DNA from: an uncultured Pseudomonadales bacterium
Lineage (GTDB): Bacteria; Pseudomonadota; Gammaproteobacteria; Pseudomonadales; Azotimanducaceae
Assembly (NCBI GenBank): GCA_958296195.1
Contig: OY282455.1
Location: 2,976,001-3,040,000 of the forward strand
Direction of reading: 5' to 3'
DNA: 64,000 bases
The notes under the pieces were generated by a model, which was not told where the DNA came from, did no database searches, and saw nothing but the letters and a program-made list of their open reading frames with translations. Shown here in pieces: positions 1 through 64,000 of this stretch. Each line of letters starts with the position of its first letter. Positions within the stretch are counted from its first letter, which is position 1. The translations under genes were made by a program, and so were the position numbers.

Positions 1-680
1 TTCAGTTCCTGGCCGGTCGAAGCGCAAACAAGCGAGAAGAACGCCCGAAACGTCTCCAAATCGCCGACCTGCTCCATGGCTCGCAGGTCGCGCTCCAAAT
101 ACGTTTGCAGATAGCTTTCCATCCACAGGCCGCGGTCAACATCGGGGTTGATTCGGGGTTCAGGATAGCCGCCGCGAAACAGCCAGTCGCCAAGGTCGAA
201 CTGCAGGGCGCCGTCGCTGTTGAGATTCGCATTCAGCAGCGCATCAAGGCTGGGCACTGTCCCCGTGCGAAGCACTTCCGACACCGACAGTGGATGCAAG
301 GGCAGAACGGCCATCCTTCCCGCCAAGGTCTGGCTGACTCCCTTCATCAAGGCGAAGTCTTGGGAACCACTCAGGAGCCAGCGGCCTGGATGCCGGTTGC
401 CGTCAACCTCCTCCTTTAAGTAGTGCAGAAGTTGCGGCGCATACTGAATCTCGTCAAGGATGGCCCGCGGCCCCACTTCGGCGAGAAAGCTCTTGGCGTC
501 TTCGCGCACGATGTCGCGCACGCTCGGCAACTCCAAGGAAACGTACGGATGCGATCCCTCAAACTCCTCGCGCAGCAGGGTGGTCTTGCCGGTTTGGCGC
601 GGGCCGGTAATCAGCACGACGGGAAAAGTGCGCATGGCGCGGCGCACGGTGGTGGCAAGGGATCGGGGAAGGTAGGGCAT
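1..680 (-). CDS. AAA-family ATPase with DUF4143-type C-terminal part (partial)
   Basis: The reading frame opens with ATG at 680 and stays open to the left edge, so 226 N-terminal codons are visible and the C-terminus is missing. The protein has a P-loop near residues 26-36 (GPRQTGKTTLL) and a Walker B-like strand ending in ILDEIQYAP near residue 75. A conserved 'LLSGSQDF' follows, then the 'GGYPEP ... YLQTYLERDLR' stretch typical of the AAA_14/DUF4143 family. These are widespread standalone predicted ATPases of unknown substrate, often in accessory or toxin-like contexts. The gene lies 95 bp from an IS end, so its promoter region is now next to mobile DNA. The family call is firm; the cellular role is unknown. 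Confidence 0.85.
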   Translation of the reverse strand, partial: MPYLPRSLATTVRRAMRTFPVVLITGPRQTGKTTLLREEFEGSHPYVSLELPSVRDIVREDAKSFLAEVGPRAILDEIQYAPQLLHYLKEEVDGNRHPGRWLLSGSQDFALMKGVSQTLAGRMAVLPLHPLSVSEVLRTGTVPSLDALLNANLNSDGALQFDLGDWLFRGGYPEPRINPDVDRGLWMESYLQTYLERDLRAMEQVGDLETFRAFFSLVCASTGQEL

Positions 681-758
681 GGGTGCGGCCAAACTCCGCG
701 CAAATCGAACATGCGCTATTCTATTTGCACGATGTAGAATGAAGCAAGGGTGAGTTCC

Positions 759-774
759 ACTCGGATCCTGAATC
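759..774. repeat. Left copy of 16-bp target-site duplication
   Basis: ACTCGGATCCTGAATC directly abuts the left IS end and recurs exactly at 2292-2307 directly after the right end. The perfect match at both flanks marks a recent single insertion. Confidence 0.85.
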
Positions 775-808
775 TGTTAAGAACAAATAAAGTGTCCGGT
801 TTTAGAAC
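775..808 (+). repeat. Left terminal inverted repeat of the first IS
   Basis: Begins TGTTAAGAACAAATA, then AAGTGTCCGGTTTTAGAAC. It matches the reverse complement of 2257-2291 with one single-base gap and a few mismatches. A second GTGTCCGGTTT copy lies just inside at 816. Confidence 0.9.
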
Positions 809-862
809 ACAAGAAGTGTCCGGTTTCACTGTCGCCCGGTTTTGCGACTGGAGCGCATCGGC

Positions 863-2044
863 ATGGGCAAGGCGAACTTGGCTCAGGAGAAGCGGGACAT
901 GGTGTTCGAGGAGGTTTACGGGGTTTGGACGGAGCGCCGTCTGACGCAGGAGGATGCGGCGGAGCTGTTGGGGGTTTGCCCCCGGACGTTCCGGCGTTGG
1001 ACCGAGCGCTACGAGGGGGACGGGATCGACGGGCTTCGTGACCGTCGGCTGTCGGGTGCGTCGCACCGTGCGGCGCCGGTGGACGAGGTGATGCGGATGG
1101 CGGATCGGTACCGGACGCGGCATGAGGGCTGGAGCGTTCGGCACTTTTACTCCTGGTACCGCCGCGACGGCGGGGAGCGCAGCCATGGCTGGGTGAAGGA
1201 CAAGCTTCAGCAGGCGGGCGCCGTGCCCAGGTCGAAGGGCCGGGGGAGGCACCGCAAGCGGCGGGAGCGGTCGCCCTGGCCGGGGATGCTGCTGCACCAG
1301 GACGGCAGCAGCCACGAGTGGGTCGAGGGCCGGCGTTGGGACCTGATCGTGACGATGGACGACGCGACGAGCGAGCATTGCTCGATGTTCCTGTGCGGGG
1401 AGGAGGGGCTGTGGAGCAGCTTCCGGGGCGTTCGGGAGACGATCGAGGCCAAGGGCCTGTTCTGCTCGCTTTACACGGACCGGGGCTCGCACTACTGGAC
1501 GACGCCGGAGGCGGGCGGGAAGGTGGACCGGGGGAACCCGACGCAGTTCGGCCGGGCGATGGCCCGTCTGGGGATCGAGATGATCCCGGCCTATTCGCCG
1601 GAGGCGCGGGGGCGCTCGGAGCGGGCGTTCGGCACCCACCAGGGCCGGCTGCCGAAGGAGTTGGCGCTGGCCGGGGCGACGGACCTGGACTCGGCCAACC
1701 GTTACTTGGCGGAGGTGTGCATGCCGGCCTTCAACGCGGAGTTCGCGCAGCCGGCGCGGGAGTCGGGTTCGGGGTTCGTGCCCTGCCGGGACCCGGCGGC
1801 GCTGGACGACGTCCTGTGCGAGGTTCACGAGCGCACCGTGGGGCGGGACAACTGCGTGGGGTTCGAGGGGCTGGCCCTGCAGTTGCCGGCGGACCGGCAT
1901 CGGCCCCACTACGCGAAGGTCAGGGTGAAGGTCCGCCGCCACGCCGACGGTACGCTGTCGGTCTGGCACGGCCCCCGCCGACTGGCCAAGTACGGTCCCA
2001 AGGGCGAGCCGGCGGCGGACGGCGAACTGGCCGCCGCCGCGTAG
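863..2044 (+). CDS. ISNCY/IS1202-type DDE transposase
   Basis: A 393-residue transposase from ATG 863, which aligns with the start of the second IS transposase in this window; GGAG lies 9 bp upstream. The N-terminus has a helix-turn-helix region ('RRLTQEDAAELLGVCPRTFRRW', shown here as two adjoining pieces RRLTQEDAAELL and GVCPRTFRRW). An rve/RNase H-like core follows with acidic residues at 'LHQDGSSH', 'LYTDRGSHYW' and 'SPEARGRSER', consistent with a DDE triad. It catalyses cut-and-paste or copy-out movement of its own IS through the flanking inverted repeats. It is clearly homologous to the protein at 4770-5975, with many identical blocks but different terminal repeats, so the two are related but separate elements. 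No frameshift is present. Confidence 0.9.
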   Translation: MGKANLAQEKRDMVFEEVYGVWTERRLTQEDAAELLGVCPRTFRRWTERYEGDGIDGLRDRRLSGASHRAAPVDEVMRMADRYRTRHEGWSVRHFYSWYRRDGGERSHGWVKDKLQQAGAVPRSKGRGRHRKRRERSPWPGMLLHQDGSSHEWVEGRRWDLIVTMDDATSEHCSMFLCGEEGLWSSFRGVRETIEAKGLFCSLYTDRGSHYWTTPEAGGKVDRGNPTQFGRAMARLGIEMIPAYSPEARGRSERAFGTHQGRLPKELALAGATDLDSANRYLAEVCMPAFNAEFAQPARESGSGFVPCRDPAALDDVLCEVHERTVGRDNCVGFEGLALQLPADRHRPHYAKVRVKVRRHADGTLSVWHGPRRLAKYGPKGEPAADGELAAAA

Positions 2045-2082
2045 CGCCATGCCGAACGGAGCGCCCCCGATCCAGCCGCCGC

Positions 2083-2141
2083 CGGGCTTTGCGCCTCGGG
2101 CTGCGGTCGCTGCGCTCCCTTCGCCCGAGGCGCAAAGCCCG
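2083..2141 (+). terminator. Long hairpin after the transposase gene
   Basis: Perfect 19-bp arms (2083-2101 CGGGCTTTGCGCCTCGGGC and 2123-2141) are separated by a 21-nt loop. They sit 38 bp downstream of the transposase stop and inside the IS. There is no T-run, so it may act as a transcription block, an mRNA 3' stabiliser or a folded IS end rather than a classical terminator. Confidence 0.6.
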
Positions 2142-2256
2142 ACTGAAACCCGAACGGCGCCGGCTTCAAGCGCCGGCCGTCCGGATGCAAACTTGCGCTG
2201 CGGGAAGCGCCAAAGCCTTGCCCGCGCCCACCGCAGCCAAACCGGACAGTTTATTT

Positions 2257-2291
2257 GTTCTAAAACCGGACACTTCTATTTGTTGCTAACA
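2257..2291 (-). repeat. Right terminal inverted repeat of the first IS
   Basis: Read inward it begins TGTTAGCAACAAATAG and then AAGTGTCCGGTTTTAGAAC, the partner of 775-808. A second motif copy lies inside at 2239-2249. Confidence 0.9.
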
Positions 2292-2307
2292 ACTCGGATC
2301 CTGAATC
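2292..2307. repeat. Right copy of 16-bp target-site duplication
   Basis: Exact copy of 759-774, placed immediately outside the right inverted repeat. Confidence 0.85.
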
Positions 2308-2376
2308 TAGACAGCAGTGTTTGGCAGCGCCAGAATGCAAAACCTTCGAGTATCCAGCCCAAAGTCCAAGCGCCCC

Positions 2377-2958
2377 ATGCCCATTGACAGTCTCATCGTC
2401 TGCCTCACCGGGGCGGAGTGCAGCGGCAAGACCACCTTGGCGGAGGCTCTGGCGCAGAGCTACAGGGTGCCCTTGGTGCCGGAGGCGGCGCGGGGATGGC
2501 TGGAGCGCAAGGGGCCTCAAGGAGCTGCAACGGGCGTGGGGAGAAGCGCGCAAACCAGCGACCCGGTGGCTTACGCCAAGGACGACGTGCTGGCCATCGC
2601 CAAGGAGCAAGCCCGTTTGGAGCAGGCGGCCTTGGCCAAGGGGCCGCCGTTGTTGATCTGCGATACGGATCTGCTGGTGGTTCAGGTTTGGTGGGAAGTC
2701 AAGTACGGGGTGCTGCCGGATGAACTCCGCCGAGCTTTGGCTGAGCGCGGCCCGAGGGCCTATCTGTTGACCCGGCCGGACATCCCTTGGGTTGCGGACC
2801 CGCTGCGGGAGAGCGGCGGGAACCGGGACGGCCTGCACCGCCGCCAGCAACAGCTATTGGCCGCCGGCAACCATCCTTACGCGGAGTTGGGCGGGGATGC
2901 AGCGACCCGCTTGGCCGATGCCCGACGCCACATTGACGGCTGGCTCGCTGGTGGCTAG
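2377..2958 (+). CDS. P-loop kinase of NadR-C / AAA_28 type
   Basis: Starting at ATG 2377 the protein has 193 residues. It opens with a hydrophobic strand and a P-loop, CLTGAECSGKTTLAEAL, followed by 'PEAARGWL'. Later motifs are 'LLICDTDLLVVQVWW' and 'YLLTRPDIPWVADPLR'. This arrangement is that of the ribosylnicotinamide-kinase domain of NadR and stand-alone AAA_28 proteins, which phosphorylate nicotinamide riboside. The 'TDLL' and 'DIPWVADPLR' motifs support a true NadR-kinase-like fold. An in-frame GTG at 2317 would add 20 unconserved residues; neither start has a strong ribosome binding site. The IS ends only 85 bp upstream and may have displaced the native promoter. The convergent neighbour is an NAD-dependent sirtuin, so a shared NAD link is plausible but inferred. 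Confidence 0.75.
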   Translation: MPIDSLIVCLTGAECSGKTTLAEALAQSYRVPLVPEAARGWLERKGPQGAATGVGRSAQTSDPVAYAKDDVLAIAKEQARLEQAALAKGPPLLICDTDLLVVQVWWEVKYGVLPDELRRALAERGPRAYLLTRPDIPWVADPLRESGGNRDGLHRRQQQLLAAGNHPYAELGGDAATRLADARRHIDGWLAGG

Positions 2959-2972
2959 CGGAAACGGCCGTT

Positions 2973-3725
2973 TCAGTTCAAGCCGACCACAAACGAGAGG
3001 GTGGGGCCGATTTCGCCATGCACCACCACATCGGCTATGGAGTCCAGGGGGGTGGGCTCGCGGTTGACGATGGCCAACTGCGCACCCAAGCTCTTGGCGG
3101 CTTCCGGGAAGGCCGCGGCCGGATAAACCACTAGAGAGGAGCCGGCGACGACCATCAGGTCGCAGCCCGCCACCGCCGCTTGCGCCCGCTGCATCTCCCG
3201 TTCCGGCATGGCTTGACCGAAGGAGATGGTGGCGGCCTTGATGACGCCGCCGCAATTGGCGCAGGGCTCCACCCAGCCCAACTGCCGGAACTGCCGCTCC
3301 AGTTCGGCGATCTCATAACGTCGGCGGCAACCCAAGCACTTGGCGTAGCTGGCGTTGCCGTGCAGTTCGATCACTTGCTCCTCCGGCACCCCGGAGTCCT
3401 GGTGCAGGTTGTCCACGTTTTGGGTGATGACGGATTGGCAGCCGCCTTCCTTCACCAAGCGGGCGATGCTGAGATGGCCCCTGTTCGGCTTGGCTTTCTC
3501 CAAGGCGCGCTCGCCGGTGAAGCGCCGCCGCCAGGACTCTTGGCGCACCGCGTCGTCGGCGATGAAATCCTGAAAGGGGATGGGCTTCATCTGGTTCCAA
3601 AGGCCGGTGCCGGGGCTGCGGAAGTCCGGAATGCCGGATTCGGTGCTGATGCCGGCGCCCGTGAAAAAGACCATGCGCCGCGCCTGCGCCACCAAGTCCG
3701 CCAGTCGTCTGACGCTGTCCTCCAT
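2973..3725 (-). CDS. cobB: NAD-dependent protein deacylase (sirtuin, SIR2 family)
   Basis: The start ATG at 3725 is preceded by AAGGA 8 bp upstream; a TTG at 3758 would add 11 residues. The 250-residue protein shows the SIR2 signature in order: 'FFTGAGISTESGIPDFRS' at the N-terminus, 'ITQNVDNLHQ', the catalytic 'ELHGN' histidine, and a zinc site from two Cys pairs (CLGC and CANCGG). Near the C-terminus are 'VVAGSSLVVYPAA' and 'AIVNREPTPLD'. It removes acyl groups from protein lysines using NAD, releasing nicotinamide and O-acyl-ADP-ribose. All catalytic and zinc residues are present. It is a single gene, convergent with the NadR-kinase-like gene 15 bp away. Confidence 0.92.
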   Translation of the reverse strand: MEDSVRRLADLVAQARRMVFFTGAGISTESGIPDFRSPGTGLWNQMKPIPFQDFIADDAVRQESWRRRFTGERALEKAKPNRGHLSIARLVKEGGCQSVITQNVDNLHQDSGVPEEQVIELHGNASYAKCLGCRRRYEIAELERQFRQLGWVEPCANCGGVIKAATISFGQAMPEREMQRAQAAVAGCDLMVVAGSSLVVYPAAAFPEAAKSLGAQLAIVNREPTPLDSIADVVVHGEIGPTLSFVVGLN

Positions 3726-3809
3726 GCCGGGGTCCTTCTTCGTGGGGCGTTGGCCCAAGCGCCTTCCGGCACCGGGCGCGATTGCATACGGACAAGTCTA
3801 AACCCTAAC

Positions 3810-3874
3810 CCGCATATAGCACCAAGCCGCTTGTCCCCAGCCGAAATGTTCCTTTTTTCAGCAACCCCTCTAGT
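3810..3874 (+). repeat. Dispersed intergenic repeat, copy A
   Basis: The 20 bases CGCATATAGCACCAAGCCGC are followed by TTGTCCCCAG and a T-rich stretch. About 85 % of the first 50 bases recur at 44185-44245, and a 17-bp core recurs at 59822. All copies are intergenic. Function unknown. Confidence 0.65.
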
Positions 3875-3923
3875 GTGCTGTCCCGCAAATAAGCGCACTT
3901 TGGATGCGAGGGATTTTTGGCGC

Positions 3924-4550
3924 CTAGCAAGGCGCGACAACGGCGTGTGGCAGGCTCCGCCGGTGGCCGAAAGCAGTGAGTTGTAGAGTTGGCTCAAGCA
4001 AGCCGGTTTCGTCGCAGACCCCAAGGTCAATGCCGATGGCGTGTCCGCTCGATCGGTCGGCGGCCAGAATGTCAACGCGGGTTCCCTGCTGGCCTAAGAT
4101 GTGGCCCGGAACCGGGCTGGTCCTCACTTCGATTTCGTCGGCCAAGCCGCTGGCTTCGGCAATTTGGCGAACGGCGTCCCTCAACTCGGATGCGAGCTTG
4201 CCGGTCAAGCTCACTACGGCAGCCCGCCAGTTCGCCCGACACAGTGGCCCGCATAGGTGCGCGAGCAACACAACGCCAATCAGAAAGGACTTGCCGTTGC
4301 GCCTGGCTATCGACAGCGCGGCCTCCTTGACGCCCGGAGCGAATGCGTCCTTAAGCCAATCGAACTGCCAGTGCGCCAAGCGGAAGGGTTCCCCTTGTTG
4401 GGGAGGGGGGGGGGGTGGGACAACTAGATTCCATGCGCTCCAATCGGATATGGCCTTGGCAGCCTTTGCGCCGGTGAGCTTCGGAGCGTTGAGCTTGGCG
4501 CTGCCGTTGGCGGCCTGTTTTGTGCGCCGCGCTGCAGGCTTTCCGGGCAT
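3924..4550 (-). pseudogene. Phage terminase large-subunit remnant (frameshifted)
   Basis: The 208-codon frame has features of a terminase ATPase: 'FRLAHWQFDWL', a P-loop-like 'SIARRNGKSFLIGVV', and a Walker B/sensor stretch 'GIDLGVCDETGLLEPT'. Near 4000 the homology appears to leave this frame and continue in the neighbouring one as 'LYNSLLSATGG', which resembles the next conserved block of Terminase_1 proteins. The rest is unrecognisable, and the second, nuclease half is missing. A proline run encoded by an 11-nt C tract (4405-4415 as G on the plus strand) sits upstream of the domain. The upstream reading frame from 4608 (MGDRKAYQAAYHQRNKGRL) may hold its original N-terminus. It reads as debris of a prophage, now bounded by an IS. 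Confidence 0.7.
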
Positions 4551-4702
4551 TCAGCCTGCCCTTGTTCCGCTGGTGGTAAGCCGCTTGGTAAGCCTTCCGA
4601 TCACCCATCCAATCCTCAAAGGCACCTTTTGCCTATGAGGATTGTTGAGACAAAATTGCGCGGGCGAAAGTTGGTGCTTCGGTATCAACCGGCCTCAACT
4701 CG

Positions 4703-4752
4703 TGTCACGAGTAAACCAAAATGTCCGCTTTTAGAGTTTGCCAGTTGTCCGG
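4703..4752 (+). repeat. Inverted repeat of the second IS, left-hand end
   Basis: TGTCACGAGTAAACC is followed by TGTCCGCTTTTAGAGT and TTGTCCGG. It pairs with 6025-6074, reading inward from the other side. Confidence 0.85.
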
Positions 4753-4769
4753 TCACTTAAAGTCGTTTC

Positions 4770-5975
4770 TCAAGTTCGTCTGATGGCTGTTTTGCGCTGT
4801 TGGGCGGGCGGTGTCGCACTGAGCGGGGCGCCGTCCGGCGCGTAGCGGGCCAGCGGCCTAGGGCCATGCCAGATGGACAGTTCCCCGTTCAGGTGCCGCT
4901 TCACCTGCACCCGCACCTTCCGGTGGGTCGGACGATGGCGCTGCGCCGGGATTTGCAGCGCCATGCCCTTGAAGCTCACGCAATTGTCGTTCCCCACCAC
5001 GCGGTCGTGCGTCTCGCACAGCACTCCGTCCAGCACCGAGGGATCGACCAAGGGCACGAAGGCCGTCTCCCCGGCCAGACGCGCCTTGCGGGTCAGCCAG
5101 CGATTGTGCCGGGGCAGGTAGGTGTTGCGCAGCCACGCATTCGCATCCTCCATGGCCGTCACGCCGGCCAGCGCCAGTTCATGGGGCAGCCGGCCCTGCA
5201 AAGTGCCGAACATGCGCTCGGAGCGTCCCCTAGCCTCTGGCGAGTAGGCTGGCTCCAAGTGGATGCCCAGCCGGTCCATGGCCCGCTTGAACTGCGTGGG
5301 ATGGGCTGCGTCCACCTTGCCGCCCGCTTGGGCGGTGCGCCAGTAGTGGCTGCCGCGGTCCGTGCGCAGTTCGCAGAAAAGTCCTTTCCCTTCAATGGTC
5401 TCCAAGACGCCCCGCAGACTGCTCTCGGTGCCTTCCTCGGCGCAGAAGAACGCGGAGTAAATCTCGTTCGTGGCGTCGTCCATCGTGACCACCAAGTCCC
5501 AGTGGACGCCCGGCGCCCACGCATGGGTGCTGGCGTCCTGGTGCAGCACCATGCCCGGCATCGGCGCGGGTTCGCGCCGATGCCGGTGCTTGCCTTGGTC
5601 GGTGCGCTTGGGCGCCACGCCCGCATCCTGCAAGTGGTTCTTCACCCAGCTGTGGGAGCGGCTGCCGCCAGCGTCGCGGTAATGGTCGTAGTAGTGCCGC
5701 ACACTCCAGCCCTCATGCCGCTCCCGATAGATGGCGACGAGCTCCATCACTTCATGCACGGGCGCCTCGTTATGGGCGCTGCGCCCCAAGCGTCGATCAA
5801 TGAGGGCGTCCACGCCGCCGTCTTCGTGGCGCTCCGTCCAGCGGCGGAACGTGCGGTCACTGACGCCGAGCAAAGCCGCCGCCGCCTCCTGCGTGAGCCG
5901 TCTCTGGACCCAGAAATCATAAGCCTCCTGAAAATACGCCATGCGTCGCTCCTGGTTCATTCCGCCTCGGCCCAT
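4770..5975 (-). CDS. ISNCY/IS1202-type DDE transposase
   Basis: A 401-residue transposase with an excellent start: GGAGGTGACGC directly precedes ATG 5975. It has an N-terminal helix-turn-helix ('RLTQEAAAALLGVSDRTF') and an rve core with 'LHQDASTHAW', 'LRTDRGSHYW' and 'SPEARGRSERMFG' as the DDE-bearing blocks. The C-terminal part contains 'NDNCVSFKGMALQIPAQRHR', shared with the first IS protein (NCVGFEGLALQLPADRHR). The two proteins are clear homologues, so the genome hosts at least two members of this group. The frame is intact. A basic C-terminal tail ends the protein. Confidence 0.9.
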   Translation of the reverse strand: MGRGGMNQERRMAYFQEAYDFWVQRRLTQEAAAALLGVSDRTFRRWTERHEDGGVDALIDRRLGRSAHNEAPVHEVMELVAIYRERHEGWSVRHYYDHYRDAGGSRSHSWVKNHLQDAGVAPKRTDQGKHRHRREPAPMPGMVLHQDASTHAWAPGVHWDLVVTMDDATNEIYSAFFCAEEGTESSLRGVLETIEGKGLFCELRTDRGSHYWRTAQAGGKVDAAHPTQFKRAMDRLGIHLEPAYSPEARGRSERMFGTLQGRLPHELALAGVTAMEDANAWLRNTYLPRHNRWLTRKARLAGETAFVPLVDPSVLDGVLCETHDRVVGNDNCVSFKGMALQIPAQRHRPTHRKVRVQVKRHLNGELSIWHGPRPLARYAPDGAPLSATPPAQQRKTAIRRT

Positions 5976-6024
5976 GCGTCACCTCCAAACAGGCAAAAAA
6001 CACATGGTCCTCCGTGGTTGAAGA

Positions 6025-6074
6025 ACCGGACAACTGGCGTACTCTAAAAGCGGACAACAAGCGTACTCGTAACA
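6025..6074 (-). repeat. Inverted repeat of the second IS, right-hand end
   Basis: Inward it reads TGTTACGAGTACGC, then TTGTCCGCTTTTAGAGTACG and TTGTCCGG, matching 4703-4752 at most positions. Confidence 0.85.
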
Positions 6075-6146
6075 GCCGGGAGGCCCATGCCCCTGTTTGC
6101 TGCTATACTGCGCAGCTCATCTTGCAGCTCAAGGAAGGGAAAGAGT

Positions 6147-6296
<150 letters not shown>

Positions 6297-6400
6297 TGGA
6301 CGTTACAGAAAGACATGCGTATTCGCCCCCGACGTCATGAATCGCCAACTCCCTTCAACCTAGGCGCACTACTGTAATAAGGCTGCTACTTGCTGCGGCC

Positions 6401-6697
6401 TTGGCGCTGGCTTCGGCTTGGGCGCTTGGTCAAGACGGGCAGGCTAAAGCCATCGAGGGTTTCCATGCGGGTGCGGCCCTCAAGCTCGAAACCTTTGACT
6501 GCAGGACGCAAGGCGCTTATTCGTGCGGCATTGAGCATAAGGGGTCGGATACGCTTGAGAGGTCGGCTTCCTGCCGAACAGCCGCCAAGCTGCGGAACTT
6601 GGGCCGGGGTTACGATGGGGATTCGGAGTTGGTCGGCAAGTACATGGATGCGGTCCTGTTTTGGGATCAGTATTGCGATGCCCATCCCGAATACTAG
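6401..6697 (+). CDS. Hypothetical small secreted-type protein
   Basis: The frame is open from 6341. The segment from about 6377 reads 'IRLLLAAALALASAWALGQ', a credible signal peptide, but no ATG, GTG or TTG precedes it; the first ordinary start in frame is TTG 6401 inside the hydrophobic stretch. The mature part is about 80 residues with four Cys (FDCRTQ, YSCGIE, SASCRTAA, DQYCDAHP), which could form two disulphides. It ends in 'HPEY'. No family is recognised. Either the start codon has mutated or an unusual start is used; it lies in a degraded region, so a decaying gene is likely. Confidence 0.35.
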   Translation: MALASAWALGQDGQAKAIEGFHAGAALKLETFDCRTQGAYSCGIEHKGSDTLERSASCRTAAKLRNLGRGYDGDSELVGKYMDAVLFWDQYCDAHPEY

Positions 6698-7504
6698 GCG
6701 CACTGTGAAGCCCGCCAGCGGGCGCTGAACTGCCCCCCCATAGGTATGCCCTGAAAATCGCTGAGACGGCTTCCCAGTGGGCCGATATTCCCGCCCAAGG
6801 GCTTGAAAACCCTGACTTTGGCGGTTTGGAGGCGTTTTTTCCCTGTTTCTGGCTAATTGGCTAGGACGTGCGCCCTCTCCGGGCATTCGTCGCCAAGGTC
6901 GCATTCCCCCATGTGGTCGCCCTGGTCAACGGCCCGCCTAAGCGCGAAGTGCGCAGCCTGGCGGGTGCGGAACCATCTACGGACAAGCCGGTTGCTGCCG
7001 CGGGCCTACTGGCGCTCAACTTCGGCCCTGGTCAAAGGCGAGGACACCATGGCCTGCCCGCGCCCGCCTAGGGCCGGCTTCCAAGCGTGGTAGTGCTTCG
7101 GGGTTGTTATTGGCGGGTTCCTTGACGATTGACAAGGAATTGCGCCCTTCGGACGGTTTAACTGGCCCGTTTAGGCTGGCCTATGCTCGGCTTCGCCGCC
7201 GCGGGCCTCACTAAAGCGAAGCCTGAATGACGGGCTAAGCCCTTGCCAGCAAACACTTCGCGTGGCGTTCCATCTTGTCGGCACCTCTAGAGTTCGATTC
7301 CCTGTTTGTCCGCCAAACTCAATCAGCCACAAGGTGCCTCCCAGGCCGGATGCAGAATGGGGGATGGAGGAGAAGGATGGGGGAAACCGGCGCCCGCCCG
7401 TCGAAACGCTGCTGTCGATTGCGGAAGGGGGCTTTACAATCAGTGCGCTTGAACTTCAGTGACACCCCTTGCAAAAAGCGCAGCGCCTCGGCAACACCTG
7501 CACA
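6698..7504. other. Stretch without a recognisable gene
   Basis: About 800 bp with only short, mutually overlapping frames and no ribosome binding sites with conserved products. It contains a small hairpin (GGCTTCGC about 7188, GCGAAGCC about 7217). Around 7288-7316 a tRNA 3'-end-like string has AGTTCGATTCC and then CGCCA, but no 5' half is found upstream. It looks like decayed accessory DNA. Confidence 0.5.
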
Positions 7505-8140
7505 ATGCCACCTTTGATGGAGCTGGGCCTGCAGGCACCGGCGGGGGCGGTTGTTTTTGCCGCTACGGTGGACGACTATCCGTTGCCGCCAGAGGAGGCG
7601 CTGTGTGTCGAGGACGCCGGGGAGCAGCGGCAGCGCCAATTCGCCAGCGGGCGCCATGCGGCTCGGGCCGCCTTGCGCCGCCTTGGCGGCGCTGGGCAGC
7701 CCATTGTGCGAGAGGGCCGCCGACCGTGCTGGCCGGCCGGCTTCATCGGCTCCATCAGCCACACGGACACCTTGGCGGTGGCGGCGGTGGCGGCAAAGTC
7801 CAGTGGACGGAGCATCGGCATCGACATCGAAAGAATTCGCCGGCTTAAGCCGGCGCTGCATCGCAAAGTCCTCACCGAGGAGGAGCGCCGGCGCCCTTGG
7901 CGGGACCCCCGGGAAGGCGTGGTGGCGTTCAGCGCCAAGGAGGCCGGCTACAAGGCGGTCAATCCGCTCACCGACGCCTTCATCCCCTTTCGGGAGGCTG
8001 AGGTCGAGCTGGACTGGAAGCGCTCCGCCTTTCGCCTGCGTTATTTGGGTCGCCATGAACCAAACCGCTTGCTCAACGATGGTGTGGGCACCTTCGGCTT
8101 CATTGGCAACGAAGTGGTGACGCTCTTTTTTCTGGGCTGA
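7505..8140 (+). CDS. 4'-phosphopantetheinyl transferase, Sfp/EntD type
   Basis: From ATG 7505 (ATG 7517 or TTG 7469 are alternatives) the protein has about 211 residues. It carries the family motifs in order: 'FASGRHAARAAL', 'GSISHTD', the Mg-binding 'IGIDIERI', and 'AFSAKEAGYK'. It transfers the phosphopantetheine arm of CoA to the serine of carrier proteins, with the acidic residues in GIDIE and SAKE binding Mg and CoA. The only carrier protein in the window is the ACP at 55872-56105, far away, so pairing with it is speculation. The CNT transporter starts 18 bp downstream, so the two may be co-transcribed. No start has a strong ribosome binding site. Confidence 0.88.
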   Translation: MPPLMELGLQAPAGAVVFAATVDDYPLPPEEALCVEDAGEQRQRQFASGRHAARAALRRLGGAGQPIVREGRRPCWPAGFIGSISHTDTLAVAAVAAKSSGRSIGIDIERIRRLKPALHRKVLTEEERRRPWRDPREGVVAFSAKEAGYKAVNPLTDAFIPFREAEVELDWKRSAFRLRYLGRHEPNRLLNDGVGTFGFIGNEVVTLFFLG

Positions 8141-8158
8141 GCAAGCGGGGTAGGGTAA

Positions 8159-9394
8159 ATGCAAGCCATCTTCGGCATCGCCGTTCTGCTGGGCGTCGCT
8201 TGGCTGCTGAGCGAAGCCCGCAGCCGCGTGAATTGGCGCATGGTGGTCGTGGGCCTGTCCATGCAGGCGCTGCTTGCCTTGCTGCTGCTCAAGGCGCCGG
8301 CGGTCAGCGAACTGCTGCTCGGCGTCAATGCCTTAGTCCGAGCGGTGGAGCAAGCCACCCAAGCCGGCAGCGGATTCCTATTTGGCTACTTGGCCGGCGG
8401 CGAGGCGCCGTTTCAGGTCGATGCGGAAGGCGCCCTCTATCTGTTGGCCTTCCGCGTTCTGCCGCAAATTCTGGTTTTCAGCGTTTTGGTCGCCGTGCTT
8501 TGGCATTGGCGGATTCTGCCTTGGATCATTCGTGCCTTCGGCGCTCTGCTGCGGCGTTCGCTGGGGGTCGGCGGGCCGGTTGGGACCGCCGGAGCGGCCA
8601 GCCTGTTTCTGAGCATGGTGGAGGCCCCCTTGGTCATCCGCGCCTATCTGGCCGGCCTGTCCCGCTCGGAGTTGTTTTCGGTGATGACCTGCGGCATGGG
8701 CACCGTGGCCGGCACCGTCATGGTGCTCTACGCCGGCGTCCTGCAAGACGTCATCGAGGGTGCCCTGGGGCATATTCTGGTCGCCTCGGTCATCAACGTC
8801 ATCGGCGCCATCCTGATCTCCAGAATGATGATTCCGCCAGCCGCAGAGGAGGTCCGGGGGGCCGAGGTGTCCTTGGCCTACACCGGCACCATGGACGCGA
8901 TCACGCGGGGCACCGCCGACGGCCTGCGCTTGGCGGTGAACGTGGGCGCCATGCTGATCGTGCTGATTAGCCTAGTGGCGCTGGTCAACTACGGGCTTTC
9001 CGCCATTGAGGTGGGCGGCGCCGGGCTGACTCTGGAGCGCATCCTAGGCTGGGCCTTCGCACCGGTGGCCTGGCTGCTGGGGGTGTCCTGGAGCGAAGCA
9101 CAGACCGCGGGAGGGTTGCTCGGCGCCAAGCTGGTTTTGAACGAGCTGGTGGCCTACTTGCAGTTGGCGGCCTTGGATGCGGACGCTCTGACCGCGCATT
9201 CGCGCTTGGTTCTCACCTACGCCCTATGCGGCTTCACCAACTTCGGCAGCCTCGGCATACTCTTGGGCGGCCTTTCCACCCTAGCGCCAGAAAGACGTGA
9301 AGACATCTTAAGTTTAGGATCTAAGTCGTTGATTTCAGGAACTTTGGTCTCATGCTTGACGGGCGCGGTGGTCGGTTTGGTCGGACAAATCTAA
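8159..9394 (+). CDS. Concentrative nucleoside transporter (NupC/CNT family)
   Basis: A 411-residue integral membrane protein with repeated hydrophobic segments and the usual CNT length. The conserved core is present: 'GTAGAASLFLSMVEAPLVIR', then 'SVMTCGMGTVAGTVM' and 'VINVIGAILISRMMIP', plus the C-terminal 'YALCGFTNFGSLGILLGGL'. CNT proteins import nucleosides with Na+ or H+. The start is ATG 8159 after GGTAGGG. It follows the phosphopantetheinyl transferase by 18 bp. The specific substrate cannot be told from sequence. Confidence 0.93.
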   Translation: MQAIFGIAVLLGVAWLLSEARSRVNWRMVVVGLSMQALLALLLLKAPAVSELLLGVNALVRAVEQATQAGSGFLFGYLAGGEAPFQVDAEGALYLLAFRVLPQILVFSVLVAVLWHWRILPWIIRAFGALLRRSLGVGGPVGTAGAASLFLSMVEAPLVIRAYLAGLSRSELFSVMTCGMGTVAGTVMVLYAGVLQDVIEGALGHILVASVINVIGAILISRMMIPPAAEEVRGAEVSLAYTGTMDAITRGTADGLRLAVNVGAMLIVLISLVALVNYGLSAIEVGGAGLTLERILGWAFAPVAWLLGVSWSEAQTAGGLLGAKLVLNELVAYLQLAALDADALTAHSRLVLTYALCGFTNFGSLGILLGGLSTLAPERREDILSLGSKSLISGTLVSCLTGAVVGLVGQI

Positions 9395-9400
9395 ACTTCG

Positions 9401-9811
9401 CTAGTTGGCCGCTAAGGAAACGTTGTAAACGCCGGCCAAGCGGGCGGAGTCCATCACATGGATCATGGTGGCGGTTTGGGAGTTCTCATGGGGATGGATG
9501 ATGACGGGAGCTTCCGGGTTCTCCGCATGCAGCCGTTCGATGTTGGCCCGCACCGAGCGCCAGTCCACATCCCGCTGCGCAATGAGGATGCGGTCCCTAT
9601 TGGTGATGCGCACGACGATGCTCCTTTTGTTGGGATCAACCGACTTGGGCTTGTCCTCGTCCGGTGAGTTCAGGTCCAGCCCCACCTCCTTGACGAAGGT
9701 GGCGGTGACAATGAAGAAGATCAACATGATGAACACCACGTCGAGCATGGGCGTCAAGTTGATTTGCTCGTCGCCCTCGTCAGAACTGCCGCGGCCAATC
9801 GTTCTTCGCAT
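9401..9811 (-). CDS. exbD: ExbD/TolR biopolymer transport protein
   Basis: 136 residues with one N-terminal transmembrane helix. The helix carries the conserved Asp in 'LTPMLDVVFIMLIFFIV', the proton-channel residue of ExbD/TolR. A periplasmic domain follows with 'VVRITNRDRILIAQRDVDW' and 'PVIIHPHENSQTATMIHVMD'. ExbD works with pentameric ExbB and TonB to power outer-membrane receptors. It lies 99 bp downstream of a TonB-dependent receptor gene on the same strand, but no exbB or tonB is adjacent. It may be a second ExbD subunit, or its partners lie elsewhere. Confidence 0.93.
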   Translation of the reverse strand: MRRTIGRGSSDEGDEQINLTPMLDVVFIMLIFFIVTATFVKEVGLDLNSPDEDKPKSVDPNKRSIVVRITNRDRILIAQRDVDWRSVRANIERLHAENPEAPVIIHPHENSQTATMIHVMDSARLAGVYNVSLAAN

Positions 9812-9910
9812 CGGATGCCCTCCCTAACGGGTATTGCTGCCAGTGGCGGCGGCCATCTTACTCCTAGGCCGCCGGAAACGAAAGCGGGGGAGCGGCTGCG
9901 CCGCCCGCGT

Positions 9911-12463
9911 TCACCATCTTAGCCCTATTTCGCCGCCGATGTAGCGGGGCGGCGCAAAATTGGAGAAGGTCCACAGGCCGGCCACCGTCTGGCTGGCCAC
10001 CCGATGCCGCTTGTCCGAAAGGTTGCGCCCCACTAGCCGGACAAAGTAGCGCTCCGCGCTGTCGGAAACCATGACGGACGCATTCCACAGGGTGCGGGCG
10101 TCCAGAAAGGTGTTGAAGTCCGTGCTGGCGATGGACTGGGTGAACAGGTTCTTGTCGAGGTAGTTGACGTTGCCGTTGAGCGTCACCTTGAAGCCTTCGG
10201 CCAACGGCCACTCGTAGGTGGCGTCCAGGGTCCACTGAACCTCCGGTGCCCGCTCACAGGGGGCGCTGGTGAGGTCATAGCCGGCGCCGGGCGCGAAGAA
10301 CGACTTGATATCGCAGTCTTGGTAGCCGAACACGGCGCGCAAGGTCAGGTTCTCCATCGGCAGCGCCGCCAGTTCCGTCTCGACGCCCTTGACCTCCGCC
10401 TTGGCGGCGTTGAAGAACTGGGTGATCTGCTGCTCCACGCCGTTGACGATCAGCGGAATGTTGATCTGCCTTTGCAGGTCCTTGTACTGGACGTAGAAGG
10501 CGGTGGCGTTGAAGCGCAGCTTGCCGCCGGCGGCCTCGGTCTTGACGCCGGCCTCAAAGGAGTCCGCGGTCTCCGGCTTGGTGGGCTGCACGGCGATTTG
10601 GAAGGCGGCCAGGTCGGAGCCAAAGGCGCCGGCGTTGCCTATCTGATCGTTGTAGCCGCCGCTCTTGAAGCCCCGCGAGTGCATGGCGTAGGCGTAAACG
10701 TTGTCTGTGGCTTGGTAGCCCAGGCTGATGCGCCAAGTGGCCTTGTCCACCGAGTCCTTGTCCTTGACTACGCCGAAGGGGTAGTTATAGACGCTGGCGG
10801 CCAAGGCGCTGCCCAACTCCGGCCAAGTGAACGAAGGATCCGAAGCGCCGCCGAGCTCCTGCACGAAGATCTGCTGGCGGGCGCGGAAGGTCTTGCTCTC
10901 CCAGGTGTAGCGGAAGCCGGCGGTGAGGGTCAGCCGCTCCGTCAGGTCATAGGTGCCTTCGGTGTAGAGGGCTGTGCTGTCTGATTTCTGGGCGCTGCAC
11001 AGAATGTAGGGCGTTTGGTTGAACGGGCCGTAGTTGACGCCGAAGAAGCTGAACAGGCTGGTGGGCGCTCCCGCCAAGTCGAGGAAACCGAGAATCTGCG
11101 CCACGCAGAAGTCGATCTCCTCGTGTTGGTAGAAGGCGCCGGAGATGAAGTTAAGGGGGCCGTCCAGCTGTGAGGCGAAGCGCAGCTCCTGCTGGAAGGT
11201 CTCCCGGTCGTCCGCCCGGTTGATGTCGAAGGGGGAGAGCACTTCGCCGTCCGCTGCGACCACCGGCGGATTGCCCGTTTCCGAACCGGCCAGGCGGGAC
11301 TCCTGCCGGCGGAAGCCGGTGATGGAGGTGGCCGTCCCCTTGCCCAAGTCCATGTCCATGTTGAGGTAAACCCCGTCGATGTCCACGCGCAGGCCGGGCA
11401 GATCGATCAGGAAACTGCCCCGATTGGTGGTGCCGCCGATGTCCAACGGGTTTCCTTGGCTCTGGCCTAAACCTAGGTTGTGGAAGAGGAAGCTTGGACT
11501 CATGGGCGTTTCGTTGACGGTGGCCTCGAACTCGGTGTCGTCGCGCATGAACTCATATTGGAGCAGGGCGCTGAAGTTGTCCGCCGGCTCCCACAGCAGC
11601 TTGACGCGGCCGTTGAGGATGTCGAAGCCACCGGTGTACTCGCCCTCTCCCGTGCCGCTCAGGCCGCTGAACTTGGTGGGCACGGGTGGCAGGCCGATGG
11701 GGCCGTAGGCGGCACCGTTGCGGACGAACCCGTCGGACTTGCGGTAGGCGCCAACCACCCGCAGCGCCAGTTGGTCCGTCGCCAAGGGCGCGTTCACCGC
11801 CCCCTTGACCGTGTAGGTGCCGAAGCTGCCGTAGCCGCCCTCCAAGGCGCCGCTGAAGCCTTCGTGGGAGGGGCGCTTGGTGCGCACCGAGATGGCGCCG
11901 CCGGTGGTGTTCTTGCCGAACAGGGTGCCTTGGGGGCCGCGCAGCACCTCCACTTGGGAGAGGTCGAAGGTGTCCAGCAACTGAGTCTGCACGCTAGTGA
12001 GGGCGAAGTCGTCCAGCACCACGGAAACCGGCGGCTCGTAATAGACGATGATGTTGTTCTGGCCGACGCCGCGCAGCCCAAAGGAGGCGGCGTTGGCGAA
12101 GCTGGTCACCCTGGCGGCGGAAAAGTTGGGCACGAAGACTGCCAAGTCCCCAAGGTCCCTGGGGTTGGCCTGCTCTATGAGGGCGGAGTCGATGGCCGAG
12201 ACGGAGATGGGCGTGGTTTGCAGGTCGGTGTCCCGGCGGGTGGCGGTGACCAGCACCTCCTCCAAGACCGTCTGGCTCTGGGCGGGGAAGGGCAGCACCG
12301 CCAACGCGGTCAGCGCCAGCAACGGACGGCGCACCCCACTAGGCGCCGATCGGTGTGCGGGTGCCTTCCAAAAACGATTTGCAGCCCCTTGCCATTGAAA
12401 GTGCTTGAATCGCCAAATGAGTTGGCTAAACCGGCCGGCGAGCGGCCCTAAGCGAATGGTCAT
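9911..12463 (-). CDS. TonB-dependent outer-membrane receptor
   Basis: 850 residues, starting at ATG 12463 directly after a strong GGAGGAGGGAAGCC. A long N-terminal extension precedes the hydrophobic export segment 'LLALTALAVLPFPAQSQ'. The TonB box-like 'LEEVLVTATRR' follows, then a plug domain with 'LRGPQGTLFGKNTTGGAIS' and the beta-barrel. The protein ends 'YIGGEIGLRW', with the terminal aromatic residue needed for barrel assembly. It resembles the broad Fe-siderophore/carbohydrate receptor group common in marine gammaproteobacteria and sphingomonads; the ligand cannot be predicted. ExbD is encoded directly downstream. Confidence 0.93.
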   Translation of the reverse strand: MTIRLGPLAGRFSQLIWRFKHFQWQGAANRFWKAPAHRSAPSGVRRPLLALTALAVLPFPAQSQTVLEEVLVTATRRDTDLQTTPISVSAIDSALIEQANPRDLGDLAVFVPNFSAARVTSFANAASFGLRGVGQNNIIVYYEPPVSVVLDDFALTSVQTQLLDTFDLSQVEVLRGPQGTLFGKNTTGGAISVRTKRPSHEGFSGALEGGYGSFGTYTVKGAVNAPLATDQLALRVVGAYRKSDGFVRNGAAYGPIGLPPVPTKFSGLSGTGEGEYTGGFDILNGRVKLLWEPADNFSALLQYEFMRDDTEFEATVNETPMSPSFLFHNLGLGQSQGNPLDIGGTTNRGSFLIDLPGLRVDIDGVYLNMDMDLGKGTATSITGFRRQESRLAGSETGNPPVVAADGEVLSPFDINRADDRETFQQELRFASQLDGPLNFISGAFYQHEEIDFCVAQILGFLDLAGAPTSLFSFFGVNYGPFNQTPYILCSAQKSDSTALYTEGTYDLTERLTLTAGFRYTWESKTFRARQQIFVQELGGASDPSFTWPELGSALAASVYNYPFGVVKDKDSVDKATWRISLGYQATDNVYAYAMHSRGFKSGGYNDQIGNAGAFGSDLAAFQIAVQPTKPETADSFEAGVKTEAAGGKLRFNATAFYVQYKDLQRQINIPLIVNGVEQQITQFFNAAKAEVKGVETELAALPMENLTLRAVFGYQDCDIKSFFAPGAGYDLTSAPCERAPEVQWTLDATYEWPLAEGFKVTLNGNVNYLDKNLFTQSIASTDFNTFLDARTLWNASVMVSDSAERYFVRLVGRNLSDKRHRVASQTVAGLWTFSNFAPPRYIGGEIGLRW

Positions 12464-12669
12464 GGCTTCCCTCCTCCACTGCGGTCATTGCCGTTGGCCA
12501 CTTCAGGCGGCTCTTCAGCCGCTCCCCAGCCATGCGAGGTGCAAGGAGGCGGCTCATCCTGCGCAAGAATAGTGAAATTGGCGAAGGGGCGTCAACAGCC
12601 ATTGGCCGGGCGGGGGCGCTGGGCTTAGAATGCCCTGCGTCAAACGGATGTGCGAGGAGTTACTCCAGC

Positions 12670-12987
12670 ATGAAGATCGGGCGATGGACTTTCGGCCTCT
12701 TGCTCGTTGCGGCCCTTGCCGCCGGTTGCCAAAGCTATCGGGACGGGGAGACGCGCACGGTCGGCGAACTGACCGACGATTCCGCCATTCAGGTCAAGGT
12801 GAAGACCCTGTTGGTTAAGGACAAGCTGATCGACGGCTGGCGCTTGGACGTCGATGTGGAGCGCGGCGTCGTCCGCCTGAGCGGCTGGGTGGCCACCGAG
12901 GAGATGCGCCGCAGGGCGCTGCAGATGGCCAATTCGGTCAAGGGCGTGCATTCGGTGGAGGACCAGCTGCAGGTGCAGGAGCGCTAG
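12670..12987 (+). CDS. BON-domain lipoprotein
   Basis: 105 residues from ATG 12670, with GAGGAG 11-12 bp upstream. A signal sequence ends in the lipobox 'LAAGC' near residue 20, giving a lipid-anchored periplasmic protein. The rest is one BON domain ('DDSAIQVKVKTLLVKDKLID', 'VVRLSGWVATEEMRRRAL', 'VHSVEDQLQV'), the fold of OsmY and DolP, which binds phospholipid and helps keep the envelope intact. A single domain rather than the pair in OsmY/DolP. It stands alone, convergent with hemF. Confidence 0.9.
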   Translation: MKIGRWTFGLLLVAALAAGCQSYRDGETRTVGELTDDSAIQVKVKTLLVKDKLIDGWRLDVDVERGVVRLSGWVATEEMRRRALQMANSVKGVHSVEDQLQVQER

Positions 12988-13002
12988 CCCAGCGGCGCGG
13001 CC

Positions 13003-13923
13003 CTAGCCGGAAGGCGCCGCTTGATCGTCGGCCGGCGCCTCACCGAGCCAGTCCCGCGGCCGCAAGTAGAAAGACAGCAGCTCCGCTTCCGGTGTGCCGG
13101 GTGAGGGTGCGTGGTTGTAGCGCCACTGCGCCAAGGGCGGCAGGGACGCGAGCACCGATTCGATGCGGCGTCCGCTTTGCAGGCCGTAGCGGGTGCCCCG
13201 ATCAATGGCCAAGTTGAATTCGGCGTAGCGCCCGCGCCGCAGCAATTGCCAGTCCCGCTCACGGGTACCGTAGGGGAGGGCGCTGCGCTTCTGGAAGATC
13301 TGCGCATAGGCCGGCATGAACGCCTGGCCGATGGAGCGGGTGAGCCGCAGGCTGGCCGTGAAGCCGCCCTCTGTCCAATCGTCAAAGAACAGTCCGCCGA
13401 TGCCGCGCGGCTCGCCACGATGGCGCAAGTGGAAATACTTGTCGCAGGCCCGCTTCATCTGCGCATAGTGCCGTCCCGCCGCCTGCTTGGCGGCCCGATG
13501 CCAAGCCACGCAGTCCTCGGCGAACCCATAGCACGGCGTCAAGTCGAAACCGCCGCCGAAGTGCCATGCCGGGAGCGCCCCATCCACGAGGAAAAAGCGC
13601 AGGTTCATGTGTGCGGTTGGCGCATAGGGGTTGCGCGGATGCACGATCACCGAGATGGCCGCGGCCTGAAAGCCGGCGCCGGCCAAATGCGGGTTGCGTT
13701 CGCTGGCCGCCGCCGGCAAGGCTTCGCCGACGCTGTGCGTGTACTGAACGGCGGCCTTCTCCACCTTCTGCCCGTCCTGCAGCACCCTCGGCTGACCGCA
13801 GCCGCCCCCTGGGTAGTCGAAGCGCTCCGCGGAAAAGCGCCCGGCACCGTCCAAAGCCTCCAAAGCGGCGCAGATGCTGCCCTGCAAGTCAATGAAGCAG
13901 GCTTTTACGGCTTTGATGTCCAT
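13003..13923 (-). CDS. hemF: Oxygen-dependent coproporphyrinogen III oxidase
   Basis: 306 residues, the normal HemF length. Family landmarks are 'RNPYAPTAHMNLRFF', 'WHFGGGFDLTPCYGF', 'CDKYFHLRHRGEPRGIGGLF' with 'FFDDW', and the C-terminal 'GRRIESVLASLPP' and 'WRYNH'. It carries out the two oxidative decarboxylations converting coproporphyrinogen III to protoporphyrinogen IX in haem synthesis and needs O2. This indicates an aerobic lifestyle. It is divergent from the HMG-CoA-synthase-like gene across a 130-bp intergenic region with an operator-like repeat. Confidence 0.96.
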   Translation of the reverse strand: MDIKAVKACFIDLQGSICAALEALDGAGRFSAERFDYPGGGCGQPRVLQDGQKVEKAAVQYTHSVGEALPAAASERNPHLAGAGFQAAAISVIVHPRNPYAPTAHMNLRFFLVDGALPAWHFGGGFDLTPCYGFAEDCVAWHRAAKQAAGRHYAQMKRACDKYFHLRHRGEPRGIGGLFFDDWTEGGFTASLRLTRSIGQAFMPAYAQIFQKRSALPYGTRERDWQLLRRGRYAEFNLAIDRGTRYGLQSGRRIESVLASLPPLAQWRYNHAPSPGTPEAELLSFYLRPRDWLGEAPADDQAAPSG

Positions 13924-13983
13924 TGCCGGCCAGCATTATGCCCTTGCCGCCAAGGGCTGTTAACAGCGTTGTTAGGGGTAACG

Positions 13984-14023
13984 CCGGAACATATTGTCGT
14001 TGTTCCGGGCAGTCCATTACAAT
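13984..14023 (+). promoter_or_regulatory. Candidate promoter with overlapping inverted repeat
   Basis: CCGGAACA (13984-13991) and TGTTCCGG (14001-14008) form perfect 8-bp arms around a 9-nt spacer. They overlap TTGTCG (13994-13999), which lies 18 bp from TACAAT (14018-14023). This fits a sigma-70 promoter for the gene at 14054, with a repressor-like operator over the -35 box. It sits between hemF and that gene and could affect either. Confidence 0.5.
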
Positions 14024-14053
14024 CGCGCCTGCATCTGAATTCGTGGAGGCGCC

Positions 14054-15508
14054 GTGGTCGGCATCACCGCTTTTGGCGGCTATGTTCCCAAGCTGCGTTT
14101 GGCTCGCCAAGCCATCGTTGACGCCCATGTTTGGGCGGACCCCAGCTTAGCCGGCAAGGCCAAGGGCGAGCGGGCCATGTGCAATTGGGACGAGGACGCC
14201 GTCACCATGGCGGTGGAGGCCGCCCGCGCTTGCTTGAACGGCGACGCCTCGGCCCCCGGCGCCATCTACTTCGCCAGCACCAGCGCTCCCTTTGCGGACC
14301 GGCAGAACGCCGGCATCGTCAGCACGGCGCTGTCGTTGCCGGAGGGCATCGCTTCCTTGGACATCGCCTCCAGCCAGAAGGCCGGCGTCTCAGCCTTGCT
14401 GCAGGGCATCGGCGCCGTGCGCGGAGGGCTTTACGAGTCTGCCTTGGTGGTCGCCAGCGAGAAGCGGCGCGTGCAAGCCGGCAGCCCGGGGGAGTTGGCC
14501 TATGGGGACGGCGCCGCGGCTTTGACGGTGGGGCAGGAGGGCGTGTTGGCGGAATTCGTCGCCGCGCAGAGCTCCACAGTCGATTTCATCGACCACTTCC
14601 GAGGCGCCACCGAAGCCTACGACTACACTTGGGAGGAGCGCTGGATTCGCGATGAGGGCCTCGCCAAGATCGCGCCGCCCTGCATCGAGCAAGCCTTGGC
14701 CAAGGCCGGGCTGGACGCCGGCGCCGTGGACCACTTCATCATGCCCAGCACCATTGGCCGGGCCGTGGCCGGCATCGCCCGCAAGGTTGGCATCACCAAG
14801 GGCGCCGTCGCCGACAACCTGCACGGCGTCATGGGGGCGAGCGGCGCGGCCCATCCCTTGGTCATGCTGCTGCATGTTCTGGAAACCCAGGCGAAACCGG
14901 GCCAGACCATCGTGCTGTCCAGTTTCGGCCAAGGCTGCGACGTTCTGGTGCTGCGGGCCACCGCCGCCTTGGCGGACTACCAAAGCGCCAACGGCATTGT
15001 GGATGCGCTGGCCCGTCGCCAAGTGGAGAACAACTACCAGAAGTTCCTGACCTTCAACGACCTGATTCGGCTGGAGAAGGGCATGCGGGCCGAGAACAAC
15101 GACTACAAGACCGCGCTGTCCGTCACCTACCGCAAGCGGGACATGCTGCTCGGCCTGGTCGGCGGGCGCTGCAGCCAGTGCGGAACGCTGCAGTTCCCGC
15201 GCACGGACATTTGCGTCAACCCGCAATGCCACGCCCAAGGCGCCCAGGAGCCTTGCTCGTTTCGTGAGCAGCCGGCGAAGGTTCTCACCTGGTCGGCGGA
15301 CTATCTCGCCTACACGGCGGACCCACCCAGCCACTACGGCATGATCGCCTTTGAAGAAGGCGGGCGGTTCATGACGGACTTCACCGACGTGGCGGCCGGC
15401 GAAGTGGAGGTGGGCTTGCCCGTGTACATGGTGTTCCGCATCAAGTCGGTGGATTCCCGGCGCGGCTTCGTGCGCTACTTTTGGAAGGCGGCGCCGGCGG
15501 CGCGGTGA
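14054..15508 (+). CDS. HMG-CoA-synthase-like protein fused to DUF35 OB-fold/zinc ribbon
   Basis: 484 residues from GTG 14054 (GGAGG six bases upstream). Residues 1 to about 340 match the archaeal-type HMG-CoA synthase/PhlA fold: 'IYFASTSAPFADRQNA', 'ASEKRRVQAGSPGELAYGDG', 'HGVMGASGAAHPLVMLLHVL' and 'VLSSFGQGCDVLVLR'. Residues about 365-480 are a DUF35 domain with a Cys4 zinc ribbon (Cys 373, 376, 387, 392) and an OB fold. Where HMG-CoA synthases have the catalytic Cys (FACKAG in archaea) this protein reads SSQKAG, so Gln108 replaces it. In archaea and in PhlACB, thiolase, DUF35 and the synthase-like subunit form one complex; here two of the three are fused and the thiolase is the next gene. 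The product is unknown. Confidence 0.85.
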   Translation: MVGITAFGGYVPKLRLARQAIVDAHVWADPSLAGKAKGERAMCNWDEDAVTMAVEAARACLNGDASAPGAIYFASTSAPFADRQNAGIVSTALSLPEGIASLDIASSQKAGVSALLQGIGAVRGGLYESALVVASEKRRVQAGSPGELAYGDGAAALTVGQEGVLAEFVAAQSSTVDFIDHFRGATEAYDYTWEERWIRDEGLAKIAPPCIEQALAKAGLDAGAVDHFIMPSTIGRAVAGIARKVGITKGAVADNLHGVMGASGAAHPLVMLLHVLETQAKPGQTIVLSSFGQGCDVLVLRATAALADYQSANGIVDALARRQVENNYQKFLTFNDLIRLEKGMRAENNDYKTALSVTYRKRDMLLGLVGGRCSQCGTLQFPRTDICVNPQCHAQGAQEPCSFREQPAKVLTWSADYLAYTADPPSHYGMIAFEEGGRFMTDFTDVAAGEVEVGLPVYMVFRIKSVDSRRGFVRYFWKAAPAAR

Positions 15509-15628
15509 TTCGGGAAAACGGCATCGCCGGCAGCGGGGCGCCGTCCTGCCGGAGAGTTTGGCGGGCGTGGCCGCACGGTTGTTGTAGGCTACGGCTGACT
15601 GGATTGCAATCAATCGAGGACTAATCGC

Positions 15629-16828
15629 ATGGCAACAGGCATCAAGGACAAGGTCGCCATTCTGGGCATGGGCTGCTCCCGCTTCGGGGAGCGCTGGGAA
15701 AGCGGCGCCGAGGAGCTGATGGTGGAGGCGTTCACCGAAGCGGTTGGCGACGCCGGCATCGATATCAGCGAAATCGACGCCGCCTGGTTCTCCACCCACT
15801 ACGAGGAAATCAACGTCGGCAAGGGCGGCTTGCCGCTGTCCGTCGCGCTGCGCCTGCCCAACATCGCCGTCACCCGGGTGGAGAACTTCTGCGCATCCGG
15901 TTCCGAGGCCTTCCGCGGCGCCGTTTACGCAGTGGCCTCCGGCGCCTGCGACATCGCCTTGGCGCTCGGGGTGGAGAAGTTGAAGGACACCGGCTATGGC
16001 GGCCTGCCCGGCGGCCTTGGCGGCACCTTGACCCCGCAATGGTCCGCAAACGCCTCCGCACCCGGCAGCTTCGCCCAACTGGCCAGCGCCTACCGCGCCA
16101 AGCACGGGGTGGAGCGGGATGAGCTGAAGCGCGCCATCGCCCACGTCTCGGTGAAGAGCCACGCCAACGGGGTGAAGAACTCCAAGGCCCATCTGCGCCG
16201 GGAGATCACCGAGGAGGACGCGATCAACGCCCCTATGATCGCCGAACCCTTGGGCCTGTTCGACTGCTGCGGCGTCAGCGACGGGGCCGCCGCGGCCATC
16301 GTCACCACCCCGGAAATCGCCAAAAGGCTGGGCAAGGAGAACATCGTCAGCGTCAAGGCGCTGCAGCTCTCCCTGTCGAACGGCGCCGAATCCGGCCACA
16401 ACTCCTGGGACGGCAGTTATTTCCACACCACCCGCATCGCCGCCAAGAAAGCCTATGACGAGGCCGGCATCGGCAAGCCTCGGGAGCAGGTCAGCATGTT
16501 CGAGTGCCATGACTGCTTCTCCATCACCGAGATGGTCACCATGGAGGACTTGCAGCTCTCCCCGGAGGGCGGCGCCATCAACGACGTCATGGACGGCTTC
16601 TACGATGCCGACGGGCAAATTCCCTGCCAAATCGACGGCGGCCTGAAGTGCTTCGGGCACCCCATCGGCGCTTCCGGCATCCGCATGCTCTACGAGATGT
16701 ACCTGCAGTTGCAGGGCCGGGCGGGGGAGCGCCAGTTGCCCAAACCCTCCATCGGCATGACCCACAACCTAGGCGGTTCTCCCATGAGCAATGTGGCCGC
16801 GGTGTGCATTGTTGGAGCTTACGAATAG
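15629..16828 (+). CDS. SCP-x/PhlC-type thiolase
   Basis: 399 residues. The thiolase features include the nucleophilic Cys88 in 'VENFCASGSEAFRGA', 'ECHDCFSITEMVTMEDL', and the C-terminal 'LKCFGHPIGASGIRMLYEMY' with catalytic His and Cys, ending 'MTHNLGGSPMSNVAAVCIVG'. This belongs to the SCP-x/archaeal acetoacetyl-CoA thiolase branch that needs a DUF35 partner. The gene follows the HMG-CoA-synthase-like/DUF35 fusion by 120 bp on the same strand, so the two very likely form one complex. It may make or cleave a C-C bond in an acyl-CoA; whether the direction is synthesis or degradation cannot be seen. Confidence 0.88.
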   Translation: MATGIKDKVAILGMGCSRFGERWESGAEELMVEAFTEAVGDAGIDISEIDAAWFSTHYEEINVGKGGLPLSVALRLPNIAVTRVENFCASGSEAFRGAVYAVASGACDIALALGVEKLKDTGYGGLPGGLGGTLTPQWSANASAPGSFAQLASAYRAKHGVERDELKRAIAHVSVKSHANGVKNSKAHLRREITEEDAINAPMIAEPLGLFDCCGVSDGAAAAIVTTPEIAKRLGKENIVSVKALQLSLSNGAESGHNSWDGSYFHTTRIAAKKAYDEAGIGKPREQVSMFECHDCFSITEMVTMEDLQLSPEGGAINDVMDGFYDADGQIPCQIDGGLKCFGHPIGASGIRMLYEMYLQLQGRAGERQLPKPSIGMTHNLGGSPMSNVAAVCIVGAYE

Positions 16829-17053
16829 AGGAGCTCCCCTCCATCGCAAGGGCAACGCCGCCGCACCGCCGCCGGGTGGTAACTTAGTGCGTACTTCGGT
16901 TAGGAAAAGAACGGAAAGGAAATTCGAGAGCCAAACTCAAGCGTCCGCCTTTAAGAAGTGAGGCAACACAGCTTGGTCTTACGAGCTACTGGCGTCGTAG
17001 ACTAATTGCCCAAGGGCAAGGCAGACGTCAAAGTCACCGTCGGTCTGTAGCCC

Positions 17054-17179
17054 TTATTTCTTGGGCGACCTACCACCACCACCTTTGTTCTGGTTCAAGG
17101 GGGGGTTATGTTTGCGAATTTTCTCCTTCTCCTTCTCCTTCCGTTCCTGTTCTTTCGTCTTGGGGTCGTCCTTGGCCAT
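17054..17179 (-). CDS. Small highly charged protein (41 aa)
   Basis: ATG 17179 lies two bases downstream of the stop of the GIY-YIG-like gene, so translation is probably coupled. The N-terminal half is almost all Lys/Glu (MAKDDPKTKEQERKEKEKEK, then IRKHNPP), and the C-terminal half is 'NQNKGGGGRSPKK', basic and Gly-rich. A run of seven G (17099-17105) lies inside the frame and would shift it if miscounted. No family is recognised. The tail looks suited to nucleic-acid binding, which is inference. Confidence 0.5.
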   Translation of the reverse strand: MAKDDPKTKEQERKEKEKEKIRKHNPPLNQNKGGGGRSPKK

Positions 17180-17181
17180 AG

Positions 17182-17385
17182 CTAGGTTTGCTCCTTCCAA
17201 TCAAAGTGGTGTTTCTTCGGGTCGAAAGGGGGCGAAGAACCCCGCAGGTGCTCTTGGTAGCGTCTGCGAAGGTCGATGGACTGTCCCTGATAGTCAACCT
17301 TCCCCGTCTTCTTATTGACGTATCTGTACACACCCGGCACTTTTTCAGGTCTTCCTCTCTTATACCTGCCTGGACCAAACGACAT
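17182..17385 (-). CDS. Small GIY-YIG-like protein
   Basis: 67 residues from ATG 17385, with a textbook AAGGAGG eight bases upstream. The body reads 'PGVYRYVNKKTGKVDYQGQS', then 'IDLRRRYQEHLRG'. This matches the GIY-YIG motif as G-V-Y ... D-Y-Q-G, followed by the conserved Arg-rich helix 'LRRRYQEHL'. A full GIY-YIG domain is about 90 residues and ends with Glu and Asn metal/catalytic residues; here it stops soon after the first helix at 'HFDWKEQT'. It is either a truncated nuclease or a minimal DNA-binding version. A 41-aa charged protein is encoded immediately after it, so the two form a mini-operon next to a rearranged toxin-antitoxin remnant. Confidence 0.6.
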   Translation of the reverse strand: MSFGPGRYKRGRPEKVPGVYRYVNKKTGKVDYQGQSIDLRRRYQEHLRGSSPPFDPKKHHFDWKEQT

Positions 17386-17503
17386 GAGTTAGCCCTCCTT
17401 ATCGTGTGTTGATGTTGCTCCGGGAACCGCTATTCATCAGGTTATACCCGTTACGAAGACCGTATGCTAAATCTTGCTTTTTGCAAGTCAAGCATATTGT
17501 TCC

Positions 17504-17541
17504 TCAAGCTAACGCAACTCCCGGTTGGCCGCCAAGTCCGC
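17504..17541. repeat. 38-bp direct repeat, copy 1 (MFS 3'-end duplicate)
   Basis: Starts TCAAGCTAACGCAACTCCCG and ends GCCAAGTCCGC. It is identical to 18037-18074, which is the 3' end and stop of the MFS gene. Here it is joined in frame to a PIN-toxin start. Confidence 0.95.
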
Positions 17542-17628
17542 ATGGCCTTCGAGAAAGTAGATGATTGGCGCACTGTCCACCGTTACTCTGCCGCCGGGGG
17601 GCAACGCGCTGATGTCCATCACGGCCAT
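17509..17628 (-). pseudogene. Truncated PIN-domain toxin fused to MFS gene tail
   Basis: ATG 17628 overlaps the antitoxin stop, the usual toxin-antitoxin layout. The 39 residues start 'MAVMDISALPPGGRVTVDSA' and 'PIIYFLEGHADLAA', i.e. the first strand and helix of a PIN (VapC-like) domain with its first catalytic Asp. They then end abruptly as 'NRELR', identical to the C-terminus of the MFS transporter because the coding DNA is the duplicated 38-bp segment. The remaining acidic residues and about two thirds of the domain are missing, so no nuclease activity is expected. Confidence 0.75.
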
Positions 17629-17867
17629 TCGCCCCTCAGCTTGTCAACGAACCGCCCCGCATCCCCGAAGCAGCCCTTCGCCGACCCGCGCAAATCCGAA
17701 AGGTTCGGTGCCTTGCGCAACGCTTGGGACACAGGAACGACGGCGGCGTAGGGTTTGCCACGCTTGGTGACCATGGTGATGGCACCCTCATTATTGGCCG
17801 CCCGAAGGATTTCCGGCAGCCTTGTTCTGGCCTCCTCGACGCCAGCGGTTTCGACTCTGCTCTGCAT
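17619..17867 (-). CDS. Phd/YefM-type antitoxin
   Basis: 82 residues, start ATG 17867. The N-terminal 'VEEARTRLPEILRAANNEGA' and 'ITMVTKRGKPYAAVVPV' is the classical prevent-host-death DNA-binding fold; the C-terminal tail would wrap around the toxin. The stop overlaps the start of the PIN-toxin remnant. Since the toxin is truncated, this is now an orphan antitoxin that may still autorepress its promoter. CTGTAC occurs twice just upstream (17883 and 17892) and could be part of an operator. Confidence 0.8.
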   Translation of the reverse strand: MQSRVETAGVEEARTRLPEILRAANNEGAITMVTKRGKPYAAVVPVSQALRKAPNLSDLRGSAKGCFGDAGRFVDKLRGEWP

Positions 17868-17882
17868 TGTCTTGGACCTTAA

Positions 17883-18036
17883 CTGTACGATCTGTACAAC
17901 CTAACGCAAACTGCAATCCTCCGCAACCGCTTGCGCGCCACGGGAAGCGCCCGCCTCAACCGCGCCGTGCAGCGGTTCGACGCCAACACCTATCTGATGA
18001 CCCGCGCCTTGGGCTTCTTTGACCCGGCAGAAGACT
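17883..18036 (+). pseudogene. Fragment resembling homoserine O-acyltransferase (MetX-like)
   Basis: The plus-strand frame is open from 17883 and reads 'RFDANTYLMTRALGFFDPAE', close to the 'RFDANSYLYLTRAMDYFD' block of MetX-type alpha/beta-hydrolase acyltransferases. No start and no catalytic Ser or His are present; the match ends at the 38-bp repeat, where the frame runs into antisense of the MFS gene. A short similarity, so the identity is tentative. It suggests further DNA was deleted here. Confidence 0.35.
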
Positions 18037-18074
18037 TCAAGCTAACGCAACTCCCGGTTGGCCGCCAAGTCCGC
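18037..18074. repeat. 38-bp direct repeat, copy 2 (native MFS 3' end)
   Basis: Contains the last codons and TAG (18042-18044) of the MFS transporter plus 5 bp downstream. Exact match to 17504-17541; the segment between the copies carries the antitoxin and the MetX-like fragment. Confidence 0.95.
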
Positions 18075-19338
18075 CCGGATGGTTTTGCCGGCGGCTAGGT
18101 ACATCGCCGCGGAGACTAGGTTGAACGTCAGGCAAAGCACCAAGGCCCAGCGCAGGGAGTCCGCGCCCAGATCCGTCCAAGCGTTGAGCAGGTCGGAGGC
18201 GATGCCGGTGAATTGCGGGCCCCAGGCCCAAGCCGATGATGTTGAGGATGAACAATAGGATGCTGGAGGCCAGCGCCCGCATGCGCAGCCCGACCAAGCC
18301 TTGGGTCATGGAGAACGTCGGCCCCAGATAGTAGGCGCCCAGAGCGGCCGGAACGGCCAAAGTCCAAAGGGCCGCATAGGGGTCGCTAGTGATGTAGGCG
18401 TAAAGGCTAAACGGCAGGGAGGCGAGGATGGCTAGGCCCGGCAGCCACAGGTACCAGCGTTGGTCCCGGGCGCCGAGGCGGTCCCCCATGTAGCCGCCGA
18501 GCAGGGTGCCGGCGATGGAGGCGAATCCCAAATAGAATAGGGCGACGCCCATTTCCGCCGTGCCCAGGCCGTGGCTGCGCATGAACATGGCCGGAATCCA
18601 CAGACCCACGCCGTAGCCGACAAAGGCGTGCAGGCTGCCGCCGATGGTCATGTAGCGGAAGCTGCGCCTTGACCAGAGCAGGCGGAACACGGCCATGACC
18701 GGTGGAGTTTCGCCGCTGCCGGCGGACAAGCCCTCGGCGGCGCCGCGCACCGGCTCGCGCAGCGTGAAGCGCACCACCAAGGCCAACAGCAGCCCCGGAG
18801 CGCCCACCACCAGAAAGGCGGTGCGCCAGTCGAAGGCTTCGTTGATCCAGCCGCCGCCCAAGTTGCCGAACATGGTGCCTATGGGAATGCCCAAGGCGTA
18901 GATGGCCAAGGCGGTGGCCCGGCGCTCCGGGGGAAACATGTCGGAAATCATGGAGTGGGAGGGCGGGCTGCCGCCGGCCTCGCCAACCGCCACGCCGATG
19001 CGGGCCAGCAGCAGGTGGACGAAGTTGGCGGCGAGGCCGCACAGCGCGGTGGCGCCGCTCCACAGCGCCAAGCATACGGCTAGGATATTGCGGCGGGAGT
19101 CGCGGTCCGCCAGCCGAGCGATGGGTATGCCGAGAAAGGTGTAAAAGGTGGCGAAGGCAATGCCGCCGAGAAAGCCCATCAGGGTGTCGGAGACACCCAA
19201 ATCCTGCTTGATTGGCTCCACCAGGATGCCGAGGATGGAGCGGTCGATGAAGTTGAAGACATAAACGACGACCAGCAGGCCGAGGGCGTACCAGCGATAG
19301 GCGTTCGTGAACTGCCGACTATGTCCGTTGCGCAGCAT
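18042..19338 (-). pseudogene. MFS transporter with C-terminal frameshift
   Basis: The start ATG 19338 has GGGAG six bases upstream (TTG 19356 is an alternative). The N-terminal two thirds is a normal major-facilitator protein with 'NFIDRSILGILVEPIKQDLG' and the MFS loop 'GIPIARLADRDSRRN'. 'GVAVGEAGGSPPSHSMISDM' also matches sugar/organic-anion MFS proteins of the Spinster-like group. At about 18215-18223 (GCGGGCCCC) one extra base moves the expected sequence, 'GPQFTGIASDLLNAWTDLGA' and onward, into the next frame. That frame ends 'TIRADLAANRELR' at TAG 18042; the unshifted frame gives unrelated residues. Either a true frameshift or a one-base sequence error, affecting the last about 58 residues. 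Confidence 0.8.
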
Positions 19339-19593
19339 GACGTCTCCCAATCCCAATGTCCGCCACCCTAGCCAATTTGCCGGGCGCGGACTAGCCCGTG
19401 GATGCCGCCAAACCGCTTTTCTTGCGGGGGGAAGCCCGCAACATCAGCCAATTGCGCTCCTTTTTGAAAAATCGTCAGCACCCTTTCGAGTCGCCGGGAG
19501 CGCCCAGGCAAATCGGCAAACCGGTCGCTAAGTGGGGCAGCGGGTCAGTGATAGAATTTCGCAATCAGACCCACGGCGGAGGCGCGAAGGTCA

Positions 19594-20814
19594 ATGGATT
19601 TCTCCTTTTCCGAAGCGGATATTGAATTCCAGCGGGAAGTTAGGACTTGGCTTGAGGACGCTTGGCCGGAGGAGACCCGCGAACGGCGGGCCAGAAGCGC
19701 CCTAGGGCGCACCTCCCGGCAGGAGCAGGTGGAGTGGCAGCAAAGGCTCGCGGAGCGCGGCTGGGCGGCCCCCAGCTGGCCAGTGGAGCATGGCGGCGCC
19801 GGCTTCACGCCAACGCAGAACTACCTCTTCGATCTGGAGATGGCCAGGGCTGGTGCGCCGCGGGTGCTGCCCTTCGGCATCACCATGGTGGCGCCGGTCA
19901 TCATGAAGTTCGGCACGGAGGAGCAGAAGCGGCGTTTTCTGCCGGACATCCTGAATTCCCGAGTCTGGTGGTGCCAAGGCTACTCCGAACCTGGCGCCGG
20001 TTCGGATTTGGCGTCCCTAAGGCTCAAGGCGGAGGACCGGGGCGGCCACTATTTGGTCAACGGCGTCAAGACCTGGACCACGCTGGCGCAGCATGCAGAC
20101 TGGATTTTCTGCCTAGTGCGCACCAGCTTGGAGGAGAAACGGCAACTCGGCATCAGCTTCCTGTTGATCGACATGCAGTCCCCGGGAGTGAGCGTCAAGC
20201 CCATCGTCACCCTGGACCAGCCGCCGCCGGGCCTGCAGGAAATCAACACGGTCTATTTCGAGGACGTGGAGGTGCCCAAGGCCAATCTCATTGGCGAAGA
20301 GGGCAGGGGATGGACCTGCGCCAAGTACCTGCTGGAGTTTGAAAGAGGCAACGCCTATTCCCCGGCATTGAAGGAGTCCTTGGCGCACTTGCGGGCGCTG
20401 GCGCCAATCGAAGCTGGGAGCGACGGCCGCTGCATGGCGGCGGATGAGAACTTCACCGCCCGCCTGCGGGATTTGGAGGTGCAGGTGCTGGCCATGGAGT
20501 TTGTCGAGCTGCGCATCCTAGGCGCCTTGGCGGCCGGGCAGAACGTGGGGCCGGAATCGTCCATGCTGAAGGCCCGGGGCACCGAACTGCAGCAGGCGGT
20601 GACCGAACTCAGCCTCGAACTCCGCGCCTACTACGGCCTCCCGTTGGACCAGTCCACGCCGTTTGCGGCGCCGGACGAAAAGCCCTCCGTCGGCGGCCCA
20701 GCCCAAGCCGTCGGCGTCGCCCAAGCCTACTTCAACACCCGCAAGGCCAGCATTTACGCCGGCAGCAACGAGATTCAGCGCAACATCATGGCGAAGCTGG
20801 TTCTGGGGCTGTAG
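19594..20814 (+). CDS. Acyl-CoA dehydrogenase
   Basis: 406 residues, standard ACAD length. N-terminal helices contain '[20 protein letters not shown]'. The middle beta domain has '[20 protein letters not shown]' with the FAD/substrate loop '[20 protein letters not shown]'. The C-terminal helical domain ends '[20 protein letters not shown]'. It oxidises an acyl-CoA to the enoyl-CoA, passing electrons through ETF (etfA/etfB, 32215-33893) and ETF-QO (38329-39978), both in this window. The '[20 protein letters not shown]' stretch is typical of the family. The chain-length or branched substrate is not predictable. rmlA starts 6 bp downstream. Confidence 0.95.
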
Positions 20815-20819
20815 GGAGG

Positions 20820-21698
20820 ATGCCGCGCAAAGGCATCATTCTGGCCGGCGGCGCCGGCACCCGCCTGCATCCCACCACCTTGGGCGTCTGCAAGCAATTG
20901 CTGCCGGTTTACGACAAGCCCATGGTCTATTACCCGCTCTGCACCCTGATGCAGGCCGGCATCCGCGACATTCTGCTCATCTCAACGCCTCAGGACATCG
21001 GCCGCTTCGAGCAAGTGCTCGGCGACGGCAGCCGGTGGGGGCTGTCCATGCAGTACGCCGTGCAACCGCAGCCCAACGGGCTGGCCGAAGCCTTTGTTTT
21101 GGGGGAGGGATTCATTGCCGGCGGGCCTTGTGCGCTGATACTCGGCGACAACATCTTCTATGGTGACGGCTTGTCCCGGCGTCTGCAGCGAGCCGCCGCC
21201 CAGCCGAACGGGGCCACCATCTTCGCCTATCCCGTGCGCAACCCCCAGGACTTCGGCGTGGTCGCCTTCGACGGGGCCGAACGTCCGGTCTCCATCGAGG
21301 AGAAACCCCGGCAGCCGCGCAGCCGCTACGCCGTCACCGGCATCTACTTTTATGACGCGGATGTCGTGCAAATCGCCAAATCCATTCGGCCCTCGGTCCG
21401 GGGTGAACTGGAGATCACGGACGTCAACCGCGCTTACCTTGACCGGGGCTGTCTTGCAGTTGAACGCTTGGGCCGCGGCGTTGCCTGGCTGGACACCGGC
21501 ACACCGGACGCCATGCTGGAGGCGGCGCACTACATCCAAACCTTGGAGAAGCGCCAAGGCATGAAGGTCGGCGCCCCGGAGGAGGCCGCTTGGCGAGCCG
21601 GCTGGATCGGCGACGCGGACTTGGAGAGGTTGGCGGCGCCGCTGCACAAAAGCGGCTACGGAGAGTATCTGCTGACCTTGCTGTCCCGGCCCGAATAG
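20820..21698 (+). CDS. rmlA: Glucose-1-phosphate thymidylyltransferase
   Basis: 292 residues, start ATG 20820 with GGGAGG immediately before it, 6 bp after the acyl-CoA dehydrogenase stop. Motifs: the nucleotide-binding '[20 protein letters not shown]', '[19 protein letters not shown]', '[14 protein letters not shown]' and '[20 protein letters not shown]'. It makes dTDP-glucose from dTTP and glucose-1-phosphate, the first step to dTDP-L-rhamnose and other deoxysugars for surface polysaccharide. rmlB, C and D are not adjacent. It is followed convergently by a GmhB-like phosphatase. Confidence 0.95.
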
Positions 21699-21720
21699 CC
21701 GGCTGGCGGACGCTGCGGCC

Positions 21721-22308
21721 TCAAAGCAATCGGGCCACCGCATGGGCGTTGGCTGCGACTGCATCCGGTTCCACCGCCAGCCCAGCCGCCATTCCGAGCA
21801 GCAGGGTGCGCAGGCCGGCGGCGGCGCCGGCTTCGATGTCCCGCGCCGAATCACCGATCATCCAGGATTTGGATAGATCCACCGAGTAAGGCAGACGCCG
21901 CAGAGCTTCATGAATAAGGCCGGGCTTGGGCTTGCGGCAGGCGCAGTCCTGCACGGCCAAATGCGGGCAGGAGAACACCGCGTCCATCGGTGCGCCCTGA
22001 GCGGCGCTGGCGGCGCAGAGGTTGCGGTGAACGGCGGCGAGCGCCGCCGCGTCCATCAAGCCTTTGCCAACGCCTTGCTGGTTGGTGACCACCACCAGCC
22101 GGTAGCCCTTGTTCGCCAACGCCTTGAGCATGTCCAGGGCGCCGTCGGCAAACTGGAACTGCCGCCAATGCAGAACGTAGCGGCCCTTGTCGGGCGCACG
22201 GTTGATGACGCCGTCGCGGTCCAGAAAAGCAACTTTTTGGGCTTGGGCCAGAGGAATCGCCGAGGAAGGCTGAACTTGGATGTCACTGAGGCAGCCTGTA
22301 TTAAACAT
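21721..22308 (-). CDS. gmhB: GmhB-like HAD phosphatase
   Basis: 195 residues with the HAD motif I 'KVAFLDRDGVINRAPDKGRY', 'VVVTNQQGVGKG', the zinc-binding loop 'CPHLAVQDCACRKPKPGLI', and motif IV 'WMIGDSARDIEAGAAAGLRT'. This is the D-glycero-D-manno-heptose-1,7-bisphosphate 7-phosphatase/histidinol-phosphatase subfamily. GmhB is the better fit given length and the absence of his genes; it feeds lipopolysaccharide heptose synthesis. ATG 22308 is the only usable start in frame before motif I, and it lies within a few bases of an AT-rich -10-like element, so the mRNA may be nearly leaderless. Confidence 0.85.
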   Translation of the reverse strand: MFNTGCLSDIQVQPSSAIPLAQAQKVAFLDRDGVINRAPDKGRYVLHWRQFQFADGALDMLKALANKGYRLVVVTNQQGVGKGLMDAAALAAVHRNLCAASAAQGAPMDAVFSCPHLAVQDCACRKPKPGLIHEALRRLPYSVDLSKSWMIGDSARDIEAGAAAGLRTLLLGMAAGLAVEPDAVAANAHAVARLL

Positions 22309-22336
22309 GCGTATAATATATATTATGTTAAATCAA
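22309..22336 (-). promoter_or_regulatory. Candidate AT-rich promoter immediately upstream of gmhB
   Basis: A 14-bp perfect palindrome ATAATATATATTAT (22313-22326) provides -10-like CATAAT/TATTAT boxes on the minus strand, ending 4-15 bases before the ATG, with TTGATT slightly further up. There is no ribosome binding site between it and the start. Confidence 0.45.
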
Positions 22337-22384
22337 GAATCTTTCGGTCCAAGCGGGACGTTCTGGCAAGCGCAAATAGGTCCG

Positions 22385-22903
22385 CTAGCGGGACAAACTG
22401 AGACGCAACTGGGCGTCAACAAAGCCGGGCGTCCGGTGGGCGTCTATGGAGGCCAGTTCCACAACCACACCGCTGCCCTCCTGCAACTGCGCAATCAAGG
22501 CGACGACCTGCGCAAAGGACTGCTGCTGCAGAAACACGCTGACGCCGCCGCCGCTTTCCGGCTGCAGGCGGCTTAAGCGAACCCCAGCGGCGGCCGCCGC
22601 CTGGGTGATGGCGGGTATGACGGCCTTGGCGTCAGCCGGAGCGCCCTTGCCGGCGGCGCCGGCCGCGGCGCGGGCTTGGGCTTCGTTGGCCGAGACCCAC
22701 GCCAACAACCCCTGCGCCCGTTGCAGGCGCGCGGTCTCCTGGGCTTGCCAGTCCGCCAGCGGACGCCAAAGCCCAAGCCATAGAAGGACCACCATCGCCA
22801 CCGCCGCCAAACCGCCGTAAACGAGTTGCTCGTAGGCGGCCTTGCCGCTCCACCAGGTTGCGGCAGCCGAAGCCCGCCAAGCGCTCGCCAGCCTTTCCCG
22901 CAT
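22385..22903 (-). CDS. gspM: Type II secretion inner-membrane protein GspM
   Basis: 172 residues, starting directly after the gspL stop. A short cytoplasmic N-terminus is followed by one transmembrane helix ('LAAVAMVVLLWLGLWRPLAD', near residues 32-51), then a coiled segment and a small ferredoxin-like periplasmic domain ending 'LELASIDAHRTPG' (as VELASIDAHRTPG in this protein). GspM partners GspL in the inner-membrane platform that couples the GspE ATPase to the pseudopilus. Last gene of the operon; no gspN follows. A near-perfect inverted repeat, GTCCGCTAGCGGGAC, covers the stop codon. Confidence 0.88.
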   Translation of the reverse strand: MRERLASAWRASAAATWWSGKAAYEQLVYGGLAAVAMVVLLWLGLWRPLADWQAQETARLQRAQGLLAWVSANEAQARAAAGAAGKGAPADAKAVIPAITQAAAAAGVRLSRLQPESGGGVSVFLQQQSFAQVVALIAQLQEGSGVVVELASIDAHRTPGFVDAQLRLSLSR

Positions 22904-24178
22904 CTAGACGCCCCGTAACCTGAAGCGGGCGCGCACGCCCTCATCGACTTGTTCGGCGGAAGTGATCTCCGTTTCCGCCTTGGCGGCCAAGGCTTCGCGC
23001 AGAACCTCCACATCCTCGTAGTTCTTCAGCAGGAGGTCCACGTTGAACTCCCCCCTAGACCGATTGTAGTCAATGCTGGCGACCCTCATCGAGGGCTTAA
23101 GGACGGCGGCCACGTGCCCTACCAAGCTGACGAGGGAGGCGTCGGCGCTTTGCGTCGGCGCACCCAGCCTGGAGCGCAGGCGGCGGCGCAGACTTTGCGC
23201 GGTGACGCTGCCGTCCCCCGGGAAGATGCTCCGGTAAAGGGTTAGGGATTGCGCCTCCAAGGCGTCCGCCCGGGAGGACGACCACCAGCCCTTGGCCGCC
23301 AGCCCCGCCAGGCCCAGCAGCAGCCAAAGCACCGTCAGGACTGCGCAGCGGCGCCACTTGCCGGTCTCTGAAGGCACCGCTGGGGCCGGCTTGTAGGCGT
23401 CCTGCAGAAGATTGATCGCATCGTCCCGCAGCGCCCAGCTTTCCGCCAAATAATTGATGACGCTCAGGTTAAAGCCGTTTTCTGTGGCGGCCTCGGCAGC
23501 GGTTTCGGCCTCCTCAACATGGCCGGCGAAGCGGCTGCGCTCCGCCTCGGTCAGGGCGCCGTTGAGGCAGCGGACCGCGCCGACGTTCAAAGCGCTTAGG
23601 GCCAAGCCCAGACCGGTGCGCTCCACATTGGCCGCTTGGCCGCCGCAGCGAATGAGGGCGACGGCGTCGTCGAACAGAATGCTGGCGCAGTCCGGAACCG
23701 ACGGCAGCAGTTCGGACTCGGCCACCAAGTGTTGCGGCGCCAACTCGACCGAGGCCAGACAGGCCAGCCAGTCCTCCAGGATGGCTTTGGCGACCAGGCA
23801 GCAACGCACCGGCACCCCGCTCCGCACCAGCCCCGGCGCGATGTGCAGGTCTTCGATGTCGGTCGCCAGGAACTCCTCAACAACAAACGGCAGCGCCTGC
23901 TTGATCTGCCCCGCCCGGCGGCCGGGAACCTCGCATTGCAGGCAGAGCACATGATCGTTGGGCGCCAGCGCCACCACTTCCGGTGCCTCTCCGGCAAGGT
24001 TGGCAGCGCCCTCTTCCCCGTCTTGGCCGTTCGTCAACGCTTGCAGACCTTCGTAATCGGCCCAGCCCTGCCGGCGGCGGCCGTCGCCGTCCGCGAGCAG
24101 CCACTGACAGTGCAGGCGGAAGCCGTCGCCAAGCCGTTCGGCCGGGGTCAGCAAGCGGATGAATAGGGTCGATGGCAT
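22904..24178 (-). CDS. gspL: Type II secretion protein GspL
   Basis: 424 residues. The large N-terminal part is the actin-like cytoplasmic domain ('CLQCEVPGRRAGQIKQALPF', 'VEEFLATDIEDLHIA'), which in the family binds the GspE N-terminus. A single membrane helix ('LTVLWLLLGLAGLAAKGWW', about residues 278-297) leads to a periplasmic ferredoxin-like domain ('LVSLVGHVAAVLKPSMRVAS'). It links ATP hydrolysis to the platform and to GspM. The stop is contiguous with gspM's start. Confidence 0.9.
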   Translation of the reverse strand: MPSTLFIRLLTPAERLGDGFRLHCQWLLADGDGRRRQGWADYEGLQALTNGQDGEEGAANLAGEAPEVVALAPNDHVLCLQCEVPGRRAGQIKQALPFVVEEFLATDIEDLHIAPGLVRSGVPVRCCLVAKAILEDWLACLASVELAPQHLVAESELLPSVPDCASILFDDAVALIRCGGQAANVERTGLGLALSALNVGAVRCLNGALTEAERSRFAGHVEEAETAAEAATENGFNLSVINYLAESWALRDDAINLLQDAYKPAPAVPSETGKWRRCAVLTVLWLLLGLAGLAAKGWWSSSRADALEAQSLTLYRSIFPGDGSVTAQSLRRRLRSRLGAPTQSADASLVSLVGHVAAVLKPSMRVASIDYNRSRGEFNVDLLLKNYEDVEVLREALAAKAETEITSAEQVDEGVRARFRLRGV

Positions 24179-24193
24179 GGGTTTGCCCGCGCG

Positions 24194-25288
24194 TCAGCTT
24201 TCTTCGGTTTGGACTTCCAAGCGCGACAGGAAATCCCGGCCCATGTCCCTGGACAGCAACGTCATGGCGCCATTGTCCAAGTCACGATGCAGCACCGATG
24301 TTAGCACGGCGATGCTGCGGCCGACCTGCACCCGCACCTGCACCTCGAAGTATTCGCTGGCCACCGACAGCAGCCCGCTCACCCCGCCGAATTCTGGAAA
24401 GGCGTCCTGCGCCGTGAAGTCGTTTAGGTCCTCGAAGGCGCGCTCCGTTTCCATGAGCCGCTGCATGCGCAGTTCATCCACTGTCGCAGTCGGCTCCAAC
24501 GCCGCCAAGGTTTGGCTGGTGGCGGTGTTGACGTTGATCTTCAGCTTATGCGTTGGCAGGGCGCAAACATGGGGGGCCAAGCGCTCAAAGTCGGCCTGAG
24601 TCATGCCGTGCAGCAGGCGCAACTCGGAAATGTGGGCCAGCCGGCGGTCGGACGTACGATAGGCGGGGTCTTGGCCTAGATACTCCTGATCCTCGGCGCC
24701 GGCGTCCAGACCGGTCTGCGAAACCTCTTGATTGTCGTCCATCCAATCCAAGGCGGCTTCCGCGGCCCGCTCTGAAACTTGCAGGTTGCGCAGCAAAGTC
24801 TTGAAGCGCCCCAGATGGCTTGCGCCGTCGGGGCTGGGGTCGTCAGGTGGGGCGTCGCTGGGATTCTCGGCGGTGCCATCGCCGAGTTCGCCGGGAGCGG
24901 GCTCGTCCTCTTGGTCGGCAAGCGCGTTGACGTTGAAGCAGCCGTTCAGGTCCCTCGCCTGTATTTCGATGAGGCCTACGGCGTCAAGCGCCAAGGGGGG
25001 CACGGCTTGCGCCCAGGGCTCCTGCAGGTGGTCCGCCGGTTTGCCGGAGTCGTTCTCCTCCTGGTCCTTGACCCAATCCTCATGGAGTATCTGCCGCACC
25101 AGCGCCTCACCGCCAAGGGCGTAGGCCAGGGCTTGGTCGTAGCCGAGGCTGCTTTGGCTCTGCGCCAAGCCCAAGCTGTGGCGGGCCGTCAATTGATGGG
25201 TGACGGCGGCCAGGATAGCGGCCACCAGCAGCACGCTGACCAGGGCGACGCCATCGGCCCGGCTTGGATTGCACCGCCGCGTCCTCAT
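24194..25288 (-). CDS. gspK: Type II secretion minor pseudopilin GspK
   Basis: From ATG 25288, which overlaps the gspJ stop by 4 bp, the protein has 364 residues, normal for GspK; the longer open frame upstream is antisense-like noise. The N-terminal 'ADGVALVSVLLVAAILAAVT' is the prepilin cleavage site and helix. The large inserted domain is characteristic ('LNDFTAQDAFPEFGGVSGLL', 'INVNTATSQTLAAL', a helix-hairpin-helix-like GspK core). GspK caps the pseudopilus tip with GspI and GspJ. As usual for GspK, the conserved Glu+5 of other pseudopilins is absent (VALVSVL). Confidence 0.9.
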   Translation of the reverse strand: MRTRRCNPSRADGVALVSVLLVAAILAAVTHQLTARHSLGLAQSQSSLGYDQALAYALGGEALVRQILHEDWVKDQEENDSGKPADHLQEPWAQAVPPLALDAVGLIEIQARDLNGCFNVNALADQEDEPAPGELGDGTAENPSDAPPDDPSPDGASHLGRFKTLLRNLQVSERAAEAALDWMDDNQEVSQTGLDAGAEDQEYLGQDPAYRTSDRRLAHISELRLLHGMTQADFERLAPHVCALPTHKLKINVNTATSQTLAALEPTATVDELRMQRLMETERAFEDLNDFTAQDAFPEFGGVSGLLSVASEYFEVQVRVQVGRSIAVLTSVLHRDLDNGAMTLLSRDMGRDFLSRLEVQTEES

Positions 25289-25878
25289 CCGCCGGCCACC
25301 AGCCAGATGCGCTCGACGACGCCGAAAGGCTCGCAGTCCAAACGCATGATGACGGCCGCCAGCTGGGCGCCGGCGGTGGCCTGCAGCGGCCAAAAGCTGT
25401 GCTCCTCGCCGCTGGCGTCCAAGGCTAGGAACTCGACTCCCTCCACCTCCCTAAGCAGGCGCTGCGTCAAGGGCTCCGTGTCCTGGCTGCGGTCAAGGAC
25501 GTTCCAATAGATGCGCTGCAAGTCTCCATCGCGTATTTGATAGGCCACTCTTTGCACTTCCGCCCGGTGCGACCTTAGCGGGTTGCGCCAGCCGAGGCGG
25601 GAAAATTCGATCAAGCCGCTGCTGTCGATCGCCACCGCCGGCAAGGGGTCGCCGAGCATGTCTCGAACCGGCCGATCGGTGATCTGCATGAAGTCCCGCT
25701 TGAGGATGTACATGGCCCGCTGCACTTCGCCAAGCCGCTCCGAACGCTCGCCCATGCGCTCTTCGTTGGTCAGCACTTGGGACATCAGCGTCGCCGAGAT
25801 GCTGCCGACCACCGCGAAAATCGCCATAGCCACCAGCATCTCCACTAGGGTGAAGCCTTGTTGCGGAGTGCGCATCAA
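25285..25878 (-). CDS. gspJ: Type II secretion minor pseudopilin GspJ
   Basis: 197 residues, beginning 'MMRTPQQGFTLVEMLVAMAI', with the type IV prepilin site (cleavage after Gly, Phe+1, Glu+5) and hydrophobic helix. The middle has 'LGEVQRAMYILKRDFMQITD' and 'RPVRDMLGDPLPAV', standard GspJ. It forms the tip trimer with GspI and GspK. It overlaps gspI by 4 bp upstream and gspK by 4 bp downstream, indicating translational coupling. Confidence 0.93.
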   Translation of the reverse strand: MMRTPQQGFTLVEMLVAMAIFAVVGSISATLMSQVLTNEERMGERSERLGEVQRAMYILKRDFMQITDRPVRDMLGDPLPAVAIDSSGLIEFSRLGWRNPLRSHRAEVQRVAYQIRDGDLQRIYWNVLDRSQDTEPLTQRLLREVEGVEFLALDASGEEHSFWPLQATAGAQLAAVIMRLDCEPFGVVERIWLVAGG

Positions 25879-26294
25879 CGGCGTCCGACGAAGCCGACCA
25901 GGTGTCCGAAGGGGCCCTCCTGCCGGCCCTCCACCAACTCATGCACCTCGATTTCAACCCGATACAGGGATGGATGGGAGGTGGCGGCCACATTCTGCCG
26001 CACCCGCCAGCGGCGCCCCGCCAAAATCACCGTCTCCGACTCCCGACCCGAAGCGACGGAGCCGGGATTGTTCCGACGCCTGAGTTGAAAGCGCACCAGT
26101 TGGTTCTCCGCCACCCAATGGGCGGCGGCGCGGCGCTCCAAAGACCAAACTTGAAAGGCGACGTTGCCGACGGCTGAGGACACGACCAGGCCGGCGACCG
26201 AAAGCACCAGCAAGGCGATCAACATCTCGATGAGCGTGAAGCCGCGCTTCGCTCGGCCTTGCTTGGCTGCTCGGTTGGGGCGGCAAGTGGGCAT
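25875..26294 (-). CDS. gspI: Type II secretion minor pseudopilin GspI
   Basis: 139 residues from ATG 26294. The prepilin site 'KRGFTLIEMLIALLVLSVAG' follows a 17-residue basic leader; the globular part includes 'WVAENQLVRFQL' and 'ESETVILAGRRWRVRQNVAA', typical of GspI. It nucleates the minor-pseudopilin tip. It starts 14 bp after gspH and overlaps gspJ. Confidence 0.92.
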   Translation of the reverse strand: MPTCRPNRAAKQGRAKRGFTLIEMLIALLVLSVAGLVVSSAVGNVAFQVWSLERRAAAHWVAENQLVRFQLRRRNNPGSVASGRESETVILAGRRWRVRQNVAATSHPSLYRVEIEVHELVEGRQEGPFGHLVGFVGRR

Positions 26295-26308
26295 GGGTCG
26301 GCAGGCTG

Positions 26309-26902
26309 CTAGCCTTGCGGTTCGACTTCGGTCACCGCCAAGCCGTCGCTGCGCACCACCCAAGGGACGGCGTTCCAGGTGGGCGAGACGGTCCACTCGA
26401 ATGGCGTCACTTCGCCGCTGGAGAAGATGATGATGTCCGGCATGTCTTTTTTGGCCTTCTCCTTCTCCCTGTCTTCCTCGGAGGCTGCATCCAAGCTGAG
26501 TTCGCCAGCCTCAAGCCCGTCCACCTCCACCGAGAACTCAATGCGCGGCGTCAAGCCGTCGGCAAGGAACGGGCGGTATTGCTGCGCCACCCACTTCCCA
26601 GTCATCGGTTCGAACTCGACGAATCGATAGGCGTTTCTCTGCACATGGACGCCCCACTCCCGATTGCGCTGCAGGGCGCTTTCCCGGGCCAATTCAAGGC
26701 GCACCTGAATGCGCTCCGCCACGCCGCGCAGGCGCTGCGCCTCATCGGCGCCGGTGAAGCCCAATATGACAGTTCCGCTCAGCACCGCGGCAATGGCGAT
26801 GACCACCAAGATTTCCAGCAGCGTGAACCCCGTGACTGGGGAAGCACTGGGCCAATGCCTGCTTAGCCGCTCCGAAGCGGCATTTAATTCATTTGAAATC
26901 AA
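26309..26902 (-). CDS. gspH: Type II secretion minor pseudopilin GspH
   Basis: 197 residues with 'PVTGFTLLEILVVIAIAAVL' (prepilin site near residue 24), then 'LRGVAERIQVRLELARESAL' and 'REWGVHVQRNAYRFV', the GspH core. The only start before the leader is TTG 26902, without a visible ribosome binding site. The 28 bp after gspG are unusually AT-rich, so expression may be low, as suits a minor pseudopilin. A charged insert ('ASEEDREKEKAKKD') is unusual. Confidence 0.9.
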   Translation of the reverse strand: MISNELNAASERLSRHWPSASPVTGFTLLEILVVIAIAAVLSGTVILGFTGADEAQRLRGVAERIQVRLELARESALQRNREWGVHVQRNAYRFVEFEPMTGKWVAQQYRPFLADGLTPRIEFSVEVDGLEAGELSLDAASEEDREKEKAKKDMPDIIIFSSGEVTPFEWTVSPTWNAVPWVVRSDGLAVTEVEPQG

Positions 26903-26930
26903 TGAGTTAAAAAATTTCTATAACTCTGCT

Positions 26931-27356
26931 TCAAATATCTGAGAAGCGGATGTCCGCGTTGACCCCCTCGCCGCCCTCCAGACCGTCCGCGCCGAGCGAG
27001 AACAAGATGAAATCACTGTCGTTGCGCTCATAGACATAGGGGGAGTTCCAAGGGTCCTGGGGCAACTTCTTGATGTAGCCGTCCGGATTCCAATTCCTTG
27101 GTTCAGGGAACCCGGAGGGCCGGCTGACCAGGGCTTCAAGGCCCTGATCCGTGCTGGGATACCGAAAGTTGTCGAGGCGGTACATGTCCAAGGCGCTGGC
27201 GAGCACCCGCAAGTCGGTTTCGGCGGCGGTGATGCGGGCTTGGTCCGGACGGGACAGCAGATTTGGCACGATCACCGCGCCGAGGATGCCGATGATGACC
27301 ACCACCACTAGGATTTCGATCAAGGTGAACCCTTGTTGACCCCACTTGTGGGCCAT
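26931..27356 (-). CDS. gspG: Type II secretion major pseudopilin GspG
   Basis: 141 residues. N-terminal 'QQGFTLIEILVVVVIIGILG' and 'AVIVPNLLSRPDQAR' is the canonical GspG prepilin region; 'DMYRLDNFRYPSTDQGLEAL' and 'DPWNSPYVYE' form the Ca-binding globular domain. GspG polymerises into the pseudopilus that pushes folded substrates through the outer-membrane secretin. The gene follows gspF after 79 bp. Confidence 0.96.
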   Translation of the reverse strand: MAHKWGQQGFTLIEILVVVVIIGILGAVIVPNLLSRPDQARITAAETDLRVLASALDMYRLDNFRYPSTDQGLEALVSRPSGFPEPRNWNPDGYIKKLPQDPWNSPYVYERNDSDFILFSLGADGLEGGEGVNADIRFSDI

Positions 27357-27435
27357 TGCGCATGCCTCCGAACTGCAACTTCAACGGCTGGCTAGTCTAG
27401 CACGGGACAGGCGGCTCGCTCGGCGGCCTTGGCGC

Positions 27436-28653
27436 CTAAACCAGTTGATTCATGTTCAGGATGGGCATCAGGATGGCGATGACGATGAACATGACCATGC
27501 CCCCCATGAGCAGCAGCATCAACGGCTGAAACAGCGCCACCAAGGTGGTGACGACGCGCTCGACCTCGGCCTGCTGATGCCGGGCCACCTTGTCCAGCAT
27601 GGCGTCCAGCTCGCCGGATGCCTCGCCGCTGGCGACCATGTGCAGCAGCATGGGCGGGAAGTGCCCTACTCCCTCCAAGCCGGCGCGCAGGCTGACGCCT
27701 TCGCTGACCCGCTGGGCGGCTTCCCGCAGCCGGCTCTGCAGCCAGGTGTTGGACACCACTTCGCTGGCGATGCCCATGGCCTCCACCAAAGGCACGCCGC
27801 TGCCGTTGAGTATGCTCAGGGTATTGGCGTAGCGGGCGGCGCTGGCGGCGCGGGTGATGCGCCGCAACAACGGCAGGCTGAGTTTTTGCCGGTCCCAGGC
27901 CAAGCGGAGCAACGGCCGGCGCAGCAGCCTTTGCACGGCCAAGACCACTGCGCCGCAGCCCAGCAGCAGCGCCCACCACCACTGTTGGGTCCAAGCGGAG
28001 GCGCCGATCAGCAGGCGCGTCGTCCAGGGTAGTTCCCGTCCCATGTTGTCCAGCACGCGAATCATGTCCGGCACGACGAAGACCATCAGAGCGCCGACGA
28101 TGAGCAGCGCTACAAAGAACAGCACAACCGGGTACAGAAGCGCCATCTCCACGTTGCGCCAAGCCTCGAACTGACGCTCCGTGTAGTCGGCGAGGTTCTC
28201 CAGCACACGGTCGAGAAAGCCGGACTGCTCCCCGGCCGCCACGGTGGAGCGATAAAGTGTGTTGAAACTGGCGGGGAACTCGCCTAGGCTGGCCGCCAGC
28301 GATTGACCTTCCAGCACTCGGCTGCGCACGGCCATGACCAAGGCCCGCACCGGTTGCTTCTCCGCCTGCTGGGCCACGGCGTCGAGCGCCTCGTCAAGGG
28401 GCAGCCCGGCGCCAACCAAGGTGGCCAACTGGCGGGTCACCAGCACCCGGTCGAGACCCTTCAAGCGTTGTCCAAAACCAAACATGGGCGTTTGGCGACC
28501 GCCGCGGCGACTCTTCACGGCGGCGTTCACACTCAGTGGCGCCAGCCCTTGGTCCCGCAGCAGTTGGCGGACTTGGCGAAGGCTGTCGGCTTCAAGCACG
28601 CCTTTGCGCCGCCGCCCGCCGGCGTCCAAGGCGGTGTATTCGAATGCGGCCAC
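27436..28653 (-). CDS. gspF: Type II secretion platform protein GspF
   Basis: 405 residues from GTG 28653. It has an N-terminal cytoplasmic domain ('FEYTALDAGGRRRKGVLEAD', 'LLRDQGLAPLSV'), then two T2SF repeats with three membrane helices. Family motifs include 'LATLVGAGLPLDEALDAVAQ', 'GEQSGFLDRVLENLADYTER' and 'VASGEASGELDAMLDKVARH'. It is the polytopic inner-membrane platform protein on which GspE acts. Confidence 0.95.
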   Translation of the reverse strand: MAAFEYTALDAGGRRRKGVLEADSLRQVRQLLRDQGLAPLSVNAAVKSRRGGRQTPMFGFGQRLKGLDRVLVTRQLATLVGAGLPLDEALDAVAQQAEKQPVRALVMAVRSRVLEGQSLAASLGEFPASFNTLYRSTVAAGEQSGFLDRVLENLADYTERQFEAWRNVEMALLYPVVLFFVALLIVGALMVFVVPDMIRVLDNMGRELPWTTRLLIGASAWTQQWWWALLLGCGAVVLAVQRLLRRPLLRLAWDRQKLSLPLLRRITRAASAARYANTLSILNGSGVPLVEAMGIASEVVSNTWLQSRLREAAQRVSEGVSLRAGLEGVGHFPPMLLHMVASGEASGELDAMLDKVARHQQAEVERVVTTLVALFQPLMLLLMGGMVMFIVIAILMPILNMNQLV

Positions 28654-28669
28654 GGTCGGCGTCCTCGCC

Positions 28670-30193
28670 CTAACGGGTGACCCGCAGCACCTCCTGCAAG
28701 GAGGTCACGCCGGCCAGCACCTTGGTACACCCATCCATGCGAATGCTCGCCGATCGTCGATGAGTGTGCTCCGCGAGCACCTGCTCCGAACTGCGATCAT
28801 GGATCAGCTGCTGCATCGTCTCGTCAATGACGGCCAACTCGTAGATGCCGGTGCGTCCCCGGTAGCCGGTGTTGCCGCAGGCGGCGCAGCCGGCGGCGTC
28901 GAACACGGCTGCGGAGTCCATTTGCAGGAACTCCAGCTCCGAAGGCGAGGCTTGGCGCTGCTGGCGGCATTCGGGGCACAGCACCCGCACTAGGCGCTGC
29001 GCCAAGCAGCCAATCAAGCTGGAGGACAGCAGAAAGGGTTCAATGCCCATATCGACCAAGCGCGTCACCGCCCCCACCGCCGTGTTGGTATGCAGGGTGG
29101 AGAGCACCAAATGCCCGGTCAGGCTGGCTTGCACGGCGATTTCCGCAGTCTCCAGATCGCGGATTTCCCCTACCATCACCACATCCGGGTCCTGCCGCAG
29201 GATGGCCCGCAGGCCCCGGGCGAAGGTCATGTCCGACTTGAGGTTGACCTGGGTTTGGCCGACGCCGGGCAGGTTGTATTCGATCGGGTCCTCCACCGTT
29301 AGGATGTTGATGGTGCGCGTGGAAAGCTCCGCAAGGGAGGCGTAAAGGGTGGTGGTTTTGCCGGAGCCGGTGGGTCCGGTCACCAGCAGGATGCCGTGCG
29401 GCCGATGCACTAGGTGGCGCACGCGGGTGAGGTCCTGGTCCGACATGCCCAAGCGGGCCAGCCGCAACCGCCCGGCCTGCTTGTCGAGCAGACGCAGCAC
29501 CACCCGCTCGCCGTTGCCCACCGGCATGGTGGAAACCCGCACGTCCACCTCCCGGCCGCCGATGCGCAGGCCGATGCGTCCGTCCTGGGGAATGCGCTTC
29601 TCCGCGATGTCCAGTTTGGCCATGACCTTGATGCGGGAGACCAGCAGGGGCGCAAGCTGCCGTTTCGGCTGCACCACCTCACGCATGACCCCATCGACTC
29701 GGAAGCGGACGATCAACTCCTTCTCGAAGGTTTCTATATGCACGTCCGAAGCATTCTCGCGGATGGCCTCGGCCAGAAGCGCGTTGATCAGCCGAATGAC
29801 GGGCGCATTGTCCTCCTGATCGAGCAGATCTTCGGTCTCTGGCACCGCGTCGGCCAAGCTGGCCAAGTCCAGCTCATCGCCCAGGTCCTCGACCATCTGC
29901 CGCGCTTCCGAGGCGTCCCGCGCATAGGCGGCGTTAAGCACCTGTTCGAATTCGGCGGCATCCACCAGCCGCAGCCGCAAGGCCCGGCCGGCAAAGCGCC
30001 TGATCTCTCCCAAAGTCGCTAGAGAGGGAGGTTCACGGCACACCACATCCACGCCGTTGGCACCTGGTTCCGCGTTGGTGATGGCGGCGCCGAAGCGACG
30101 GGCAAAGGAGAACGGCAGCAGGCGCACACCGTCGCCCCCGGCCTCCGCTGGCGCGGCGGCCTCGGCAACGGACGCTTCGACAACGTCGCTCAT
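28670..30193 (-). CDS. gspE: Type II secretion ATPase GspE
   Basis: 507 residues from ATG 30193 (the open frame extends further without support). The N-terminal GspE-N domain binds GspL. The ATPase core has Walker A '[20 protein letters not shown]', the Asp box '[20 protein letters not shown]', Walker B '[20 protein letters not shown]' and the His box '[20 protein letters not shown]'. The zinc-binding tetracysteine (CPEC ... [17 protein letters not shown]) is intact. It powers pseudopilus assembly. First gene of the operon E-F-G-H-I-J-K-L-M; gspC and gspD must be elsewhere. Confidence 0.96.
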
Positions 30194-30291
30194 CTGCGCA
30201 CCATTCCAATGCAGTTCACCGGGCACGGATGATAGCAGCCTCCTGCGGAAAGACATAAGGCGGCGTTGCAGAGGGATTGAGCGGCAAGCAG

Positions 30292-30326
30292 GCGACGAAC
30301 GGCGTCATCCAAGCGACGAACGGCGT
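30292..30326. repeat. 14-bp direct repeat in the gspE/coiled-coil intergenic region
   Basis: GCGACGAACGGCGT occurs at 30292-30305 and 30313-30326, starts 21 bp (two helical turns) apart, between two divergent genes. Could be a paired regulator site; no known motif recognised. Confidence 0.5.
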
Positions 30327-30399
30327 AGACCCGCCTTGACAGGCCATAGGCCAATCGCGCACAGTTGGCGTCTGTTGCAAACCACGCTGGCGCAGTTCC

Positions 30400-31023
30400 A
30401 TGAGCGAAGCCATCGCCTTCGACACCCACGAGTTCGTCAAGAACCTCACCCAAAACGGCTTCACCACAGAGCAGGCGGAAGCGCTGGCCAAGGAGCAGGT
30501 CGCCCTGCTCAACAGCAACTTGGCCAACAAGCAGGACATTGAGGCCCTGCGCCTAGCTACGAAGCAAGACACCGCCGCCATCCGCAAGGACATTGAGGTG
30601 CTGCGGCAGGAAACCAAGAACGACATCGCCATCATCCGCAAGGACATCGAGGTGCTGCGGCAGGAAACCGCGCAAAACATCGAGATGCTGCGGCAGGAAA
30701 CCAAGAACGACATCGCCATCGTCCGGAAGGACATCGAAGTGCTGCGGCAGGAAACAAAGAAGGACGTCGCCGTCGTCCAGAACGACATCGCCATCGTTCG
30801 GAAGGACATTGAGGTGCTGCGGCAGGAAACCGCGCAAAACATCGAGATGCTGCGGCAGGGAACGAAGAACGACATTGAAGTGCTGCGGCGGGAAACGGAG
30901 AAAGTTATTGCACTCGTGCAGCGGGACATCGCGGTTATTAAGGTGGATCTCCTCAAATGGTTGGTTGGCGCACTAATCGCCCAAAGCGGGCTGGTCGTCT
31001 CCCTCGTGGTCACCTTGGTCTGA
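30400..31023 (+). CDS. DUF1640-like coiled-coil protein with C-terminal membrane anchor
   Basis: 207 residues. The N-terminal 'FDTHEFVKNLTQNGFTTEQA' and 'EALAKEQVALL' is the head of the DUF1640/MCUR1-like (CCDC90) family. The middle is a long helix built from repeated blocks such as RKDIEVLRQETKNDIAI and RQETAQNIEML, mixing 7- and 11-residue periods; the DNA repeats too. The C-terminus is one hydrophobic helix ('WLVGALIAQSGLVVSLVVTL'). Bacterial members are predicted membrane-tethered coiled-coil trimers of unknown role; the mitochondrial relatives assist the calcium uniporter. The copy number of repeats may vary between strains by recombination. It is divergent from gspE. Confidence 0.75.
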   Translation: MSEAIAFDTHEFVKNLTQNGFTTEQAEALAKEQVALLNSNLANKQDIEALRLATKQDTAAIRKDIEVLRQETKNDIAIIRKDIEVLRQETAQNIEMLRQETKNDIAIVRKDIEVLRQETKKDVAVVQNDIAIVRKDIEVLRQETAQNIEMLRQGTKNDIEVLRRETEKVIALVQRDIAVIKVDLLKWLVGALIAQSGLVVSLVVTLV

Positions 31024-31084
31024 CTGATGGGTTCACGCTCGGCCTATGCCTACTAGCGGCTTGGCGATTTAGGGGAGGTGCCGC

Positions 31085-32101
31085 TTGCGCTTCACGGGCG
31101 CCCATATCCTGAGCATCGATCAATTCGCCCGGCCCGACATCGACCGACTCTTCGCCGTTGCCGATGATCTGCGTCCCTACGCGGACCGCCTCCGCACCAC
31201 CCGCATTCTGCAGGGGGCCATTTTGTCCAGCATGTTCTTCGAACCCTCCACCAGAACCCGCATCTCCTTCGGCTCCGCCTTCAACCTGCTCGGCGGCGAG
31301 GTGCGGGAGACCACTGGGATCAAGGCCTCCTCCCTAGCCAAGGGCGAGTCCCTGCAGGACACGGCCCGGGTGCTGTCCGGCTACAGCGACCTGATCGTGA
31401 TGCGCCACCCGCAGGCGGGCTCGGTGGCGGAGTTCGCCGAGGCCAGCCGAGTGCCGGTCATCAACGCCGGGGATGGGGACAACGAGCATCCCAGCCAAGC
31501 CTTTCTGGACCTCTACACCATCAAGCAGGAAATGGCCGGGCGCGGCCAAGGCATCGACGGGCTGCGCATCGCCTTGATTGGGGACCTGCGCTTTGGCCGC
31601 GCCGTCCACTCCCTGTGCAAGTTGCTGGCCCTGTACAACGGCATCAGCTACCACCTAGTCTCGCCGCCGGGCTTGGAGGCGCCGGAGGCCATCGTTGCCG
31701 GCCTGCACCAACGCGGCCACCATGTGGCTCTGCACCACGAACTGGAGGCCGGCATCCGCAATGTCGATATCCTCTACGTCACCCGCACTCAGGAGGAGCG
31801 CTTCCCCACCCAAGTGGAAGCCAACCGCTATCGCGGCCTATTTAGGTTGAACCAGGACATTTACACCCAACACTGCCAGCCGAACACCGTGATCATGCAT
31901 CCCCTGCCCCGAGACTCCCGCAGCGCCGCCCAGGAGCTGGACGCGGATTTGGACGAAAACCCCAACCTAGCCATTTTCCGCCAGACGGACAATGGAGTGG
32001 TGGTGCGCATGGCCATGTTCGCCTTGGTGCTGCAGGTGGCCGAGCAAGTCCACGACCACGCCCAGCCCGTGACTTGGTACACCGCCAAGCGAATGCCCTA
32101 A
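31085..32101 (+). CDS. pyrB: Aspartate carbamoyltransferase catalytic chain
   Basis: 338 residues starting at TTG 31085, with GGGGAGG seven bases upstream. Carbamoyl-phosphate-binding 'FFEPSTRTRISFGSAF', the 80s-loop 'SLAKGESLQDTARVLSGY', 'MRHPQAG', 'INAGDGDNEHPSQAFLDLYT' and 'VIMHPLPRDSR' are all present. It makes carbamoyl-aspartate, the committed pyrimidine step. Length and motifs resemble E. coli PyrB; no pyrI regulatory chain or dihydroorotase gene is adjacent. The 'VTRTQEERFP' site is typical of aspartate rather than ornithine enzymes. Confidence 0.93.
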   Translation: MRFTGAHILSIDQFARPDIDRLFAVADDLRPYADRLRTTRILQGAILSSMFFEPSTRTRISFGSAFNLLGGEVRETTGIKASSLAKGESLQDTARVLSGYSDLIVMRHPQAGSVAEFAEASRVPVINAGDGDNEHPSQAFLDLYTIKQEMAGRGQGIDGLRIALIGDLRFGRAVHSLCKLLALYNGISYHLVSPPGLEAPEAIVAGLHQRGHHVALHHELEAGIRNVDILYVTRTQEERFPTQVEANRYRGLFRLNQDIYTQHCQPNTVIMHPLPRDSRSAAQELDADLDENPNLAIFRQTDNGVVVRMAMFALVLQVAEQVHDHAQPVTWYTAKRMP

Positions 32102-32214
32102 CACACTGGTTTAGGCAACCAATCGAAGTGGATGGCAGCTAGCTGGCGCTTGCTGCCACCCCAGACAGAATCCCTCTGCATTGAAGGGAGGCTGATTTGG
32201 CGGGATTCCAGCCT

Positions 32215-33144
32215 TTACAACAGTGCTTCGAGCTCCGGCAGCGCTTTGAACAGGTCCGCCACCAAGCCGTAGTCCGCCACCTGGAAGATGGGGGCGTCCT
32301 CGTCCTTGTTGATGGCGGCGATCACCTTGCTGTCCTTCATGCCGGCTAAGTGCTGAATGGCGCCGGAGATGCCGACGGCGATGTACAGGTCCGGGGCGAC
32401 GATCTTGCCGGTCTGCCCCACTTGCATGTCGTTGGGCACAAAGCCGGCGTCCACCGCGGCCCGGGAGGCGCCGATGGCGGCGCCCAGCTTGTCGGCGATG
32501 CCTTCGAGCAGTTGGAAGTTCTCGCCGCTGCCCATGCCGCGCCCGCCGGAGATGATGACGCCGGCGGCGGTCAGTTCGGGCCGCTCGCTCTTGGCCAGTT
32601 CATCGCGGATGAAGCGGGAGATGCCGGCGTCGTGGGCGGCGGCCACGGCCTCGACCGCGCCGCTGCCGCCTTCCGCCGCCACCGGATCATAGGCGGTGCC
32701 ACGCACGCTCACCACCTTGATGGGGTCCTTGGAGCACACCGTGGCGATGGCGTTGCCGGCATAGATGGGGCGCTTGAACGTGGCCTCATCCAGCACCGCC
32801 ACGATGTCCGATATCTGCGCCACATCCAGCTGCGCGGCCACTCTGGGCAGGAAGTTCTTGCCGGTGGTGGTGTGGGCCGCAAGAATGTGGCTGTAGGCGG
32901 CGCCAACCTCCGCCACCAAGGGGGCCACGTTCTCCGCCAATTGATGGCCGTAGGCCGGCTGGTCCGCCAGCAGCACCTTGCCGACCCCAGCGATGCGGCC
33001 GGCTTCCTCGGCGGCGGCGGCGCAGTTCTCCCCCGCCACCAAGACGTCAAAGCCGTTGCCGATGGCCTCGGCGGCGGCGGCGGCCACCCGGGTGGCCGGC
33101 TTGATGGACCGATTGTCGTGCTCGGCGACGACCAATGCGCTCAT
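32215..33144 (-). CDS. etfA: Electron transfer flavoprotein alpha subunit
   Basis: 309 residues. It has an N-terminal nucleotide-like fold ('[20 protein letters not shown]'). The FAD-binding C-terminal domain carries '[20 protein letters not shown]', '[20 protein letters not shown]' and '[20 protein letters not shown]' followed by '[17 protein letters not shown]'. ETF collects electrons from acyl-CoA dehydrogenases and passes them to ETF-QO. It overlaps etfB by 4 bp, so the subunits are co-translated. Confidence 0.97.
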
Positions 33145-33893
33145 GCGATCACCTTTGCTTCATTTTTGAGTTTATCGACCAGCTCCTCGACGCTTTCCAC
33201 CTTGACCCCGGCGCCGCGCTCCGCCGGGCGCTCCACGGAGAGAACCTCCACGCTGGGGGCTAGGTCAACGCCAAGCTCCTCGGGGCTCAGCACATCCATG
33301 GGCTTCCTCTTCGCCTTCATGATGTTGGGCAGGGAGGCGTAGCGGGGTTCGTTCAGGCGCAAATCCGTGGTCACCACCGCCGGCAGCTTGACGGCTATGG
33401 TCTGCAGGCCGCCGTCCACCTCCCGCGTGACCTCCAGTTCACCGTCGGCCACCTTCGCCTCGGAGGCGAAGGTGGCTTGGGGCAGGCCGGTCAGGGCGGC
33501 GAACATCGGCCCGGTCTGGCTGTTGTCCCCGTCGATGCTCTGCTTGCCGAACAGCACGATGTCCGCCTGCTCCCGCTCCTGCAGCGCCTTGAGCGCCTTG
33601 GCCACGCCCAAGGGGTGCAGTTCGGCGTCCGTCTGAATCAGCACCGCCCGGTCCGCACCGAGCGCCAAGCAGGTGCGCAACTGCTCCTGGCAAACGACGG
33701 CGCCGACGCTGACGGCGACCACCTCCGCGGCCACGCCGGCCTCCCGCAACCGAATGGCCTCCTCTATGGCGATTTCACAAAATGGATTGACCGCCATCTT
33801 GACGTTGGCGAGATCGACGCCGCCGCCGTCTGGCTTCACTCGAATCTTCACGTTGGCGTCAACCACCCGCTTGACTGGCACTAGTACCTTCAT
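33141..33893 (-). CDS. etfB: Electron transfer flavoprotein beta subunit
   Basis: 250 residues from ATG 33893, with GGAGGA close upstream; a longer open frame to 33947 is unsupported. Landmarks: '[20 protein letters not shown]', '[16 protein letters not shown]', '[20 protein letters not shown]' (AMP/FAD-binding loop) and the C-terminal recognition-loop region '[20 protein letters not shown]'. It pairs with EtfA in a 1:1 dimer. A structured repeat element lies 145 bp upstream. Confidence 0.97.
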
Positions 33894-34037
33894 GGACTCC
33901 TCCGACGGGCGATGCTGCAAACCAGCGAGTTCAAAACTCCAAAGCAAAGCCTTGGACTGGGCAACTCACCGCCGCGGCGCGGCCAACTTAGGCGCATTTG
34001 CAACCCCGCGTTCAAGAAAACAGGTTTGTTAGCGCAT

Positions 34038-34146
34038 GGCGCAAAAATGGGCCTGCCCCGGGTAACCCCCCCAGGCCCCGGAGCAGGCCCCTTCAAAGGC
34101 GCGTATTGTGGGGGGGAGCTTTCGCCCGGTCAAGCCGCTGAGCCGC
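34038..34146. repeat. Structured GC-rich repeat element, copy 1
   Basis: Starts GGCGCAAAAATGGGCCTGCC, contains a hairpin (GGCCTGC...GCAGGCC with CCGGG/CCCGG inner pairs) and ends near GGTCAAGCCGC. A related element in the same orientation lies at 36215-36325 on the far side of the two-gene cassette. The stems differ in sequence but still pair, suggesting a conserved RNA or DNA fold. It fills most of the 335-bp gap upstream of etfB. Confidence 0.6.
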
Positions 34147-34228
34147 ACATTCCCGAAACTGCGATCTTCCGTCCGCCGGTGGATACTTGACGGTGAAAAA
34201 CCTCGTCGTCGCAAGGAGTTACCTTGTG

Positions 34229-35554
34229 CTAAGCGGCCAACACCACTGATTGCATGTCGAGCTCCGGTCGGCTGCTCAACACCAAGCCGTTGTTGGCGAG
34301 TTGCATCTGCACCAAAAGCGGTGAAACGCTGAATTGGCGGGCAGCCGCCTCAACGGCCTCCTCCGAATAGTCGCCATCCATTTCATGCTTAAGGCTTTCA
34401 ATGGGGCAAAGGAACTCCGCGGCGAAGGCGCGCTGCATCTTCTGCCGGTAGGTGTACGCCCGAGTGGCCGGCCGCAGCCGGTCATCGCCAGCCACCAGTA
34501 AGCGATCACCCAAAAGGCGCGCCAACTCAAACCGACGTCCTGTCCCGTAGGCGGCGCGGAGAACGATCCTGTGGTCGTCCCGGACACGCATCAAGAAAGC
34601 CATCTGGCCACGCTTGCCGCCGCCGCGAAGAGCTGCAACTCCCGCACTGACTCCGCACAATTCAGCCAATCGTTTATCGTCGATAGGTTCACCGCCCCAG
34701 CGTTCGCGGGCCCGAAAATCTTTTGCCGCAGCCACACCCACGCGCCACGGGGCGTACGCTCCGGTGCGGTCCCAAAGCATTTGCACATTGCCGGTCGCGC
34801 CTTGTTTCGGATTGGCTGGGATGCCGCTCCGCTGCGCCGTTTCGCGGAGCTGGGCCGCCATTGGGGCATTGTCCGCGGCGACCTCCTCTATCGCCTCCAA
34901 CCCAAATTCATCCCCAGCAGCGATGATTTGGTCGATCAGAGCCGGGTCCGCCGCATCGGGGTCGCAGCCAAGACGCGCCTCAATTTTGCGGTATCGGGAC
35001 GCCTCGGCGTCTTGGCGGTCATCCTGCAGCTCTCGTCGCATGATGCTCAGTTGGCTGTCGCCGAGTGCGCTATCCGCCAAGCGCCGCAGCACACGCTCAA
35101 TGAACGCATCGACACCCTGTTCGAACATGGTGCCAGACACAATGGCGGGCATATCATTGAGGTAGCCTAAGGGTTCGGTCTGCGTCGGCGGCGATGGCTT
35201 TGCATGCAGGACCACGCGGTATCCATCCGACGAAATCGTGATGTTGGGCCACAACCAGCCGCCGCCGATGCACGCCATGTCATGCGCCTGGTGCCAGCCT
35301 ATGGAGTGGGCGTTGCCGGAAGGCTCCCAGCGCAGGCGCCACCAATGCCACGCCAGCCACTCCGCCAAACGGCAGGCGGATGCCCTCGGCCCTCTGCGCC
35401 GCTCTCCGGTGGCAGTGATGGCTTGGGTCAGCAGCGCATTGCCAACCGCCACTGCGATTTCACCCAACGTTGCTTCGTCTTCGGCTGCCTCAAAAGAATC
35501 TGCGGCCCCTTGCGCGGCTGGTTTCCAATCCGCCTGAATCTGCAAATCGCTCAT
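34229..35554 (-). CDS. ImmA/IrrE-like protein lacking the HExxH zinc site
   Basis: 441 residues from ATG 35554, which overlaps the upstream stop by 4 bp. The N-terminal 300 residues are unrecognised but Trp-rich ('LAEWLAWHWWRLRWEP', 'MACIGGGWLWPNITI'). The last about 110 residues follow the ImmA/IrrE layout: a 'FELARLLGDRLLV' helix where active members have the RFxxAHELGH motif, then 'RQKMQRAFAAEFLCPIESLK' and 'EAAARQFSVSPLLVQMQLAN'. His, Glu and His of the zinc site are replaced by Arg, Leu and Asp, so no protease activity is expected. It may have become a sensor or binding subunit. The gene pairs with the 127-141 aa protein upstream, and structured repeats lie on both sides. Confidence 0.6.
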   Translation of the reverse strand: MSDLQIQADWKPAAQGAADSFEAAEDEATLGEIAVAVGNALLTQAITATGERRRGPRASACRLAEWLAWHWWRLRWEPSGNAHSIGWHQAHDMACIGGGWLWPNITISSDGYRVVLHAKPSPPTQTEPLGYLNDMPAIVSGTMFEQGVDAFIERVLRRLADSALGDSQLSIMRRELQDDRQDAEASRYRKIEARLGCDPDAADPALIDQIIAAGDEFGLEAIEEVAADNAPMAAQLRETAQRSGIPANPKQGATGNVQMLWDRTGAYAPWRVGVAAAKDFRARERWGGEPIDDKRLAELCGVSAGVAALRGGGKRGQMAFLMRVRDDHRIVLRAAYGTGRRFELARLLGDRLLVAGDDRLRPATRAYTYRQKMQRAFAAEFLCPIESLKHEMDGDYSEEAVEAAARQFSVSPLLVQMQLANNGLVLSSRPELDMQSVVLAA

Positions 35555-35931
35555 GCGCGAACTTCCCACTGCTCAGTAATAAAACCAGCAAACCTGTCGG
35601 CAGCCTGCATCGGGTATCCATGATACTGACCATTGCCCCTATTTGTTAGCTGCGCTTCGTAGGCATTCCCGTTTCCATCCACCGCCCACACCTCTTGTGG
35701 CCAACCTCCCCTTTGCTGGGTGCTGAACAGGCCGCGCCTTAATCCGGCTATCAGCAAACTCTGCGCATGGGCGCAGTCAAAATCTGTTGGGCACTCAGTC
35801 TTATCCGGCCGCCAAGGCGAGGCGCTAGGGTCGTGGTAGGGGCTCTTTTCATAGTGTGCATCCTCGGCCAACTCATCCACATTCGTGCTGATCACGAGGT
35901 CCAGAGATGCCAAGATGGCCCTCCCCCGCAT
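35551..35931 (-). CDS. Hypothetical partner of the ImmA/IrrE-like protein
   Basis: About 126 residues from ATG 35931; ATG 35958 and TTG 35973 are in-frame alternatives and none has a clear ribosome binding site. The N-terminus 'RGRAILASLDLVISTNVDEL' is followed by 'CAHAQSLLIAGLRRGLFS' and a Trp/Gly-rich block 'WPQEVWAVDGNGNAYEAQLT' plus 'NRGNGQYHGYPM', ending 'FAGFITEQWEVRA'. No family is recognised. A 4-bp ATGA overlap couples it to the next gene, as in toxin-antitoxin or immunity pairs, but which partner would do what is unknown. Confidence 0.55.
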   Translation of the reverse strand: MRGRAILASLDLVISTNVDELAEDAHYEKSPYHDPSASPWRPDKTECPTDFDCAHAQSLLIAGLRRGLFSTQQRGGWPQEVWAVDGNGNAYEAQLTNRGNGQYHGYPMQAADRFAGFITEQWEVRA

Positions 35932-36214
35932 GTTTGACGTTCTCTTCCGAGGTCTCATTTCGAGGGTCGCCAATGCTGGCGGTGCCGGCCGCGGGCGCTA
36001 TCCCAAGCGGTCGCCGGAGGGTGCGATCCCTTGCTTATTCCAGCGCAATAGGACGCTGGGTGCAGCCGCCCACTGCTGAAACCCTTTGCACCATTCTCGA
36101 CGTCCCGCATTGGGCGCGCCGCCATTGCTGGTCTTTGCATTGGGCAAATTGCTCAACAAGCATCGTCGGTTGGCAAGGCATCTTTATCGAGCGAGCAACT
36201 GCGACCAAGGGCGC

Positions 36215-36325
36215 GGCGCAAAGACAGGCCTGCCCCGGGGAACCCAAGGCTCCCGGGGGCAGGCGCCCATAAAGGGGCGCGTGACGCGGCTTGGCCCTTG
36301 GGCGGGTCAAGCCGCGCTGTGCCCG
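36215..36325. repeat. Structured GC-rich repeat element, copy 2
   Basis: Starts GGCGCAAAGACAGGCCTGCC. Hairpins: GCCTGCCCC/GGGGCAGGC; CGCCC ATAAA GGGCG-like; and GCGGCTTGGCCC/GGGTCAAGCCGC. It resembles 34038-34146 in sequence order and pairing. It lies in the roughly 400-bp gap upstream of the 35551-35931 gene, where no other gene is seen. Confidence 0.6.
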
Positions 36326-36356
36326 CCTCTACCGGCGGTTGCGCTTGTCAGTGGCG

Positions 36357-37568
36357 CTATTCCACCGTAAAGGTGTTGCTTGAACACTTGAAGCGGTTTG
36401 GCTCGCCGCCGGCGGGCGTATTGGTTTGGTCAATAACCAGCCGGTATTCGCCTGCGTTTGAACCTGGATCATAAACACAGAGGTCCCCGGTTCTCGTGGT
36501 GCCGGGAATATCGGTCCAATCGCTGCTAGCGTCCATCCGCATCTGCCACTTGGCTTCATGGACATTGGTTGTGCTCCGGTCAGGACTTGGCATAGACCCG
36601 TCAAGCGGAAATAATGCAGAGACACAAGCAGTTATTGGAAAACTCAGGGTGCTGACGGAAAGAGTCATTTCATTAGGTCCAACCTCCACGCCCTCACACA
36701 TCGCGGCGTAAGGATCCTCGCCGCCATTAGGTGGCTCCGGGTCCGGCGGCAGGTAGTCCATCATGGACGTGGCGGTGGAAAGGTTGGTGAGATGGCCGGT
36801 GGGCGTGCCCATTAGGCTCATCACCCAAATGGCCTGATCGGCGGAGACGAACAACTGCCACTTGCCTGCCCCGTTGCCCAGCGTGCCGGTCCGGCCGCCG
36901 CTGGCCGGCGCCTCCAAATCCGCGGCACTAAGCATCATCGCCTGGCCGGCCGGCAGCGTCAGGCCGACGTCCGCCTCTCCGAGACTGCCGGCGTCGTCAA
37001 GGCCCGTGATGGTGACGGAGGCGTCGTCCGCCATCGGGTTGACCAGCCGCAGCATGCTCTGCTGGTCGGTGTTGTTGCCTGGGTTGAAGACGCGCACATG
37101 GTGCATCATCGTGCCGTCCATGTCCCTGCCCCGCACCCTGTCGTGCATGCTGGTCAGAAAGCCGTCCGCGGTGGTGCGCACGTAGGCCAGCGCTTCGACA
37201 CCATCCAATTCGGTGCTGATCCGCAAGCGCCAATAGCCCGAGGTCGGATTGCCGACGCCGCCGGACAGCCTGTCCCTGTCGTTCATCTCCAAGTCGTCGG
37301 AATTGAAATGCTTCGTCTCCCTGGCGCCCAAGGCGAGGGTGACCGGGTCAGACGAAATGCCGGCGTCGTCGGTGGCCGTGACGGTCACCATGCCGGCCTC
37401 GTCGGAGTGGTTGATGATGCGCACGAACCCTTGACGGCCCATGCCGTCGGAATTCGACAGGAACAGCGGAACGTTCATCTCGCTCTGCGCCAGCGCCGCA
37501 GGGCACCAAGCCAGCAAAACGCCAAGCCCCAACAACCGCATCGGTCCAGAACCTAGGTTGGTCTTCAT
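36357..37568 (-). CDS. Secreted protein with two tandem ~110-residue modules
   Basis: 403 residues, ATG 37568 with GGAGGA nine bases upstream. A signal peptide ('MRLLGLGVLLAWCPAALAQS', cleavage near residue 28) is followed by two similar beta-rich modules. The first begins 'VPLFLSNSDGMGRQGFVRII' and contains 'VTVTATDDAGISSDPVTLAL'. The second begins 'HHVRVFNPGNNTDQQSMLRL' and contains 'VTITGLDDAGSLGEADVGLT'. Each ends with a 'SGYWRLRIS...ALAYV' or 'GKWQLFVS...IWVMS' strand pair. The C-terminal 120 residues carry four Cys and are unrelated. The family is unnamed to me but is of a kind seen repeated in large exported proteins. A candidate substrate for the type II secretion system, by inference only. 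Confidence 0.7.
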   Translation of the reverse strand: MKTNLGSGPMRLLGLGVLLAWCPAALAQSEMNVPLFLSNSDGMGRQGFVRIINHSDEAGMVTVTATDDAGISSDPVTLALGARETKHFNSDDLEMNDRDRLSGGVGNPTSGYWRLRISTELDGVEALAYVRTTADGFLTSMHDRVRGRDMDGTMMHHVRVFNPGNNTDQQSMLRLVNPMADDASVTITGLDDAGSLGEADVGLTLPAGQAMMLSAADLEAPASGGRTGTLGNGAGKWQLFVSADQAIWVMSLMGTPTGHLTNLSTATSMMDYLPPDPEPPNGGEDPYAAMCEGVEVGPNEMTLSVSTLSFPITACVSALFPLDGSMPSPDRSTTNVHEAKWQMRMDASSDWTDIPGTTRTGDLCVYDPGSNAGEYRLVIDQTNTPAGGEPNRFKCSSNTFTVE

Positions 37569-37912
37569 TGCTCAGTCCTCCAGTTTGCGGGTCTCCCCAA
37601 AACGCCCAGCGCCCTGCCCCAACAACTCAGACAAGAAAGCCTCACCGGGCACTTCCCCGATAACAACAGAAACCCATCCGCAATGCAAACACAACCGCCC
37701 CCTCCGCTCTGAAACACAAAGCCCCCCAATTGCGCCCCTCCCCTGCTCCGGCATGGTCGTGGATTCATTGCCGAACCGCCGCTGCCGCGCCGCCCCGCAC
37801 CCCTGTCCGCTATCCCGCCTCAGGGCGCTGCTTCTACGGGATCCAGAGGCAGCTGAGATGTATTTTAAGGCGCTCCGGTTTGCCGAGTGCCGGCGGCGCA
37901 CTGTTCCGAGGC
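37569..37912. other. Stretch without a recognisable gene
   Basis: 344 bp, cytosine-rich near 37690-37750, between the secreted-protein start and the BrnA stop. Minus-strand frames here lack homologous motifs or ribosome binding sites. Nothing further seen. Confidence 0.5.
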
Positions 37913-38242
37913 TTACTTGGGGGGCACCGAGCCGCGGGCGATGGCGTCCCGCAACGTGCTGTTCAAGCGGGCATGCCATCCAGGGCCTGTAGCGCGGAAA
38001 TGAGCGGCAATGTCCACATCAAGTCGAATCGTGACGCGTTCCTTGGCGGACGGGACCGCGCCGCCACCATGCGCCTGCCTGTGACGCCGGACAATCTGCG
38101 GATGCACTTCGGCGGCAGGGCGGGCCCTAGCGAGCCATTCGGCGTCAAGCTCAAATGTGTCCGGGTCGGATTGAATGGCCGCTCGGTTGGCGGCATCCTC
38201 CGCCGCGGTGGGGATGATGGTGCAGGGCTTAAGTTTCGGCAT
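37913..38242 (-). CDS. BrnA-type antitoxin without adjacent toxin
   Basis: 109 residues. The C-terminal half 'PSAKERVTIRLDVDIAAHFR' and 'GWHARLNSTLRDAI' is the BrnA/CopG-like ribbon-helix-helix domain; the N-terminal half carries 'SDPDTFELDAEWLARARPAA', common in BrnA. BrnA neutralises BrnT, a RelE-fold ribonuclease, and represses the operon. BrnT is normally encoded just upstream, but here only 86 bp separate BrnA from the divergent ETF-QO gene and no toxin fits. It may be a solitary repressor or the relic of a lost pair. Confidence 0.75.
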   Translation of the reverse strand: MPKLKPCTIIPTAAEDAANRAAIQSDPDTFELDAEWLARARPAAEVHPQIVRRHRQAHGGGAVPSAKERVTIRLDVDIAAHFRATGPGWHARLNSTLRDAIARGSVPPK

Positions 38243-38328
38243 AACGGCATTATAGGCGGTGTGCTGAACGGCAAGGCGGTTGGCGCCTTCGCTATAATCA
38301 GGCTTCGCAATGACAGGAGAGCGGGCGC

Positions 38329-39978
38329 ATGGCGCGTGAGTCCATGGAGTTTGACGTGGTCGTCGTTGGCGGCGGGCCGGCCGGGCTGGCGGCGGCCTGC
38401 CGGCTGATGCAGTTGGCGGAGGAAGCCGGCAAGGAACTGTCCGTTTGCTTGGTGGAGAAAGGCTCCGAAATCGGCGCCCACATCCTCTCTGGGGCCGTCT
38501 TCGAGCCCACCGCCCTCAACGAGTTGTTTCCAGACTGGCGGGAACGCGGGGCGCCGCTCAACAACCCGGTCACTGCGGACAAGGTGTACTACCTGCCCAA
38601 CGCCAACATCGCCGTTCCGGTGCCGGGCTTCCTAGTGCCCAAGGACTCCCACAACCGCGGCAACCACGCCATCAGCTTGGGCAACCTGTGCCGCTGGTTG
38701 GGGGAGCAGGCGGAGGCCCTGGGCGTCAACGTCTTTCCCGGCTTCGCCGCCGCGGAAGTGCTCTACGACGACGGTGGCCGGGTCAAAGGCGTCGCCACGG
38801 GGGACATGGGCGTCAACGCCGCCGGCGAGCCTAAGGGCGCCTTCGAGCCGGGCTATGAACTCCTGGCCCGCTACACCCTCTTCGCGGAGGGCTGCCGCGG
38901 GCACCTTGGCAAGCAACTTATCCGCAGGTTCGATCTGGACGCCGAATCCGCCACCCAGCATTACGCCATCGGCTTGAAGGAGCTTTGGGACATCGACCCG
39001 GAGCGCCACCGTCCCGGCGCAGTGGTGCATGGCGTCGGCTGGCCCTTGGGCCACTTGCCCGGCGCCACCACCGGCGGCTGGTTCCTCTACCACTTGGAGA
39101 ACAATCAGGTCGCGCTGGGCATGATCGTGGATCTGGCCTATCGCAACCCGCACCTAAGCCCCTTCGATGAATTCCAGCGCTGGAAGCACCATCCGCTCAT
39201 CGCCAAGGTCCTCCAAGGCGGCACGCGGGTGGCCTACGGCGCCCGCGCCATCGTCAAGGGCGGCTTGCCGGCCCTGCCGAAGCTGGTCTTCCCCGGCGGG
39301 GCGCTCATCGGTGACGACGCCGGCTTCTTGAACGTGCTGAAGATCAAGGGCAGCCATACGGCGATGAAGTCCGGCATGTTGGCGGCGGAGGCGGCGGCGG
39401 CAGCGCTGTTCGCCGGGGGGACAAGCGAACTGGACGAGTTTCCCCGCAAGTTCGGGGCTTCTTGGCTGCATGAGGAACTGCGCCGCAGCCGCAACGCCGC
39501 GCCGGGCCTGCACCGGTTCGGCATGCTGGCCGGCTCCGCCCACGCCTTGCTGGACAGCTGGATGAAGGGCGCCCTGCCCTACACCTTAAGGGACCCAAAA
39601 CCGGACCACGCCGCCTTGCTGCCGGCCAGCCGGGCCAAGAAGATCCCCTACCCCAAGCCGGACGGCGCCCTGTCCTTCGACAAGCTGTCCTCCGTGTTCC
39701 TTTCCAACACCAACCACGAGGAGGACCAGCCCTGCCACCTGCAGTTGGCGGACACGGAGGTTCCCATCGCCCGCAACCTGCCCGACTACGACGAGCCGGC
39801 GCAGCGCTACTGCCCCGCCGGGGTGTACGAAGTGGTGCAGGACAACGGCCAGCCCCGCTTCCAGATCAATGCGCAAAACTGCGTTCACTGCAAAACCTGC
39901 GACATCAAGGACCCGGCGCAAAACATCACCTGGGTGGCGCCGGAGGGTGCCGGAGGGCCGAACTACCCCAATATGTGA
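38329..39978 (+). CDS. etfD: Electron transfer flavoprotein-ubiquinone oxidoreductase
   Basis: 549 residues, standard length. N-terminal FAD-binding 'FDVVVVGGGPAGLAAACRLM', then 'EKGSEIGAHILSGAVFEPTA', the ubiquinone/membrane region, 'KLVFPGGALIGDDAGFLNVL' and 'KGSHTAMKSGMLAAEA'. The C-terminal [4Fe-4S] site is 'YCPAGVYEV...NCVHCKTCDIKDP' with all four Cys. It re-oxidises ETF and reduces ubiquinone at the inner membrane, completing the electron path from the acyl-CoA dehydrogenase (19594) through etfAB (33 kb). Confidence 0.96.
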   Translation: MARESMEFDVVVVGGGPAGLAAACRLMQLAEEAGKELSVCLVEKGSEIGAHILSGAVFEPTALNELFPDWRERGAPLNNPVTADKVYYLPNANIAVPVPGFLVPKDSHNRGNHAISLGNLCRWLGEQAEALGVNVFPGFAAAEVLYDDGGRVKGVATGDMGVNAAGEPKGAFEPGYELLARYTLFAEGCRGHLGKQLIRRFDLDAESATQHYAIGLKELWDIDPERHRPGAVVHGVGWPLGHLPGATTGGWFLYHLENNQVALGMIVDLAYRNPHLSPFDEFQRWKHHPLIAKVLQGGTRVAYGARAIVKGGLPALPKLVFPGGALIGDDAGFLNVLKIKGSHTAMKSGMLAAEAAAAALFAGGTSELDEFPRKFGASWLHEELRRSRNAAPGLHRFGMLAGSAHALLDSWMKGALPYTLRDPKPDHAALLPASRAKKIPYPKPDGALSFDKLSSVFLSNTNHEEDQPCHLQLADTEVPIARNLPDYDEPAQRYCPAGVYEVVQDNGQPRFQINAQNCVHCKTCDIKDPAQNITWVAPEGAGGPNYPNM

Positions 39979-40101
39979 AGGACGGTCCGGGGGACTTTGC
40001 AGCCGCTCGGCGGCGCTGCAGAGCCTGTGAAGCTGTCGAGCCGGGAGGCGGGAGGCGAGCGAGGCGACCGGGAAGATCGGCCGGAACGAGCAGCGCAACA
40101 A

Positions 40102-41511
40102 CTACGCCCAAGCCGGCAAATAGCGGCGTGTGCGGCTTGATGCGCCGTTTGCCTCATCGGCCTTGATGGCACCCGCTGCAAGCGCAGCGGCAATCACCCG
40201 AGACACCACTCCAGACTGCCGGCTTTCCAGCTTGAAGCGCTCCCGCAGGCTGCGGTTTGTCATCTTCTGATTCATCACGTAGCGCAGGCAGCAGTGCTGG
40301 TAGGCGGCGCGGATGCGTTCCTGAAGATCCATGACGCTGAAAGCCTTGGCGGTGAACAAGATGGCGGTGGTGCGTTTCTCGCCGACGCGGAAGTCCGGTG
40401 CCGGCAACCCGAAAGCTTCGGCGGCTTCCACCACCATGTCAATGCCGCTGCCCCTTTCCTCGCAAATCCCCAAACGGCGCATCAGGTTGGATAGGCGGCT
40501 GTTGCGCGCTTGGTACTCGTCTATGAACCGGTCTGGGGAAATTGACGGCAGCCCGGCATTGGATATCTCAATCCGGTCGCTATAGAGTTCAATGGCTACA
40601 AGAGCGCCTCTGTCACCGAAGTCCTGATGGATCAGCGCATTGGCGATCAACTCACGCACGGCTACTTCTGGATACGCCCGCAATTCTCGCCGGAGGCCGT
40701 TGCGGAACTCTTCCGCTGCCGGCGTCAAGGCATTCACGAAGTCCACCAATTCATTGAAGCCGCTGGCGTAGCCGCGGGTCTTGTGCCTGTCCAGCCGAGC
40801 GTGAAACTTGCCTAGCCCCTCGTAAACAACCACCCGCGGTGCCTTGCGCCCTAGCTGGTCGAAGTCCTCCAAGTTCTTGGCGAACAGAATGGCGCCCATG
40901 TTGGTGATGCACCAGCCGTCACCATCCTGATCAAGCAGCCCCTCGCGGCGAAGCCTGTCCAACATGGCGTTGCGGGTGGCCGGCTGCGGCAACCCCATCA
41001 GGTCGAAATAGCTCTGCACATCCAAAAGGCACGCCACCGTTTCGCCGTCGCAGGCGGATTTGGCCGGCAGCAGCTCCCAATCCGGCTCGCCTTCGGCAAG
41101 AATGCTGCGCAGAACGTCCGGCGACATCGGCGCCAGCTGTTCACCGATGCGCATCAGATACCGGCCCCGGTGTTGCAATGGCTGGCCGATGGGCCGGGAG
41201 GGGACATGGAAGATCAACACACGTCCATGTGGGTGTGCGACCTCCTCCCATGAGACTTTGAGATGCAGCCGGTCAAAAAGGCCAGCGACGGTGCGCTCCG
41301 GCACGGCAAAAGCCTGAGTGCCTACAACCCGCCGCGGCGCTTGGTCCGTGATGCCAAGCACCATGCGCCCTCCCCCTTCGTTCGCCAAGGCGACGCAATA
41401 GTCCACGAGCGCCTCGAAATCGTAGCGGTTGGTCGCAGCCTTGAACTCCAGGCGCTCATGCTCCGAGCGAAGTTGGAGCAAGGCATCGATGTCTTGAGCA
41501 GTCGTTTGCAT
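40102..41511 (-). CDS. AlbA/Schlafen-type ATP-binding transcriptional regulator
   Basis: 469 residues. The N-terminal domain is the Schlafen_AlbA_2 fold ('SEHERLEFKAATNRYDFEAL', 'CVALANEGGGRMVLGITD'). The central region is a HATPase_c_4 module ('REAVREAI'-like site here 'VAVRELIANALIHQDFGDRG', then 'IELYSDRIEISNAGLPSISP' and 'RLGICEERGSGIDMVVEAAE'). A C-terminal winged-helix region follows ('MTNRSLRERFKLESRQSGVV'). These proteins are annotated as putative regulators; some sit in accessory or defence regions. It stands alone here. The function is not predictable beyond nucleotide and probable nucleic-acid binding. Confidence 0.85.
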   Translation of the reverse strand: MQTTAQDIDALLQLRSEHERLEFKAATNRYDFEALVDYCVALANEGGGRMVLGITDQAPRRVVGTQAFAVPERTVAGLFDRLHLKVSWEEVAHPHGRVLIFHVPSRPIGQPLQHRGRYLMRIGEQLAPMSPDVLRSILAEGEPDWELLPAKSACDGETVACLLDVQSYFDLMGLPQPATRNAMLDRLRREGLLDQDGDGWCITNMGAILFAKNLEDFDQLGRKAPRVVVYEGLGKFHARLDRHKTRGYASGFNELVDFVNALTPAAEEFRNGLRRELRAYPEVAVRELIANALIHQDFGDRGALVAIELYSDRIEISNAGLPSISPDRFIDEYQARNSRLSNLMRRLGICEERGSGIDMVVEAAEAFGLPAPDFRVGEKRTTAILFTAKAFSVMDLQERIRAAYQHCCLRYVMNQKMTNRSLRERFKLESRQSGVVSRVIAAALAAGAIKADEANGASSRTRRYLPAWA

Positions 41512-41616
41512 ACTCCCCGGATTGTATAGGCAATTCGCGAAAGCGACCGTTTTTGGGCACCGGAGCCGCCGCGCTTGTCCGTTTATCCTGAACGGAAGGT
41601 GGGGCTTGGTTCCGCG

Positions 41617-42189
41617 TCACTCTGTCGCCCCGAGGTCAAATCGTTCGCCGCCGGAGACCAGCCATAGGCGGCCCTCGGCCTCCTCCCCCAGCTCCACTAA
41701 CCGATAGTACAGGGGCCGGGTGATCAAGGCGTTGAGGTCGTTGCGGACATGCGCGTAGGGGCGCGGGCCTTGGGGGCCGTTCGCCACCCAGATGGGATGG
41801 TCGGCGTCAAGGCGCACCACGTCGTCCGTGAAGGTTCGGAGCAGGATTTCCTGGGCTGTCCGCGCCTCTCGTCCTCCTCCTAGTGCCGGTTCGACCTTGG
41901 CGACCTCGCAGTCCACCGCCAGCAAGGGCGCGTCCTCCACCTGGATTTGGAGCTTCTCCTCCGGCGTCACCAAGTAGTAGCCGCCAGCATCCTTGCGCAG
42001 AATGGAGGCGAGCAGGCGCACCAAGGCCGGCCGACCGATGAGGACCCCCTCGTGCCGCCAAGCACCATCCCGGTCGATGCGGATGTCGATTTCCCCCTCC
42101 CGCTCCGGCTGCCAGCGCTCCACCGGCGGCAGCCGCCGCTGCGCCTGCAGGGCCTGCAACTCCTGAAATCGGACGAGGGGGTCAGCCAC
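41617..42189 (-). CDS. DUF1285 family protein
   Basis: 190 residues from GTG 42189, overlapping the moaA stop by 8 bp. The sequence has the conserved DUF1285 order: 'PPVERWQPEREGEIDIRIDR', 'DGAWRHEGVLIGRPALVRLL', 'ILRKDAGGYYLVTPEEKLQI' and 'HVRNDLNALITRPLYYRLVE'. Members are small soluble proteins of two tandem similar domains, widespread in proteobacteria, with no established function. Coupling to moaA may reflect shared transcription only. Confidence 0.88.
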   Translation of the reverse strand: MADPLVRFQELQALQAQRRLPPVERWQPEREGEIDIRIDRDGAWRHEGVLIGRPALVRLLASILRKDAGGYYLVTPEEKLQIQVEDAPLLAVDCEVAKVEPALGGGREARTAQEILLRTFTDDVVRLDADHPIWVANGPQGPRPYAHVRNDLNALITRPLYYRLVELGEEAEGRLWLVSGGERFDLGATE

Positions 42190-43216
42190 CGATGAATTTC
42201 ATGACGGTCACTTCGCCGCGGAAGCCGAGGCTTTGCTTGTCGCCGAGGGCGCGGGTCAGCAACTGCCGCAACCGCGCCAAGGCTTGGGCCCTGGGCAGGC
42301 CGAGCACCGGGCGCATGTCGTGACGGCGGGCGTTGGACAGGCAGCCGTACAGCCAGCCGTTGGAGGACAGGCGCAGCCGGGTGCAGGTGCTGCAGAAGGG
42401 CTCGCTCTCGTTGGCGATGACGCCGAAGGCGCCCTTGCCGGGCACCTCAAAGCGCACCGCGGTGGAGTCCCAAGGCGCATCAGTGCGGGCGTATTCATAG
42501 TGCTGCCCGATCAGGGCAAGGATTTCGTCCATGCCGAAGAATTCCTGTACGAACTGGTTGCCGTTGCGCAGATGCCCCATCTTCATCAACTCGATGAAGC
42601 GCAGTTCGATGCCGCGCGCAAAGCAATACTCCAGCATGGGCAGTATCTGCTGCGAATTACTGCGGCGCATGGGCACCATGTTGATCTTGACCTTGAGGCC
42701 GGCGGCCAGCATCCGCTCCACTCCTTGGAGCACGGTCGCCAAGTCCCCACCGCGGGCGATGGCGCGAAAGGCTTCGGCGTCCAAGGTGTCCAGGCTCAGG
42801 TTGATGCGGCGCACGCCGGCGCCGACGATCAGGTCGGCTTTGCGCACCAGCAGTTGGCCGTTGGTGGTGATGGAGACGTCCGCCAAGGGCAGCGCCATCA
42901 CGGCCGGCAGCAGCTCGTCAAACTTTGGCGACAGCAAAGGCTCGCCGCCGGTGATGCGCAGTTTCTCGATGCCGGCGGCCTCAATCAGCAAGGCCACCGC
43001 TTGCGCCATCTGCGCGGCGCTGAGTTCCGCCACCGCCGCCTGCAGCCGTCGGCCGTTGGGCACACAATAAGTGCAGGCGTAATTGCAGGCGGCCGTGAGG
43101 CTTAAGCGCAGGTTGCGGAAGCGCCGCCCTTGGGCATCGACAATCACTCGCGGCCCCTCGTCGGCCCAGCTTGCTTTGGCGTCATGTTCGTCTGCAATGA
43201 GAGTGCGGCGCTGCAT
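42182..43216 (-). CDS. moaA: GTP 3',8-cyclase (molybdenum cofactor synthesis)
   Basis: 344 residues from ATG 43216; the open frame continues upstream but is antisense to the next gene. The radical-SAM cluster motif is 'LTAACNYACTYCVPNGRRLQ', followed by 'EKLRITGGEPLLSP' and 'NLSLDTLDAEAFRAIARGGD'. The C-terminal second 4Fe-4S cluster is 'EPFCSTCTRLRLSSNGWLYG' then CL, and the protein ends in Gly-Gly, as required in MoaA for activity. With MoaC it converts GTP to cyclic pyranopterin monophosphate. No other moa genes are adjacent. Confidence 0.94.
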   Translation of the reverse strand: MQRRTLIADEHDAKASWADEGPRVIVDAQGRRFRNLRLSLTAACNYACTYCVPNGRRLQAAVAELSAAQMAQAVALLIEAAGIEKLRITGGEPLLSPKFDELLPAVMALPLADVSITTNGQLLVRKADLIVGAGVRRINLSLDTLDAEAFRAIARGGDLATVLQGVERMLAAGLKVKINMVPMRRSNSQQILPMLEYCFARGIELRFIELMKMGHLRNGNQFVQEFFGMDEILALIGQHYEYARTDAPWDSTAVRFEVPGKGAFGVIANESEPFCSTCTRLRLSSNGWLYGCLSNARRHDMRPVLGLPRAQALARLRQLLTRALGDKQSLGFRGEVTVMKFIGG

Positions 43217-43295
43217 TCGCAGCAGGTTGCAATCCTGTAGTATGCCTGCATCGCCAACCGAGGGGAAACTCCGTGCCCTGGAGGTGTGCGCATTC

Positions 43296-44183
43296 ATGAT
43301 GAGACCGACTCGCACGATCATCCGCTGGCTCAATCGGGTGCAGCCGCCACAACCCTTCCCCTTGAGCGATTTCGGGCGCATCTCCCAAGAGGTCAAACCT
43401 TGCGACATCGTGCTGGTGGAGGGCCGCAGCCGCATTAGCCAAGTCATCAAGGCGGTCACCCAAAGCTCCTGGTCGCACGCCGCCCTGTACGTCGGCCGAC
43501 TGTACGACATCGAGGATCCGGAGGCGCGGCGTTTGGTGCAGGAGGCGGCGCAACTGCCGGCCAGCGAGCAGCTGGTCATCGAAAGCCTGTTGGGACGCGG
43601 CACCTTGGTGCGGCCCCTCAGCACATACAAACAGGATCACCTGCGCCTGTGCCGTCCGCACGGCCTGTCCTATCGGGATGCGCAGCAAGTGCTTGCCTAC
43701 GCCGTCGCGCAGATCGGCAAAGCCTATGACATGCGCCAGGTGTTCGACCTGCTGCGCTTCCTGCTGCCTTGGTCCCTGCTGCCCCGGCGCTGGCGCTCCT
43801 CCCTGTTTCGGCAACACCCCGGCGAACAGACCAAAACCGTTTGCTCAACCCTAATTGCGGAGGCGTTCGGCGCTGTGCAGTTCCCCATTCTGCCCTTGGT
43901 GCAACGGGACGAAGGCGAGGAAGTGAAGCTGTTCCGCCGCAATCCCAAGCTCTGCACTCCCAGCGACTTTGACTACTCGCCCTACTTTCAAATCATCAAG
44001 TATCCCTTCATGGACTTCTCCACCCACACCAGCTACCGGCTGCTGCCCTGGTCAACGACGGCGCCGGAAATGGTCGTGGCGGAAGGCTACCTCCCCAGTG
44101 GCGGCGCCAACGCGGACGCCAAAGAAGCCAGTTCCGCGGCGCAGCCGCTGGAGGCTACGGCCAGATCTGAGCGGCTGGTCTAG
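43296..44183 (+). CDS. YiiX/NlpC-P60-like papain-fold cysteine hydrolase
   Basis: 295 residues from ATG 43296 (GGAGGTG about 11 bp upstream). The conserved His block is 'SQVIKAVTQSSWSHAALYVG', with Asp/Glu in 'VKPCDIVLVEGRSRIS'. The nucleophile Cys lies in 'TKTVCSTLIAEAFGAVQFPI'. His before Cys is the permuted order of the YiiX/YebB-like group of NlpC/P60. These enzymes act on lipids or peptides; the substrate here is unknown. 'KAYDMRQVFDLLRFLLPW' is typical of this subgroup. Divergent from moaA across an 80-bp region. Confidence 0.8.
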   Translation: MMRPTRTIIRWLNRVQPPQPFPLSDFGRISQEVKPCDIVLVEGRSRISQVIKAVTQSSWSHAALYVGRLYDIEDPEARRLVQEAAQLPASEQLVIESLLGRGTLVRPLSTYKQDHLRLCRPHGLSYRDAQQVLAYAVAQIGKAYDMRQVFDLLRFLLPWSLLPRRWRSSLFRQHPGEQTKTVCSTLIAEAFGAVQFPILPLVQRDEGEEVKLFRRNPKLCTPSDFDYSPYFQIIKYPFMDFSTHTSYRLLPWSTTAPEMVVAEGYLPSGGANADAKEASSAAQPLEATARSERLV

Positions 44184-44184
44184 G

Positions 44185-44245
44185 CCGCATATTGCACCAA
44201 GCCGCTTGTCCCAAGCTGAACTGCTCCTTTCCTTCAACAAGCTGC
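44185..44245 (+). repeat. Dispersed intergenic repeat, copy B
   Basis: CCGCATATTGCACCAAGCCG, then CTTGTCCCAAGCTGAA and a T/C-rich stretch. Matches 3810-3874 at about 85 % over the first 50 bases, and 59822-59838 over its first 17. Confidence 0.65.
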
Positions 44246-44383
44246 CTAGCCACTGTTCGGGAACGCCTCGGGCGCAAATTGCGCTGGCCACGCCCTCGCT
44301 TGTCTTTCGGCTGGCGCCGTTCTGCGAATCGCCGCCGGCGCGTCCGTTGCGAGTGTGGAACGGCCCGATCGGCTGCTGCACGG

Positions 44384-45739
44384 CTACTGCCGGCGCGTCA
44401 GCGCATCCCCTAGCCGCACGGCGAACTGGCTGCTCCAGAACACTCGGTTGGAGCCCTTTATCAACACCACATCGCCGCTTTTTAGATCCGCCGCCAGCCG
44501 CAGCAGCAGTTCGTCATCGGCCTTTTCCCGCCATAGCCAGCGCCGTTGCGTGGGCAGCTTGCGCCATAAAGGCTTGATGCCGTCGCCGATGGCGACGATG
44601 CGGTCGATGTGGGCGCAAGCCGGGGCCAGACCTTCGTGGAGGGCGGCGCTGTCGGCGCCCAACTCCAGCATTTCGCCAAGCACGGCCACCGTGCGGCCAC
44701 CGCGTTTCCGCAAACCGGCCAGGGCCGCCTTCATGCTGGCGGGATTGGCGTTGTAGCTGTCGTCGATCAAAGTCAGGTCGGCGCATTGCCGTTCATTGCC
44801 GCGCCCGCCGGGGATGAGGCTGTCGGGCAAGTTGCAGGCGTCCTGAACATCCCGGCCCAAAACCGCAAGCGCACACAGAACCGCGCCGAGGCTGAGGGCG
44901 CGATGGTGTCCGCCGCCGGGCACTCGAGCATGGATATCCCGCCCCGCAAGCCGGTAGGTCGCGGCGTTGCCAGTGCAGTGGAGCAACCGGCAATGGGCGC
45001 CCTCGCCTTCGCCGAAGGTCAGCACCCGCAGCTCGGCCGGCAACTCTTCCCGAACGATGGATTCTTCAACAATTAGCAGACCATTTTCTTGCAACCCTTT
45101 GTATATGCTTAATTTCTCCTGCCTAATCGCATTGAGGTCCGCAAAAAACTCAATATGCGCCGGATGCACGTTCAGCACTAGGGCGAGGGTGGGCCTGACC
45201 AGCCGGGAAAGCACTTCGATTTCGCCGGGATGATTGGTGCCGATCTCGAAGACGGCGCTGGCGGCGTCCGCTGGAGTGCTCGCCAAGGACAGGGGAACGC
45301 CAAGGTGGTTGTTCAGGCTGCCCGGGGTGGTGAAGGCGTTGAAGGCGGCGCCGAGCAGGCTCTTGGCGGTGGTCTTGCCGCTGCTGCCGGTGACGGCGAT
45401 CACCTCTCCGGACAGCGCCTGGCGGCGGTGCCGAGCCAGCGCCCAGAGGCCGTCCAGCGTATCCTCAACCTGCAGCAGGGGCGCGTTCAGGGCCAAGTCC
45501 TGATGCACTAGGGCGCCGACGGCGCCGCGCTCCAAGGCTTGCGCCGCAAAGTCGTGCCCATCGCGTTCGGAACGGCTGGAGGCGTTGAACCTAGGGCCGG
45601 GGTCGCCTCTTAGGGCCACGAACAGCTCACCGGGCCGAATGCGCCGTGAGTCAATGCCGACGCCCGCTGCATCCGGGCCGTCGCACCTTGGCAGCGACAG
45701 CGCATCGCAAAGCTCCGGCCAACGCCAAAGAGGCTCCAT
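44384..45739 (-). CDS. murF: UDP-MurNAc-tripeptide:D-alanyl-D-alanine ligase
   Basis: 451 residues. N-terminal substrate domain 'GIDSRRIRPGELFVALRG', ATP-binding P-loop 'GEVIAVTGSSGKTTAKSLLG', central 'SAVFEIGTNHPGEIEVLSRL' and 'LVLNVHPAHIEFF', and C-terminal 'LIDDSYNANPASMKAALAGL' with 'AVLGEMLELG'. It adds D-Ala-D-Ala to the peptidoglycan precursor in the cytoplasm. A point of note is that it stands alone, not in a dcw cluster, with a divergent sppA. It might therefore be a displaced or second murF copy. Confidence 0.94.
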   Translation of the reverse strand: MEPLWRWPELCDALSLPRCDGPDAAGVGIDSRRIRPGELFVALRGDPGPRFNASSRSERDGHDFAAQALERGAVGALVHQDLALNAPLLQVEDTLDGLWALARHRRQALSGEVIAVTGSSGKTTAKSLLGAAFNAFTTPGSLNNHLGVPLSLASTPADAASAVFEIGTNHPGEIEVLSRLVRPTLALVLNVHPAHIEFFADLNAIRQEKLSIYKGLQENGLLIVEESIVREELPAELRVLTFGEGEGAHCRLLHCTGNAATYRLAGRDIHARVPGGGHHRALSLGAVLCALAVLGRDVQDACNLPDSLIPGGRGNERQCADLTLIDDSYNANPASMKAALAGLRKRGGRTVAVLGEMLELGADSAALHEGLAPACAHIDRIVAIGDGIKPLWRKLPTQRRWLWREKADDELLLRLAADLKSGDVVLIKGSNRVFWSSQFAVRLGDALTRRQ

Positions 45740-45847
45740 CGCGCACCCTCCCCGCGCACCCGCGCCTAGGCCCCGACCCCAGTGCGCCGTACGCTGATTT
45801 TCTTAAGTCAAGGGCTAGTTTGCCCGAATTCGGCTATGCTTGCGCCC

Positions 45848-47665
45848 ATGAACAAGCCAAACTTGCTGCAGCGCATCGGGCGCGGTCTTACCCGCACCCG
45901 CAATTTCGTGATGAACGGGCTGTTCCTGCTCGTGCTCGTCCTGATTGTCGTCGCTGTCTTCGACAGCGTTGGCGGCGTCAGTGTGCCGGACGACGCCGCC
46001 TTGGTGCTGGATCCGGAGGGCGCCTTGGTGGAGGAGACATGGATCGGCAATCCGCTGGAGAACTGGTGGAGCCCGGGCCAAAGCGAACCTAGGGCCAACA
46101 TCAACGATCTGGTGCGGGCGGTGGACCTTGCGGCGGAAGACGACCGCATCCGCGCGCTCGTGCTCGACTTGGAGGACCTAACCTGGGCCGCCGCCGCCCA
46201 TGCCCGCTATCTTGGCGACGCCCTTGAACGCTTCAAGTCGGCCGGCAAGGAGGTGCTCGCCTTCGGCTACAACTACGGCCAACCCCATTACGCCATCGCC
46301 AGCTTCGCCGACGCGGTCTATCTGCACCCGCACGGCGGCATGGCGTTCACCGGCTATGGCTACGTTCGGGCCTATTTCAAGGGTCTGCTGGACAAGCTTG
46401 GCGTCAACATTCACGTGTTTCGCGTGGGCAAGTACAAGGAGGCTGTCGAGCCCTTCACCGAGGAAGGCATGTCCACGGAGGTGCGGGAGGTCAACCAAGC
46501 TATGGTGGACGAACTTTGGGGTGCCTATCGCCAGCTCGTCATCGCCAACCGAGGAATCGATCCGGAAGTCTTTGACCGCTACGCGGTGACCTACGATGAA
46601 GTGCTTGCCAACACTGGCGGCAACATGGCCCGAGTGGCCTTGGAGCACGGCCTGGTCGATGAACTCTCGACCCCGGACCAAGTTCGCAACAGAGTCGCCG
46701 CCGCAACCGGCCAAACCGATGGCGACGACTACGCCAGCATCGACTACCGAAGCTACCTCAGCACCCTGCCCCCGGACCTCCCTGCGGACGGGAATGTGGG
46801 CCTCATCTTCGCCCAAGGCCCCATCTTGATGGGTGACGACCGCGCCGCTGCCGCCGCCGACAATCTGGTTGGCCTGATTCGCGAAGCGCGGGAGGACGAA
46901 AGCGTCGCGGCCTTGGTGCTGCGCATTGACTCTCCAGGCGGCCACGCCTTCGCCTCCGAACTGATTCGGCAGGAGTTGGAGTTGACGCAGTTGGCCGACA
47001 AGCCGGTGGTCGCCTCCATGGGGCCGGTGGCCGCCTCCGGTGGCTATTGGATCGCCGCCACCGCGGACCGCATCGTCGCCCATCCGACGACGATTACCGG
47101 CTCCATTGGCATTTTCGGGCTGGTGGCCACGTTTGAAGAGGCATTGGCCGGCGTTGGCGTGCAAGGGGATGGCGTCGGCAGCTTGCCTTTGTCCGGCGGT
47201 TTTGATCCGCTAAGGGGCTTGAACGAACCGGCGCAGCGCGTGCTGCAGGCGTCCATAAGGCACGGCTATGACAACTTCGTCAACCTGGTCGCCAAGGGCC
47301 GCGACATGCCCCCTGAAGCTGTGGAGGAGATCGCCCAAGGTCGGGTTTGGCTGGGCAGCCAAGCGGCCGAGATCGGGCTTGTTGACGAGCTCGGCGCATT
47401 GCCCAACGCCTTGGATGCGGCAGCCGCATTGGCCGACTTGGATGTGGAGGATTACGGCGTCAAGACCTTTTCCCCGCCGGTGCCGCCCTTTGACCTACTG
47501 ATGCAGGAAATTCTGGATTCGGCCGCCAGCGTCGGCGCAGGTTCAAGGCCGCCTTCCGTGCCGAGCCGGCTGCAACAAGCCTGGGAAATGCTCCAACAGC
47601 TTCAAGACCCCGCTGCCGCCTACGCCCTCTGCGAAGTCTGCCTAGGGCTCGACCAGCGTTTCTGA
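45848..47665 (+). CDS. sppA: Signal peptide peptidase SppA, 67K type
   Basis: 605 residues from ATG 45848. One N-terminal membrane helix ('GLFLLVLVLIVVAVFDSVGG') anchors two tandem S49 domains facing the periplasm. The catalytic Lys lies in 'HVFRVGKYKEAVEPFTEEGM' of the first domain and the nucleophile Ser in 'SMGPVAASGGYWIAATADRI' of the second, as in E. coli SppA. 'LRIDSPGGHAFASELIRQEL' is the conserved oxyanion region. It degrades signal peptides left in the membrane after cleavage. Confidence 0.95.
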   Translation: MNKPNLLQRIGRGLTRTRNFVMNGLFLLVLVLIVVAVFDSVGGVSVPDDAALVLDPEGALVEETWIGNPLENWWSPGQSEPRANINDLVRAVDLAAEDDRIRALVLDLEDLTWAAAAHARYLGDALERFKSAGKEVLAFGYNYGQPHYAIASFADAVYLHPHGGMAFTGYGYVRAYFKGLLDKLGVNIHVFRVGKYKEAVEPFTEEGMSTEVREVNQAMVDELWGAYRQLVIANRGIDPEVFDRYAVTYDEVLANTGGNMARVALEHGLVDELSTPDQVRNRVAAATGQTDGDDYASIDYRSYLSTLPPDLPADGNVGLIFAQGPILMGDDRAAAAADNLVGLIREAREDESVAALVLRIDSPGGHAFASELIRQELELTQLADKPVVASMGPVAASGGYWIAATADRIVAHPTTITGSIGIFGLVATFEEALAGVGVQGDGVGSLPLSGGFDPLRGLNEPAQRVLQASIRHGYDNFVNLVAKGRDMPPEAVEEIAQGRVWLGSQAAEIGLVDELGALPNALDAAAALADLDVEDYGVKTFSPPVPPFDLLMQEILDSAASVGAGSRPPSVPSRLQQAWEMLQQLQDPAAAYALCEVCLGLDQRF

Positions 47666-47710
47666 GGTGCCCCCGCCCTCCTGTGCAGGAGGCTCTTCGC
47701 ATCCTCTAGG

Positions 47711-48274
47711 CTAGAACAGCCGAAACCGCGGGCGAGCCTGGCTTGGGGAGGCCCGCCGCCCCGACTGCCGCCGCCGCCGCATCCGCTGCTGCAGCTCCAG
47801 CCGCTTGTGCTCCAAGTAGTCCTCGCGGGAGGTCTTGTCCTCTCGATGGCGGGCCGTCTCGGTGGCGCGAAAGCGGCAAAAGTCCTCGAAGGCGTCGATT
47901 TCGTGCTTCAGCTCCTTGACCACCAATTCAATCATGATGGCGTCATCGATGTAGCCAAGCACGGGTACATTGTCGGGAATGATGTCCTCCGGGTCAGCGA
48001 AATAGGCCAAGGCGCTCAGGATGTTGCGGCGTTCGGCGACGGTCAGCGGCCATTCCGGGTCCTGCAGCATGTTGATCAGGCGGGCCAGCTTGTCGATCCG
48101 CTGCTGCACAAACGCCGGCGTGTCCGGCTTGGCGACTTGTTCGATCATGGCCGCCGCTTGGCGGATGACCTCATCTTCATTTGCGCTTGACGCCGAGCTT
48201 TGAGCGCGCTTCATGCTCGCCTTGAAGTAGCTCAGATCCTTGTCTTCAAGGTCGAAAACAACTCTCAGTGGCAT
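47711..48274 (-). CDS. DUF1232 (YkvA-like) protein
   Basis: 187 residues. The central block 'ILSALAYFADPEDIIPDNVP' followed by 'VLGYIDDAIMIELVVKEL' is the DUF1232 signature, with an acidic D-x-x-PD pattern. It is flanked by helical regions and a very basic Arg-rich C-terminus. In this subtype the domain lacks strong membrane helices, suggesting a soluble or peripheral protein. Function unknown for the family. It is convergent with sppA. Confidence 0.85.
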   Translation of the reverse strand: MPLRVVFDLEDKDLSYFKASMKRAQSSASSANEDEVIRQAAAMIEQVAKPDTPAFVQQRIDKLARLINMLQDPEWPLTVAERRNILSALAYFADPEDIIPDNVPVLGYIDDAIMIELVVKELKHEIDAFEDFCRFRATETARHREDKTSREDYLEHKRLELQQRMRRRRQSGRRASPSQARPRFRLF

Positions 48275-48386
48275 GCTGCCCCCCTCTTGAATCCGCCTGT
48301 CACCAGGTTGGCGCCTACCATACTACAATCCAAGCGGGCGGGTTAGTCCTTTGCACCCGCCAAGCTCGCCTCCTGCGCACGCAACC

Positions 48387-49973
48387 TCAGGGCCGCCCTT
48401 GGCCGGACAGGGCGGCGGGATGCGGCGGCGGACGACCAAACAGGGCCTCAAACATTAGATCATGCAGCAGATTCTGCTCGATCACGCCATGCAGCGCGGT
48501 GGCGTTCAGGCCCTTGGCGTAGGCCGCCACATCTTCGCCGGCGTGGGTTTCCACCACAATTGGACCGGCTGGAGTGGGCAAGATCGTGGGAAAGGTGGCC
48601 AGTTGCATGAAATCGGGCGCTTCGGTGTCGATTTCGGTCAAGTCCGGCAGCCGCTCGCGCCAACCGGGGCCGTTGGCGTAGCTGAGCGTGGCGTAGGGAT
48701 TGCCGAGGTAATCCTTCGCCAAGACGCCTGGTGCTGTCTCCACCTTGCCGAGAATCGGGTTGCCCCGCCGCGGATAGCCGCTGATGGTCAGAGTGTGGCT
48801 GTGGTCCGCAGTCACCAGAATCAGGGTGTCGGCGGGGTCGGTCATGGCTTCCGCCTTGGCCACCGCCGCGTCCAGAGCAACCGTGTCAACCAGCGCCCGG
48901 TAGGCGTTGCTGAAGTGGTGGCCATGGTCGATGCGCCCGCCTTCAACCAAAAGGAAGAAGCCCGGGCCCCGGTTGCGCAGCCGCCGCAGGGCGAATTCGG
49001 TCATCCTCGCCAGCGAAGGCTCCACGGCCTTGGCCCGGTCTGCCTCAAACTGCATGTGACTGGGCTCAAACAGACCGAGCACTTGTTCGGCTGACCCTGA
49101 CTCAAGGGCGCTTAACTGGTCCAGCCGCCAAGCGTAGGCGCGGCGGCGCCCGCCCGACAGCCAATGCTCCACCAGGTCCCGGCCGTCGGCGCGAAGGCCG
49201 GTTTGGTCGGGATATTCAGGGTCCGCCTGCTCAGCGCCGAGGAAGTGCGCGCGCCCGCCGCCAAGCATCACCTCCATGCCGTCCCCCGCCGTAAATTCCA
49301 CCAACTGCCGGGCGATGTCGCGACAGCCGGCAGTGACTGCCTCTTGCGGCATGATCGCGTCGTGCTCCCAGTCCCGGTCCGCGGCGTGGGCGTAGGCCGC
49401 CGCCGGAGTGGCGTGGGTGATCGTTGTCGTGGTGACGATGCCAGTCAAAAAGCCTTCCCGCTCCGCTCGCTCCAGCAAGGTGGTCAGGGGCCGCTCAAGA
49501 CCGGCGGCGCAGTCGCCGCGCTCAACCTCCCGGTTGACGCTCAGGACGCCGGAGCGGGTCTTGGCGCCGGTGATGATGGCGGTCATGGTGCCGGCGCTGT
49601 CCGGCACCTGCCTGTCAATGGTGTAGGTCTTGACCAAGGCCAGGTTGGGAAAACTCTCAAAGGAAAGGCTGTGCTCCTCCCCAGCGGCGCCGGTCAACTG
49701 CCCGGCGAAGATGCGCGCCGCGGTGACGGTGGAGACGCCCATGCCGTCACCGATGAAGAGGATGACGTTGCGCTGCTCCGCTGCGGCCGGCGGCATGGCG
49801 GCGCCAAGCACGAGGACGATGCCGGCCGACAGGCGACAGGCTTGGCGCCAACGCCGTTTACGGTGCTCTCCCAGCTTGGTTGCGCCGGGGAGCAAACACG
49901 GGACCCAAGGGCCGCAAGCGTCGGTCGGCGCCGTCTCAGCAACCGGGGAGCATTCAGCGAACCATGACCTCAT
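48387..49973 (-). CDS. Alkaline phosphatase (PhoA family)
   Basis: 528 residues. ATG 49973 overlaps the gor stop as ATGA. A signal peptide core ('[20 protein letters not shown]') starts about 47 residues in, so a later non-ATG start is possible. Metal and catalytic motifs are present: '[20 protein letters not shown]', the nucleophile in '[20 protein letters not shown]', '[20 protein letters not shown]' and '[20 protein letters not shown]', the last two with Zn-binding His and Asp. It releases phosphate from monoesters in the periplasm. Coupling to glutathione reductase is unexpected; no Pho-box was recognised. Confidence 0.9.
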
Positions 49974-51328
49974 GGTCCGTCCCGAGCTTCGCGCATGGTG
50001 ACGAACTCCTCCGCGGCAGTCGGGTGGATGCCTATGGTGGCGTCGAACTGCCGCTTGGTGGCCCCGGCGTTGACGGCGACCGCCATGCCCTGCACGATTT
50101 CGCCGGCCTCCGGTCCCACCATGTGCAGCCCCACCACCCGGTCCGTAGCCTGCTCAACGACGATCTTCATGAAGGTGTGCTCGCCACGCCCGGTCAGCGT
50201 GTGCTTCATCGGTTTGAAGCTCGACTCATAAACTTCAATGGCGCCAAGGCGGCGCTGCGCCTCGGCCTCGGTGAGGCCCACCGTGCCGATGTGCGGCTGG
50301 CAGAACACCGCCGTAGGCACGTTGTCGTAGGCTAGGCGGCGCGGCGGCCCAGCCCCGAACAGATTGTGCGCCACGCACATCCCCTCTGCGATGGCCACCG
50401 GCGTGAGCTGCATTCGGTCAATGACGTCCCCAATGGCGAGAATGCTCGGCACGTTGCTGCGATACTCCTCGTCCACCAGCACCGCGCCGTTGTCCGCCAA
50501 GGCCACCCCGACTTCCCGCAGCCCAAGGCCGGCCACGTTGGGGCGGCGGCCGGTGGCACACAGAACCAAGTCCGCCGGCACCTTGCCGCCGTCCGCCAAA
50601 GTCAAGACTCGCTCGGCGCCGGCCTTGTCGATCCTATCGACGACGGCGTTGAAACGCAGCGCCACGCCTTTTTTTTCCAACTCGTCGGCGACGAACCGCC
50701 GCACGCCGTCATCGAAGCCGCGCAGGAACAGCGGCCCCCGATACAGCAGTTGGGTTTGCGCACCCAAACCGGCGAAGATGCCGGCGAACTCCACGGCGAT
50801 GTAGCCGCCGCCCACCACCACCGCCCGCCTCGGAAAACGCGGCAGGTAGAAGGCGTCGTCGGAGATGATGGCGTGCTCCAAACCAGGGAAGTCCGGCGTC
50901 CAAGGGCGGCTGCCGGTGGCGACCAAAATGTGCGCGGCGGTAAATGCGGCGCCGTTGACTTCCACGGTGTGGGGGTCCGCCAGCCGCGCCCGCCCTTCGT
51001 GGATTGTCACTCCCGCGCCCGCCAGCAGATTGCGGTAAATCCCCTGCAGGCGCTTGATCTCGGCAGTTTTGTTGTCCCGCAGCCTGTCCCAATCGAAGCC
51101 GGGCGCAGACGCGCTCCAGCCGTAGGCGGCGGCGTCCTCGAAATCCTCGGCGAAGTGGGCGCCATAGACAAAGAGCTTCTTGGGCACGCAACCGACATTG
51201 ACGCAGGTGCCGCCCAGGTGGGTGGACTCCGCCACAGCCACTCGGGCACCCAACCCGGACGCCACCCGGCTGGCGCGAACGCCGCCGGAGCCAGCGCCGA
51301 TTACATAGAGATCAAAGTCGTACTTCAC
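49970..51328 (-). CDS. gor: Glutathione-disulfide reductase
   Basis: 452 residues from GTG 51328; longer frames upstream are unsupported. FAD-binding '[20 protein letters not shown]', redox disulphide '[20 protein letters not shown]', NADPH domain '[20 protein letters not shown]', and the dimer-interface catalytic His in '[20 protein letters not shown]'. It keeps glutathione reduced using NADPH. '[16 protein letters not shown]' carries the Arg residues expected for NADPH preference. The stop overlaps the alkaline phosphatase start by 4 bp. Confidence 0.93.
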
Positions 51329-51779
51329 TGCCTTGCGCACCTCATCGCACCGCCAATCGTCGCCGGCCGTGCAACCCATCCCCCGCCTGCCACCCAGACT
51401 TTGCGGAAGTCTAAGCCATAACTTTGGAGATCGTCCATGCCGGCGAGACCTAAATTCCCCGTGGGACCTTGCTGACCTAGTCGGTACGCAGTGCCTGCGC
51501 CAAGCTGTTCGGTCGAAGTTCCGGCGGGCGGAGGAAGCAACGGCCGCGGACGCCCGGCCACTGGCGGCTTGGTTTAAGCGCCGGTTGGCAATGCCGGCCA
51601 TTCGACCAATTGCAGTAAACTGAACTCCCTTGTTCTGACAATGGAGTGGATATGAACAACGCCCGCAACGATCGGCTGAGGTTTTGAGTCGTGCTGCCGC
51701 GCCGCAAGCCCAATCCTGACCGAACGGCATCAGGCTTCGGCTGCTTCAGGCGGGTTTGGGTTAGGGTATCGGCCAACCG
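51329..51779. other. Stretch without a recognisable gene
   Basis: 451 bp between divergent gor and ugd. It contains a possible 11-codon leader ORF (51652-51687, [11 protein letters not shown]) with GGAG before its ATG, about 90 bp upstream of ugd. This could be a small upstream ORF or chance. No other coding frame is convincing. Confidence 0.45.
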
Positions 51780-53126
51780 ATGAACATCACCATCTTCGGG
51801 GCCGGCTACGTCGGCTTGGTGACAGGCGGCTGCTTTGCGGAAATGGGCAACTCGGTCGTTTGCGTGGAAGTGGACGCCGAGCGGGTGGCGGGGCTGCAGG
51901 CCGGCCGAACGCCCATTTTCGAGCCAGGCCTCGACACGTTGATCAGGACCAACCTCGCCGCCGAGCGGATGCGTTTCACCACCAGCACGGAGGAAGGCAT
52001 TGAACATGGGAGAGTTCTCTTCATCGCCGTCGGCACGCCGGCGCAGGAGGATGGCAGCGCCGACTTGAACGCCGTGCTCGCCGTCGCCAACCAAGTCGGA
52101 CGGCGCATGAAGACAGCCAAGATCATCGTCGATAAGTCAACCGTTCCAGTCGGCACCGCCGACCAGGTGCGCGCCACAGTGGCGGCAGCGCTCCAGGAAC
52201 GGGGCCTAAGCCTCGACTTCGACGTGGTCGCCAACCCGGAATTCCTAAAGGAAGGCGCTGCGGTCAACGACTTCATGCGCCCAGACCGCATCATCATCGG
52301 CGCCAGCCGTGACGACAGCCGGGCGATTCTTGAAAGGCTCTACGAACCCTTCGTGCGCAACCGCGACAAGTTCGTCCACATGAGCGAACGCTCGGCGGAA
52401 TTGGCCAAGTACGCGGCCAACGCCATGCTGGCCGCACGCATCAGCCTCGTCAACGAGCTGGCCGGCATAGCGGACCAAGTCGGGGCGGACATCGAGGCCG
52501 TGCGGCGCGGCATTGGCCGGGACCCGCGCATCGGCACCCATTTCCTGTACGCCGGCGCCGGCTACGGCGGCACCTGCTTTCCGAAGGACATCAAGGCCTT
52601 GATTCACACCGCCGATTCACTCGGAGTGGCCACGCAAATGCTGCAGGCCGTGGAGGCCGTCAACGGCCGGCAGAAGGGCGTCTTGGTCCGGAAGATGCAG
52701 CGCCACTACGGATCGGGGCTGGCCGGCAAGACCCTAGCCCTGTGGGGCTTGGCCTTCAAACCCAACACGGACGACATGCGCGAGGCGCCCAGCCTAGTGG
52801 TGGTCGAAGCGCTGCTGGACGCCGGCGCCAAGGTGCAAGCCTATGACCCGGTGGCCAGCCCCGCAGCCGAGGGTGTCTTTGGCGGCAAGGTCAAGCTCTG
52901 CCGGACCCGTTATGAGGCCGTGGCCGACGCCGACGGATTGGTGATCCTGACCGAATGGAACGAGTTCCGCACCCCGAACTTCCAGCGCCTGCGCACCACC
53001 ATGAAGGAACCGGTCATCTTCGACGGGCGCAACCTTTACGACCCGGCCTACCTAGCCGGATTGGGCTTTGTCTATCACTCCATTGGCCGCCCGGCCCTGC
53101 CTGCCTCCAAACTTGCACACGGCTGA
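51780..53126 (+). CDS. ugd: UDP-glucose 6-dehydrogenase
   Basis: 448 residues. NAD-binding 'MNITIFGAGYVGLVTGGCFA', 'DKSTVPVGTADQVRATVAAA', 'VVANPEFLKEGAAVNDFMRP', the catalytic Cys in 'GAGYGGTCFPKDIKALIHTA', and 'LWGLAFKPNTDDMREAPSLV'. It oxidises UDP-glucose to UDP-glucuronate for exopolysaccharide, capsule or glycolipid synthesis. Glucuronate is also a head group of some bacterial glycosphingolipids, which is notable given the ceramide-type operon 1.5 kb downstream, but the link is inference. Confidence 0.96.
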   Translation: MNITIFGAGYVGLVTGGCFAEMGNSVVCVEVDAERVAGLQAGRTPIFEPGLDTLIRTNLAAERMRFTTSTEEGIEHGRVLFIAVGTPAQEDGSADLNAVLAVANQVGRRMKTAKIIVDKSTVPVGTADQVRATVAAALQERGLSLDFDVVANPEFLKEGAAVNDFMRPDRIIIGASRDDSRAILERLYEPFVRNRDKFVHMSERSAELAKYAANAMLAARISLVNELAGIADQVGADIEAVRRGIGRDPRIGTHFLYAGAGYGGTCFPKDIKALIHTADSLGVATQMLQAVEAVNGRQKGVLVRKMQRHYGSGLAGKTLALWGLAFKPNTDDMREAPSLVVVEALLDAGAKVQAYDPVASPAAEGVFGGKVKLCRTRYEAVADADGLVILTEWNEFRTPNFQRLRTTMKEPVIFDGRNLYDPAYLAGLGFVYHSIGRPALPASKLAHG

Positions 53127-53219
53127 TAAATGTATATTTAATTTATTGAAATTAGATGATTTTTTACCTTCAAGCACCTATTTTTCACGACAGCCAACAG
53201 GCCGCGGCTGCACAAAAAA

Positions 53220-53248
53220 TTGACAAAGCGGCCCTGCATTCATAAGCT
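53220..53248 (+). promoter_or_regulatory. Candidate promoter for citrate synthase
   Basis: TTGACA at 53220-53225, 17 bp, then TAAGCT at 53243-53248. The -35 is perfect, the -10 weak. It follows an AT-rich stretch (53127-53220) that may act as an UP element; the gene starts at 53405. Confidence 0.5.
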
Positions 53249-53404
53249 CGCTCACCAGCATCGACAACCAGCCAAGCATTGGTTTGAGCGGCCGCGGGGG
53301 AGGTGGAAGCGGCCAAGAACTTGGCTTATTGGTCGAGTTTTCCGGCGTTCAAGAACAAATCGGCTGCGGCGCCTTGCGAACCTGCGGCAAATAAGGGAGG
53401 ACAC

Positions 53405-54697
53405 ATGGTGCAGGCAAGCCCGAAGGTTGCTCGGCTTCTCATTGACGACAAGGAAATCGACCTGCCCGTCATATCCGGCAGCGGCGGTCCGGACGTCATT
53501 GATGTCGGCGGCCTGACCCGGCACGGCTACTTCACCTACGATCCGGGCTTTGTCTCCACCGCCTCCTGCGACTCCGAACTCACCTACATCGACGGAGACG
53601 CCGGCGTCCTGCTGCACCGCGGCTATCCCATTGAACAGCTAGCCGAGCGGTCCGACTTCCTGGAGCTTTGCTACCTGTTGCTGAACGGCGACCTGCCCTG
53701 CGCAGCCAAGCGGGAGCAGTTCGTCAACAACATCAGGCGCCACACCATGGTGCATGAAAAACTCAAGGCCCTGATCCAAGGCTACCGGCGGGACGCCCAC
53801 CCCATGGCCATCCTGTGCGGCGTGGTGGCGGCGCTGTCCGCCTTCTACCATGACTCCTTGGACATCGACGATGCGCAGCATCGGCTAAGGACCGCCCACC
53901 GCCTGATCGCCAAGATGCCAACCTTGGCGGCGATGAGCTACAAGTACGCTCGCGGCGAGCCCTTCATCTACCCGCGCAACGATCTTGGCTACGCGGAGAA
54001 CTTCCTGCACATGATGTTCGCCAACCCATGCGAGGAGCACCACGTCAATCCGGTAATCGCCCAGGCCATGGACCGCATCTTTCTGCTGCATGCGGACCAT
54101 GAGCAAAACGCCTCTACCTCCACGGTGCGCATGGCCGGCTCCACCGGCGCCAACCCCTTCTCCTGCATCGCCGCCGGCATTGCCGCCCTGTGGGGCCCCT
54201 CCCACGGCGGCGCCAACGAAGCGGTGCTGAACATGCTGGCGGAAATCGGCCACGAGAAGCACATCGACAAGTATGTCGCCAAGGCCAAAAACAAGGACGA
54301 CCCCTTCCGATTGATGGGCTTCGGCCATCGGGTTTACAAAAGCTACGACCCGCGTGCCAAGGTCATGCAGCAAAGCTGCCATGAAGTGCTCAACGCCCTC
54401 GGTGTGGATAGCGACCCCACCCTGCGCATGGCGCAGCGGTTGGAGCAAATCGCCCTCGAGGACAGCTATTTTGTGGAGAAACGCCTCTATCCGAACGTGG
54501 ATTTCTACTCCGGCATCATCCTGAAGGCCATCGGCATTCCGGTGGAGATGTTTACGGTCATCTTCGCCGTCGGCAGAACTCCAGGCTGGATCGCCCACTG
54601 GAACGAGATGATCGGCGGCAACTACCGGCTTGGCAGGCCAAGGCAACTTTACCGCGGCCCAACCCGCAGGGACTATTTGCCGGTTGACCGAAGGTAA
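53405..54697 (+). CDS. gltA: Citrate synthase (type II)
   Basis: 430 residues from ATG 53405 with AAGGGAGGAC immediately before it. It is the hexameric type II form with an N-terminal beta domain ('[20 protein letters not shown]'). Active-site His are in '[20 protein letters not shown]' and '[20 protein letters not shown]', and the Asp in '[20 protein letters not shown]'. It condenses acetyl-CoA with oxaloacetate to begin the TCA cycle. The 3' end overlaps the convergent alpha-oxoamine synthase gene by 25 bp. Confidence 0.97.
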
Positions 54698-55875
54698 GCG
54701 TCGGTTTTCGCCACAACCTTGCCCATCGCCGCCACGATTTGCTCAATCTCCTGGGGCTTGTGGGCGGCACTGACGCTCATGCGCAGCAGGCTACCGCCGC
54801 TGGGCGCGGCCGGGGGCAGCATCAGGTTGACGTAAACCCCCTCCTCCAGCAGTTTCCGCCAAGCGGACAGCGCTTCGGTCCGGTCGGCAAGGCGCACCGC
54901 CATGACCGGGCTGGGCGCCTCGCCCACCTGCAGGCCAAGCTGGGTCAAGCCTTGGTGCAACTGCCGGGCGTTGCGCCAAAGCTGCGCCTTCAGCTCCGGG
55001 CGGTTGCGCAGCGCCCGCAGCGCGGAGCGGGTGCATTCCACCGTGGCCGGCGAGGGCGAAGCCGTGAACATGTAAGGCCGGCTGGCGTAGGTGAACAACG
55101 CCAACTCCTCATGCCGACTGGTGCAGAATCCGCCCATGGTGCCTAGACTCTTGCTGAAGGTGCCGACCACGAAGTCCACTTGGTCCAGAATTCCGGCCGC
55201 CTCGACCACGCCCCTGCCCTGCTCGCCCGCTACGCCGAGGGAGTGGGCTTCATCGACCAGCAGCAAGGCGCCGCGGCGGCTCTTCACCTCCGCGATTTCG
55301 GCCAAGGGCGCTTGATCGCCAAGCACGCTGTACAGACCCTCCACCACCACCAAGGCGTTGGCGGCCCGCTCACCGAGGCGGGTCAAGCGGGCGTCGAGGC
55401 TGGACGAGTCATTGTGGCGAAAGACATAGACTTGCGCCTGGCACAGCCGGCAACCGTCATAGAGGCTGGCGTGGGCGTCCGCGTCGAGCAGCACCGCATC
55501 CTCCGGCCCCAGCAGGGCCGCCAAGGTGCCTAGGTTGGCGGCGTAGCCAGTGGAGAACACCACCGCATGGGGATAGCCGTAGAAGTCGGCGATCTCCGCC
55601 TCCAAGGCAACATGACCGGCGTAGGTGCCGTTGGCCATGCGCGACCCGGTGGTGCCAGTGCCGGCGTCTTGAATGGCCTGCCGCCCGGCCGCCACGCCAG
55701 CGGCGTCGAAGGTCAGACCCAAATAGTTGTTGGTGCCGGCCAGCACGGTGGCGACGCCGTTGATGACGCCCAAGGTGGGCGAATGCAGGCGCTCGATGAC
55801 CACCTTAGTGGGATCCACCTCGCCAAGGCTGCGGCGAACCTCAGCAACGGCTTGGAACTTCGCCAGCAGGCTCAT
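54673..55875 (-). CDS. spt: Serine palmitoyltransferase-like alpha-oxoamine synthase
   Basis: 400 residues. PLP-dependent fold type I: '[20 protein letters not shown]', '[20 protein letters not shown]', '[20 protein letters not shown]', '[20 protein letters not shown]' and the PLP-lysine in '[20 protein letters not shown]'. The family includes KBL, BioF, HemA and bacterial SPT. The neighbouring ACP (4-bp overlap), epimerase-like reductase and acyl-AMP ligase match the SPT operon type, so serine plus acyl-ACP to 3-oxo-sphinganine is the likely reaction. BioF is the main alternative, but no other bio genes are near. Confidence 0.82.
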
Positions 55876-56105
55876 GGGGTCATGCGCCGCACGATGTCCG
55901 CCAACTGGGCGACATTGCGCACATTGGCCAGTTTCTCCTGCTCAATGACGAGCTCGAAATGATCCTCCACCTCCATGACGAACTCCATGAGCTGCGCCGA
56001 CTCCAAGGCTAGGGCTTCGAGCAGGTCGGTCTGCGGCGAAAAGTCCTCCGGCAACGTTGCCACCGCCGCCAAAAGGTCGCGCAACTGCGCTTCAATCGCA
56101 TCCAA
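55872..56105 (-). CDS. Acyl carrier protein of the ceramide-type operon
   Basis: 77 residues with the four-helix ACP pattern: 'MDAIEAQLRDLLAAVATLPE', then 'DLLEALALESAQLMEFVMEV' and 'LANVRNVAQLADIVRRM'. The phosphopantetheine Ser is in 'LESAQL', where most ACPs have DSL; the E-S-A variant is unusual but seen in specialised carriers. It would carry the fatty acyl chain from the upstream ligase to the SPT-like enzyme. Overlaps spt by 4 bp. Confidence 0.85.
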   Translation of the reverse strand: MDAIEAQLRDLLAAVATLPEDFSPQTDLLEALALESAQLMEFVMEVEDHFELVIEQEKLANVRNVAQLADIVRRMTP

Positions 56106-56106
56106 T

Positions 56107-57033
56107 TCACTTGCCTCCTAGGGTTTGCTCCATGCCGCTAGCCAAATTGTGGCGAGGGCGCCAGCCGGTCACCGCACCATAGCGGTCGTCGCCGCCCACC
56201 CAGCGGTCGTGCAGCAACTCCCGAACCTTGCCCGGCGTCAGCATGGGCGCACGACGCCGCAACCGGGACAGCAGCACGTTCATGCGGGCAGCCAGCATTA
56301 GAGCATACGGGGGAATCACCAGCGTGCGCTTGCCCGAGCTGCCGGCCGCCGCGGTGATGGCCGGCCAATCGTAACCGTCCGCCGCCCCATCGTCGATGCT
56401 GAACTGACGGCGGCGGCAGCGAGCGGGATCCTCCAGCCAGCGCAGAATCGCCGACACCAAGTCGTCAACATGCAGAAACGAAAGGCGTTGGCGCACATTG
56501 CCGGGAACCACCGTCAAGCCACGCCGCAGCAAGCGCAGCATGGGGCGGAGTTCAACATCCCCAGGGCCGTAAACGGCCGGCGGGCGAACAATGGTCCAGT
56601 CGAGATCGGGCTGGGCCGACAGCGCCCGCTCCCCTGCCCTTTTGCTGGCCGCATAGTCCGAAAGTTGCGGCTGCGAAGCCGCCAGGGAGGACACCAAGAG
56701 AAACGCCGGCGGCCGCTCCTGCCGGGCCGCTGCCGCAGCAAGGTGGCGCACAGCGTCAACATTGGCCAGCCTGAAGTCCTCCGGCCGCCGACCGCGCACC
56801 GCGCCGGCGAGATGAATGACCGCATCCATGCCTGTCAGCGCTTCTTCGAGCGCCTGCGGATTCCCTAAGCAGGCCAGCCAAGGTTCAATTTCGGAGTCGA
56901 GGGCGGTTGTGGGGCGCCTAAGGATGGCGCGCACAGCGAAACTGTCGGAGAGCAGCGGCCCCGCCAAGCGGCGGCCGATGAATCCGGTTAGGCCGGTGAC
57001 GGCGACAGTTCGTGGGCTGGCCTTGGAAACCGT
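56107..57033 (-). CDS. NAD-dependent epimerase/dehydratase-type reductase (CerR-like)
   Basis: An extended SDR with Rossmann motif 'VAVTGLTGFIGRRLAGPLLS', 'GMDAVIHLAGAVRGRRPEDF', 'FLLVSSLAASQPQLSDYAAS' followed by K (the YxxxK active site, Y-A-A-S-K), and 'WTIVRPPAVYGPGDVELRPM'. Between the TGA that ends the ligase (57052-57054) and the motif there is no ATG, GTG or TTG in frame. The first such codon, TTG 56967, lies after GxxGxxG and would destroy NAD binding. ACG 57033 would give a normal-looking N-terminus (VSKASPRTVAVTG), so it is used here as a working start. Readthrough of the TGA is the other option. In Caulobacter a homologous gene next to spt reduces oxidised ceramide. Confidence 0.75.
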   Translation of the reverse strand, partial: TVSKASPRTVAVTGLTGFIGRRLAGPLLSDSFAVRAILRRPTTALDSEIEPWLACLGNPQALEEALTGMDAVIHLAGAVRGRRPEDFRLANVDAVRHLAAAAARQERPPAFLLVSSLAASQPQLSDYAASKRAGERALSAQPDLDWTIVRPPAVYGPGDVELRPMLRLLRRGLTVVPGNVRQRLSFLHVDDLVSAILRWLEDPARCRRRQFSIDDGAADGYDWPAITAAAGSSGKRTLVIPPYALMLAARMNVLLSRLRRRAPMLTPGKVRELLHDRWVGGDDRYGAVTGWRPRHNLASGMEQTLGGK

Positions 57034-57051
57034 GAGGACAGCCCCACAACC

Positions 57052-58875
57052 TCAGACTGCCGCCTGTCGCATGTTGTCGCTCGGCCACGCCACCAGAGGC
57101 ACCGGATGACGCCCGTCCTCGTCCCACTGAATGCGGGCTAGGAAACCTTTGCAGGCGGTGATGCGGGACAGTTTGCCGGAGGAGGTGCGCGGCAGGGTGC
57201 GCGGCGGCACGATGTCAACATGGCAGGAAATGCCGAAGTGTTCGCGCATCAGCGATTCGATGCGCGTGGGTAGTTCCGGGTCGGCGCCCTTGGCTTCAAT
57301 GACGAGCACCACCATCGGCGCCCCGTTCGGCCGCGTCACCTCAAAAGCCGTTGTGGTTCCGCTGCGCACTCCTGGAGCGGTCTCCGCCAACTGCTCCAAA
57401 TCCTGGGGCCAAATGTTACGCCCACTGATGATGATGACGTCCCGGCTGCGAGCGGTCACCACCAAGTGCCGGCCGCATCGATAGCCGATGTCCCCAGTGT
57501 CAAGCCAGCCCGACTGATCGAGCACCTCAGCCGTGGCCTCGGGATCGTTGAAGTAGCCGCGCATGACGCTTGGCCCACGCACCAGAATGCGCCCGCACCG
57601 CCGCTCCTCAAGTTCTTGGCCCGACTCATCGCAGATTCTGAACTCGTAACTGGGCATGACCGCCCCGCAATCGACCAAGCCGAGGACGTCCCGGCTGGGA
57701 GAATCGGCGCCATCAACCGGCGTCGCCCGTCCGGACGTGGCCACCAGCTCCTTGTCCACCAAATCGACGTCAATGCCCTGGTTAAGGGGCGCGAAGCTGA
57801 TGGCCAAGCCGCATTCCGCCATGCCGTAGCAGGCCACAAATGCCTTGGGGTTGAACCCGGCCGGCGCAAGCACCCGGCTGAACCGCTCCAGCAAGCGGGG
57901 ATTGATGCGTTCGGCGCCGACGCAGGCGACCCGCCAATGGGAAAGGTCGTAGCGTTCGTGGTCCGAAGAGCGCAATCGCGCCGCGCACAGACCATAGCCG
58001 GACGGCGGGCTTGAAGAGACCGTGCCCTTGTTGTCGGAAATGAGCTTGAGCCACAGCCGCGGGCGCATGGCGAAGGTGCGTGGGCTTAGATAGTCCACGG
58101 ACAACGCGCGCATCAAGGGAACCAGAACGAATCCAACCAAGCCCATGTCGTGGTAGAAAGGCAGCCAGGACACGAGCCGGTCGTCGTCCCGCATCTTTGC
58201 GCCCACATCGGTTATTTCGCGCAGATTGGACAGCACCGCCGCCTGGGACATCTCCACGCCCCTAGGAAACCGAGTGCTGCCGGAAGTGTACTGCAGGTAG
58301 GCCGGCTCCTCTCCGACCAGCGGACGCAAGGGCGCATTCGCTTCCGGCAAGGCGTCAAAATCCTCCGCGTCGCCAACGAACCTCAAGGACAGCGGCTGCG
58401 CCGCCTGTTTGAGCAAGTCAAGGAAGCCTTCGGGGGCGATGGCCACCGCAGCGCCGCTGCTTTTCATCATGCGCCGAATCTGGTCGGCGTAGGCGTCGCC
58501 GCCGCCCATTTGCAGCCCCGCGGGTATGGGCACTGGAATCAGCCCGGCGTATTGGCAAGCGAAGAAGAAGCGGTGGAACAGTGGGGTGGTGTCGGCGATG
58601 ATGGCGACCCGTGCGTAGCGGGCCAGTTTCAGGCTGTTGAGGCGGCGGGCGGTGGCTAGGGCCTCGTCACGCAAAGCGGCGTACGGCAGCACATGGGTCA
58701 AGCGCCCGACGCCGCCGTAAAAGTTGTATCCGGTTGACCACTGCGCAGCGAACTCCAACGCATCCGCCAAGCCCGCAAACGCTCTCTCACGACTTGGCGC
58801 CCCCCCGCCTGTCGGTGTTGCAACTAAATCCGTCACTATGTGCTTACCCGCTATGACAGGAACTTCCCACCCCAA
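57052..58875 (-). CDS. Fatty-acyl-AMP ligase / acyl-ACP synthetase
   Basis: 607 residues from TTG 58875; GTG 58836 is an alternative. It is an ANL-superfamily enzyme of FAAL type: P-loop-like 'YLQYTSGSTRFPRGVEMSQA', 'LVSWLPFYHDMGLVGFVLVP', 'FVACYGMAECGLAISFAPLN', 'SGWLDTGDIGYRCGRHLVVT' and the C-terminal 'TLPRTSSGKLSRITACKGFL' with the catalytic Lys. Such enzymes activate a fatty acid as acyl-AMP and load it on ACP. It starts a four-gene leftward operon (ligase, reductase, ACP, SPT). The downstream reductase is in the same frame beyond a single TGA. Confidence 0.88.
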   Translation of the reverse strand: MGWEVPVIAGKHIVTDLVATPTGGGAPSRERAFAGLADALEFAAQWSTGYNFYGGVGRLTHVLPYAALRDEALATARRLNSLKLARYARVAIIADTTPLFHRFFFACQYAGLIPVPIPAGLQMGGGDAYADQIRRMMKSSGAAVAIAPEGFLDLLKQAAQPLSLRFVGDAEDFDALPEANAPLRPLVGEEPAYLQYTSGSTRFPRGVEMSQAAVLSNLREITDVGAKMRDDDRLVSWLPFYHDMGLVGFVLVPLMRALSVDYLSPRTFAMRPRLWLKLISDNKGTVSSSPPSGYGLCAARLRSSDHERYDLSHWRVACVGAERINPRLLERFSRVLAPAGFNPKAFVACYGMAECGLAISFAPLNQGIDVDLVDKELVATSGRATPVDGADSPSRDVLGLVDCGAVMPSYEFRICDESGQELEERRCGRILVRGPSVMRGYFNDPEATAEVLDQSGWLDTGDIGYRCGRHLVVTARSRDVIIISGRNIWPQDLEQLAETAPGVRSGTTTAFEVTRPNGAPMVVLVIEAKGADPELPTRIESLMREHFGISCHVDIVPPRTLPRTSSGKLSRITACKGFLARIQWDEDGRHPVPLVAWPSDNMRQAAV

Positions 58876-59115
58876 AAGCGCAAACGGTGCCCGCGGAGTT
58901 CACGGCGAACCCCAGCGCCGGTCGAATTCTAAATGAATTTCACCGCAACGCACCACTAGTTTGCTTCAGTAATGAGAAATGGGTGAAGCATTATGAAAAC
59001 ATTTTGAAGAAAATCAAGCAGAAAATGATAAAAACTGCCCAAGCTTGGAATAAAGCCACCCCAATGGCGCCAGAGTGGCGAGCCCAAGTTCCGAACCGAG
59101 CCCCCGGCGCCCAAG

Positions 59116-59751
59116 CTAGGCGCTCGCGCTGGGACGCGCCGAAACCACCTCGTGCCAACGCTGGAGATTCTTGCAGGCGTTGGGAATGGGCGTTCGGGCG
59201 GCGCTGGTGGCGAAGTCCACCGCGCACAAGGCGGTGATGTCGGCCAAGCTGAAGGTGTCCCCCGCCACGAACTGGCAGGTGCCCAACGCCCTGTTCAGGC
59301 GGTCGTAGAAGGCTTGCACTCGGACGGCGCCGCGCTGCGCCAACTCTGGAATGGCTTCAAAGACGCCGTCAGGCCCCGGCAGGCCACGTTTGGCGAAGCC
59401 CGGAAAGGAGTTGCGAAACACTTCGGCGGCGGCCCCCATGCCGTCGAACTCCATGTGGCGCTCCCGGGCGGCGATCCGAGCCTTGCTCACCGGGTCCGTT
59501 CCCATGAGCGGAGGGGCTGGATGGACCTCCTCCAAGTAGCGGCATATCGCCGGGGCCTCGTCGAGCGGCGTGCCGTCGTCGAGCACCAACGTCGGCACCA
59601 GCCCCCGGGGGTTGACGGCTAGATAGTCCTCATGCAGGTTTTCACCCTTGACGATGTTGATTTCGACCTTCTCGCAGGTGACGCCCTTCTCCGCCATGAA
59701 GATGCGCACTCGGCGGGGATTCGGCGCTAAGTGGCAGTCATAGAGTTTCAT
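59116..59751 (-). CDS. Glutathione S-transferase
   Basis: 211 residues from ATG 59751 (GGAGGAG six bases upstream). The N-terminal thioredoxin-like domain 'MKLYDCHLAPNPRRVRIFMA' contains the Asn/Pro-rich start and 'NPRGLVPTLVLDDGTPLDEA' then 'PAICRYLEE', the glutathione-binding cis-Pro and E-A/S motif. The helical C-terminal domain has 'FVAGDTFSLADITALCAVDF', the conserved capping-box Asp. A cytosolic conjugating or reducing enzyme; substrate unknown. Confidence 0.93.
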   Translation of the reverse strand: MKLYDCHLAPNPRRVRIFMAEKGVTCEKVEINIVKGENLHEDYLAVNPRGLVPTLVLDDGTPLDEAPAICRYLEEVHPAPPLMGTDPVSKARIAARERHMEFDGMGAAAEVFRNSFPGFAKRGLPGPDGVFEAIPELAQRGAVRVQAFYDRLNRALGTCQFVAGDTFSLADITALCAVDFATSAARTPIPNACKNLQRWHEVVSARPSASA

Positions 59752-59821
59752 CAAATGCTCCTCCGGTTGTGGGGCGCTCCAATCCACAGGCGTTGCGCCG
59801 ACGGGTCCTGAAGCGGGCAAG

Positions 59822-59838
59822 CCGCATATTGCACCAAG
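59822..59838 (+). repeat. Dispersed intergenic repeat, copy C (core only)
   Basis: CCGCATATTGCACCAAG, identical to the first 17 bases of copy B at 44185; the rest differs. Confidence 0.5.
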
Positions 59839-59888
59839 GAACCCCCAAGCTCAATGCCTGGAGTTGGGAGCGGCGCTTGGCGGCCCGT

Positions 59889-60233
59889 TCATTCCCCCAG
59901 CCAATCCAGACGATAGCCCGGCGGCAAGGGTTGGCGGCGCTCCACTCGCTCGGCGAAGGACTTCAGATCTTCGAGCACCATCAGCAAATAGGGATCGTTC
60001 GCCGGCCTGGCGATGTCGCACAGCAGGAGCAGTTGCTCAATGCACCACCAAAACGCCTCCTCTCCCGGCAAGGGCGGGCGGCGCGGCGGCATGAGGTCCA
60101 CCGCCTCTTCGTCATCAAGCACCCGGCCGAGGAAGGCGGCCACTTGGCGGTTGCCCTGCACGGCCGGGGAGGCATCCCTCAGAATCCCGAGCAGTTCCGG
60201 CCTATGCCGCTCCATCAGTTCTTCGCCGTTCAT
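59889..60233 (-). CDS. Hypothetical acidic helical protein
   Basis: 114 residues from ATG 60233, with GGAAGG nine bases upstream. Features: 'MNGEELMERHRPELLGILRD', 'AAFLGRVLDDEEAVDLMPPR' and 'EEAFWWCIEQLLLLCDIARP', ending 'LPPGYRLDWLGE'. It is mostly helical, soluble, and without recognised motifs or export signal. No family identified. The preceding 308 bp up to the epoxide hydrolase hold no gene I can support. Confidence 0.55.
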   Translation of the reverse strand: MNGEELMERHRPELLGILRDASPAVQGNRQVAAFLGRVLDDEEAVDLMPPRRPPLPGEEAFWWCIEQLLLLCDIARPANDPYLLMVLEDLKSFAERVERRQPLPPGYRLDWLGE

Positions 60234-60541
60234 GACGCCGCCCTTCCGCTTCCCTTGCCGCACCCCGCCGGCGCCGGAGGGCCTTGGCGTTGCGCCACCG
60301 CTTGTCGGGCTGAACCAGGGTACACCCGCGTCAATGCGCAGATCTTTTCCATGACGCCAATTATCCAGCCTGGCGCACCAGCCAAAAGAGCATTTCTCCG
60401 CACGCCCCATGCGACATCGGCCTTGCAGCGCATGGGCGATGGCGCACACTTCGACCGCCATCGCCCGTCCTCTTCCATTACACTGATTCACCCCAACGGC
60501 GTTGCGCGGCAGCACCCACAGCCCAAGATGAGGCCAAGCCC
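60234..60541. other. Stretch without a recognisable gene
   Basis: 308 bp between two divergent genes; presumably contains their promoters, but no convincing -35/-10 pair or repeat was found. Confidence 0.5.
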
Positions 60542-61687
60542 ATGACTGAAATTCAATCCTTCGCCATCGACGCACCGGAACAAGACTTGGAGGATCTGAA
60601 GCAGCGCCTAGAACGCACCCGCTGGCCGGAGGCCGAACCCCCGGACGATTGGAGCCAAGGCGTGCCCCTAGCCTACGCCAAGGAGTTCTGCGGCTATTGG
60701 GCCGAGCGCTACGATTGGCCCAGCCGCCAAGCGCGGCTGAACCGCTTTCCGCAATTCAAGACGGCCGTTGACGGACTCGGCATCCACTTCATCCACGCGC
60801 AGAGCGAAGCGCCGGGAGCTTGGCCGCTGCTCATCTCCCACGGCTGGCCCGGCTCGGTGGTTGAATTCCACAAGGTCATCGAACCCCTAACCAACCCAGC
60901 CGCCCACGGCGGCGACGCCGCCGACGCCTTTCACGTCATCTGCCCGTCGCTGCCCGGCTACGGGTTCTCCGACAAGCCGGCCGAGACCGGCTGGGGCGTG
61001 GAGCGCATCGCCGAAGTCTGGGACAAGTTGATGCAGCGTCTCGGCTACGACCGCTACTTCGCCCAAGGAGGCGATTGGGGGGCGGCGGTCACCACCGCCA
61101 TCGGCGCCCAAAACCTCGGCCGTTGCGCCGGCGTCCACCTCAACATGCCTTTCGCCCGGCCCACGCCGGAGGCGCTGGCCGACCCCAACGAGCGGGATCA
61201 GGCCGCCCTCGAGGCCCTCCGCTACTATCAGGAATGGGACTCGGGCTACTCCAAGCAACAAAGCACCCGCCCCCAAACCCTAGGCTACGCGCTGGTGGAT
61301 TCGCCGGCCGGCCAAGCGATGTGGATCCTGGAGAAGTTCTGGGCTTGGACCGATTGCCAAGGCCATCCGGAAAACGCCCTCAGCCGAGACGAGCTCATCG
61401 ACAACATCATGATCTATTGGTTGACGGCTTCCGGCGCATCCTCGGCGCGCCTGTACTGGGAGAGCTTCGGCAAGGCGTTCGCCAACGACAGCCCGAAGGT
61501 GTCTGTTCCAACCGGGTGCAGCATCTTCCCCAAGGAGGTGTTGCCGGCGCCCCGTTCCTGGGCCGAGCAGCGCTACGCCAACATTCTGTACTGGAACGAA
61601 CTCGACCGAGGCGGCCACTTCGCCGCCTTTGAACAGCCGGAGCTGTTCGTCAACGAGGTGCGCAACGCCTTTCGGCTGATGCGCTAG
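60542..61687 (+). CDS. Epoxide hydrolase (EHN-domain alpha/beta hydrolase)
   Basis: 381 residues. The N-terminal EHN domain ('DLEDLKQRLERTRWPEAEPP') is that of microsomal-type epoxide hydrolases. The catalytic fold has the oxyanion 'LLISHGWPGSVVEFHKVIEP', the nucleophile Asp in 'FAQGGDWGAAVTTAIGAQNL' and the final His in 'NELDRGGHFAAFEQPELFVN'. It hydrolyses epoxides or related esters to diols; the natural substrate is unknown. Length and order are standard. Stands alone. Confidence 0.92.
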   Translation: MTEIQSFAIDAPEQDLEDLKQRLERTRWPEAEPPDDWSQGVPLAYAKEFCGYWAERYDWPSRQARLNRFPQFKTAVDGLGIHFIHAQSEAPGAWPLLISHGWPGSVVEFHKVIEPLTNPAAHGGDAADAFHVICPSLPGYGFSDKPAETGWGVERIAEVWDKLMQRLGYDRYFAQGGDWGAAVTTAIGAQNLGRCAGVHLNMPFARPTPEALADPNERDQAALEALRYYQEWDSGYSKQQSTRPQTLGYALVDSPAGQAMWILEKFWAWTDCQGHPENALSRDELIDNIMIYWLTASGASSARLYWESFGKAFANDSPKVSVPTGCSIFPKEVLPAPRSWAEQRYANILYWNELDRGGHFAAFEQPELFVNEVRNAFRLMR

Positions 61688-61783
61688 GCGGCCTAGCCTT
61701 GGTCCGCCAACCTAGGGCACCGCCGGAGCACCGGCACCGCCAGTAGAACAGACAGGAAGGCGAAGGCCAGCCCGCTCATGATG

Positions 61784-61859
<76 letters not shown>

Positions 61860-62003
61860 ACAGCGGTCATGCATTGGGAGGGAGTGCGGATGCTAGGCGC
61901 AAGCCGTGCGCCTGTCAACGCGGCTTGGCGGCTTCCGGTATTGGAGTTTTCCGGCGCGAACGTAAAATAGCGTCCCCATCGCCCAGAGACGAATGAGCAA
62001 CCC

Positions 62004-62990
62004 ATGACCAACCCTCCAGTCCCAGCGCTTCAAGATGGCGCCGAAGCCCGCGTCCACGCCGTGGCGGAGTGGCTTGCGGCCCGCATCATCGGCCAGGACA
62101 AGCTGATTCGCCGCCTGCTCATGGCCATGCTGTGCGGCGGGCATCTGCTTGTGGAGGGTGCGCCGGGATTGGCCAAGACAAGGGCCGTCAAGGAGCTGGC
62201 CAGCGCGGTGACGGGCAACTTCCACCGCATTCAGTTCACCCCGGACCTGCTGCCCAGCGATGTGACCGGCACCGAAGTCTATCGCCCGGAGGACGGCTCG
62301 TTCAGCTTTCAGCCGGGGCCGGTCTTCCACAACCTGCTGCTGGCGGATGAGATCAACCGCGCCCCGGCCAAGGTGCAGTCCGCCTTGCTGGAGGCCATGG
62401 CGGAGCGGCAGGTGAGCATCGGCCGGGAGACTTTCCCGCTGCCGGACCTATTCCTGGTCATGGCCACCCAAAACCCCATCGAGCAGGAAGGCACCTATCC
62501 TTTGCCGGAGGCCCAGTTGGACCGCTTTTTGATGCACGTCAAGGTCGAATACCCGGAAGGCGATGCGGAGCAGGCCATCCTGCGGCTGGTGCGCCACGAA
62601 GCCGGGCAGGCGCAGCGCCCCGCCGAACCGCCGGCGCGTCTTGACGAGGCCGCCATCTTCGCGGCCCGGGACGCCATTCTGTCCCTGCACATGGCCGACC
62701 CGGTGGAGCGCTACATCATCGCCTTGGTGCTCGCGTCGCGCCGTCCCCAAGGGGAATTGGCGGAATGGATCGAATACGGCGCCAGCCCCAGGGGCACCAT
62801 CGCCCTCGACCAGTGCAGCCGCGCCTTGGCGTGGCTTGACGGGCGGAACTTCGTCACCCCTGACGACGTCCAACAGGTTGCCCACGACGCTCTGCGCCAT
62901 CGGCTAATACTCTCTTATGAAGCGGAGGCGAAGGGCGTCACCCCCGACATGGCGGTGGACGCCCTGCTCGGCCAAGTGGCCGTGCCCTAG
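62004..62990 (+). CDS. MoxR-type AAA+ ATPase
   Basis: 328 residues. Walker A 'HLLVEGAPGLAKTRAVKELA', MoxR insert 'HRIQFTPDLLPSDVTGTEVY', Walker B 'LLLADEINRAPAKVQSALLE', sensor 1 'LFLVMATQNPIEQEGTYPLP' then 'EAQLDRF', and arginine-finger region 'ASPRGTIALDQCSRALAWLD'. MoxR ATPases act as chaperones for metal or complex assembly with von Willebrand-type proteins. A DUF58 gene follows after 96 bp, the usual partner, probably starting a MoxR-DUF58-(BatA-like) operon that continues beyond the window. Confidence 0.95.
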   Translation: MTNPPVPALQDGAEARVHAVAEWLAARIIGQDKLIRRLLMAMLCGGHLLVEGAPGLAKTRAVKELASAVTGNFHRIQFTPDLLPSDVTGTEVYRPEDGSFSFQPGPVFHNLLLADEINRAPAKVQSALLEAMAERQVSIGRETFPLPDLFLVMATQNPIEQEGTYPLPEAQLDRFLMHVKVEYPEGDAEQAILRLVRHEAGQAQRPAEPPARLDEAAIFAARDAILSLHMADPVERYIIALVLASRRPQGELAEWIEYGASPRGTIALDQCSRALAWLDGRNFVTPDDVQQVAHDALRHRLILSYEAEAKGVTPDMAVDALLGQVAVP

Positions 62991-63086
62991 ATCGAATGTG
63001 TACCTGAGGCATCGCTCTGTGCGCCATTCTCCACCGCCCCAAGCCACCCCCGCGGCCGCTAGTGCCGGGGGGTCCTGAATTCGCCC

Positions 63087-63977
63087 GTGCTCACTGGCGC
63101 TTACGTCGATTTGGGCGATCTTTTGGCCCTGCGCACCCGCTGTCCGCATACCAAGCGGCAAAGCGCCCTGCGCCGAGGCCATCTGCCCGGCGCCCGGCTC
63201 TCCAAGCTGCGCGGACGGGGCGTCGATTTCTCGGAGGTTCGCCTCTACCAGCCGGGGGACGACGTGCGCACCATCGAATGGCGCGTCACCGCCCGCAAGA
63301 ACAAGCCCCACACCAAGATTTTTCGGGAGGAGCGGGAGCGCCCCGTCCTGGTGGTGGTGGACCAGAGCCAAAGCCTGTTCTTTGGCAGCCGGGTGCGCCT
63401 GAAGTCGGTCGCCGCCGCCGAATGCGCCGCAACGGCGGCCTGGACTGCACTGGCCAACAACGACCGCGTGGGCGGCGCGGTGGTCGGCAACGAGCGAACC
63501 TGCGTCCACAAACCGCTGCGCAACGCCAAGGCGGTCACCCGGCTGCTGGCGGACTTGGCCGCCGAGAACCGGGCGTTGCACCGGCACAGCCGCCTGGACG
63601 ACCAAGCGCGTTACGCCAATGGCCTGATGCAGGTGCGGCGCTTGGTGAGAACCGGCTTCCAAGTGTTGCTGATCTCCGACTTCCTCACGGCGCTGGACGC
63701 ATGGCGCAACACCGTGGAGGCATTGGCCAGGCACAACGACCTAACTTTGGTCCGCATAGCGGACCGCCTGGATCGCGAACTGCCGCCCAACAACCGCTAC
63801 GCCGTCACCGACGGCTTGGCGCACCGTCAATTTCACAGCGGCAACTCCAACCTGCGCAAGATCTACGCCGACCGCTTCGAACAGAGCGAATGGGCGCTGC
63901 AGGCGCTGTGCGCCGCCGCCGCGGTGCGCTACGTTCGGGTCATGACGGACGACGAGGGCAACGAGACTTGGATGTAG
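63087..63977 (+). CDS. DUF58 domain protein (MoxR partner)
   Basis: 296 residues from GTG 63087. Conserved DUF58 core: 'LSKLRGRGVDFSEVRLYQPG' then 'DDVRTIEWRVTARKNKPHTK' and 'FREERERPVLVVVDQSQSLF'. The last is the start of a degenerate von Willebrand factor A fold with an incomplete MIDAS (D-Q-S-Q-S). No membrane segments, so this is the cytoplasmic short form. Acts with the MoxR ATPase; precise client unknown. Confidence 0.93.
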   Translation: MLTGAYVDLGDLLALRTRCPHTKRQSALRRGHLPGARLSKLRGRGVDFSEVRLYQPGDDVRTIEWRVTARKNKPHTKIFREERERPVLVVVDQSQSLFFGSRVRLKSVAAAECAATAAWTALANNDRVGGAVVGNERTCVHKPLRNAKAVTRLLADLAAENRALHRHSRLDDQARYANGLMQVRRLVRTGFQVLLISDFLTALDAWRNTVEALARHNDLTLVRIADRLDRELPPNNRYAVTDGLAHRQFHSGNSNLRKIYADRFEQSEWALQALCAAAAVRYVRVMTDDEGNETWM

Positions 63978-63984
63978 CTTGCCC

Positions 63985-64000
63985 ATGACGCCGGACTTGC
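63985..64000 (+). CDS. Start of a further gene at the window edge
   Basis: ATG 63985 begins 'MTPDL' seven bases after the DUF58 stop. In MoxR-DUF58 operons the next gene is commonly a DUF4381 protein, but only five codons are visible, so this is context-based only. Confidence 0.35.

Follow-up and report, generated by a model that had tools for sequence, protein, structure and literature searches.

The aasR-cerR-acpR-spt operon of an uncultured gammaproteobacterium of the family Azotimanducaceae very probably provides the sphingoid base for a ceramide lipid, using the AcpR-dependent pathway known from alpha-, beta- and gammaproteobacteria, and other genes of the genome would probably convert this lipid to a phosphosphingolipid. 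The operon lies within the stretch of 64,000 nucleotides analyzed here (the window; contig OY282455.1, positions 2,976,001 to 3,040,000). It belongs to a known pathway and is an unsurprising example of it, accompanied by some unusual extra genes, and the present analysis adds that the ceramide pathway genes are split into three islands in this genome.

Organization of the operon and its proteins

The sequence-only reading had described four adjacent genes on one strand with tiny gaps, and all four were found as full-length open frames on the minus strand (58875-54673; Table 1). The acpR and spt genes overlap by 4 bp (ATGA at 55875-55872), 1 bp separates the cerR stop codon (56109-56107) from the TTG of acpR (56105), and the cerR frame begins immediately past the TGA of aasR (57054-57052). 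This arrangement is unlikely to reflect chance, because relatives in the genus and in the family, as well as E. coli BL21, keep the same order; Spt, AcpR and CerR occurred together in all five genomes of the genus examined (g1).

Table 1. Features of the operon (window positions) and the bCerS homologue (position in the genome of the window, G000)
Feature	Position	Strand	Description
aasR	57052..58875	-	FAAL-type acyl-AMP ligase, predicted specialised acyl-AcpR synthetase; 607 aa from TTG 58875
cerR	56107..57051	-	extended SDR, predicted 3-oxo-sphinganine / oxidised-ceramide reductase; frame open from 57051
acpR	55872..56105	-	predicted specialised acyl carrier protein, 77 aa, TTG start
acpR Ser	55998..56000	-	predicted 4'-phosphopantetheine Ser (L-E-S-A); Ser aligned in 78/78 AcpR rows
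spt	54673..55875	-	predicted serine palmitoyltransferase, 400 aa
bCerS homologue	G000:C1:3890183-3891301		YghO match spans residues 7-380 of 380

BLASTP identities of the four operon proteins to E. coli BL21 were 51, 43, 38 and 34%, with 43% for AasR (550 aligned columns), 38% for CerR (302 columns) and 34% for AcpR (68 columns). AasR is an AMP-binding protein that scored 678.6 bits against the NCBIfam model PRK09192, "fatty acyl-AMP ligase" (cut-off 600); its gene has an alternative in-frame start, GTG, at ~58836. CerR is an Epimerase-type SDR (PF01370, 1.9e-23), and AcpR matched the PP-binding family (PF00550, 2.1e-9). The E-S-A site of the carrier protein, noted earlier in place of DSL, is indeed present, but it is not exceptional: Glu precedes the phosphopantetheine Ser in 29 of 78 aligned AcpR rows, including that of E. 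coli BL21.

The start of cerR sets the operon apart from the Caulobacter and E. coli BL21 ceramide sets and counts against the ceramide reading: no usual start codon (ATG, GTG or TTG) stands ahead of the TGLTGFIG Rossmann motif in the window sequence. The same-genus loci L127, L039 and L041 carry TTG at the corresponding place, L048 has CTG only, and in L040, where a run of N occurs, no start was read. Translation of cerR as an extension of aasR, by read-through or gene fusion, was considered as an explanation and rejected: the window and L127 have both genes in one frame, whereas by coordinates they lie in different frames in L041, so that the arrangement is not conserved.

Relation to known ceramide operons

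E. coli BL21 (ECD_02851-02854) and Caulobacter (CC_1165-CC_1162), whose systems have been studied experimentally, carry this set of four genes in identical order (PMC9386255, PMC11324152). The Caulobacter loci L053, L054 and L059 were unusable as references, since their fetched DNA held an Spt relative with no AcpR, AasR or CerR match. As in the tripartite AasR-AcpR-SPT system of rhodobacterial type, acpR lies directly upstream of spt, aasR is close, and the phosphopantetheine Ser is present. The gammaproteobacterial set had been singled out as notable, a view that does not hold: ceramide operons of gammaproteobacteria are already reported in the same publications (PMC9386255, PMC11324152), and 19 of 276 sampled Gammaproteobacteria genomes, including that of the window, contain an Spt match at E <= 1e-80.

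Identity of Spt

Spt scored 568.8 bits against the NCBIfam model SerpalmtaseBetaP (cut-off 500) and stayed below the cut-offs of the bioF, glycine C-acetyltransferase, ALAS, SerpalmtaseAlphaP and SerpalmtaseCFB models. It aligned with the SPT of PDB 2x8u at E 5.1e-120, and among solved structures the proteobacterial SPTs reached 379-404 bits. Scores were lower with the best Kbl (222), with E. coli BioF (174), with 28eh, a cysteate fatty acyltransferase (159), and with CAI-1 synthase (134-135). Lys242 (SK motif), His135, Asp208 and Arg365, which we take to be the catalytic residues of SPTs, align with the same residues in solved SPTs.

In a careful tree of 44 rows, from which L147, L083 and many near-duplicates were omitted, Spt fell within a proteobacterial SPT clade of 28 rows (support 99/100) that also contains E. 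coli BL21 Spt. A first quick tree of 94 rows gave weaker support (81-92) at deep forks, with L147 on a very long branch; the SPT label of the Bacteroidota rows L093-L096 was assigned by our judgement, not by a model. AU tests rejected grouping of Spt with Kbl (p 0.0004) and with BioF (p 4e-73). The phylogeny proposed by the sequence-only reading thus placed the alpha-oxoamine synthase with the SPTs, and these data support its assignment as a proteobacterial SPT rather than a BioF or Kbl.

bCerS homologue and candidate pathway genes elsewhere in the genome

That no bCerS is encoded in the window proved correct, and the full-genome search called for at the time located the N-acyltransferase gene elsewhere. 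A search with E. coli YghO gave a single match in the one-contig genome (47% over 374 aa, E 3.9e-116), 0.86 Mb from the operon. The sole PF04339 (FemAB_like) gene of the genome (3086597-3087703), a family we had initially presumed to be that of bCerS, was dropped as a candidate because E. coli YghO itself gives no Pfam match at E 0.001. In E. coli BL21 the bCerS gene adjoins aasR, in contrast to the distance seen here; as here, Caulobacter CC_1154 and E. coli yghO, which complete the five-gene ceramide sets of those organisms, form their own transcription units, according to PMC9386255 and PMC11324152. Among 100 family genomes, 21 contained both Spt and bCerS, 9 Spt alone, 2 bCerS alone and 68 neither, and the two tend to co-occur.

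Island A (G000, 2.948-2.955 Mb) carries transport and head-group genes, the window operon forms a second island, and island C (3.890-3.898 Mb) contains bCerS, a lipid kinase, two nucleotidyltransferases, an OlsC/LpxO-like hydroxylase and a GMC oxidoreductase. With the pathway dispersed in this way, the connection between islands depends on relatives. Two relatives from other genera hold most of these genes in a single 17-18 kb block, and counterparts of the island A and C genes, 30-63% identical, adjoin spt in G012 and G090. The DAGK-fold kinase, nucleotidyltransferase and CDP-alcohol transferase domains are present in the genome and linked to ceramide genes in relatives. LptF of island A is 41-51% identical to the LptF adjoining the clusters of G012, G090, G055, G049 and L045, compared with 26-31% at best for the other LptF of the genome. 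Counting against this link, the LptF/LptG pair beside bCerS in G085 resembles island A scarcely more than it resembles the ordinary pair (LptG 26% and 26%, LptF 31%).

The two NCBIfam matches of the island C hydroxylase, to the lipid acyl 2-hydroxylases OlsC and LpxO, lie below their curated cut-offs (NF052565 and NF033391; 213.5 and 122.2 bits against 450 and 500). In contrast to OlsC and LpxO, it is tied to bCerS: of the 22 family genomes with Spt or bCerS, 18 contain a match to it, and in 12 of the 22 it lies within ~5 kb of bCerS, although the gene is located away from the cluster in G012, G049 and G019.

By domain content, the Caulobacter CPG/CPG2 pathway (CpgA-D, CC_1153, CC_1158; PMC11324152, PMC12275187, PMC10331486) shares with this genome a DAGK-fold kinase, two nucleotidyltransferases, a CDP-alcohol phosphotransferase, a phosphoesterase and second Lpt permeases; from these domains and the published descriptions, the genes are putative orthologues of the Caulobacter Cpg genes. 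The hydroxylase and GMC oxidoreductase of island C and the spread over three islands set this genome apart from that pathway, as does the lack of a second CTP_transf_1 (CpgC-like) gene. CpgC (CC_1161) is described there as CDP-DAG-synthase-like. A search confined to PF01148 (CTP_transf_1), which a CpgC of another family would escape, found one match in the genome (3342761-3343534) and thus no CpgC-like gene besides CdsA. The Caulobacter CpgC step is therefore without a visible equivalent, and the head group may differ from that of Caulobacter.

Proposed pathway and alternative explanations

Gene presence, homology, Spt clade membership and linkage in relatives were directly seen, and we infer every reaction, substrate and product of the following pathway. 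AasR would convert a free fatty acid to acyl-AMP and load it onto AcpR; Spt would form 3-oxo-sphinganine by condensing acyl-AcpR with L-serine; the bCerS homologue would attach the N-acyl chain; and CerR would reduce the keto group, giving (dihydro)ceramide. The DAGK-fold kinase, a putative CpgB-like ceramide kinase, would probably direct this product toward a phosphosphingolipid, in whose formation the two nucleotidyltransferases (CofC-like and CpgD-like), the CDP-alcohol phosphotransferase and the metallophosphatase probably take part. The OlsC/LpxO-like dioxygenase probably 2-hydroxylates the acyl chain, and a flippase-like protein and a second LptF/LptG/LptA set probably export the lipid to the outer membrane.

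It is very unlikely that the operon instead makes another amino-lipid or small molecule, with the synthase using a different amino acid; examples would be cysteate, giving a sulfonolipid, and alanine, giving a 1-deoxy base, or the product could be an alpha-aminoketone signal. Sequence does not fix the substrate of such synthases with certainty, and no bCerS match turned up in 9 of the 30 family genomes that carry Spt, which counts against a ceramide product; nevertheless, the higher scores of SPT structures over Kbl, BioF, 28eh and CAI-1 synthase, the SPT equivalog cut-off passed and the bCerS of this genome all argue for ceramide. Also very unlikely, in our judgement, is a ceramide that stays plain or is glycosylated with UDP-glucuronate from Ugd. 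Within the window, 1.5 kb separates ugd from spt, ugd and gltA adjoin the operon in the genus mates L127/L084, L039, L040 and L041, and glycosphingolipids are known in Caulobacter (PMC11324152). However, no ugd match occurs in the DNA fetched for the spt neighbourhoods of G012 and G090, and the genes for a kinase and nucleotidyltransferases argue for a phospho head group. The earlier suggestion that Ugd serves glycosylation is thus unsupported, and Ugd was set aside as a component of the system.

Decay of the pathway, with the lost cerR start and the dispersal of the cluster marking lost function, we regard as highly improbable. The starts of the window, L040 and L048 described above would fit such decay, but the four window frames are open along their full length, TTG stands at the cerR start place in three same-genus loci, and Spt, AcpR and CerR remain together throughout the genus genomes examined. 

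The preferred reading, a ceramide pathway with tailoring genes, predicts a phosphosphingolipid exported via a second Lpt-type system. We suggest only tentatively, as a possible but somewhat doubtful extension, that this gammaproteobacterial family makes an undescribed phosphosphingolipid. Its ceramide would be 2-hydroxylated by the OlsC/LpxO-like enzyme and receive, without a CpgC step, a CDP-activated head group that the GMC enzyme might oxidise; a dedicated second LptF/LptG/LptA set would export the lipid. Among the publications listed by a limited literature search, which says little, none dealt with gammaproteobacterial sphingolipid tailoring.

Significance

The operon agrees with what is already known of how sphingolipid genes are distributed in Gammaproteobacteria. 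For bacterial phosphosphingolipids, PMC11324152 (sections 8 and 13) leaves several enzyme steps open, as well as transport. More useful is the linked gene set in relatives, which names candidate tailoring and transport enzymes for these lipids: the OlsC-like hydroxylase, the GMC oxidoreductase, the CDP-alcohol transferase, LptA2/F2/G2 and the flippase-like protein.

The Window Contains a Proteobacterial Ceramide-type Operon

Between 58875 and 54673 of the window, the minus strand carries four open frames that overlap or are separated by tiny gaps, which confirms the place of the four-gene ceramide-type operon proposed in the sequence-only reading. As shown in the table, they encode a fatty acyl-AMP ligase (AasR), a short-chain dehydrogenase-type protein (CerR), an acyl carrier protein (AcpR), and an alpha-oxoamine synthase (Spt). 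AasR clears the NCBIfam fatty acyl-AMP ligase model (678.6 versus a cut-off of 600), and Spt clears SerpalmtaseBetaP (568.8 versus 500) but none of the models for BioF, ALAS, or Kbl-type enzymes. Among solved structures, Spt best matches proteobacterial serine palmitoyltransferases (SPTs) (2x8u, E 5.1e-120).

Coordinates of the features. L038 is the stretch 3880001-3900000 of G000, the one-contig genome containing the window; its coordinates are relative.
Feature	Location	Strand	Model match
aasR, AMP-binding ligase	window 57052-58875	-	NCBIfam PRK09192
cerR, extended SDR	window 56107-57051	-	
acpR, acyl carrier protein	window 55872-56105	-	
spt, alpha-oxoamine synthase	window 54673-55875	-	NCBIfam SerpalmtaseBetaP
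NTP1, MobA/CofC-like nucleotidyltransferase	L038 11486-12271	that of bCerS	
DAGK_cat kinase with GGDGT	L038 12253-13359	that of bCerS	
Asp_Arg_Hydrox dioxygenase	L038 13373-14272	that of bCerS	NCBIfam OlsC, LpxO
GMC oxidoreductase	L038 14275-15885	that of bCerS	
Uma2-like frame	L038, between GMC oxidoreductase and NTP2	that of bCerS	
NTP2, second nucleotidyltransferase	L038 about 17197-17928	that of bCerS	
341-aa protein	L140 4411-5436	-	no Pfam or NCBIfam match
Other LptF/LptG pair	G000:C1 958523-960675 (in L141, 950001-968000)		

To place the synthase, we built a careful tree of 44 rows comprising BioF and Kbl of E. coli, proteins from family relatives that resemble one or the other, alphaproteobacterial relatives, E. 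coli BL21 Spt, and four Bacteroidota synthases that we labelled SPT. The window Spt fell inside a proteobacterial SPT group of 28 rows with support of 99/100, and forcing it together with the five Kbl-like or the four BioF-like rows was rejected (p-AU 0.0004 and 4e-73, respectively). A quick tree of 94 rows left this placement unchanged, with weaker deep support. The placement and the AU tests rule out that the enzyme is BioF or Kbl.

From the aasR stop to the Rossmann motif, cerR (56107-57054) has no ATG, GTG, or TTG. A TTG stands at this place in L127, L039, and L041 of the same genus, none of the three codons was seen in same-genus L040, which has a run of N there, and L048 has only CTG. 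Either an uncommon start codon or an error in the sequence would account for the missing start. On the other side of the operon, gltA (plus strand) converges on spt, the 3' ends overlapping by 25 bp (54673-54697).

The E-S-A site for which the AcpR had been singled out is present (as L-E-S-A), and it is no deviation of interest. We aligned 78 partly redundant rows (L001 is the window's own copy, and several named loci duplicate unnamed ones). Besides the window and E. coli BL21, they cover 76 of 79 examined loci, L053, L054, and L059 being left out for want of an AcpR match. Ser is kept in 78/78, preceded by Asp in 36, Glu in 29, Ala in 9, Ser in 2, and Thr in 2. The E. coli BL21 AcpR, which carries phosphopantetheine according to passages of PMC9386255, has E-S-I.

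A bCerS Homologue Lies Elsewhere in the Genome

G000 (4,311,735 bases) contains one match to E. coli YghO, a presumed N-acyltransferase, at 3890183-3891301, outside the window (47% identity over query residues 7-380). A PF04339 gene at 3086597 was rejected as bCerS, its family differing from that of YghO.

We then scored 100 family genomes, G000 included, drawn from a larger group and counting Spt at no less than 49% identity. Spt occurred in 30 and bCerS in 23 (both 21, Spt only 9, bCerS only 2, neither 68; Fisher p 1.4e-12, ignoring kinship of the genomes). The nine Spt-only genomes, five of genus g11, three of g35, and G066 (88% complete), are counter-evidence to Spt always accompanying bCerS. 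In g35 (L153, G077), homologues of AasR, CerR, kinase, NTP1, and hydroxylase lie beside spt without bCerS, and in g11 (L152, G083) the 20 kb around spt include AcpR and LptF/LptG matches, with neither AasR nor CerR in L152. The eight g11 and g35 genomes have Spt and AcpR and no bCerS match; another N-acyltransferase or a lipid without an N-acyl chain is possible there. As to the two bCerS-only genomes, AasR runs past the contig end in G026, and AasR and CerR adjoin bCerS in G036.

Tailoring and Transport Genes Are Linked in Relatives

Downstream of the bCerS homologue, and on its strand, lie six frames that make up island C together with it (see the table). The two NCBIfam matches of the dioxygenase, OlsC (213.5, cut-off 450) and LpxO (122.2, cut-off 500), are both below cut-off; from their identity, the protein is likely a lipid acyl 2-hydroxylase. 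G000 has two LptF/LptG pairs. One, at 2952585-2954671, belongs to a block (island A; L140 3131-10206) with a flippase-like protein, a CDP-alcohol phosphotransferase, a metallophosphatase, an LptA-like protein, and a Pfam-less 341-aa protein; the other is presumably the normal LPS exporter. The 341-aa protein has homologues (26–46%) in relatives' sphingolipid clusters, and by eye its N-terminal region resembles a minimal nucleotidyltransferase motif.

In G012 (L124, L125; L042 and L124 are one contig) and G090 (L130, L009), most island and operon homologues form one block from bCerS to aasR, spanning by coordinates about 17 kb and, with only the near end of aasR in view, about 18 kb, respectively; the exception in G012 is the hydroxylase homologue, on a separate contig. 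Homologues of both islands also flank spt in G055 (L044), L045, and L061. LptF beside these clusters is 41–51% identical to island-A LptF versus at best 26–31% for the other LptF of G000, except in G085 (L131), where LptF reaches 31%, and LptG has 26% to one pair and 26% to the other. A search of 22 family genomes that carry Spt or bCerS matched the hydroxylase in 18; in 12 of these it lies no more than about 5 kb from bCerS.

Outside the genus, 16 family genomes have both Spt and bCerS; in 10 the two share a contig and are less than 40 kb apart, and in six they are on different contigs. Within the genus they are linked in 0/5: the distance, along a single contig in each case, is about 0.86 Mb in G000 and about 1.6 Mb in G076, and separate contigs hold them in the other three, where assembly breaks could contribute. 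The CDP-alcohol transferase, adjacent to spt in G012, is 67 kb away in G076 and 79 kb in G000. The split of the pathway genes therefore looks genus-wide.

Discussion

The ceramide-operon interpretation is supported. In the proposed pathway, AasR would put a fatty acid onto AcpR, Spt would form 3-oxo-sphinganine, and bCerS and CerR would complete (dihydro)ceramide, the order of these last steps being debated in the literature (passages of PMC11087976). To judge from the kinase, the nucleotidyltransferases, and the CDP-alcohol transferase, a phospho head group may then be added; mapped by domain and description, analogues in Caulobacter are CpgB (PMC10331486), CpgD (PMC12275187), and CC_1153/CC_1159 (PMC11324152), each as described in part of its source. 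No counterpart of CpgC (CDP-DAG-synthase-like) was found in G000, which has one PF01148 gene; thus, the product need not be CPG2.

Spt matches (E <= 1e-80) occurred in 19 of 276 genomes, the window's own counted, drawn evenly from the class at completeness of at least 90% (the class, if GTDB-based, takes in the former Betaproteobacteria); 17 of these were at least 51% identical, and the other two 40%. Identities to the E. coli BL21 proteins, whose gene order is identical, were 51% (Spt), 43% (AasR), 38% (CerR), and 34% (AcpR). In sections of PMC9386255, CC_1165-CC_1162 of Caulobacter and ECD_02851-02854 of E. coli BL21 are described as aasR, epi/cerR, acpR, and spt; AasR is shown to load AcpR and SPT to prefer acyl-AcpR, and spt of alpha-, beta-, and gammaproteobacteria is stated to occur together with ACP and ligase genes. 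A portion of PMC11324152 also names Azotobacter vinelandii and Pseudomonas luteola, and an excerpt of PMC11334938 reports Spt-like proteins in Black Sea MAGs of 38 bacterial phyla. Because such sets are already in this literature, a gammaproteobacterial one is no longer notable as had been suggested. Same-genus locus L041 is from 'Candidatus Azophilus lithoversatilis', a genus assigned by NCBI to Ca. Azotimanducaceae, Pseudomonadales; the opening parts of abstracts on these names do not mention sphingolipids. Caulobacter sp. loci L053, L054, and L059 encode SPT-like proteins (53–56% identity), and the DNA on either side gave no AcpR, AasR, or CerR match; alpha-oxoamine synthases may be used in a second way there.

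The ceramide operon of the window is thus of a kind already known, and its interest lies in the linked tailoring and export genes, which are partly uncharacterised.
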